Source: Nitrospirota bacterium (GTDB lineage: Bacteria > Nitrospirota > Nitrospiria > Nitrospirales > UBA8639). Taken from it: a stretch of DNA of 32,213 nt. The notes below the pieces were generated by a model. The model ran no database searches. It was not told where the DNA came from and saw nothing but the letters and a program-made list of their open reading frames with translations. Positions 1 through 32,213 of this stretch are shown piece by piece; within the stretch, counting starts at the first letter, position 1, and every line of letters begins with the position of its first letter. The position numbers and the translations under genes were made by a program. The stretch lies in NCBI GenBank assembly GCA_027623995.1, contig JAQBUF010000040.1:1-32213 (forward strand), written 5' to 3'.

Positions 1-472
1 GAAGATGCTGCAGCTACCCAAACGACTTGACGACCAGAGTCGTATAAATGGAGAGGAAAAATAACCCACGAGGGCTTCCATTCAATTATTTGCACTTGAT
101 CGTATTGTGCTGCCAGAACCATAAATTCCGTATGATCCGTAAAGATGATATTTCCATGTTAAGCGTCACTAGCTGGGTAAGGACATCTTGCCTCCAATTC
201 CAGTAAATTCTGGGAAAGGGGACTGCTCGTTGAGAAAATGGGATAAAAAGAACAATGAAAAATTTGCAGATGTATGGGAATGAAGGGTCAGGGGTGTAAC
301 TTTAGTTTTGTTTATGTAAATCTTGATCACGCAGTCTTGGGTAAGCCTATTCGAGAAAAACTCTTGGTAATTCCCTTTGTTGAAGGCAAAAGGAACCCTT
401 GACAAACGAGGGCGTGCAACGCTACGCCTAGGGAGGGCGCGTTGAATAAAGCCAAGCAGAAGGAGGTCGTCA
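1..472. other. left-edge intergenic stretch
   Basis: I see no convincing gene here. Short minus-strand frames exist but overlap one another, lack ribosome binding sites and have no family signature. A TTGACA hexamer at 399-404 could be the -35 box for the small gene at 473, but the matching -10 region (around 423-428, TACGCC) is poor. Confidence 0.5.
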
Positions 473-682
473 ATGCCAGTGAATGTGTTGAGCAGAGATA
501 CGCCAAAAGGGGAAAAACCACCGGAATGGGTCGCCGCTCTTCAGAAGGCCAAAGAGCCCACTGCAGAAGAAAAGCAACAGGAGATTGATCTCGCGGTTCA
601 AGAGCAGGAGGCGTTGTGGGAGTCAGAAGAAGTCGGCATTGTCCATTGGTCAGGAGAGAATGGAATGCGTTATAACGATTAA
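473..682 (+). CDS. small acidic hypothetical protein (69 aa)
   Basis: I do not recognise this protein. It is 69 residues long, hydrophilic and rich in Glu, Gln and Lys. A central helical stretch of charged residues (about 25-50) is followed by a tail containing VGIVHW. No signal peptide or membrane segment is visible, so it is probably cytosolic. The ATG at 473 is well supported by an AGGAGG Shine-Dalgarno at 461-466 with a 6-nt spacer, which is the main reason to accept such a short gene. It stands alone: the next gene on this strand is hemL, and the STAS gene just downstream runs towards it. Function unknown. Confidence 0.55.
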   Translation: MPVNVLSRDTPKGEKPPEWVAALQKAKEPTAEEKQQEIDLAVQEQEALWESEEVGIVHWSGENGMRYND

Positions 683-740
683 GTGCCCCCTCGAATGTAT
701 CCGTGAGAGAATTCCCGGGTTGCTGTCAACACTTTGGGGC

Positions 741-1229
741 CTATGTGGTGTGCTTGCCAGCTCCGACCAATTCTTGTTCGTTGGAGTGTGTATGCTCTTC
801 AGAAGTTTCCTGAGCCTGTGGCTTGTGTGAAGGAATGCCAAAAGGGCGGTGGGTGACAAGTGGGGTGGTAGCCAAGGCCGTATCGTCCACCACGGTATTT
901 CGGCGATGAAGGGCATCATACACCGCCATATACGTAGGAATGGTGGAGGTAATTTCAGCCTGGTCGAGATCACGACGGACAGAGCTTAAAGGACTGACCA
1001 ATACTAATTGTCCCTCGCTTGTCGTGAAATATTCATGGGCAAATTTCAGCAATCCAACGATGCTTTCGCTGAGTTGGTACACCGACGTGAGATTCACCAC
1101 GACATAACGACACCCTTCAGCATGAAGGGTTTCCAGTGTTTGCATGAAGACGTCATGGTCCTGATCATCAAACTTCCCAAAACAATCTAAGACTGTGGAT
1201 TCGTGGATGTGTCGTTTTTCAAGATACAT
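741..1229 (-). CDS. STAS-domain protein (anti-sigma factor antagonist type)
   Basis: This is a 162-residue protein whose first ~110 residues have the STAS fold pattern: a beta strand (STVLDCFGKFD), a helix, a strand (CRYVVVNLTSVYQLSES), a further helix and the strand GQLVLVSP. STAS proteins of the SpoIIAA/RsbV type bind anti-sigma or kinase partners and are switched by phosphorylation of a serine or threonine after the second strand. Here the segment TSVYQLSESIVG holds candidate serines (DxSxxxS in classical members), but the usual Asp before the Ser is not obvious. The ~50-residue tail is Thr/His/Glu rich and looks disordered. A GGAAGGGAAG stretch lies just before the ATG. It is divergent from hemL with about 170 bp between starts. 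No partner kinase or anti-sigma factor is adjacent, so the role is open. Confidence 0.75.
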   Translation of the reverse strand: MYLEKRHIHESTVLDCFGKFDDQDHDVFMQTLETLHAEGCRYVVVNLTSVYQLSESIVGLLKFAHEYFTTSEGQLVLVSPLSSVRRDLDQAEITSTIPTYMAVYDALHRRNTVVDDTALATTPLVTHRPFGIPSHKPQAQETSEEHTHSNEQELVGAGKHTT

Positions 1230-1396
1230 GGTGCTTCCCTTCCGTCATGGTGGGTTAGTGAGCTGTTAATGACTCCATCGGAAAAACATATTTGAGACTT
1301 TAGGTCCGATCCAACCACTTCACATGGGTGCGGACGGGCAAATTTTACCTCATTAAAATTTTGCTAATTTAGGCGTATGAGCAGGAGGCGAAACCC

Positions 1397-2680
1397 GTGC
1401 AGACCACGACATCCAAAAAATTATTTGCCCAATCACAACGGTACATTCCTGGAGGGGTAAACAGCCCAGTCAGAGCGTTTCGGTCGGTCGGAGGGAGCCC
1501 TTTGTTTATCAAGCGAGCCCAAGGGCCCAGGGTCACTGACGTCGATGGCAACACATTTCTGGATTATGTCGCCTCCTGGGGACCGATGGTGCTAGGGCAT
1601 GCGCATCCTGCTGTAGTGCGTGCTATTCAGCGGGCAGCCAGCCAGGGCACGAGTTATGGGGCACCAACGGAACAGGAACTGATCCTGGCGCAAATGATTT
1701 GCGGAGCTTTCCCCTCTATAGAAAAAGTGCGTTTAGTTAGTTCAGGAACGGAAGCCGTGATGAGCGCGATTCGTGTGGCCCGGGGATTTACCAAGCGTGA
1801 TGCTATTTTGAAATTCGAAGGGTGCTATCACGGGCATGCGGATCATCTGCTCGTCAAAGCTGGCTCCGGTGCTGCAACGCTAGGTCTTCCCGATAGCCCT
1901 GGAGTACCCAAAGCTGCCGCTGCCCAGACCCTCACTGCTCCTTATAATGATATCGAAACCGTGAAAAGCCTCATTAGCAAGCATTGGCGAAACCTGGCCT
2001 GTATTATTGTCGAGCCTATTGCCGGAAATATGGGCGTGGTGTTGCCCAAAAAAGAGTTTCTCCGGCAATTGCGAACTCTCACCAAAAAACATGGCATCCT
2101 GCTCATCTTCGATGAAGTGATCTCAGGCTTTCGAGTGACCTATGGAGGAGCCCAAACCCTATATGGAATAAAACCAGACCTCACAACACTTGGGAAAATT
2201 ATCGGTGGGGGGCTTCCCGTGGGTGCCTACGGTGGGACGAAAGACATTATGGATCTCATTGCCCCAGCAGGTCCGGTCTACCAAGCTGGAACATTATCGG
2301 GGAACCCTTTAGCTGTAACAGCTGGTATAGAAACGCTTAAAAAACTCAGCGCCTCTGGGGTGTATGAAAAATTAGAACGAAGAGGAAAACAGTTAGCAGA
2401 AGGGTTGGGCAAGGCAGCAAAACAAGCCAATATCTCCTATTATCAAACACGAGTTGGCTCACTCATGGGCGCGTTCTTTGCCGATGGCCCAATCGTGGAT
2501 TACGCCTCCGCCAAAACCTCAGACACCGCACGATACGCCAAATTCTTTCACCACATGCTCGAACGCGGCTCCTACTTCGCCCCCTCCCAATTCGAAGCCG
2601 CCTTCGTCTCCACAGTCCACACCGCCGCCGACATAGACCAAACCCTCGAAGCCGCTCACCAAGTTTTTAAAAAACTATAG
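1397..2680 (+). CDS. hemL: glutamate-1-semialdehyde 2,1-aminomutase
   Basis: HemL converts glutamate-1-semialdehyde to 5-aminolevulinate, the last step of the C5 route to tetrapyrroles, in the cytosol with PLP/PMP. The 427-residue length is normal for the family. The N terminus carries the typical YIPGGVNSPVRAF signature. The PLP lysine is K267 in TTLGKIIGGGLPVGAYGG, the cofactor Asp lies in IFDEVISGFR (residues 237-246), and SSGTEA (115-120) binds the cofactor phosphate. The start is GTG at 1397, supported by an AGGAGG at 1383-1388. The gene stands alone, divergent from the STAS gene. The last ~200 bp are visibly richer in C-ending codons than the rest. The stop codon lies inside one copy of a ~35 bp direct repeat that recurs beyond higA, so the adjacent cassette may have arrived at this 3' end. 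Confidence 0.97.
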   Translation: MQTTTSKKLFAQSQRYIPGGVNSPVRAFRSVGGSPLFIKRAQGPRVTDVDGNTFLDYVASWGPMVLGHAHPAVVRAIQRAASQGTSYGAPTEQELILAQMICGAFPSIEKVRLVSSGTEAVMSAIRVARGFTKRDAILKFEGCYHGHADHLLVKAGSGAATLGLPDSPGVPKAAAAQTLTAPYNDIETVKSLISKHWRNLACIIVEPIAGNMGVVLPKKEFLRQLRTLTKKHGILLIFDEVISGFRVTYGGAQTLYGIKPDLTTLGKIIGGGLPVGAYGGTKDIMDLIAPAGPVYQAGTLSGNPLAVTAGIETLKKLSASGVYEKLERRGKQLAEGLGKAAKQANISYYQTRVGSLMGAFFADGPIVDYASAKTSDTARYAKFFHHMLERGSYFAPSQFEAAFVSTVHTAADIDQTLEAAHQVFKKL

Positions 2681-2714
2681 GTTTGAAAAATTATTAAATG
2701 CAGGGTTTCGCCCC
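2677..2714. repeat. direct repeat, left copy (flanks higBA cassette)
   Basis: This copy begins ATAGGTTTGA and ends ATGCAGGGTTTCGCCCC. It overlaps the hemL stop codon (TAG at 2678-2680). The right copy is at 3708-3742 and differs only by a few bases in the A/T-rich middle. Together they bracket a segment of about 1 kb holding a long palindrome and higBA. Confidence 0.8.
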
Positions 2715-2723
2715 TGCAGGCGA

Positions 2724-2749
2724 GTCACTTTTGTTTCGGCAAAAGTGAC
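2724..2749. repeat. perfect 10-bp inverted repeat hairpin
   Basis: GTCACTTTTG at 2724-2733 and CAAAAGTGAC at 2740-2749 form a perfect 10-bp stem around the 6-nt loop TTTCGG. It is just downstream of hemL but lacks a following T run, so it is more likely part of the adjacent repeat element than a classical terminator. Confidence 0.8.
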
Positions 2750-2765
2750 CAAAACCATGTTTGCC

Positions 2766-2887
2766 CGTGCGCGACCCCAAGGGGGTCCCTGGACCAGCAC
2801 CCCGAATCAAGATGGCGAGAGAACTCGCTTTGCTCAAACAGCTCTCGCCGAGAGGTGGGATTCGGGGCACTGGCCCAGCCGCGCACG
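2766..2887. repeat. 122-bp nested palindromic element
   Basis: Three pairs of arms are nested in the correct order. CGTGCGCG (2766-2773) pairs with CGCGCACG (2880-2887). CCCCGAATC (2800-2808) pairs with GATTCGGGG (2859-2867). GGCGAGAG (2814-2821) pairs with CTCTCGCC (2842-2849). The stretch between the outer and middle arms also pairs imperfectly (CTGG/CCAG type). The whole could fold as one long hairpin in DNA or RNA and resembles a non-coding dispersed element or MITE. A long open frame crosses it into higB, but that is an artefact of the palindrome being free of stops. Confidence 0.75.
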
Positions 2888-2958
2888 AAGGCGTTAATTG
2901 CCAAGAAAAAAATTAACGAAATCGAAACGTGGATGGGGAAGCGTTACTTTTTGATGTT

Positions 2959-2991
2959 GGATTGGATACCGCAATTTGCGATCTCCAATCC
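2959..2991. repeat. nested hairpin upstream of higB
   Basis: GGATTGGA (2959-2966) pairs with TCCAATCC (2984-2991), and inside it CGCAA pairs with TTGCG around a single T. A CTTTTT run follows a few bases later, so it could insulate higBA from hemL read-through as a weak terminator. That role is inference. Confidence 0.5.
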
Positions 2992-3041
2992 ACAAGTTCT
3001 TTTTCCCCGAAGCCTTTGGGTCTCTTTATTAACCTCATTTA

Positions 3042-3068
3042 TTGACAGCTGTATATATGCGGTATACA
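3042..3068 (+). promoter_or_regulatory. higBA promoter with embedded inverted-repeat operator
   Basis: TTGACA at 3042-3047 is a perfect -35 box. TATACA at 3063-3068 is a good -10 box, with a short 15-bp spacer. The region between contains the inverted repeat TGTATA (3050-3055) and TATACA (3063-3068). That repeat covers the -10 box and is the kind of site the HigA antitoxin or HigBA complex binds for autorepression. Confidence 0.65.
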
Positions 3069-3076
3069 CTTGTCGT

Positions 3077-3364
3077 GTGATCGTCAATTTCCTTCATCGA
3101 GGGTTAAAAAGACTATTTCAGCGAGGTGAGAGTCGTGCTTTTCCAACTCATCATGTTCCGATACTTGAAGACATACTGTTCCGATTGGACACGGCTCAAG
3201 ACATCAAAGCCATGAATCTTCCTGCCTACCATTTGCATCAGCTGACAGGGAACTTTAAGGGATTTTGGAGTATGACAGTCGCTGCGAACTATCGGGTGAT
3301 TTTTAAGTTTAAAGACGGGCATGCAACCGATGTGGACTACCTCGATTACCACGGAAAAAAGTAA
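3077..3364 (+). CDS. higB: HigB-type mRNA interferase toxin (RelE superfamily)
   Basis: HigB toxins cut mRNA on the translating ribosome when not bound by HigA. The reading frame is open much further upstream, but homology to HigB begins only at the GTG at 3077 (IVNFLHRGLKRLF), giving 95 residues, the usual size. Family hallmarks are the helix LKRLFQRGESR, the segment MNLPAYHLHQLTG (residues 46-58), GFWSMTVAANYRVIFKF (71-87) and the C-terminal DYLDYH. R83 in NYRVIFKF and H92 are candidates for catalytic residues. There is no Shine-Dalgarno before this GTG, and it sits only about 8 bp after the -10 box, so the mRNA may be leaderless. higA follows 12 bp downstream in the toxin-first order typical of higBA. 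Confidence 0.88.
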   Translation: MIVNFLHRGLKRLFQRGESRAFPTHHVPILEDILFRLDTAQDIKAMNLPAYHLHQLTGNFKGFWSMTVAANYRVIFKFKDGHATDVDYLDYHGKK

Positions 3365-3376
3365 GGAGAAAATACT

Positions 3377-3676
3377 ATGGCCATGTTAAACCCACCTCAT
3401 CCAGGTCGGTCCCTCAAAAGGGATTGTATTGAGTATTTAGGATTGACCATTACCGAAGCGGCTGAACGTTTGGGAGTTACACGGCTAACCTTATCTAAAG
3501 TCGTGAATCAACGTTCAGGCATTTCTCCTGAACTCGCCATCCGGCTAGAAAAAATGGGATGGAGCACAGCAGATAGTTGGCTCGCGATGCAACAAGCCTA
3601 CGACCTCGCCCAAGCCAGAAAAAAATCCTCCCGAGTCAAAGTCCGCCCCTGCAAAACCCAACCAGCGTTGGCGTGA
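3377..3676 (+). CDS. higA: HigA-type antitoxin (XRE-family HTH)
   Basis: This 99-residue protein is the partner of the preceding toxin. The N terminus has the HigA signature [20 protein letters not shown]. It is followed by an XRE helix-turn-helix at about residues 27-60 ([25 protein letters not shown]) and the tail [31 protein letters not shown], the usual HigA ending. It neutralises HigB by direct binding and, with HigB, represses the shared promoter through the inverted repeat upstream of higB. An AAGGAG sequence precedes the ATG and the gap from higB is 12 bp, so the two are co-transcribed. The last 15 residues are basic and not part of the core family fold. Confidence 0.92.
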
Positions 3677-3707
3677 GTATCACAGGTTCGCTATTTCTTT
3701 GACGATA

Positions 3708-3742
3708 ATAGGTTTGATTAATTATATGCAGGGTTTCGCCCC
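3708..3742. repeat. direct repeat, right copy (flanks higBA cassette)
   Basis: This copy runs from ATAGGTTTGA to ATGCAGGGTTTCGCCCC and matches 2677-2714 at nearly every position except the A/T-rich centre, where it is three bases shorter. It lies in non-coding DNA 32 bp after the higA stop. Confidence 0.8.
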
Positions 3743-3903
3743 GGCCTATAATAACTCATTCAAAATTCACTGTCAGGAAAATGCAATCTGCGATAAGAGA
3801 ATATCAATGCGAAGAAGCCGTGGATGGGCTATCGTTTGACACTGGGAAATCCAAAAATGATTGTGGTTTGAGGAAGATTGCTACCCAAACGAAATGCAGG
3901 ACT

Positions 3904-5298
3904 TTAACGCGGGCGCTGTTTGACAATGTCTAAGGCCGCAACTCGGTAAGTTTCCGCCATGGTGGGAAAGTTAAAAATGTTTTCAACAAAACTATCGATT
4001 TCGACTTGGCCTAGAAGGCCCATTTGTCCGATATGCACGAGCTCCGTCGCGCCTTCACCTACGATATGGACCCCAAGTAGTTTTTTACCCTGTGAGTCAG
4101 CGACTAATTTTAAAAGTCCATCGGTCATTCCCGAGATCTGGCCACGGGCAATTTCTTGAAATCGGGATCGGCCTACCAAAGCTCCTCCATGACGCGATAC
4201 GGCTTCCTCTTCGGTAATGCCAACGCTCGACATTTCAGGAATGGTGTAAATCCCCATGGGCACCATTTCGGCTGGATGGCCTGGATCGATGGCCAGCGCA
4301 TGACAAACGGCTCGCCGACCTTGTTCCATGGAACACGAGGCTAAGGATGGCGGCCCAATCACATCGCCCACGGCATAGACGTGAGGAAGAGTGGTTCGGA
4401 AGAATTCGTCTACAGGGATCAACCCACGCGGTGTCGGCTCAATGCCTACAGCCGAGAGATTCAGGTCTTCAATATTGGCCACACGCCCAAGGGCCATGAG
4501 CATTTTTTCACTATCAAGAGTTTCCCCATTGCCAAGCCGGGTCATGACTTTGGAAAGGCCATCCCATTGCACATCTTCGATTTTTTGCTCTCCGTAGTAG
4601 CGTCCGCCTGTGGCTTGAAATGCCTGCACGAATCCATCCGTGATTTCGGCATCCATAAATTTGACAGGCCTATCCGCTTGATCAACCATCGTGACTTGAA
4701 CACCCAGTAAGGAGAAAAACGAGGCATACTCACTGGCAATCACTCCTCCTCCTAAGACCGTGAGGGTTTTGGGCAGATAGGTCATGGAGAGAATCGAATC
4801 GCTATCGAGTATGTGCTCATGGTCTACGGGGACATTATCGGGGCGTCGAGGACGCGAGCCGGTGGCAATAACAATCACATCGGCTGAGTAGCGTTCGGTC
4901 ATCCGCTTTGGTGTCGTGAAATCGACTTCGTGGGCTGAGACAAATTTGGCTCGAGCATGAAAGCGCTTCACCTCATTGCGGTCAAGCTGGGCGGCCATAA
5001 ACGTTGAATGCGCTTGGATAACTTCATCAAGTCGCTGGATCAACGCAGGCACAGTCAGATCGTCTCGTAATCGAAAATCAAACACATTGGAGGTTCGTTG
5101 AAACCGAACCATATTGAGGGCACTTTCCCGAAGGGTTTTACTGGGGATCGTCCCGTGATGCACGCAAGCCCCGCCGACTTGCTTATCACGCTCAACGATC
5201 GCCACGCGTTTGCCTGCCTTCGCGCCTTGAATGGCTGCCTTTTGACCAGCGGGCCCACTGCCGATCACTAAAATGTCAAAATGATTTTCGGAGCTCAT
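3904..5298 (-). CDS. sthA: Si-specific (soluble) NAD(P)+ transhydrogenase
   Basis: This 464-residue flavoprotein passes reducing equivalents between NADPH and NAD+ in the cytosol. It belongs to the class I disulfide-reductase fold. The first Rossmann motif VIGSGPAGQKAA (residues 11-22) binds FAD. GGACVHHGTIPSKTLRE (42-58) replaces the redox CX4C of lipoamide dehydrogenase: C45 is present but the second Cys is T50, the hallmark of SthA. VLGGGVIASEYASFF (181-195) is the pyridine-nucleotide fold, YAVGDVIGPPSLA is the second FAD contact, and the C-terminal dimer domain ends in NFPTMAETYRVAALD. The start codon overlaps the stop of the upstream HDOD gene as ATGA, so it is translationally coupled and has no Shine-Dalgarno of its own. 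It balances NADPH and NADH pools; the direction in vivo cannot be read from the sequence. Confidence 0.95.
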   Translation of the reverse strand: MSSENHFDILVIGSGPAGQKAAIQGAKAGKRVAIVERDKQVGGACVHHGTIPSKTLRESALNMVRFQRTSNVFDFRLRDDLTVPALIQRLDEVIQAHSTFMAAQLDRNEVKRFHARAKFVSAHEVDFTTPKRMTERYSADVIVIATGSRPRRPDNVPVDHEHILDSDSILSMTYLPKTLTVLGGGVIASEYASFFSLLGVQVTMVDQADRPVKFMDAEITDGFVQAFQATGGRYYGEQKIEDVQWDGLSKVMTRLGNGETLDSEKMLMALGRVANIEDLNLSAVGIEPTPRGLIPVDEFFRTTLPHVYAVGDVIGPPSLASCSMEQGRRAVCHALAIDPGHPAEMVPMGIYTIPEMSSVGITEEEAVSRHGGALVGRSRFQEIARGQISGMTDGLLKLVADSQGKKLLGVHIVGEGATELVHIGQMGLLGQVEIDSFVENIFNFPTMAETYRVAALDIVKQRPR

Positions 5299-6164
5299 AC
5301 CACCATCGCATCCACGGCTTGGAGAATTTTTTCCCCTTGGGCCTGCAAATCATCCATATCGTCGGAATACAGATTCAACGCCTCGACAACCGGCAGGCTC
5401 TCTAATTCGGCAGCATCAAGCGAATTCAACCCTAAGAGGTTGGAGGCCATACAATCGGCTAAACACGTGACCATGGCTACAGGACTTGGATTCGGCGATT
5501 GGGTATAGTCTCGAAAATAGAGAATGGCCTCTTTGACTTGAGGGGGTAGTTTCCATTTTTCCACGACTGATGCTCCTACTGGCACATGATGGACCTCCAG
5601 CAACATTGAAAAACCATTCCATTCCAAGGTGACACCCAGGGACTGTTGAATCTCAAGCACAGCCTGAAGAACCACGGGTTTTCCAATAGTATGTAACAGT
5701 CCGCTGAGAAAGGCCCCCTCGACATTGTGACGCCCTTGCCGCGCAATTTCCTTGGCGTAAAGCCCCGAGGCTAAGGCGTGACGCCAGAGGCTAGTGATTT
5801 CTGGCTCATATCCTTGAACTCGAAACACGCCGCTTTCGATGGATACCGTCAGCGCGAGTTCACCCAACATCTTCATACCTAACCAGGAAACCGCTTGCTG
5901 CATCGAAACAATTGGAGACCGTGGGGCGTAGGCTGCCGAGTTGGCGATCTTTAAGACCTGACCGGCGATGGCCTGGTCTTGTTGAATCAACGTCGCTAAC
6001 TTCGCCATGTCGGCATCTGGATCGCTAGTTAAGTTGAGAACTTCAGTCGCGACTTGTGGAAGGAGGGGGAGCTTGAGCTCATCCTTGGTGATCCGATCGA
6101 CCAGGGCCGCATGAATGTGTTCAACCTGTTCTAACTCAACGGATGCAAGTGCTTCAGCCATCAA
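5295..6164 (-). CDS. HDOD domain protein
   Basis: This 289-residue protein is almost entirely an HDOD domain. The diagnostic start LPLLPQVATEVLNLTSDPDADMAKLATLIQ is at about residues 33-62. It is followed by the helix DQAIAGQVLKIANSAAY and the HD-like region SLWRHALASGLYAKEIARQ and GAFLSGLLHTIGKPVV. The metal-binding His-Asp pair of true HD phosphodiesterases is degenerate here (LLHTIG in place of LLHDIG), as expected for HDOD proteins, which are regulatory and not proven hydrolases. Members act in stress and c-di-GMP-linked signalling. Its stop overlaps the sthA start by 4 bp, which ties a signalling domain to a redox enzyme in one transcript. No membrane segment is seen. Confidence 0.88.
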   Translation of the reverse strand: MMAEALASVELEQVEHIHAALVDRITKDELKLPLLPQVATEVLNLTSDPDADMAKLATLIQQDQAIAGQVLKIANSAAYAPRSPIVSMQQAVSWLGMKMLGELALTVSIESGVFRVQGYEPEITSLWRHALASGLYAKEIARQGRHNVEGAFLSGLLHTIGKPVVLQAVLEIQQSLGVTLEWNGFSMLLEVHHVPVGASVVEKWKLPPQVKEAILYFRDYTQSPNPSPVAMVTCLADCMASNLLGLNSLDAAELESLPVVEALNLYSDDMDDLQAQGEKILQAVDAMVV

Positions 6165-6459
6165 TGAACCCCGCGTATAGAATGTTATTCCAGTGGCTAA
6201 AAATTACCATCCTAGAATATTACTTCTTTTTCTTCGGTTTTCTTGGTGGGCAGCTTTAGCGGCCTGGGGACATTAAGATAGGGAAATGGGTGTCTGGGGT
6301 TCTTTAACAGCTAGGAGAAAATGGTTGTGGTGATTGGAAGGAACACTCGGCAATACACAACTCGACAGAGGCTGATCTCACCAAGAGGGAGGCAATCAGC
6401 CCACCGTCTAGAAAAAAAACGGTCGAAGGACACAATGTATCTAACGAATTTCAGGATTC

Positions 6460-7224
6460 CTATTTCACCCCAGAGTAGTACCGAAGAATATCCGAGACTG
6501 ATATCAGCCCGACAATTTTCCCGTTCTCCGTGACGCAGACATGTCTGGTGGCTTTCTCTTTCATCAACTGTACGACATCAACCACCGAATCGCTGCTTTC
6601 CAAAGACACAATCGGTTCCCGCATACACGTCTTCACGGTGGTCGCGTTCGCATCGACTCCATTCGCGATCACTTCACGGGTCAACTCTGTTTCTGTGATA
6701 CTGCCCACGGTTTCATCGCCTCCATCCACCAGCAGAGAACCGATTTTCCATTCCTGTAGTAGTTGGGCTGCCTCTTTTAAGGTGGCGTCTTGGGATACCG
6801 ACCGAACAGTGGACGACATAAAGTCAATCACTTTGGGGCCTGAAGTTTTTTTGGCTTTTCGTCCAGAGGCAGCTTGAGCCCGACGTGTTTCAAGATCTGA
6901 GATACAGCTTTCAAGCACCCGTTGCCGTTGACGAAGGCTGTCGCGATTTTCATCGAAGTTCGCCCCTTCCGGCGCCTCTCCGGTGACATTCACTAACCCG
7001 CCGGCTTCTCCCAGCTCCGCATATTCATAGATTTCAAGATTCGCCGATGACCGACCGAACACGCTGGCAATGAGTTCCTCTGTGGAATTATCACACTCTT
7101 CTATCGAAGTCGTTGCCGAGCCCATCAAAAACGTTTTGAGGACGGCTAACCGTTCCCGAAATTGCGTGATATCATGATCAAAGGTGGCAATTGAAGTTTG
7201 AGGGGGACTTTTTTCTGTGGCCAT
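6460..7224 (-). CDS. CBS-domain pair protein with unknown N-terminal region
   Basis: This protein has 254 residues. The last half holds two CBS domains: CBS1 at about 132-186 (VIDFMSSTVRSVSQDATLKEAAQLL) and CBS2 at about 197-252 (CMREPIVSLESSDSVVDVVQLM, ending VGLISVSDILRYYSG). CBS pairs bind adenine nucleotides and act as energy or ligand sensors. The first ~95 residues have no motif I recognise. Residues 95-130 are a charged helix, probably a linker or coiled coil, ending in a basic stretch (GRKAKKTSGPK). No effector domain such as a transporter or IMPDH is fused, so it likely regulates a partner. An AGGAGG sits 8 nt before the ATG. It is divergent from hpf. Confidence 0.88.
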   Translation of the reverse strand: MATEKSPPQTSIATFDHDITQFRERLAVLKTFLMGSATTSIEECDNSTEELIASVFGRSSANLEIYEYAELGEAGGLVNVTGEAPEGANFDENRDSLRQRQRVLESCISDLETRRAQAASGRKAKKTSGPKVIDFMSSTVRSVSQDATLKEAAQLLQEWKIGSLLVDGGDETVGSITETELTREVIANGVDANATTVKTCMREPIVSLESSDSVVDVVQLMKEKATRHVCVTENGKIVGLISVSDILRYYSGVK

Positions 7225-7411
7225 ATGATTTTCCTCCTGTTGAATAAGGCCCCCATCCTACTCCATGACTCCTAGGGCAAACAAGCGATCGTCAGGAGGG
7301 AGGAAAGAAACGTATTTTTATTTTTCATGAAATATGGCAACCTTTTACGGTAAGGAAATTTCCAACAATCCGTGGCTTAATTTTTCATACTGATTTCAGA
7401 TGATGTTTCAC

Positions 7412-7440
7412 TTGGCTCAAGAGACACTTTGAAATACAAT
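7412..7440 (+). promoter_or_regulatory. candidate sigma-70 promoter of hpf
   Basis: TTGGCT (7412-7417) and TACAAT (7435-7440) are separated by exactly 17 bp. A start site near 7447 would give a leader of about 43 nt containing the AGGAGGT at 7479-7485. This is a motif match only. Confidence 0.45.
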
Positions 7441-7489
7441 AGAGTGAGATCATTCTTTCAAACATCATTTAGGGCATGAGGAGGTGAGA

Positions 7490-7837
7490 ATGGATTTAAA
7501 AATTGAGAGTCGGAATGTCGGAATGACCCCACGATGGCAAAGCGAGATTGAAACGCGAGTGGAGGAATTACACATTGAACACCATCACATTACCCATGCC
7601 CGAGTCACCTTGACCAAAAATCCCCACCATAAAAAAGGCAGCAATATTGCCGAGACCTTAATTGTCGTGACCCTTCCCCCTCGCCACACCCTAACCGCCC
7701 GAAAAGAAGCGAAAACATTTGAAGAAGCTATTCGCGCGGCATTCAAAGCGATAAGCACTGAAATCAAAAAATTTCGCGAAAAGCCCCTGAGCGCCAAACC
7801 GATTAAAGAAGTCGAGTTAATGGCCGCCATGGAATAA
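7490..7837 (+). CDS. hpf: ribosome hibernation-promoting factor (HPF/RaiA, short form)
   Basis: This 115-residue protein fits the S30AE/HPF-RaiA fold. It has beta-alpha-beta order, with LKIESRNVGMTP at the start, a long helix (RWQSEIETRVEELHI), a strand HARVTLTKNPHHKKGSN, and a second helix carrying EAKTFEEAIRAAFKAISTEIKKF. Family members bind the decoding centre of the 30S subunit and shut down idle ribosomes in slow growth. The C-terminal dimerisation domain of long HPF is absent, so it is a short form. The ATG at 7490 is preferred over an in-frame GTG at 7484 because the GTG lies within the AGGAGGT Shine-Dalgarno itself. It is divergent from the CBS gene and has its own probable promoter. 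Confidence 0.85.
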   Translation: MDLKIESRNVGMTPRWQSEIETRVEELHIEHHHITHARVTLTKNPHHKKGSNIAETLIVVTLPPRHTLTARKEAKTFEEAIRAAFKAISTEIKKFREKPLSAKPIKEVELMAAME

Positions 7838-7867
7838 AAGGAGGCTTTTCCTCCACATGCCGATCGT

Positions 7868-7898
7868 CCAGCCTGTGCCCGTCATGGCCACAGGCTGG
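7868..7898. repeat. 10-bp perfect inverted repeat downstream of hpf
   Basis: CCAGCCTGTG (7868-7877) pairs perfectly with CACAGGCTGG (7889-7898) over an 11-nt loop. A smaller GGAGG/CCTCC hairpin is at about 7841-7857. Neither is followed by a clear T run. They may together end hpf transcription or stabilise its 3' end. Confidence 0.55.
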
Positions 7899-8068
7899 AT
7901 GCCGTCAATTCCCACGACACCTGTCAAGTTTTTGACGTCACCAGGACAGGGCTTTCTTCCCAAATAATCCTCCCAGTTCTCCGGATCACTCGTAAAACCA
8001 TTTGATTCTATTGCGAATACTATAATGAAAACCTGCTTGGTCCTTGCTGGAAATGGGTAATTTTTGCC

Positions 8069-8084
8069 TGGCAACAATCTTGCG
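8069..8084 (+). promoter_or_regulatory. candidate sigma-54 (-24/-12) promoter
   Basis: TGGCAACAATCTTGCG has GG and GC with the required 10-bp gap and matches TGGCAC-N5-TTGC at nearly every conserved base. It lies 70 bp before the ATG of the CADD-like gene, predicting a start near 8095 and a leader of about 60 nt. A sigma-54 activator is encoded at 22152-23927 in this window, but nothing shows that it acts here. Confidence 0.6.
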
Positions 8085-8153
8085 AGCATGTCAATTAGCT
8101 GTCAGACGCGGTCTCATTATAAAAGTTTTCATCGTTCGTCAGGGAGGACACCA

Positions 8154-8951
8154 ATGTCACAGTTACTCACATTCTCCAGCCCATCTAACACCAGCGTCGA
8201 ACCCCCTGTGGGCAAACGGCGATCTTTTTCACCACACCCTCCATGGATTGTGCAATTGATCAATGAGCTTGACCCGTACCAACAACGAGTTTTCAACTGC
8301 CCATTGGTCAAGGACACTTCAAGAGGGACTCTTTCCTTGGAACAGATGCGTGGATGGTTGATGCAACTCTACCCCTTCATTGCAACCTTCCCTCAATGGA
8401 TTGCCTTGAATATTACAAAGGCTCCAGAGGCGTTTGCCCGTGAAATTCTTATCGATAATGTACGGGTAGAAAAATGGCATGCCAAACAGTGGATGGATAT
8501 GACGGACGCGTTTGGAATTACTCGCGAAGAACTGCGGGACTGTTCAGTGCTTCCAGAAGTCGAAGCGCTCACCCATTACATGTGGTCCGTGAACCTTCGT
8601 GGAACCCTTGCGGAAAGCATGGGGGCGATGACCTATGCCATCGAAGGCACCACCCAAGGGATTGCTCGTGCCGTACTAGAAGGATTTCCTCACTATGAAG
8701 GTCGCGATGGGATTCATTTAACTAAGCGAGCCTATGCCTGGATGAAAAATCATGCCCGCTACGATGAAGCGCATCCTTTAGAAGCTCTGGAAATCATTAT
8801 TCGATCAACCGACTCGGAACCTTTGAAAGATAAGGTGACCCATGCCGCGAAACGCAGTATGGAATATTTCTATATTGCGCTTGATGCCTGCTATCGGAAG
8901 TTTTCCCCGATTGACGTATCCGTCTTCCAACGTTCTACACATGCGGCCTAA
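8154..8951 (+). CDS. CADD/TenA-like heme-oxygenase-fold diiron protein
   Basis: This 265-residue protein belongs to the heme-oxygenase-like diiron group (CADD, TenA, PqqC relatives). All six expected metal ligands can be placed: E106 and H109 in DNVRVEKWHAKQW, E164 in TYAIEGTTQ, and H200-x3-D204-x2-H207 in NHARYDEAHPLE. Also typical are LSLEQMRGWLMQLYPFIATFPQWIAL (61-86) and AFGITREEL. In Chlamydia CADD, a Tyr and a Lys of the protein itself are consumed to make p-aminobenzoate. By my manual alignment the corresponding positions are non-aromatic (near L51) and V174, so the self-sacrificing chemistry is probably absent. The ATG at 8154 is chosen for its GGGAGG; the frame is open 30 codons further up, but that stretch overlaps the sigma-54 site. 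A strong terminator follows. The substrate is unknown. Confidence 0.8.
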   Translation: MSQLLTFSSPSNTSVEPPVGKRRSFSPHPPWIVQLINELDPYQQRVFNCPLVKDTSRGTLSLEQMRGWLMQLYPFIATFPQWIALNITKAPEAFAREILIDNVRVEKWHAKQWMDMTDAFGITREELRDCSVLPEVEALTHYMWSVNLRGTLAESMGAMTYAIEGTTQGIARAVLEGFPHYEGRDGIHLTKRAYAWMKNHARYDEAHPLEALEIIIRSTDSEPLKDKVTHAAKRSMEYFYIALDACYRKFSPIDVSVFQRSTHAA

Positions 8952-8967
8952 GTCATAGCTCAAGGTC

Positions 8968-9010
8968 CGTGACCTCACCAAGCCCAGGAATGGTTGGTGG
9001 GGTCACGTTT
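8968..9010 (+). terminator. intrinsic terminator of the CADD-like gene
   Basis: CGTGACCTCACCAA (8968-8981) pairs with TTGGTGGGGTCACG (8994-9007), 13 of 14 positions, followed by TTTCC. It begins 17 bp after the stop codon. Confidence 0.6.
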
Positions 9011-9075
9011 CCAGACAGCACAATTTCTTGACCTCCTATCCTGCTTGCCGTTTCTAGTCCCATCCTCATACTGGC

Positions 9076-9267
9076 AATGTTGAAAAACGCCGCCAGCGGC
9101 GTTCTCTGGCTTTGCCGAAACGGCTCGCACAGGCACCGTCGCCCTTTTGCCTGACCTTCGGGCTCACAGACTTGCCGCTCTTCGCGGCGTTCGCGCTCAC
9201 GTACTATGAGTACGCTCCGCGCGTCAAAAGGGCTGCGGCCTTGCTGGACGAATTTTTTTGAACGTTC
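9076..9267. mobile_element. MITE-like dispersed repeat, complete copy
   Basis: This is a non-coding element of about 190 bp. The ends are inverted: AATGTTGAAAAA at the left and the complement of AACGTTCAAAAAAA at the right. Inside are GCCCTTTTG and CAAAAGGGC as a wide inverted pair, plus small hairpins: AACGCCGC/GCGGCGTT, GCCGC/GCGGC and CGTAC/GTACG. Its first ~85 bp recur with about 85-90% identity (by eye) at 32128-32213. No open frame or transposase is present. Confidence 0.75.
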
Positions 9268-9276
9268 CCTCTCATT

Positions 9277-9294
9277 GATGAGGCCTGCCTCATC
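9277..9294. repeat. 8-bp perfect hairpin beside the MITE-like element
   Basis: GATGAGGC (9277-9284) and GCCTCATC (9287-9294) are separated by 2 nt. It is 10 bp outside the repeat element and may be a remnant of it or a terminator-like structure without a T run. Confidence 0.5.
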
Positions 9295-9529
9295 TGAAGC
9301 CTTAATTGGCTATGGGCATACAATATTCAACAGGCCCATACTCATTTGAAGGTCAAGGCAACAACAGGCTTTTGAGGTTAAAGGCTTCGGTAGAGGTTGA
9401 TCACCCCTCGTCATCTACCTGCGGAAACTTGGGCGTCCTGCGGGCCAAGAAAAGCAATTGTGTCATGACCAACTTTTGCTCATAATACCTAGGGGCTCTC
9501 CAGGCCCGCCCAATATCACCCTGGATCTC

Positions 9530-11692
9530 ATGGAATTCCTCTCAATGAATCCCTTTGCACTTGCCGGATTTCTCACCTGTCTCAGCTCATTGGTGTTCGG
9601 GTTTTTTGTATTCTCTAGAAACCCGGCCCGTCGTTTAAACCAACTCTGGCTTGGGTTTACCATGACCGTCGCCCTGTGGGGTCTTGGGTCTATTTGGATT
9701 GCGCTTGAGCCAGATCCCCAAACTGCGCTTCTCGCCTGGCGTGTGGCCTTTGCAGCCAGCGTCATATGGATTCCCATTGTGTTTCTTCATTTCACTTGCG
9801 TGTTCTCCGACACTCATCATCCGCGCCTACTTCTAGTGTCCTATCTCGTCGGAGCCACGTGCGTCCCTTTCATTCTGACATCTCCCCATTTTTTCTCAGG
9901 AGTCCGGCTTGCCTTTTCCTCATTTTATTACGCCACCCCAGGCCCTCTTCTTTTCACGTTTTTCACCATAGGATGGTTAGGGCTCACGATGTATAGCCAT
10001 ATTCTACTGGTAAAATCCTTCCGACGCAGTACGGAAACCAGACGTGCCCAGATCAAATATTTCTTTATCGCCACCGCAATTGGCTATGCCGGTGGGTCCC
10101 TCGAATTTCTTCCTATCTTTGGATTCGACGTCTATCCCTGGGGCCATTTTGCCATTCCTTTGTATCCCATCATCATGGCCTACGCCATCGTCAAGTACCG
10201 GTTGATGGATACATCGATTGTGCTGGAAAAAGGACTTTCGTATTTGACGCTGTTTTCCGTAGCCGCCATTCCCGCATTCGGCGTGTTGCTCTGGGCCCAG
10301 CACCTATACTTCGGTTCGATCAATTACCCCTTCTCTGCCACGATGCTGGTCATTTTTCATTTTCTGGTGTTGGGATCCTACTCCATTAAAACGCGTGCCG
10401 AAGAAACCATCGGGAAAAAACTGTTTAAAGATCGACATGTTACCGCCACAACACTTTCCCAATTTTCCAAAGCCCTCGTGAGTATCCTGGATTTCGACAC
10501 CCTAACGGAAGAGATTACGGAAACGCTCAAACGTGTCATGGGAATTCATCATGCGACGTTATATGTCTGGGACAAACAAAAAAATGTGTATGGCCCTGTA
10601 TCCTCCTCCCACGCAACGATCTCCCCTACACACAGATTTGGGTTGACCCATTCCCTCCCGGTTCGACTCCACGAACATCAAGAGCCCTTGGTTCGAGAAG
10701 AAATAGAGGAGATGAACACTCCCAAAGGATCCGAACAGGTAGTTCAGCAATTGAAAGCCTTGGATGTTGATGTATGCCTTCCCTTTTTGAATACCCACCA
10801 TCAACTCATCGGATTTTGTCTGCTTGGTCCTTGTCATACCCAGACCGGATATTCTGCTGAAGACTTGCAGTTGCTGACATCACTTGGACGGAATGCAGCG
10901 ATTGCCCTAGACAATGCCATGCTCTATGAGGATCTGAAGCAATCCCAACAATTGATTCAACGCAATAATCAACTTCGTTCTCTAGAAATTATGGCTGGTG
11001 GTTTTGCGCACGAAATTCGGAACCCGCTCACCTCAATCAAAACGTTCGTTCAGCTCGCGCCGCATCGCCTGAACGATCACGATTTTCTCAAGGATTTTGG
11101 ACGAATCGTGACCGATGACGTGACTCGTATAGAGCGCCTCTGTCAGGAAGTCCTCAGTTACTCTTATCACCCTATCCCCCAAATAGCAGAAGAGGACCTT
11201 CATGGGATCATTGAGGCCTGCCTCTACGCCACTGAGGTGAAAACCAGTAACACCCCCCTCCACATTGCTAAAGACTTTGCCAATGAGTTGCCCCTCTTAC
11301 GCATTGATCAGCAACAAATGAAACAGGTGCTCCTGAATATATTTTTCAATGCACTCGAAGCCATGTCTGGAGAACGGCAAATTCTCTCCGTCCGAACTTA
11401 CTTCATCAGCAAACCAACTGGGGACGCTTGGGTTCAAATTGAAATTTCTGATTCAGGGCACGGAATTGGCCCGAAGGAACTCGAACATATTTTTGATCCA
11501 TTTTTTACGACTAAACACGAGAGCCAGGAGCATGAGGGTACTGGACTTGGTTTGGCTATCGCCCATCAAATCATTCAGGCTCACGGTGGGACTATTGAGG
11601 CCAGCAGTCAAATTGGGGAAGGAACGACTTTCCTCATTACTTTGCCTACCCCTGTGTCGCAGGAACCCGTCCAAACCGCATTTTCCTATTGA
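9530..11692 (+). CDS. membrane histidine kinase (7TM N-terminus, GAF, HisKA, HATPase)
   Basis: This is a sensor kinase of about 720 residues. The first ~270 residues contain about eight hydrophobic segments (for example FALAGFLTCLSSLVFGFFVF) and resemble the histidine-kinase N-terminal 7TM sensor module. Residues ~305-465 form a GAF domain (LSQFSKALVSILDFDTLTEEI ... LLTSLGRNAAIALDNA). The HisKA box AGGFAHEIRNPLTSIKTF places the phosphorylated His at about residue 494. The ATPase domain shows LLNIFFNALEAMS (N box), DSGHGIGPKELEHIFDPFFTTK (G1/F box) and GTGLGLAIAHQI (G2). The frame is open back to a TTG at 9458. I chose ATG 9530 because the hydrophobic N terminus follows at once, but ATG 9545 is equally possible and none has a strong Shine-Dalgarno. 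No response regulator is adjacent, so it is an orphan kinase whose signal is unknown. Confidence 0.88.
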   Translation: MEFLSMNPFALAGFLTCLSSLVFGFFVFSRNPARRLNQLWLGFTMTVALWGLGSIWIALEPDPQTALLAWRVAFAASVIWIPIVFLHFTCVFSDTHHPRLLLVSYLVGATCVPFILTSPHFFSGVRLAFSSFYYATPGPLLFTFFTIGWLGLTMYSHILLVKSFRRSTETRRAQIKYFFIATAIGYAGGSLEFLPIFGFDVYPWGHFAIPLYPIIMAYAIVKYRLMDTSIVLEKGLSYLTLFSVAAIPAFGVLLWAQHLYFGSINYPFSATMLVIFHFLVLGSYSIKTRAEETIGKKLFKDRHVTATTLSQFSKALVSILDFDTLTEEITETLKRVMGIHHATLYVWDKQKNVYGPVSSSHATISPTHRFGLTHSLPVRLHEHQEPLVREEIEEMNTPKGSEQVVQQLKALDVDVCLPFLNTHHQLIGFCLLGPCHTQTGYSAEDLQLLTSLGRNAAIALDNAMLYEDLKQSQQLIQRNNQLRSLEIMAGGFAHEIRNPLTSIKTFVQLAPHRLNDHDFLKDFGRIVTDDVTRIERLCQEVLSYSYHPIPQIAEEDLHGIIEACLYATEVKTSNTPLHIAKDFANELPLLRIDQQQMKQVLLNIFFNALEAMSGERQILSVRTYFISKPTGDAWVQIEISDSGHGIGPKELEHIFDPFFTTKHESQEHEGTGLGLAIAHQIIQAHGGTIEASSQIGEGTTFLITLPTPVSQEPVQTAFSY

Positions 11693-12035
11693 TAGTCCAC
11701 TGGCACCTAGGCCAAAAATCATGATCAAAAGGCACCACAGCCTTAAACTAGTTCATAATATGAAGTTCTTACATAATGATTAAGTTGTGTTATTTAATGC
11801 TAATGACTGTGAACAAACTACTGAATAACGGTTCATTCTCGATAAAAATATCAGAAAAATGATGATTTGGATCTTTACAATCCCTTAGGAGGAGGGTATC
11901 CTAAAAAATCATGTTATTTTTCTGCGAGAAATACCCCGATGAAATCATCTAGTTCTGAAACATGTCGATAATCTGATTAACCTTATTTAGGTTCCTTGGA
12001 TCACCTTTTTTGGTAACAACACAGAGTTCAAAATT
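11693..12035. other. intergenic region before the desaturase gene
   Basis: This A/T-rich non-coding stretch contains TTAGGA/TCCTAA arms around 11885-11904. It lacks the following T run of a terminator. I see no gene and no confident promoter, although desaturase control could lie here. Confidence 0.4.
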
Positions 12036-12890
12036 ATGACTACCACAACCCTTCCCATCATTGACAGCCCAAAAACCCGAGCGCGAGACCTGCAAACTAC
12101 AATGTTATTTCTTCTGGTTGCTGTTGGGGCTTCTATTGGTCTCCCTACCTATGCCTATTACTATGATTTCTCATGGTTGGACTGGACGATGTTTGCTATT
12201 CTCTACACTTACACGGGATTGGGCATTACCGTCGGGTACCATCGACTTCTTGCTCATCGAAGTTTTACCTGCCCCGATTGGGTGAAATTTATCATCTTGA
12301 TTGGAGGGGGTTGGGCATTTCAAAACTCAGGATTAAAATGGGCAGCCGACCATATTCGACATCATGCACGTTGCGATAAAGATGAAGACCCCTATAACGC
12401 GACATGGGGATTTTGGCATAGTCATTGTGGATGGTTATTTGTCCGCGATCCCCATCGTGACCCTAAATACGCTTCACGCCTGAAACAGGATCGAGTCGTG
12501 GTGTGGCAAGACCGCTATTATATCCCGATCCTCATATCGGGGTTAGTTTTTCCGTTTGTTGTTGGCCTTCTCTACAATGGGTGGGTTGGCGGCATGGGCT
12601 GTTTTCTTCTCGCTGGAGTTGGCCGAACGTTTTTTGTGTTAAACTCCACATTTTGTATCAATTCCATCTGCCACATTTGGGGGGACCAACCCCATGGAAC
12701 CTCTGATTCGAGTCGCGATAGTTGGTGGATATCACTCATTACCTTTGGCGAGGGCTACCACAACTATCATCACATGTATCAAAGCGACTACCGAAATGGG
12801 CCCAAATGGTATAATTTTGACCCTTCGAAATGGCTTATTTATGGACTTTCTCGCATTGGTTTAGCCAGCAACCTACGTCGATTTTCCTAG
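12036..12890 (+). CDS. acyl-CoA/acyl-lipid fatty-acid desaturase
   Basis: This 284-residue membrane diiron enzyme inserts a cis double bond into a saturated fatty acyl chain (delta-9 type expected), raising membrane fluidity. The three histidine boxes are intact: HRLLAH (69-74), HIRHH (106-110) and HNYHH (242-246), plus the extra His in NSICHIWG (213). Hydrophobic pairs at about 22-65, 84-98 and 163-200 fit the four-helix topology with the metal site facing the cytosol. The length is at the short end for bacterial members, which lack the cytochrome b5 tail, so a separate electron donor is needed. No Shine-Dalgarno is obvious before the ATG. The gene appears to be a single unit with a long A/T-rich upstream region that may carry temperature or redox control. 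Confidence 0.93.
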   Translation: MTTTTLPIIDSPKTRARDLQTTMLFLLVAVGASIGLPTYAYYYDFSWLDWTMFAILYTYTGLGITVGYHRLLAHRSFTCPDWVKFIILIGGGWAFQNSGLKWAADHIRHHARCDKDEDPYNATWGFWHSHCGWLFVRDPHRDPKYASRLKQDRVVVWQDRYYIPILISGLVFPFVVGLLYNGWVGGMGCFLLAGVGRTFFVLNSTFCINSICHIWGDQPHGTSDSSRDSWWISLITFGEGYHNYHHMYQSDYRNGPKWYNFDPSKWLIYGLSRIGLASNLRRFS

Positions 12891-13253
12891 CTCCTTTCTG
12901 CTACGACCCTCCGATTCCATTATTTCGTCTTCTCAATACGACAAATTCCTTATATCGATTCATACGTTGTTTTGAGTAGGCAACATACCAAGTCAGCTTC
13001 AGAAAACCTTTTATTTTTCTATTCATTTTTTCTTACTCACCTTCAGGCGATCCCTCTAAACCTATTACCAGACCATTGTTTTCTCTTTTTCCTGGCATCT
13101 TGAGATATAAGATCACCCTCGATTTGTCCAGTGAAGACCCAGGAGATTATCTCCCTTACCCCCTCTTTCGGGTAATTGACGGGACCTAGGGGAATAGTAG
13201 AACAATGAAACACTTGTAAAAGAACAATCACAAAATATGTAAAGAGGGATGGA
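12891..13253. other. intergenic region before the receiver protein
   Basis: No gene is supported here. A TTACCC/GGGTAA inverted pair lies near 13163-13183 with a loop of 8 nt. The minus-strand open frame crossing this region continues antisense through the receiver gene and is a shadow. Confidence 0.4.
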
Positions 13254-13628
13254 GTGCCAAATCGCATGGGACGAGTATTGTTAGTTGACGATGAAGCAGC
13301 CGTGAGAGGAACCTTACGAGCGGTCCTAGAATCGCAGGGATATACCTGCGAGGAAGCGGAACATGGAGTGGCGGCCTTGGCATTACTAGAACAAGAACAC
13401 TTTGATTTAATTATTACCGATAACCGAATGCCTGTCCTCAATGGCATCGAATTCCTCAAACAATATTCTCAAAAACCCGATCCGAAGCCTCCAGTCATCT
13501 TTTTCACCGGCGACATCAGCGATGCCGAAAAAGATCTTGCCATGAAAGCCGGAGCCCGCGCGGTGCTACAAAAGCCCCCGAATTTTGGCGAAATCATCTC
13601 TGCGGTCCAGCAGGCCATCAGCGATTAA
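13254..13628 (+). CDS. stand-alone response-regulator receiver domain
   Basis: This 124-residue protein is only a REC domain of the CheY type. It has the acidic pair in LLVDDEAAVR (D12, D13), the phospho-acceptor D56 in LIITDNRMPVLNG, the T in IFFTGD (about 85) and the conserved K in VLQKPP. It therefore accepts phosphate from a kinase and signals through a protein partner. The GTG at 13254 follows a GAGGGA sequence. An ATG at 13266 in the same frame would remove only four residues. No kinase is adjacent; the orphan 7TM-GAF kinase 1.5 kb upstream is a possible partner by location only. Confidence 0.88.
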   Translation: MPNRMGRVLLVDDEAAVRGTLRAVLESQGYTCEEAEHGVAALALLEQEHFDLIITDNRMPVLNGIEFLKQYSQKPDPKPPVIFFTGDISDAEKDLAMKAGARAVLQKPPNFGEIISAVQQAISD

Positions 13629-14098
13629 TTCAAATCCAAAATTTCAGAATTATCCATCACCTTTTTTCTGAAAACTGAACCACCTGCCCCCGTTTGACGC
13701 AGTCCTTGTCAGTACCTTATCTGGGAAGTACCAAAATATTATTGAGGGCCAGTCTCATTAACCACGTATTTTCATCTAAAGCCAAATAAGTCCACCATAA
13801 TTTGATTCCTTCCTTGGTTTTTCATTCTTTATGTTTCCCACTCTTATTTGATGTCCGTACGCAATCATGTGTTTTCTCCCGCAATCCCTAAGGAGCAGGG
13901 AGAATCAACTCAAATTCATTCTCCCTTTAAAAATCCTATCAGGAAACTATCGCTTGGCTAAAGGAAGCAATGAGAAGAAACCGAAAGATCTTCAGAAGGG
14001 GACATTCGTGGCTGAAAAAAAACCAGAATCCACCTATGAACGTACCGTTAAAAAAAGTGATTCAGGCTCCCCTGGACCCAGCCACATGAGGAATAAGT
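13629..14098. other. intergenic region before the lysine-type operon
   Basis: This 470-bp stretch probably carries the promoter of the three-gene operon starting at 14099. An open frame at 13867-14118 has no clear start signal and overlaps the dehydrogenase start. Its tail from GTG 14008 is a basic, low-complexity 36-residue peptide that I do not accept as a gene without more support. TTGACG at 13695 followed 18 bp later by TATCTG is a weak promoter match. Confidence 0.4.
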
Positions 14099-15583
14099 AT
14101 GGAAAGCCCAATTCATAATTTTATTGCCGGGAAATGGATTCCAGCCAGATCAGGGAAGACCTTTGAATCGCGAAATCCAGCCACCGGTCATCTGATTGCC
14201 CAATGTGCCGACTCTAACAGCGATGACATGAATGATGCGGTCGCTGCCGCTCGTGAAGCCTTTGAATCATGGCACCGTCTTCCGGCCCCCCGTCGGGGAG
14301 AATTGTTATATCGAGTCGCCGAACGGCTTTTTCATGATAAAGAACCGCTCGCCCGTGCACTCACTAGTGAAATGGGAAAAGTCTTGGTGGAAGGTCGCGG
14401 CGATATTCAAGAGGCCATTGATATGGCCTACTACATGGGCGGAGAAGGTCGTCGGCAGTTCGGACATATCGCGCCCTCAGAACTCCCAAATAAATCAGCC
14501 TACGCGATACGAGAGCCACTGGGAGTCGTTGGGTTAATCACGCCATGGAATTTCCCTATGGCTATCCCCGCATGGAAAAGTTTTCCGGCATTGATGATGG
14601 GCAACACGGTAGTCCTCAAACCCTCGCCGGACACGCCCTATACAGCTGCCTTATTCGTCAAGACCCTCGAAGATGCAGGGATTCCTCCAGGCGTGGTGAA
14701 TCTCGTGATGGGGAGTGCGCCAGAGTTAGGTGCCACCTTAGTCAAACATCCTGACGTGGCCCTCATTTCATTCACGGGGTCAAAGGCCACCGGTGGAAAA
14801 GTCGCGGTTGATGCTGCCATGCATTACAAACAAGTGGCCCTCGAAATGGGTGGCAAGAATGCTATAATTGTGATGGAAGATGCAGACCTGGAGTTGGCTG
14901 TAGAAGGTATTGTGTGGAGTGCCTTCGGCACAAGCGGGCAACGATGTACCGCCTGCAGCCGACTCATAGCCCACGTAGACGTGAAAGAACAATTGGTTTC
15001 AATGCTATTGGAGCGAATGTCCAAGCTTCGGGTGGGCGATGGGCTTGACCCATCGATCGATGTAGGACCCTTGATCAATAAGACCCAGCTTGATCGCGTC
15101 CACCAACTTGTCCAAGTCGGTGTACAGGAAGGCGCTCAACTTAGAACTGGCGGGCACCCCTTAACCGAAGGAAATTATGCGGCGGGAAATTTCTTTGCGC
15201 CAACTCTATTTGATAATGTCACGCCAACCATGCGCATGGCCACCGAAGAAATTTTTGGCCCGGTGTTGAGTGTGCTTGAAATCCACAGCCTTGAAGAAGC
15301 CATCATAGTCAATAACTCGGTAGAATATGGACTGTCGAGTTCGCTTTACACCCAAGATATTAATCGGGCTCAGCACGCCATGCGAGAACTGCAATCGGGG
15401 ATTGTGTACATCAATGCCGGCACCATCGGGAGCGAGGTCCATCTCCCATTTGGAGGAATTAAACACACAGGCAACGGGCATCGTGAAGCCGGGCAAGCCG
15501 CATTGGATACGTTTAGTGAATGGAAATCCATTTACGTGGATTACAGCGGGCGGCTCCAAAGAGCCCAAATCGATACCAATTAA
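14099..15583 (+). CDS. NAD(P)-dependent aldehyde dehydrogenase, probable 2-aminoadipate 6-semialdehyde dehydrogenase
   Basis: This 494-residue ALDH-superfamily enzyme oxidises an aldehyde to its acid. Catalytic residues are intact: N151 in ITPWNF, K174 in VLKPS, E249 in LEMGGKN and the nucleophile C283 in [22 protein letters not shown] (225-233) is the nucleotide turn, and EEIFGPVL and PFGGIKHTG close the family pattern. The sequence alone does not fix the substrate. The gene order does suggest one: the next two genes encode a VOC metalloenzyme with a 2-oxoadipate-oxygenase-like motif and a saccharopine-dehydrogenase-like protein, so aminoadipate semialdehyde is the best guess. The ATG is preceded by AGGA, and the gap to the next gene is 16 bp. 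Succinate-semialdehyde or another ALDH role is the alternative. Confidence 0.9.
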
Positions 15584-15599
15584 TCAGAGGGTGAATCCT

Positions 15600-16196
15600 A
15601 TGGACAACAAAGCCGAGCTTGAACAACGTATCGACTCCTACCTGCAAGAATACGTGTCTCGAAACCATGCCGCTCAGGTTGCAAAAGAAGTCCTGGATTC
15701 CGCAGGAATCGGAGTGAAACCCCTCATCGATCACATTACCATTCGAACATATAATATTGACCGACGTGCCCAAGAATTTCTCCCCCTGGGTTATGCCCAT
15801 GCCGAGACCTTAGAATACAGCGACTGGCATGCCAAGGTGTACCGGGCTCCAGGATTCCCGGCATTGTTTGTGGATCAGGCCTATGACGATGATCGCGGAG
15901 CCACCAGCGTGATCCCACGGTGGGTAGAGCAATTTAGCGATCAGACCCTGCACCACATCGCGATTTTGGTAGAAGACATCGAAGCGGCCATGCACCGGCT
16001 ACAAGACAAAGGCATCACCTTTGCGGGATCCATTTTAGGTGAAAAAGGGGACGTCATTCGGCAAATCTTCAGCGTCCCGGAACAGGTCGATGGAGCACCA
16101 TTTTCTGTCCTTGAACTTATTGAACGTCACGCAGGCTATCAGGGCTTTTCGCCGCCACAGGCGGATGCGCTCATGCAATCCACGGTTACCACCTAA
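15600..16196 (+). CDS. small VOC-fold metalloenzyme, HglS/DUF1338-like candidate
   Basis: This is a 198-residue protein with two beta-alpha-beta-beta-beta modules. A metal triad is placed as H45 (LIDHITIRT), H118 or H119 (TLHHIAILVEDIEAAMHRL) and E172 (FSVLELIER), the vicinal-oxygen-chelate pattern. H45 and R49 are spaced as in the HxxxR motif of HglS (DUF1338), the Fe(II) enzyme that turns 2-oxoadipate into 2-hydroxyglutarate. However, HglS proteins are more than twice as long, so this would be a minimal or distinct relative. The ATG at 15600 is preceded by GAGGG at a good distance; an in-frame GTG lies at 15591. It sits between the aldehyde dehydrogenase and the saccharopine-dehydrogenase-like gene with gaps of 16 and 15 bp. 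Another VOC function (dioxygenase, isomerase) remains possible. Confidence 0.72.
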   Translation: MDNKAELEQRIDSYLQEYVSRNHAAQVAKEVLDSAGIGVKPLIDHITIRTYNIDRRAQEFLPLGYAHAETLEYSDWHAKVYRAPGFPALFVDQAYDDDRGATSVIPRWVEQFSDQTLHHIAILVEDIEAAMHRLQDKGITFAGSILGEKGDVIRQIFSVPEQVDGAPFSVLELIERHAGYQGFSPPQADALMQSTVTT

Positions 16197-16211
16197 AACG
16201 CGGGGGCACCT

Positions 16212-17300
16212 ATGCCATGCATCCTCATCCTAGGCGCTGGAAAAATTGGCTCGTTGATCGGGACGTTTTTAGCCGAGACCAAAGAGTACACCGTTCACCT
16301 AGCCGACATCGAAACTCCAGCCAATCAGCAAAAGGGTCCTCAAAGCCAATCCGCGCCAATCGCCCATGCAGTCCTTGACGCATCCAACGCAGAAGCACTC
16401 GAACGATATGTCAACGAGCATCAGCCCGATGCTGTAATCTCGAGCCTTCCCTACTACTGCAATCCCACGGTCGCTGAAGTGGCCCGAAAGTCTGGCCTTC
16501 ATTACTTCGACTTAACCGAAGATGTTGAAGTCACCGAACGCATCGAAGAAATCAGTCGTGGCAGCGAAAAAGCTTTTGTCCCTCAATGCGGCCTAGCGCC
16601 AGGTTTCATCAGCATTGCCGCCAACGAACTCATGCAACATTTCGATACGCTCGACATCGTGAAAATGCGGGTGGGCGCCTTACCCATCAATCCCAGCAAT
16701 GCCTTGAAATACTCTCTCACCTGGTCAACCGATGGCCTAATTAACGAATATGGGAACCTCTGTTACGGAATTGAGAATGGAATGAAGGCCACGCTCATGC
16801 CACTCGAAGGATATGAGACGATCGAAGTCGATGGGCTACTATACGAAGCGTTTAATACCTCTGGAGGACTTGGAACATTGGCGGATACCTACTCCGGCAA
16901 AGTGCAGACGATGAACTACAAAACCCTCCGCTATCCCGGCCATTGCGAAAAAATCCACTTCCTCATGAATGACCTCAAACTGAACACCCATCGAGAGCTT
17001 CTCAAATATATTTTGGAGAATGCGATTCCCAAAACCTATCAAGATGTCGTGCTCATTTACGTGTCTGTGGTAGGAAGGAAAGCCGGAGAGTTAATAGAAG
17101 AAAACTACGTGAAAAAGATTTACCCGCAAACGATCGCAGGCAAATTATGGTCAGCCATTCAAGTGACCACGGCTGCGGGCATGTGCAGCGTCGTGGATTC
17201 GGTGTTCGCCGATCCGCAACACTACCAAGGCTTCATCAAACAAGAAGCGTTTGCACTTCCGGACATCCTCTCCAATCGATTCGGGCGATACTACGCTTGA
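16212..17300 (+). CDS. saccharopine dehydrogenase family protein
   Basis: This 362-residue oxidoreductase begins with a Rossmann motif, CILILGAGKIGSLIGTFL (residues 3-20), followed by the strand VHLADIE that ends in an acidic NAD-selecting pair. SSLPYYCNPTVAEVARKSGLHYFDLTED (about 76-103) and VPQCGLAPGFISIAANEL (about 121-138) are characteristic of saccharopine dehydrogenases and their lysine-6-dehydrogenase and carboxynorspermidine relatives. The C-terminal half contains TLRYPGHCEKIHFLMND, again typical. In a catabolic setting it would release glutamate and aminoadipate semialdehyde from saccharopine, or oxidise lysine directly. No lysine-ketoglutarate reductase is visible nearby. It is the last gene of the operon and converges with the zinc-ribbon gene, only 17 bp away. 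Confidence 0.85.
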   Translation: MPCILILGAGKIGSLIGTFLAETKEYTVHLADIETPANQQKGPQSQSAPIAHAVLDASNAEALERYVNEHQPDAVISSLPYYCNPTVAEVARKSGLHYFDLTEDVEVTERIEEISRGSEKAFVPQCGLAPGFISIAANELMQHFDTLDIVKMRVGALPINPSNALKYSLTWSTDGLINEYGNLCYGIENGMKATLMPLEGYETIEVDGLLYEAFNTSGGLGTLADTYSGKVQTMNYKTLRYPGHCEKIHFLMNDLKLNTHRELLKYILENAIPKTYQDVVLIYVSVVGRKAGELIEENYVKKIYPQTIAGKLWSAIQVTTAAGMCSVVDSVFADPQHYQGFIKQEAFALPDILSNRFGRYYA

Positions 17301-17317
17301 GACGAATTGATGCGTTC

Positions 17318-17524
17318 CTACATCGCGCGCTGAACTTCTAGTCGATCCGTCACCAGTTTAGAGTATTCTTCCAACTGGAGACCGATGACGGAAGGTTCAA
17401 CATGTCCACACGCCAAGCAGCGATACCCAAACAGGGTCATCACATCAACTAAATCAAGCATCTCTCCACGATCTTCGAGGACCATCGTTCCCCGACATTG
17501 AGTACAAGAAATGAGCTCGTTCAT
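17318..17524 (-). CDS. small zinc-ribbon protein (68 aa)
   Basis: This 68-residue protein has two CxxC knuckles: C7-x2-C10 (ISCTQCRG) and C36-x2-C39 (YRCLACGHVEPS). The spacing of about 25 residues between them fits a zinc ribbon. The rest is charged and helical (GLQLEEYSKLVTDRLEVQRA). It could be an RNA- or protein-binding adaptor, but nothing in the sequence fixes a role. No good Shine-Dalgarno precedes the ATG. The conserved knuckles are the reason for accepting it as real. It converges on the saccharopine-dehydrogenase-like gene. Confidence 0.65.
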   Translation of the reverse strand: MNELISCTQCRGTMVLEDRGEMLDLVDVMTLFGYRCLACGHVEPSVIGLQLEEYSKLVTDRLEVQRAM

Positions 17525-17794
17525 GTCGTATTGTACCAGGGTGAATGATCTTGTTGAAAAAGCTTTGGATATTGACGATCCATCCTTGGCTTTTCAATTC
17601 ACTGCAAAATACAAATTCCAGATCACAACTAGGTTAGCAGTTCATCACAATATTGTTACAAAATAAGACTGGTAGATTCGAAGGAATCTCAATCGATACC
17701 GGGTTCCTTTTCATAGGCTGGTGTGAGGAAGGAGTAGCTCTTCCTGAGATCTGAGAAAGGAATTTCATGATGCCAATCCCGACACACCAATTTT

Positions 17795-18055
17795 TTAAAA
17801 ACCTAAAAATTTGGAAATCACTAAATACGCCCAGGATGCGGCAAAAATATACGTCATTTCTTTCTCGCCAATATATTGGTACAGCAGTCGATAGCCAACA
17901 ATGGGCACCACCGCTAACAACGCCGCAGAAAAGAAATGCCCAACTATATCCCCTAACATGCCCCCCAGCGTGGAATTACCTGGCACAGCCAGCATCGAGC
18001 TGCCTCCCACCATCGCCACCCACAACCACCGGATATTAACAAACGATTTGTCCAT
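17795..18055 (-). CDS. small membrane protein of unknown family (86 aa)
   Basis: I do not recognise this protein. It has three plausible hydrophobic helices: about 9-25 (WLWVAMVGGSSMLAVPG), 35-55 (DIVGHFFSAALLAVVPIVGYRL) and 68-85 (YIFAASWAYLVISKFLGF). Polar glycine-rich turns separate them. The antisense frame over the same DNA is proline/threonine rich and looks like its shadow. The start lacks a strong Shine-Dalgarno. It lies downstream of the mscL terminator, so it is probably transcribed separately. Confidence 0.55.
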   Translation of the reverse strand: MDKSFVNIRWLWVAMVGGSSMLAVPGNSTLGGMLGDIVGHFFSAALLAVVPIVGYRLLYQYIGEKEMTYIFAASWAYLVISKFLGF

Positions 18056-18150
18056 AGTTTTTCGTCAAGAATTTGAGTATCAGTGTATTTGTTAATTGGG
18101 CACAACAATAGTCGCCGGATATGAATCTCCATTGGACTCAAGTGCTTAAG

Positions 18151-18189
18151 AAAAACAAAAAGGCCCTGCGGTTTGCAACCACAGGGCCT
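18151..18189 (-). terminator. intrinsic terminator of mscL (minus strand)
   Basis: AGGCCCTG (18161-18168) pairs with CAGGGCCT (18182-18189), with further pairing in the loop side (GGT/ACC). Read on the minus strand, the stem is followed by TTTTTGTTTTT. It lies 130 bp past the mscL stop. Confidence 0.8.
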
Positions 18190-18321
18190 AGGCCATTGAT
18201 TCCCGCGATTTTATTGACGTTTAGATATTATCAAGAGAACATTCTCATTGAGTAAATGTTCCTCCTCCACAAACACCAACCCCATTCGATAAAGGTCCTA
18301 TAGGGTCGTGGGCACCTTAAA

Positions 18322-18780
18322 TTACGCTGCATCGTTCAACTGTGACGTGCAATGTCCACATCGAGTGGCCTTAATTGGGATACTGGACAAACAGTGGGGA
18401 CAGTCTTTGGTCGTCGGTTCTTCAGGCAGCGGCTCTTCTTCTTTTTTCATGCGGTTAATTTGCTTGATGAGGAGAAACACCGCAAACGCCACGAGCACAA
18501 AGCTAATAATCGTATTAATAAATATTCCATAATTAATCGACACTGCGCCAGCAGCTTTCGCATCGGCCAAAGCCAGGTAGGGACCTGGAGTGCTTCCCTC
18601 CTTTAACACCATGAACAGGTTGGCAAAGTCTACGCCGCCAAGAAGTAGACCCAAGGGAGGCATTAAGACCTCGGCTACAAGAGTTTTTACGATGGTACCA
18701 AAGGCCGCCCCAATGATAATGCCGACCGCCATATCCACAACATTGCCCCGCATGGCAAATTCCTTGAATTCTTTTAACAT
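18322..18780 (-). CDS. mscL: large-conductance mechanosensitive channel with zinc-ribbon tail
   Basis: MscL opens a wide pore in the inner membrane when membrane tension rises, releasing solutes in osmotic down-shock. The 152-residue protein shows the family start [31 protein letters not shown] (residues 1-31, TM1 with the glycine-rich gate), a periplasmic loop, and TM2 [25 protein letters not shown] (about 81-105). [17 protein letters not shown] is the cytoplasmic helix start. After it comes an extension [18 protein letters not shown], a zinc-ribbon knuckle pair not found in E. coli MscL, though similar tails occur in other phyla. AAGGGGG precedes the ATG, and a clear terminator lies downstream. 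Confidence 0.96.
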
Positions 18781-19133
18781 GGCTCATCCCCCTTCCGTTC
18801 TATGGTTCATTCTGTTCAGTGAACGATTTCCCGCAACCGACAGCTGAAGAGTATACCAGAACGGATAGGTGAGTTCTTGCTCATGCTGGGAAGATAAACA
18901 TGCATTGAGTGTCCTAAAGATGAGTCGTTTGCGGCAAGGCAAAGCTAGTTTGAAATGGATAATGAGGCACTGGTCCCCATCTCATGCCTCCCAAGAAAGG
19001 ATCCCCCCCCCAGGGCCACCCTTGCGAATGCAATCGATAGGAACCAGTGATCTCAACATATCATCTTTCCTTAAGAACCGTGGCACGACTGCCATATGAA
19101 AAAAATCTTTTTTATTCCAAGAGCCGGGCGTTC
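18781..19133. other. intergenic region between cytochrome c and mscL
   Basis: No gene is supported. It must hold the mscL promoter (right end of the minus-strand gene) and the 3' end of the cytochrome gene. A run of eight C lies near 19007-19014, and a short AAAAAA/TTTTTT pair near 19100-19115 could act as a weak minus-strand terminator for the cytochrome gene. Confidence 0.4.
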
Positions 19134-19592
19134 TTATTTTTTGCAGAAGCTCCGCTCGTACGCGAGAACCTTCCACCCTTCTTCTTCAGTAATCGTCGCT
19201 GGAATCATGGACACCATCCCAGTGCCAGCGCTGCCGTTTTTCACAATCCAGAACAATTCACCATCTTTCCGTTTCTTGTGGAATTTGCAATTGGTGAAAT
19301 CCCGAGGACCTGGATTTAACACTTTGCCAGCGGGGCCTTGGCCATTCCCTTCTTTCCCATGGCAATTCACGCAGGTACCCTTGCCTTCAAAAATCTTTTT
19401 ACCTTCTGCAATAATCTCCGGTGAGGCATCATCCAATTGGCCAATCGGGGATTTTAATTTTTTGGCGGTTCCTCTTTCCGCTTTTGGCACACGGGGCTTT
19501 AACGGATCGCTCTCACTTCCGGCCATAGCTAGGTTCCCAGTGAAAAAAATCATCGTCGTGATGAGCAGGGTCGTCTTAAGAATGTGTGTCAT
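19134..19592 (-). CDS. periplasmic monoheme cytochrome c
   Basis: This is a 152-residue exported electron carrier. The signal peptide is THILKTTLLITTMIFFTGNLAMAG, cleaved near residue 25. The heme site is CVNCH (C74, C77, H78) in GKKIFEGKGTCVNCHGKEGNGQGP, a class I cytochrome c start. The distal ligand is probably M126 or M129 in GTGMVSMIPATIT, and the C-terminal helix EEEGWKVLAYERSF fits. Residues 26-55 are a lysine-rich linker. The ATG at 19592 has AAAGGAG 6 nt upstream; a TTG two codons earlier is less likely. It stands alone, so the redox partner cannot be read from context; respiratory electron transfer in the periplasm is the likely setting. Confidence 0.93.
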   Translation of the reverse strand: MTHILKTTLLITTMIFFTGNLAMAGSESDPLKPRVPKAERGTAKKLKSPIGQLDDASPEIIAEGKKIFEGKGTCVNCHGKEGNGQGPAGKVLNPGPRDFTNCKFHKKRKDGELFWIVKNGSAGTGMVSMIPATITEEEGWKVLAYERSFCKK

Positions 19593-19939
19593 GTTCAACT
19601 CCTTTGTAAAACAAGGGGATTCAAAGTTGTGTGGTCATACATATAAAGGAGCAAGGGTAATGCCACTTTTAAATGAACCATAGTTTGTATAATATTTTCA
19701 ATGACTTATGAATGAAAATGGCGGTATTTTCCATTGATCATTTGGCCATCTGTTCCATGGACTTGTCCCAGATTCAAAGGGTGGGTGTGCCAGATGGCAC
19801 AAAGTGGAACATCAAAGACAAAACCTCGTCTCTTGGTGATCGAGGCAACCCCTTTCAATAAAATAGGAAACTTTTCATGTGATATTTTAGAACCCATTTG
19901 CTACTTTCTTTTATGGTGACATCGAGACCCCTCACATCC
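19593..19939. other. intergenic region between cytochrome c and the sensor-kinase operon
   Basis: This divergent region must contain promoters for both the cytochrome gene (minus) and the signalling operon (plus). I find no convincing extra gene; short frames on both strands lack start signals. Confidence 0.4.
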
Positions 19940-21772
19940 ATGACCAAACAACCCAGTCTTGTCGCTCAACTCGTGGGCTTGCCAACCCTGTTCATTGTGA
20001 CGCTTGCGGGAATTCTGGCGTACACCTTTCTGGTAATCAATAAACAAAAGGACGATGCCGTGGTCATTGACCTTGCGGGTCAAGAGCGTACGCTCATTCA
20101 AAAAGACCTCAGTGAAGTCCTCTTGATATCTCAAGGTTCCACTCCAGAGCAGGCCGCGACCAGAAAAATGTTACGTGAAACCTTAAATGCCCTCATTGAA
20201 GGTGGACGCATCATCATGAACCAGGGAACAGGGGAGTCGTTTTTAATCCCAGGCGCGCCCACGGCAGAAATCAAAAAACGGCTTCAAGCCCAAAAAACCC
20301 TCCTGGACACCTACATTACCGAAGCCGACTCTTTTTTAATGATTCCAAAAGATGATCCCACATGGGCTGCCAAATTTCAGGAGCTGTTAGGACTCCACAC
20401 AGTTTTTCTGAATGGGGCAGACGAAACCGTCAAACTTCTTCGCGATTATTCCCGATCGAAGATGGCAGGCACCCTCAAATGGGAAGTGGTCATTGCGTTG
20501 GTAGTCGGAATATTCACCATACTCATGACGCGCAAACTCCTCGTGGCCAATCGCCATGGGCATGCAGAAATGAACGAACGTATTCGCGCAGAACAAGAAT
20601 TGCGAGAGAGCGAAGAGCGCTATGATATTGCCGTGAAGGGGTCCAACGATGGATTGTGGGATTGGGACATTCTCACGAACTGCATGTATTATTCACCACG
20701 GTTCAAGGAATTATTGGGGTACCAGGACCACGAAATGGAGAATCTGTTTTCGAGTTTCGAGTCCAAATTGCACCCGGATGATCACCAACGTGTCATGAAT
20801 GCGATCCAGGCTCATCTCGAAAAAAAGAAGCCCTTTGATATTGATTCACGCTTGCACACCAAGTCCGGTGAATACCTGTGGTTTCATGTCCGTGGCCAAG
20901 CCATTTGGTCGAAGGAGCAACAACCAACGCGCATGGCCGGTTCATTACGCGATATCACCGAACGAAAAAGAGAACAGGATGAACTGCAACAGGCGAAACA
21001 AGATGCCGAAGTGGCGAATCACGCAAAAAGTCAATTTTTAGCGAATATGAGTCATGAGCTACGAACACCGCTGAACGCCGTCATCGGGTACAGCGAAATG
21101 CTCCAAGAGGATGCCACCGATCTTGGGCATTCACAATATATTCCAGACCTTGAAAAAATTGCACAGTCTGGCAAACACCTCCTGACCGTGATTAATGACA
21201 TTTTAGATTTGTCTAAAATCGAAGCCGGAAAAATGGAAGTACATCCGGAAACTTTTCAGGTGGAGTATTTGATCAATGACGTCAAGACGACTATTAAACC
21301 GCTCGTGGGGAAAAATGCTAATATCTTGAACGTAGAATGTAAGGCCAATCTTGGGGAGATCTATTCAGACTCGACCAAAATTCGACAAGGGCTCTATAAT
21401 CTCCTCAGTAATGCCTGCAAATTCACCGAGCAGGGAACCATCACCCTCACGGTCACACGGGAACGGATTGAATCACAGGAATGGATTTCCTTCCATGTGG
21501 CAGACACCGGCATCGGAATGACTGCGCAAGAACTCAACACGATCTTTGCGCCGTTTTCCCAGGGTGATCTCTCCACCACCCGTAAGTACGGCGGGACTGG
21601 ACTCGGGCTCGCCATCACCAGAAATATTTCTCAGTTGCTCGGAGGGGATGTCCACGTCACCAGCGAACAAGGAAAGGGGTCCACCTTCGTGATGATCATC
21701 CCCACGCAGTGGTCAGAATCTCTCAACACCCAGAATCGCACCATGGCACCAGACTATCAGAAAAATTCCTGA
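19940..21772 (+). CDS. sensor histidine kinase (PilJ-like sensor, PAS, HisKA, HATPase)
   Basis: This kinase of about 610 residues has two membrane segments, at about 11-33 (LPTLFIVTLAGILAYTFLVI) and 180-200 (WEVVIALVVGIFTILM). They enclose a periplasmic region starting IDLAGQERTLIQKDLSEVLL, which matches the PilJ/NarX-type four-helix sensor module. A PAS_3 domain spans about 225-345 (KGSNDGLWDWD ... SLRDITERKRE). The HisKA box LANMSHELRTPLNAVIGYSEM puts the phosphorylated His at residue 372. The ATPase region shows LYNLLSNACKFTEQG, DTGIGMTAQELNTIFAPFSQ and GGTGLGLAITR. ATG 19913 and a TTG at 19898 are alternative starts, and none has a Shine-Dalgarno. It heads a three-gene signalling operon; the next start is 8 bp away. 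Confidence 0.92.
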   Translation: MTKQPSLVAQLVGLPTLFIVTLAGILAYTFLVINKQKDDAVVIDLAGQERTLIQKDLSEVLLISQGSTPEQAATRKMLRETLNALIEGGRIIMNQGTGESFLIPGAPTAEIKKRLQAQKTLLDTYITEADSFLMIPKDDPTWAAKFQELLGLHTVFLNGADETVKLLRDYSRSKMAGTLKWEVVIALVVGIFTILMTRKLLVANRHGHAEMNERIRAEQELRESEERYDIAVKGSNDGLWDWDILTNCMYYSPRFKELLGYQDHEMENLFSSFESKLHPDDHQRVMNAIQAHLEKKKPFDIDSRLHTKSGEYLWFHVRGQAIWSKEQQPTRMAGSLRDITERKREQDELQQAKQDAEVANHAKSQFLANMSHELRTPLNAVIGYSEMLQEDATDLGHSQYIPDLEKIAQSGKHLLTVINDILDLSKIEAGKMEVHPETFQVEYLINDVKTTIKPLVGKNANILNVECKANLGEIYSDSTKIRQGLYNLLSNACKFTEQGTITLTVTRERIESQEWISFHVADTGIGMTAQELNTIFAPFSQGDLSTTRKYGGTGLGLAITRNISQLLGGDVHVTSEQGKGSTFVMIIPTQWSESLNTQNRTMAPDYQKNS

Positions 21773-21780
21773 GCCGAACC

Positions 21781-22155
21781 ATGCCGAAGATTTTGCTCAT
21801 TGAGGATAACGAAATGAATCGAGACATGCTCTCTCGTCGACTCACACGCAAAGGCTTTCACGTCATTGTGGCAGAGAACGGAAAAAAAGGCCTGGAGATG
21901 ACCAAAGCAGAAAAACCAGACTTGGTCCTTATGGATATGAACTTACCGGAAATTGATGGATGGAATGCCACGAAAACCATAAAGCTCGACAAAGCGATCA
22001 AACACATCCCAGTGATCGCCCTCACGTCTCATGCTATGACAGGAGATAAGGAGCGAGCCTTCGCAGCTGGGTGCGATGAATATGAACCTAAACCCATAGA
22101 CTTCTCCGCCCTGCTGACAAAAATCCACCGGCTCTTACCCGAGCAACCCCTATGA
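21781..22155 (+). CDS. single-domain response regulator (DivK-like)
   Basis: This 124-residue receiver-only protein has the acidic cluster E8/D9 in LLIEDNEMNRDML, phospho-acceptor D52 in LVLMDMNLPEIDGW, T in IALTSHAMTGD and the conserved Lys in YEPKPIDF. MNRDML and TSHAMTGD are typical of DivK/CheY-like relays that work with hybrid kinases. It follows the kinase by 8 bp, and its stop overlaps the start of the NtrC-type gene (ATGA). It is thus probably one link in a relay between the kinase and the AAA+ regulator, or a phosphate sink. Confidence 0.93.
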   Translation: MPKILLIEDNEMNRDMLSRRLTRKGFHVIVAENGKKGLEMTKAEKPDLVLMDMNLPEIDGWNATKTIKLDKAIKHIPVIALTSHAMTGDKERAFAAGCDEYEPKPIDFSALLTKIHRLLPEQPL

Positions 22156-23927
22156 CCATGGAGTCCAAAGCCTCCATCCTTGTGGTCGACGACAATCCCG
22201 ATAACCGCGATTTGTTGGTACGCCATATTCAACGCCAAAAGCATTCGACAGTGACTGCGGAAAACGGGGAAGAGGCCCTACAGTTACTCAATACCCAACC
22301 CTTTGACTTGGTCCTCCTCGATATCATGATGCCTGGCATGAGCGGCTTTGACGTGTTGGAACACATGAAGAGCGACCCTCAACTTGAAAATCTTCCTGTG
22401 GTCATGGTCTCCGCGCTGAATGAATTAGATAACGTCGAGAAATGTATTACCATTGGGGCAGATGATTACTTGGTGAAACCCATTAATGCCAAATTGCTGA
22501 AGGCGAGAATTACCAATTGCCTCGATAAAAAAAGACACCACGACGTGGAGCAGGCACATCACGAGGAAATAGCCCGATCGAAAACCCAACTCGAACATCT
22601 CTATGCGCAGCTCGAAAAAAGCCGTGATGATTTAGCGTCGATTTTGAACCAATTGGAAATTGGCACCATGTTGCTCGATGCCAAGGGGCACATTGATTTC
22701 GTCAGCGAGATCGCTGCTCATATTTTCAATCAACCGGGAAAGGCCATGCGCGGTCAAGCATGGGAAAAAGTGTTCGGGCTTCCGAAAACAGAAGAATCCA
22801 CGATTCAAGACATGCTGATCCGCCCGACACAGGAACGATCGAAAATCCAGATTCATGTGGACTCATCAGCAGGCAAGCGTTTCTGGTTGGAGGTGGATAT
22901 CAAAGATGATCCGCAAGATCCCGCCAGGAAAGTGTTCGTCCTCTATGACATGACAGAGATTCACGAACTTCGTCGTGAGATCACCAAGCAATCACAGTTT
23001 CAAGACTTGGTCGGCAAAAGCCCAGCCATGCAAGCCGTGTATCGAAACATTGAAGATGTCGCGCCACTCGACGTACCGGTTCTCATCACTGGAGATACGG
23101 GCAGCGGCAAAGAACTCGTGGCGCGGGCCATCCATACCCTCAGTCTCCGCAAAGCCAAACCGTTTGTAGCAATTAATTGTGCAGGGCTGACGGAAACACT
23201 CCTTGGCAGCCAGCTGTTCGGTCATAAAAAAGGGGCCTTCACCGGTGCCACGGAAGATCATCAAGGCTTGTTTGAAGCCGCCAATGACGGGACCCTTTTT
23301 CTTGATGAAATTGGGGACATGCCCCTGACAGTTCAGGCCACGCTTTTGCGTGCGCTCCAGGAAAAAGAAATTCTTCGATTGGGAGAGTCCGTGTCCAGGA
23401 AGGTAGATGTTCGCATACTGGCTGCCACCCATGCCCACTTAGATGAACAAGTGACAGCCGGAAATTTCCGTTCCGATCTGTTATATCGCATTCGAGTCGG
23501 ACGGATTCAGCTGCCTTCCCTGCAAGAACGTCGAGAAGATATTCCCTTGCTTGCCTCGGTATTCTTAAGACAGTCTCGTGCCACCAGCGGAAAGACTGAG
23601 GGGCAAGAGCTCAGTCGTGAGGCGATGCAACGATTAGTACGATATCCGTGGCCTGGAAATGTTCGTGAGCTAAAAAGCGCCCTAGACTTCTCCCTCATTC
23701 ATTGCCGAGGACCCCTCATTCAAGCATCGGACCTTCCTCCAGAAATCGCCGAGGTCGATCCTCAAGTCTTTATGAATAAAGAGCATGAACCAGATGAAAA
23801 GGATCGGATCGCCGCAATTCTGAAATACACCAATAACAACCGAACCGAAGCCGCAAAAATCTTAGGCATGAGCCGCTCTACTTTTTATCGACGTCTAGTG
23901 AGTTTAGGATTAGATTCGGAAGAATAG
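22152..23927 (+). CDS. sigma-54-dependent response regulator (REC-PAS-AAA+-Fis)
   Basis: This 591-residue NtrC-family activator has, in order, a receiver (10-125, acceptor D57 in LVLLDIMMPG), a coiled-coil linker (about 135-170, EQAHHEEIARSKTQLEHLYAQLEKS), a PAS domain (about 170-270), the AAA+ domain (about 288-515) and a Fis-type HTH (DRIAAILKYTNNNRTEAAKILGMSRSTFYRRL). The AAA+ domain has Walker A GDTGSGKE (314-321), the sigma-54 contact loop GAFTGA (361-366), Walker B LFLDEIGD and the arginine-finger region VRELKSAL. It activates sigma-54 promoters when phosphorylated. A PAS between REC and AAA+ is less common than the plain NtrC layout. The start overlaps the upstream stop, so it is coupled to the kinase-receiver pair. 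Confidence 0.95.
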   Translation: MTMESKASILVVDDNPDNRDLLVRHIQRQKHSTVTAENGEEALQLLNTQPFDLVLLDIMMPGMSGFDVLEHMKSDPQLENLPVVMVSALNELDNVEKCITIGADDYLVKPINAKLLKARITNCLDKKRHHDVEQAHHEEIARSKTQLEHLYAQLEKSRDDLASILNQLEIGTMLLDAKGHIDFVSEIAAHIFNQPGKAMRGQAWEKVFGLPKTEESTIQDMLIRPTQERSKIQIHVDSSAGKRFWLEVDIKDDPQDPARKVFVLYDMTEIHELRREITKQSQFQDLVGKSPAMQAVYRNIEDVAPLDVPVLITGDTGSGKELVARAIHTLSLRKAKPFVAINCAGLTETLLGSQLFGHKKGAFTGATEDHQGLFEAANDGTLFLDEIGDMPLTVQATLLRALQEKEILRLGESVSRKVDVRILAATHAHLDEQVTAGNFRSDLLYRIRVGRIQLPSLQERREDIPLLASVFLRQSRATSGKTEGQELSREAMQRLVRYPWPGNVRELKSALDFSLIHCRGPLIQASDLPPEIAEVDPQVFMNKEHEPDEKDRIAAILKYTNNNRTEAAKILGMSRSTFYRRLVSLGLDSEE

Positions 23928-24150
23928 ACGAAAAGCGCGAAGCCCACGAATCTTTCGCCCCACTTTGCCTCAGCGACTTATCTCTCCTTTCTATTATGTA
24001 TTCTTTGAGTACTCCAGTTTTTCCATATGTATTTGTCCTGGATTCATCTCTCTCCATTCCTCCTATAGTATTTAACTTTCCAGTAAGACACATGAAGACT
24101 TCTCTTCTCCCAAGAGGGAGAGGTACGCACGTTGTATTTCTTTTGTAGCT

Positions 24151-24167
24151 GCACGATCTCATCGTGC
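24151..24167. repeat. REP-like palindrome 1
   Basis: GCACGAT and ATCGTGC form a perfect 7-bp stem around CTC. Confidence 0.65.
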
Positions 24168-24204
24168 CTTCTTCGGGCATGGTCATGCGGTTGGAAAAGC
24201 AAAA

Positions 24205-24233
24205 GTAGCAGCGGCATGAGATGCCGCTGCTAC
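24205..24233 (+). repeat. REP-like palindrome 2 / possible terminator
   Basis: GTAGCAGCGGCAT and ATGCCGCTGCTAC form a perfect 13-bp stem with a 3-nt GAG loop, followed by ACAATTTTTCT. It could end read-through from the signalling operon 280 bp upstream, or be a mobile REP-type palindrome. Confidence 0.7.
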
Positions 24234-24537
24234 ACAATTTTTCTCTACCTAGAGCCACATATGATAATACGGAAGGAAAGGGCCCCGTTCCTACACTTCG
24301 ATCAATACCACCCTTTCAGGAGTTTGCAAGGTTCTTGTTGAGGGGGCCGATAGTCAATTCTTAAGGAAACTTTTATTCATGAGCATGGACGTAAGGGAGA
24401 TTTCGTCAAGGAAAGAGCAGAATGTGTCGAGACAGGCATTCCCTCTGGCTAGGCCGTCATGAAGTGCGAAGATACTCGTACGCCCTGCCACCTTGAAACG
24501 AAATCCATCCGTACGGCCAATCAAAAGGAGTGGCCAC

Positions 24538-25383
24538 ATGACACTGGGCGTGATCAACAGCGACAACAGACAACTGTGTTCTTCTTGGATTCCTAAGCCC
24601 TCAACCGAATCAAGTTTTCTAGGGAAGAAACTCATCACGTCGACCTTACGAGTGATGTCTCTTTCATTGATTGTTGGAGGACTGATGGCAGGCACGGCGC
24701 ATGCGGGACATGATACGGTCTTAAACGGCATGCTGACGATTGATTTCCAATCGAATCACAAGCAAGATGAAATTGCTCAAAACCCCCTTGCCAGTGAATT
24801 GAAAATTCAAATTCCCAACCAAGGGTATATGGCCGGCATCAGAATTCCCAGAACCATTGATGGGCAACCATTTCGGGGCCAAGAGTTCACCGTATCACTC
24901 GTTCCCAATGGCTGCGTATTGGACGGAGGCCCAGACCATGGACAAGCCATGCTTCGTCTGACTCAAAATTTACGTAGACAGCCCCTCAAAGCGACCGTGT
25001 TCAAAGCTCAGGTATTTGGCGGCCAATACGAATGTCTCTTTGGAGGAGCGTCTCAAGTATTACCGTATGACCCCTTTGATGGAAATCATTCAGCCTCAGT
25101 GGTTGGTGAATTACTGATTTGGTGGACTCAGGTGCTCTCAAACCACAACACCAGCAACGCCCTCAATGTTGAAGAAGAGATCAATCGGTTTTTCGAACTC
25201 TCGGATTCACAGGACGTTCATCGACTCCAGTTTCAAGGAGTGGAATATCCCTCAATGCAAAGCAAGGCATGCGATTCGGACTCGAAACATCTTCACTGCA
25301 ATCGAGGTGGTTCTGCCGATGGTGTGTTCAGCGCTGATGTTCGGGTGAGATTCAAGGAACAACAAGAACCAAGACTACAATAG
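24538..25383 (+). CDS. exported protein of unknown function (281 aa)
   Basis: I recognise no family. The ATG at 24538 is chosen for the AAAGGAG 7 nt before it. The N terminus is long and polar (about 34 residues) before a signal-peptide core VMSLSLIVGGLMAGTAHA that would be cut near residue 54. The mature part is soluble, with beta-rich segments (GYMAGIRIPRTIDGQPFRG, KATVFKAQVFGGQYECLFGG) and four cysteines (in NGCVLDGG, YECLFGG, SKACDSD and LHCNRGG) that could form periplasmic disulfides. If the true start is the internal ATG at residue 38, the signal peptide would be of normal length. It converges with the next gene, and a hairpin follows the stop. Function unknown. Confidence 0.7.
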   Translation: MTLGVINSDNRQLCSSWIPKPSTESSFLGKKLITSTLRVMSLSLIVGGLMAGTAHAGHDTVLNGMLTIDFQSNHKQDEIAQNPLASELKIQIPNQGYMAGIRIPRTIDGQPFRGQEFTVSLVPNGCVLDGGPDHGQAMLRLTQNLRRQPLKATVFKAQVFGGQYECLFGGASQVLPYDPFDGNHSASVVGELLIWWTQVLSNHNTSNALNVEEEINRFFELSDSQDVHRLQFQGVEYPSMQSKACDSDSKHLHCNRGGSADGVFSADVRVRFKEQQEPRLQ

Positions 25384-25410
25384 GGGAACAAAAAACTCTC
25401 CTCAATACAA

Positions 25411-25444
25411 AGACAGGTCCCCCTTATAACAGTGGGGCCTGTCT
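25411..25444. terminator. probable bidirectional terminator hairpin
   Basis: AGACAGGTCCCC (25411-25422) pairs with GGGGCCTGTCT (25434-25444) with one bulged base. It lies between two convergent genes. T runs are modest on either strand. Confidence 0.5.
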
Positions 25445-25472
25445 GATCCTCTTGGTAAAAAACCAAAACACA

Positions 25473-25498
25473 CAACAGTCAGGCATGCCTGACTGTTG
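25473..25498. repeat. 26-bp perfect palindrome without loop
   Basis: The first half CAACAGTCAGGCA is followed directly by its exact reverse complement. No T run follows. It could be a protein-binding site, a REP-type unit or a transcription-end structure. Confidence 0.8.
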
Positions 25499-25569
25499 CA
25501 ACGCTTCAACGCGAAAACTTGATGGCGCTTCGCCTGGAAGAAGGAAACCCACTGGAAAATTTTATCACC

Positions 25570-25962
25570 CTAAGAATCTTTTGCCTCCCCCTGCCACAAC
25601 AGGTCATACCCTAATTCTTTGGTCTCCGAACACAAGGTCAACAACGCATTGAGTTTCTGTTTAAAGATACCATCGGCATGAGATTTTTCATGTTCCTCGA
25701 AGGAATGCCAATACGTCACAATGGCATAATGCTCATCAGCGGTGTTGGAATCAGTGAATGAACCTTCGTCAGAAACGAAACCCGAAAACTTAAATACCTG
25801 TCCCGCGATGAACCCACCCTTTTCACCTCCGTAGGTCTCCTTCACGACCATACACATTTCACCGACAGCCAACTCAACCTGATCAAAACTCACACCAGGT
25901 TTCAACTTCACCGTATTGAAAAGCATCTTTGCCCCAAAGGGAAGTGTAATCGGACCAAACAT
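25570..25962 (-). CDS. small dimeric alpha/beta-barrel-like protein (130 aa)
   Basis: This 130-residue cytosolic protein resembles the ferredoxin-like dimeric alpha/beta-barrel group (ABM or DUF-type monooxygenase-like). Helix and strand order and the segment HYAIVTYWHSFEEHEKSHADGIFKQKLNALL (about 82-112) are typical of that fold. The family assignment is by fold feel only, and no catalytic residue stands out. The start is strongly supported by AAGGAGG 7 nt before the ATG. It converges with the exported-protein gene. No operon partner is seen. Confidence 0.7.
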   Translation of the reverse strand: MFGPITLPFGAKMLFNTVKLKPGVSFDQVELAVGEMCMVVKETYGGEKGGFIAGQVFKFSGFVSDEGSFTDSNTADEHYAIVTYWHSFEEHEKSHADGIFKQKLNALLTLCSETKELGYDLLWQGEAKDS

Positions 25963-26286
25963 AACAACCTCCTTGACGAGTTACCGCAATAAGATGGAAC
26001 GGCGGGGATAAGGAAAACACACACTTCAGTGGTGACCATCCTACCATTTTTCACATTGCCGGCAGGATGACTATTCGTCCGTATGAGTGAGGCAGAAGTG
26101 CCTTGGCAGTTAACTGAACCAGCGGAAGGGTAGGCTGTACCCTACGCGCCTGAGCGCACACAGCTTGGCCATTCCCTCATTTGACGTAGTCAAGTGACTG
26201 ACCTATTGTGATCCCTGTTTTTAGGGATTCACGGTTTAATTGCAAACCCTTTGTTGGACCTAGAAATCCTGAATAGAGAGAACACC
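25963..26286. other. divergent intergenic region before the SET gene
   Basis: This region holds the ribosome binding site of the minus-strand small protein and the candidate SET-gene promoter at 26181-26209. I see no further gene. Confidence 0.45.
26181..26209 (+). promoter_or_regulatory. candidate promoter of the SET-domain gene
   Basis: TTGACG (26181-26186) and TATTGT (26204-26209) are separated by 17 bp. The -35 box is also one arm of the inverted repeat TTGAC-GTA-GTCAA (26181-26193), a possible operator. Confidence 0.45.
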
Positions 26287-26799
26287 ATGCTGCATCCAGC
26301 CACCGAACTTAGAAAAATCAACGACCAAGTCGGATATGGTATATTTGCGACTCAGTCAATCCCTCAGGGGACAATCACCTGGGCCCTGGATCCACTTGAT
26401 CAAATTTTTGACCTTACAAAAACAGAGCAACTTGATCACCAATGCCGTGAACTATTGACAAAATACACGTGGGTCAACACACATGGGCAGCGAATACTGT
26501 GTTGGGACTTCGGACGTTTCATGAACCACAACTGCGAAGCCAATTCTTACGGACTGGGTAATTGTCAATTCGAAATCGCCATACGTCACATCGCCGCAGG
26601 GGAAGAGCTCACGAGCGACTACGCGACCATAAATCTGGAGGAGCCCCTTGTATGCCAATGCGGATCCTCTCGCTGCCGTGGGATCATCACTCTGGAACAT
26701 TTAGAGGATATTGCGCCGAATTGTGATGCACTGATCCGGTCAGCATTCACGAGAATTCACGAAGTCCAGCAACCACTGTGGCATTGGATCGAAAGCTAA
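26287..26799 (+). CDS. SET-domain protein lysine methyltransferase
   Basis: This 170-residue protein is a minimal SET domain followed by a post-SET zinc motif. It has GYGIFATQSIPQGTITWALD (N-terminal SET strands), the AdoMet/lysine-channel motif RFMNHNCEANSYG, GEELTSDYATI with the catalytic-type Tyr, and the post-SET C-x-C-x4-C (CQCGSSRCRG). The family transfers methyl groups from AdoMet to lysine of a protein. SET proteins are eukaryote-typical but also found in diverse bacteria, where their targets are mostly unknown. The ATG at 26287 follows GAGAG by a good distance; the frame also opens at a TTG 12 codons earlier. It precedes the broken GNAT/hydrolase locus by 112 bp, and its GC content is lower than that locus. 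Confidence 0.88.
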   Translation: MLHPATELRKINDQVGYGIFATQSIPQGTITWALDPLDQIFDLTKTEQLDHQCRELLTKYTWVNTHGQRILCWDFGRFMNHNCEANSYGLGNCQFEIAIRHIAAGEELTSDYATINLEEPLVCQCGSSRCRGIITLEHLEDIAPNCDALIRSAFTRIHEVQQPLWHWIES

Positions 26800-26911
26800 A
26801 AGAACGAGATCGACCGCATGGTGCATCATCCCGACAGCATCCCGTCAGTCTTGACGCATCGGTGGCCGCCAGCGAAAGCCACCTGCACAAGCAAAGGAAT
26901 GGAGACGTAAT

Positions 26912-28512
26912 ATGGCAGGCGGCCTATCCCCAAGTGAAGTGGCGTCCCGTGCAGCCAGCGTCAAGGTACGCCGTGCCCGCCTCGACGATATTCCGGCTCT
27001 GTACGCGTGCCAGGGAGGCGGCGTATGGTGATTACGGACCAGGAGGGCTCTGTAGCGAGCGCCTACTCAAGATGCAAATCGAGGCATTTCCCGAAGGCCA
27101 GCTCATCGCGACCATCGGAAAGCAGGTGGTGGGGTATGCGATGGCCCTGATCGTCCATCTCGATGACGATTCGCCGTGGTACTCTTACGCCGAGATCACT
27201 GGAGGCGGCACTTTTAGCACCCACGACCCCGCCGGCGATGATCTCTACGGCGCGGATATGGCCGTGCATCCTGATTTTCGTCGCCTCGGGATAGCGGCGA
27301 AGCTCTATAGAAGGCAGAATGAACGTCCTCAAGCGCTTTAACCTACGCCGAATGGTTGCCGGAGGCCGTATTCCAGGATACCGCGAGCACGCCGGTCGTT
27401 TGTCCGCGGAACAATACGTGGAAAAAGTGTGTCGGGGAGAGCTTAAAGATCCCGCCCTCAGTGCCCACCTCAAAGCTGGGTATCAGATCAAGGGCGTCCA
27501 TATGAGCTACCTCCGCGACGAGCAGAGCTTGAATTACGCCACGTTTCTTGAACTCAAGAATTCCGCATATCGCCAGCCTAAACGCACCACCGCCGCATCG
27601 CCCATGAAAAGACCCGTGCGAAAGATCCGGGTCTGCGCAGCCCAGTACGAACTGCGCTCGGTCAAGAGCTGGGAAGCATTTGAACACCAGGTGGATTTCT
27701 TTGTCGCCACAGCGGAGCAATACCACTGTCACTACCTCCTCTTTCCGGAATTATTCACCGTCCAGCTTTTCAGCATGCTCGACCCTTCAATGAAACCAGT
27801 GGACGCGATTGTCCAACTGGCCGGCATGGTGGACCGCTACCGAGAGATGTTTATCGCCAAAGCCAAGCGCTCCGGCTTGTTCATCATCGGGGGATCCCAC
27901 CCCGTCCGAGTTGGAAACGGCATCCGCAATGTGGCTCATTTGTTTGATCCCAATGGCAACGTCCACACCCAAGATAAACTGCACGTCACGCCGAACGAGC
28001 GGCAGGAGTATGGGATCGAGCCAGCAGGGGAAGGACTCAAAGTATTCGAAACCAGCCATGCCCGGATTGCCATCCAGGTCTGCTACGATATCGAGTTCCC
28101 CGAGCCTTCCCGCTTGCTGACCCTCGCGGGAGCGGAAGTGATATTTGTGCCGTTTAGCACCGATGAACGAAAAGCCTACTTGCGGGTACGATACACCGCC
28201 CAAGCCCGCGCAGTGGAAAACGTGATCTATACCGTCCTCTCCGGCAACGTCGGCAACTTACCCCAGGTCGATAACTTCCTCATCAACTATGGCCAAGCCG
28301 CCATTTGTACGCCAAGCGATTTTGCCTTTCCCACCGATGGCATTGCCGGCACCGCAGACTTCAACAGTGAAACCGTCGTCATCAGCGACCTCGATCTGGT
28401 CGTGCTTCACGAAACACGAGAGATGGGAAGCGTACGTCCCTTACGAGATCGACGGCTGGATCTCTATAGTCTCGAAGCCAAGAAGCCAGTGGAAATTATT
28501 CGGGTTTCGTAA
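26912..28512 (+). pseudogene. GNAT / carbon-nitrogen hydrolase fusion, split by two +1 frameshifts
   Basis: Intact relatives are single proteins of about 520-530 residues with an N-terminal GNAT acetyltransferase and a C-terminal nitrilase-superfamily amidase. Here three frames carry the pieces. Frame 1 starts at ATG 26912 (GGAG upstream) and reads VKVRRARLDDIPALYACQ, then runs to a stop at 27029-27031. Dropping one G of the GGG at 27013-27015 continues as CQEAAYGDYG in frame 2, which holds GNAT motif A (DMAVHPDFRRLGIAAKLY). Dropping one A near 27307 continues into frame 3 (EGRMNVLKRFNLRRMVAGG), which reads to 28512. The hydrolase triad is intact: in frame-3 numbering from ATG 27319, E144 (LLFPELF), K220 (DKLHV) and C255 (QVCYDIEFPE). 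The hydrolase part could be translated on its own from that ATG, which has AGAAGG before it. Sequencing error, real pseudogenisation or programmed shifting are all possible. The GC content looks higher than in neighbours. Confidence 0.85.
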
Positions 28513-28577
28513 CCAACACAAGAACGTGTAAATTCATTCACACAATTTATACCTCTTATACCTCGATTCAGGTTCAC

Positions 28578-28608
28578 GCCCCTCCCGAGTAACAAAGTCG
28601 GGAAGGGC
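28578..28608. terminator. hairpin between convergent genes
   Basis: GCCCCTCCCGA (28578-28588) pairs with TCGGGAAGGGC (28598-28608), 10 of 11 positions, with a 9-nt loop. It lies between the hydrolase locus and the convergent exported-protein gene. It has no strong T run. Confidence 0.45.
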
Positions 28609-28669
28609 ATGGCCTCTTGCCAGGATAATCACATTGTTAGATCTCATCCCGGCCATCTTCACTGAGATT

Positions 28670-29176
28670 TTAATTGGCGAGGGGAAGTCGTAACGCATCT
28701 AATGTCGCCGTAGCTGTGAACTTTTCTCCACTGAGCGTGTGAAGAGCAATCCCACTCCCAGCAAATGAAACCGTAGCGGAATTCGTAACCTCCACGTTAT
28801 TAGAGAATTGCATCACGGAAAGCGCATAGGGTTTTTTATTGATATACCCGATCGCCACTTCACCATGTTCACTTCCCGGCTTTACTGTCGGATCGTAGGC
28901 ATGGAGGACAACGACCTCAACAGGTTTGCTAGACGAATACGTCAACGTGCCGCTATAGACCACACCATCTTCAGGAGGAAGAAGCAGGCTTAATTGATGT
29001 TGAGTGTGCCCTGGGATGGGATCTTGTGTCGAGACCACGGTGACCTGTTTGGCAATACGGGTAGGGTCTCCTCCCTTTGCCTGTACGTCAGCAATTCCCA
29101 TGCTACTCCAGGCAAGAACGGCAAGGAATAAGCCAGACATCAAGTGTTGGAACGGTCGGGAAAAATGGTAGTGCAT
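28670..29176 (-). CDS. exported protein of unknown function (168 aa)
   Basis: I do not recognise the family. A signal peptide is clear: a basic start (MHYHFSRPFQHL), the core MSGLFLAVLAWSSMGIA and a cleavage site after DVQA near residue 33. The mature ~135 residues are all-beta in character (GVVYSGTLTYSSSKPVEVVVLHAYDP, SVMQFSNNVEVTNSATVSFAGSG), with no cysteine, so a small periplasmic or surface beta-sandwich is likely. AAGGGG precedes the ATG. It is divergent from an HxlR regulator with 125 bp between starts, a layout in which the regulator usually controls its neighbour. A GTGCAT inverted repeat in the gap is a candidate operator. Confidence 0.75.
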   Translation of the reverse strand: MHYHFSRPFQHLMSGLFLAVLAWSSMGIADVQAKGGDPTRIAKQVTVVSTQDPIPGHTQHQLSLLLPPEDGVVYSGTLTYSSSKPVEVVVLHAYDPTVKPGSEHGEVAIGYINKKPYALSVMQFSNNVEVTNSATVSFAGSGIALHTLSGEKFTATATLDALRLPLAN

Positions 29177-29210
29177 AAAAATACCCCTTGTTGAAATTAG
29201 TTGAGAAATT

Positions 29211-29231
29211 GTGCATCAATCGTTCATGCAC
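29211..29231. promoter_or_regulatory. candidate HxlR operator
   Basis: GTGCAT (29211-29216) and ATGCAC (29226-29231) form a perfect inverted repeat with a 9-bp spacer, in the divergent gap. A third GTGCAT covers the start codon of the exported gene at 29171-29176. Confidence 0.45.
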
Positions 29232-29301
29232 GGTCACTCGTCAGAATAAGCAGACAATTGGTCAGGAACAAGAAGGCACTTTTCGGTAAGGTAGGTACCA
29301 A

Positions 29302-29685
29302 ATGGTTCAACGTCATGGCGCAGATCAACCAGATTTGGAGGACAACGTCGGCAGTGGAATACCCGTGGCATCGATGGTAGAGAGCATTATCGGATGCAAA
29401 TGGTCAGTCCTCATACTTTCCAAATTAGCCGAAGGGTGTAGTCGGCCAAGCGCCTTACTTCGCGCCTGTCCATGGCTTTCGGCCAAGGTAATGAATGAAC
29501 GATTGCGAAAGATGACTCGATTCGGCCTGGCGCACCGAACGGTCATAGGTGACAAACCCCCGGTTGAAGTTGAATATGTGTTAACACCACTAGGGCGTCG
29601 CTTCATGGGCATTCTTCACGAAGTACGGCAGCTTCAGGATGCGGTGAATTCTGGAGCAATCACGGATGCGATTCAAAAAGGATAG
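29302..29685 (+). CDS. HxlR-family winged-helix transcriptional regulator
   Basis: This 127-residue DNA-binding protein has the HxlR (MarR-like) pattern: IIGCKWSVLILSKLAEGCSRPSALLRACPWLSAKVMNERLRKMTRFGLAHRTV (about 29-81) and PPVEVEYVLTPLGRRFMGIL. The helix before GCKW normally carries a redox Cys (CPV..). Here it is replaced by PVASMVESIIGC, so redox sensing through that residue is unlikely, though C32 and C46 remain. The N-terminal 25 residues are acidic and disordered. It is divergent from the exported protein and probably regulates both genes. The start has no ideal Shine-Dalgarno; a weak GGTAAGG lies before the ATG. Confidence 0.88.
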   Translation: MVQRHGADQPDLEDNVGSGIPVASMVESIIGCKWSVLILSKLAEGCSRPSALLRACPWLSAKVMNERLRKMTRFGLAHRTVIGDKPPVEVEYVLTPLGRRFMGILHEVRQLQDAVNSGAITDAIQKG

Positions 29686-29846
29686 CGACGGCTTTACAGA
29701 AACTGTTGACAGGATGTAATCCTCTAGCAGCTATTCAGAGTCTCACGTTTTTGTCTCCACCCTCCACAATCATTCCAAAAATGAACGCACAATATTCACC
29801 TGTTCCCTAGCCGAAAGCCTTGCCAGTATGATAGGTGTGTGATGTC

Positions 29847-32048
29847 ATGCCTACCTCTTCCATTCTGTTGATCATTCCTCCGTTGACACAATTGAATACG
29901 CCCTATCCGTCTACCGCGTATCTCACCGGGTTTCTTCGACCACGTGGGTACACGGTGCACCAGGCCGATGTCGGAATTGAAATGGTATTGGCTCTGTTTT
30001 CGCAATCTGGATTAACGCAGGTTTTTGAGCAATTGTGCTCTCGGACCGATGCCGACCTTCCGGGTGAAGCTCGACAAATGTTGAGTTTATCCCATGCCTA
30101 TGTGAAGACCATCGATCCCGTCATTCAATTTTTACAAGGACGCGATCCCACATTGGCCACCCGTATTTGCCAGGGAGAGTTTCTTCCCCAAGGCCCACGC
30201 TTTGCCAATGATGATTCCACTTCATCCCTCCACGGTCGATCGGACAATCAAACGGATCGTGCGAAGCATCTTGCCACGCTGTATTTGGAAGACCTGGCGG
30301 ACTTGGTCCAAGCGACAATCTCGCCACACTTTGCCTTGAGCCGGTATGCCGAATCGATCGCCATGGGAGCGTCATCGTTCGATCCGATCGCGGAAGCCCT
30401 GGCTTCTCCGCCAAGCCTTCCCGATGAGCTGATGTTGAAGGCCATGTGGCAGCATGTGGAAGCGTGCCAACCGTCAGTCGTCGGCTTGACTGTCCCGTTT
30501 CCAGGAAACCTCTATGGAGGGCTTCGTATTGGACAGGCGTTGAAATCTAAATATCCCGAAATCACAGTGGTCCTCGGCGGAGGGTACCCGAACACCGAAT
30601 TGCGGCGCGTGAATGATCCACGTGTGTTTGATTGCGTGGATTACATCACCCTGGATGATGGCGAACGCCCGCTGCTCTGTCTGCTTGAACATCTCGAAGG
30701 TAAACGGGCAGAGACTGATCTCTGCCGGACCTTCTTGCGCTCGAAGGATACGGTGGTGTGGAGGGATGGGGCCAAGGAACGCAATCCAATCATGGCCGAA
30801 CTCGGCACGCCTACGTATTCAGGGTTGAATCTCACGCAATACTTATCGATTCTGGATACGCTGAATCCAATGCACCGGCTCTGGTCGGATGGGCATTGGA
30901 ATAAGTTGACGGTGGCGCATGGCTGTTATTGGAAGCAATGTACGTTTTGTGACGTAGGCCTGGATTACATCGGGCGTTATGAAGCGGCCCCTAGTGAAGT
31001 GTTGGTGGATCGCATCGAAGCGATGATGGCTGAGACAGGCACGCGGGGTTTTCACTTTGTTGATGAGGCCGCCCCGCCAGCCGGGCTCAAACAGTTAGCG
31101 TTGATCCTATTGGAACGTGGCGTGACGATTTCGTGGTGGGGCAATGTGCGCTTCGAACCGGCCTTTACCCCGGACCTGTGTCGCCTGTTGGCGGCCTCCG
31201 GGTGCATCGCCTTGACCGCAGGGCTAGAGGCCGCCAGTGATCGGTTGTTGGCGGAGATGAAAAAAGGCATCACGGTCGATCAAACCGTGCGGGTGGCTCA
31301 GGCCTGTCGCCAAGCGGGGATCCTCATCCACGCGTATCTCATGTACGGCTTGCCTGGACAAACCATTGACGAAGCCGTGGACAGTCTAGAACGGGTTCGC
31401 CAATTGTTCGCTCATGATTTGATTCAATCGGCCTTTTGGCATCGCTTCTCGGCCACGGCGCACAGCCCAATTGGTTTGAACCCGGAGCGCTATGGCATTC
31501 AACGCCTGGGTCCCACCTTCGGCGGATTCGCCGAGAATGATTTGATCTATGAAGATGTCAAAGGCCAATTGCCAGACTGGGTAGGGCAGGGGTTACGAAA
31601 CGCATTGCATCAATACATCGAAGGCAAAGGGTTGGAGCAGGATGTCCGGGCTTGGTTTACCGAGCGAGTATCCAAACCTCACGTGCGGCGTGATTGGGTG
31701 AAACGGATTATGGCGACTCCCTATCCAGAAGATCCCTCATTGTCTGAACGCCGGTTTGTATGGATCGGGGGAGAGCCCTATCAAGAACAACTCAAAGGAA
31801 ATCAGTCTTGTGTCTTCCTGCCAAGTCGCACCATGGATGAAACCTGCACACTACCGAAGGAAGAAGCAGACTGGTTGCTAGACCTTATTCACAGATCTAC
31901 ACCCCATGGCGCTGATCAAGGGCATTCCTATCCCACCTTTAAAGACACACGAGCAACCTATCCCAACGGCGGAGCAAAAGGGTTTGATGCGATGCTCCAT
32001 TCCCTAGAATTTGAAAAAGCCAGAGCCATCGGATTGTTATTGGTATAG
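29847..32048 (+). CDS. B12-binding-type radical SAM enzyme
   Basis: This 733-residue protein starts with a Rossmann-like cobalamin-binding type region (about 1-300; ILLIIPPLTQLNTPYPSTAYLTGFL, VVGLTVPFPGNLYGGLRIGQAL, VVLGGGYPNTEL, DYITLDDGERPLL). The radical SAM cluster site is C360-x4-C365-x2-C368 in HGCYWKQCTFCDVGLDYIGRYE, one residue longer than the usual CX3CX2C. Further TIM-barrel strands follow (GFHFVDEAAPP, ISWWGNVRFE, LTAGLEAASDRLLAEMKKGI, IHAYLMYGLPGQT). The last ~170 residues are a C-terminal domain unknown to me. The canonical cobalamin DxHxxG motif is not seen, so binding of B12 is unproven. The substrate is unknown. The ATG at 29847 is chosen; a GTG four codons upstream is possible. 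It stands alone, with a dispersed repeat directly downstream. Confidence 0.85.
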   Translation: MPTSSILLIIPPLTQLNTPYPSTAYLTGFLRPRGYTVHQADVGIEMVLALFSQSGLTQVFEQLCSRTDADLPGEARQMLSLSHAYVKTIDPVIQFLQGRDPTLATRICQGEFLPQGPRFANDDSTSSLHGRSDNQTDRAKHLATLYLEDLADLVQATISPHFALSRYAESIAMGASSFDPIAEALASPPSLPDELMLKAMWQHVEACQPSVVGLTVPFPGNLYGGLRIGQALKSKYPEITVVLGGGYPNTELRRVNDPRVFDCVDYITLDDGERPLLCLLEHLEGKRAETDLCRTFLRSKDTVVWRDGAKERNPIMAELGTPTYSGLNLTQYLSILDTLNPMHRLWSDGHWNKLTVAHGCYWKQCTFCDVGLDYIGRYEAAPSEVLVDRIEAMMAETGTRGFHFVDEAAPPAGLKQLALILLERGVTISWWGNVRFEPAFTPDLCRLLAASGCIALTAGLEAASDRLLAEMKKGITVDQTVRVAQACRQAGILIHAYLMYGLPGQTIDEAVDSLERVRQLFAHDLIQSAFWHRFSATAHSPIGLNPERYGIQRLGPTFGGFAENDLIYEDVKGQLPDWVGQGLRNALHQYIEGKGLEQDVRAWFTERVSKPHVRRDWVKRIMATPYPEDPSLSERRFVWIGGEPYQEQLKGNQSCVFLPSRTMDETCTLPKEEADWLLDLIHRSTPHGADQGHSYPTFKDTRATYPNGGAKGFDAMLHSLEFEKARAIGLLLV

Positions 32049-32127
32049 CGAGATATCGATGAATGAATCGTTTGATTTAACAGGAACCTAAAAAATCGTT
32101 TCCATTCATGATGCCAACATTGATGGG

Positions 32128-32213
32128 AATGTTGAGAAAAGCCTCCAGCGGCGTTCCTTGGCTTTGCCGAAACGGCTTGCCAAGCATCGTCGCCCTTTTG
32201 CCTGACCTTCGGG
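32128..32213. mobile_element. MITE-like dispersed repeat, truncated by window end
   Basis: This is the second copy of the element at 9076-9267. It starts AATGTTGAGAAAAG and shares the long blocks TGGCTTTGCCGAAACGGCT and GTCGCCCTTTTGCCTGACC. A CAACATT/AATGTTG hairpin (32115-32134) straddles its left end. Confidence 0.75.

Follow-up and report, generated by a model that had tools for sequence, protein, structure and literature searches.

Positions 26,912 to 28,512 of a contig from a Nitrospirota bacterium encode a fusion of a GNAT acetyltransferase and a carbon-nitrogen hydrolase that is spread over three successive reading frames, and we asked whether this gene has been lost, is read through by recoding, or only appears broken because of an error in the sequence. 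The stretch of DNA analysed (the window; 32,213 nucleotides) is the entire contig, and the genome from which it comes is 3.13 Mb in 110 contigs and 99.7% complete. The host is a nitrifier-type bacterium from the environment, and its named relatives are Nitrospirales metagenome bins. The window also carries, at 2855-3676, a HigB-like toxin gene (PF05015); behind it, where an antitoxin would be expected, lies an ORF of 99 codons.

A conserved fusion divided by two extra bases

The first part of the gene lies in frame 2, from ATG 26912 to the stop TGA 27029 (27029-27031). Frame 0, open from after 26724 up to TAA 27339 (27339-27341), holds the middle part, and codons 133 to the end are encoded in frame 1, which includes the hydrolase part and is open from after 27292 up to TAA 28510. 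The features of the locus are as follows.

26901-26904, plus strand: GGAG, Shine-Dalgarno-like, 7 nt 5' of the fusion ATG (read directly in the sequence)
26912-27013, plus strand: GNAT part 1, frame 2, codons 1-34, followed by non-homologous sequence up to the TGA (frames, DNA alignment, family alignment)
27013-27015, plus strand: first extra base, in GGG, placed at 27013 by alignment; relatives are one base shorter (DNA alignment)
27015-27308, plus strand: GNAT part 2 in frame 0 (codons 35-132), containing RRLGIA, the acetyl-CoA-binding motif (Pfam Acetyltransf_1, E 1.9e-06)
27307-27309, plus strand: second extra base, placed at 27309 by alignment (DNA alignment)
27310-27624, plus strand: C-terminal portion of the GNAT domain, plus linker, in frame 1 (family alignment)
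27319-28512, plus strand: ORF with a complete carbon-nitrogen hydrolase domain (Pfam CN_hydrolase, E 1.8e-25, ORF residues 105-367)
27748-27750, plus strand: codon for the catalytic Glu (conserved in 42 of the 42 homologs that have a residue at this position)
27976-27978, plus strand: codon for the catalytic Lys (42 of 42)
28081-28083, plus strand: codon for the catalytic Cys (42 of 42)

The frame-broken fusion is not a chance arrangement, as the middle frame has a Pfam match to Acetyltransf_1 and the final frame one to CN_hydrolase. The protein joined from the three frames aligns without a break to the family and scores like an intact relative. A preliminary description of the locus had proposed that two one-base insertions divide a conserved fusion into three frames while leaving the hydrolase active-site residues E, K and C unharmed, and both proposals agree with the alignments, the frames and the Pfam matches. 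The extra bases were placed by DNA alignment with six Nitrospirales relatives, in which the sole further coding indel relative to most of them is in frame (28022-28024). The first is indeed a G within 27013-27015, where all relatives compared have one base fewer; for the second, described as an A near 27307, one extra base is confirmed, although its position is fixed only to the interval given above.

The fusion family itself is already known, and corresponds to the NCBI product name bifunctional GNAT family N-acetyltransferase/carbon-nitrogen hydrolase family protein, a fusion of PF00583 and PF00795. The window copy has the CN_hydrolase domain with its E-K-C triad and the N-terminal GNAT domain with its acetyl-CoA motif (from Acetyltransf_1 in both the middle frame and the joined protein, and from the family alignment), and it resembles the family in the order of its domains, in homology over the full length of the joined pieces and in a conserved GGRIPGY region. 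It differs in that the two domains do not share one frame, as they do in close relatives, and it is best described as a disrupted family member. A similar combination of acetyltransferase and nitrilase characterizes branch 12 of the nitrilase superfamily (nitrilases with an N-terminal RimI-like domain); the window copy differs from this in being broken, and the likeness is one of domain build. No functional study of a GNAT-hydrolase fusion was found in the literature searched.

The gene is intact in close relatives

In five close relatives from the same order, whose hydrolase parts are 91-93% identical to that of the window copy, the locus is whole on one contig. The fusion is a single open frame of 547-568 codons in G001, of the same genus, and in G009, G038, G040 and G043, of the same family, and in G046 it is intact up to the end of its contig. 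Most of the more distant members also have one open frame; in all, 50 of the 64 loci fetched carry it at full length, and among the others several are truncated by a contig end or miss just the N-terminal portion of the match. The preliminary description had named a two-gene form in relatives as evidence against its reading, and no such form is present among the close relatives.

Two-gene forms do occur in more distant bacteria, broken near the domain border at codons 209-235. In another family of the order (L010, L011 and L012), the hydrolase and GNAT genes are separate neighbours with the hydrolase first, and the counterpart of 27310-27624 sits in the separate GNAT gene in these other Nitrospirales. 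In two Paenibacillus loci (L098 and L099, 5600-7150), the GNAT and hydrolase parts occupy two separate frames that overlap close to the domain border, which is less clear in L099 as the aligned parts overlap there. A clean split at the domain border was rejected for the window copy, which is broken at codons 34 and 132; because these breaks are inside the GNAT domain, the arrangement differs from the distant two-gene forms, and a neat division into two working genes is unlikely. A gammaproteobacterial fusion copy (L065, 5762-7080) is also in two frames, with about 75 residues missing.

Selection on the three pieces

The hydrolase part has a dN/dS of 0.03-0.04 against relatives, equal to the value among the relatives themselves, and the middle GNAT part has 0.03-0.11 against relatives, compared with 0.02-0.06 among them. 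Thirteen residues are unique to the window copy at sites that are invariant in the five relatives compared, and all 13 are present in distant homologs at the same column, as against 31% for random single-base changes in the middle part. Since every unique change is to a residue that homologs allow, the frames were under selection, and translated, until recently; with selection acting for most of the branch, the extra bases are either recent or artefactual. The unique changes are concentrated in the middle GNAT part (7 of 98 codons, against 6 of 399 downstream; Fisher p = 0.006), a slight excess that hints at constraint on the acetyltransferase weakening first.

The adjacent SET-domain gene

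A second gene lies immediately upstream of the fusion.

26287-26799, plus strand: SET-domain gene, ending at a premature TAA (26797-26799) (Pfam SET, E 8.7e-12)
26800-26910, plus strand: former C-terminal tail of the SET gene, readable in frame past the stop (KNEIDRMVHHPDSIPSVLTHRW...) (aligns with the SET tails of relatives)

At the site of the premature TAA, five relatives have a sense codon, with about 35 further codons following, and the lost tail bears a PSVL/PSAM-xHR motif that is seen in the tails of the six relatives examined. The SET gene adjoins the fusion in five Nitrospirales relatives and also in L067 and L045, two bins carrying the labels Myxococcales and Sandaracinaceae, and this recurring pairing suggests that the two may form a functional module. 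The stop is an independent lesion of another type, and a substitution beside two insertions speaks for decay.

Probable recent loss of the fusion

We think it more likely than not that the gene has recently been lost through two single-base insertions in the acetyltransferase domain, and somewhat more so if loss is taken to include the variant in which the hydrolase is retained alone. The ancestral state would have been a normal fusion under purifying selection until recently, inactivated in the host lineage by these insertions. Ribosomes starting at 26912 would stop at TGA 27029 and make no acetyltransferase, while the hydrolase domain would be left as a single open frame, perhaps translated weakly, starting at the internal ATG 27319, as a lone hydrolase still bearing half an acetyltransferase. 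With the SET tail presumably lost by a nonsense change, decay seems to affect the entire unit of two genes. The lesions are absent from orthologs, as expected of a pseudogene.

A frameshift scan of 234 genes of the host genome against G001 (76,042 aligned residues, about 227 kb) revealed one other clear frameshift, near a C-terminal end (L117, 16742), and one clear stop within a gene body, flanked to either side by good homology (L116, TAA at 5883); less certain cases were discounted, many apparent in-frame stops being antisense ORFs or alignment ends. Two independent errors in this 1.6 kb gene are then improbable, with a chance of about 2e-5 that rises to about 7e-4 if the rate is set at its upper bound. 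This argument is weakened if such cases are searched for genome-wide, with 0.03 to 1 genes of this kind expected over 3,000, or if local coverage is poor.

Several observations fit less readily with loss. Changes of the sort that neutral drift produces are absent, and if the second insertion came later, under neutrality, the chance of finding no atypical residue is about 0.13-0.31, a rough value that depends on assumed mutation ratios. The SET stop could be tolerated, or could itself be an error. Most Salmonella pseudogenes carry a single lesion, and insertions account for only 17% of such cases (PMC2916853), which also counts against loss.

Possible sequencing or assembly error

The same lack of drift, with all three pieces fully constrained, is what would be expected if the organism's fusion is intact and the extra bases are artefacts, arising for example from low local coverage or a mixture of strains in the bin. 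This is a serious alternative, to which we give a little over one chance in three. The frameshift is unique to the host genome among close relatives, which have the gene intact, and one survey attributed most BLAST-validated singleton frameshifts to sequencing error (PMC3711429). Nearly all of the other genes compared are intact, however, and the extra bases lie outside long homopolymers. The nonsense change in the neighbouring SET gene also counts against error. The contigs, the largest seen being 67 kb, look like those of a short-read assembly. Indel errors are rare in assemblies of this type. A genome-wide long-read error was rejected, since the compared genes are intact. Where the preliminary description offered recent loss, long-read error or, less likely, recoding, loss and error both stand as general explanations, with little to favour the long-read form of error.

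A possible retained hydrolase

Loss of the acetyltransferase could also be a functional split, in which the hydrolase is kept and translated from ATG 27319. The domain is complete with a dN/dS of about 0.03, AGAAGG (27309-27314) lies just 5' of this ATG, the GNAT part carries more than its share of the unique changes, and separate hydrolase genes of the family exist in the same order (L010-L012). We nonetheless regard a split as improbable, as the breaks fall within the GNAT domain and the remnant would bear about 100 residues of half a GNAT, and the low dN/dS mostly dates from before the break. At most, a lone hydrolase could survive.

Programmed frameshifting, a very improbable reading

Programmed +1 frameshifting at two sites to give the full fusion is very improbable, and we find no support at either site for this option of the preliminary description. 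A GGAGG lies 10 nt 5' of the TGA closing the first frame, the second frame closes with CTT TAA C, and the genome's prfB (L222, 1481) uses +1 shifting at a canonical signal (GGAGG CGT CTT TGA C); the need for a +1 shift and the GGAGG before the site-1 TGA are points of likeness. However, the conserved residues change frame at 27013-27015 and 27307-27309 rather than at the stops, and family conservation is maintained up to roughly two codons from either extra base, so that the change of frame falls at places lacking a stop or a slippery signal. Tyr38 and Arg135 are encoded in the new frame, ahead of the stops. Shifting at the TGA would instead give Val at position 38, where 40 of 40 homologs have Y or F, and shifting at the TAA would replace Arg135, which is invariant (42 of 42). 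Shifting at the stops themselves (TGG TGA T and CTT TAA C) was therefore rejected.

The sites also differ from prfB in other respects. At site 1 there is no slippery CTTT before the TGA, the P-site codon TGG allows no +1 re-pairing and the spacing is wrong (compare PMC12421855), and at site 2 the CTT TAA C is a by-product of conserved Arg-Phe-Asn codons and there is no Shine-Dalgarno-like sequence. A prfB-type signal (Shine-Dalgarno-like sequence, 3 nt, CTTT run, TGA C) is absent near 27013 and 27309, and elsewhere in the window there are three weak matches, with 2.86 expected by chance. The GGAGG near the TGA is not special, as the window has 87 GGAGG on both strands, and 10 of these have a TGA 3-11 nt away. 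As a shift-prone pair, the adjacent codons AGA and AGG (27309-27314) were rejected because neither re-pairs one base on; AGG is rare, accounting for 7 of 262 Arg codons in nine window genes. The frame change is not conserved among homologs, and is seen in no close relative. What would be needed is two successive +1 recodings of an undescribed type, confined to the host lineage and acting without slippage signals at stops, for which we see hardly any likelihood; were it so, the full fusion would still be produced there.

Implications

The frame-broken fusion matters chiefly for annotation, and the hydrolase should be annotated as a fragment of a frameshifted fusion rather than as a native stand-alone enzyme. 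Should the loss that we favour be real, the unit of SET gene and GNAT-hydrolase fusion would be dispensable in the host lineage.
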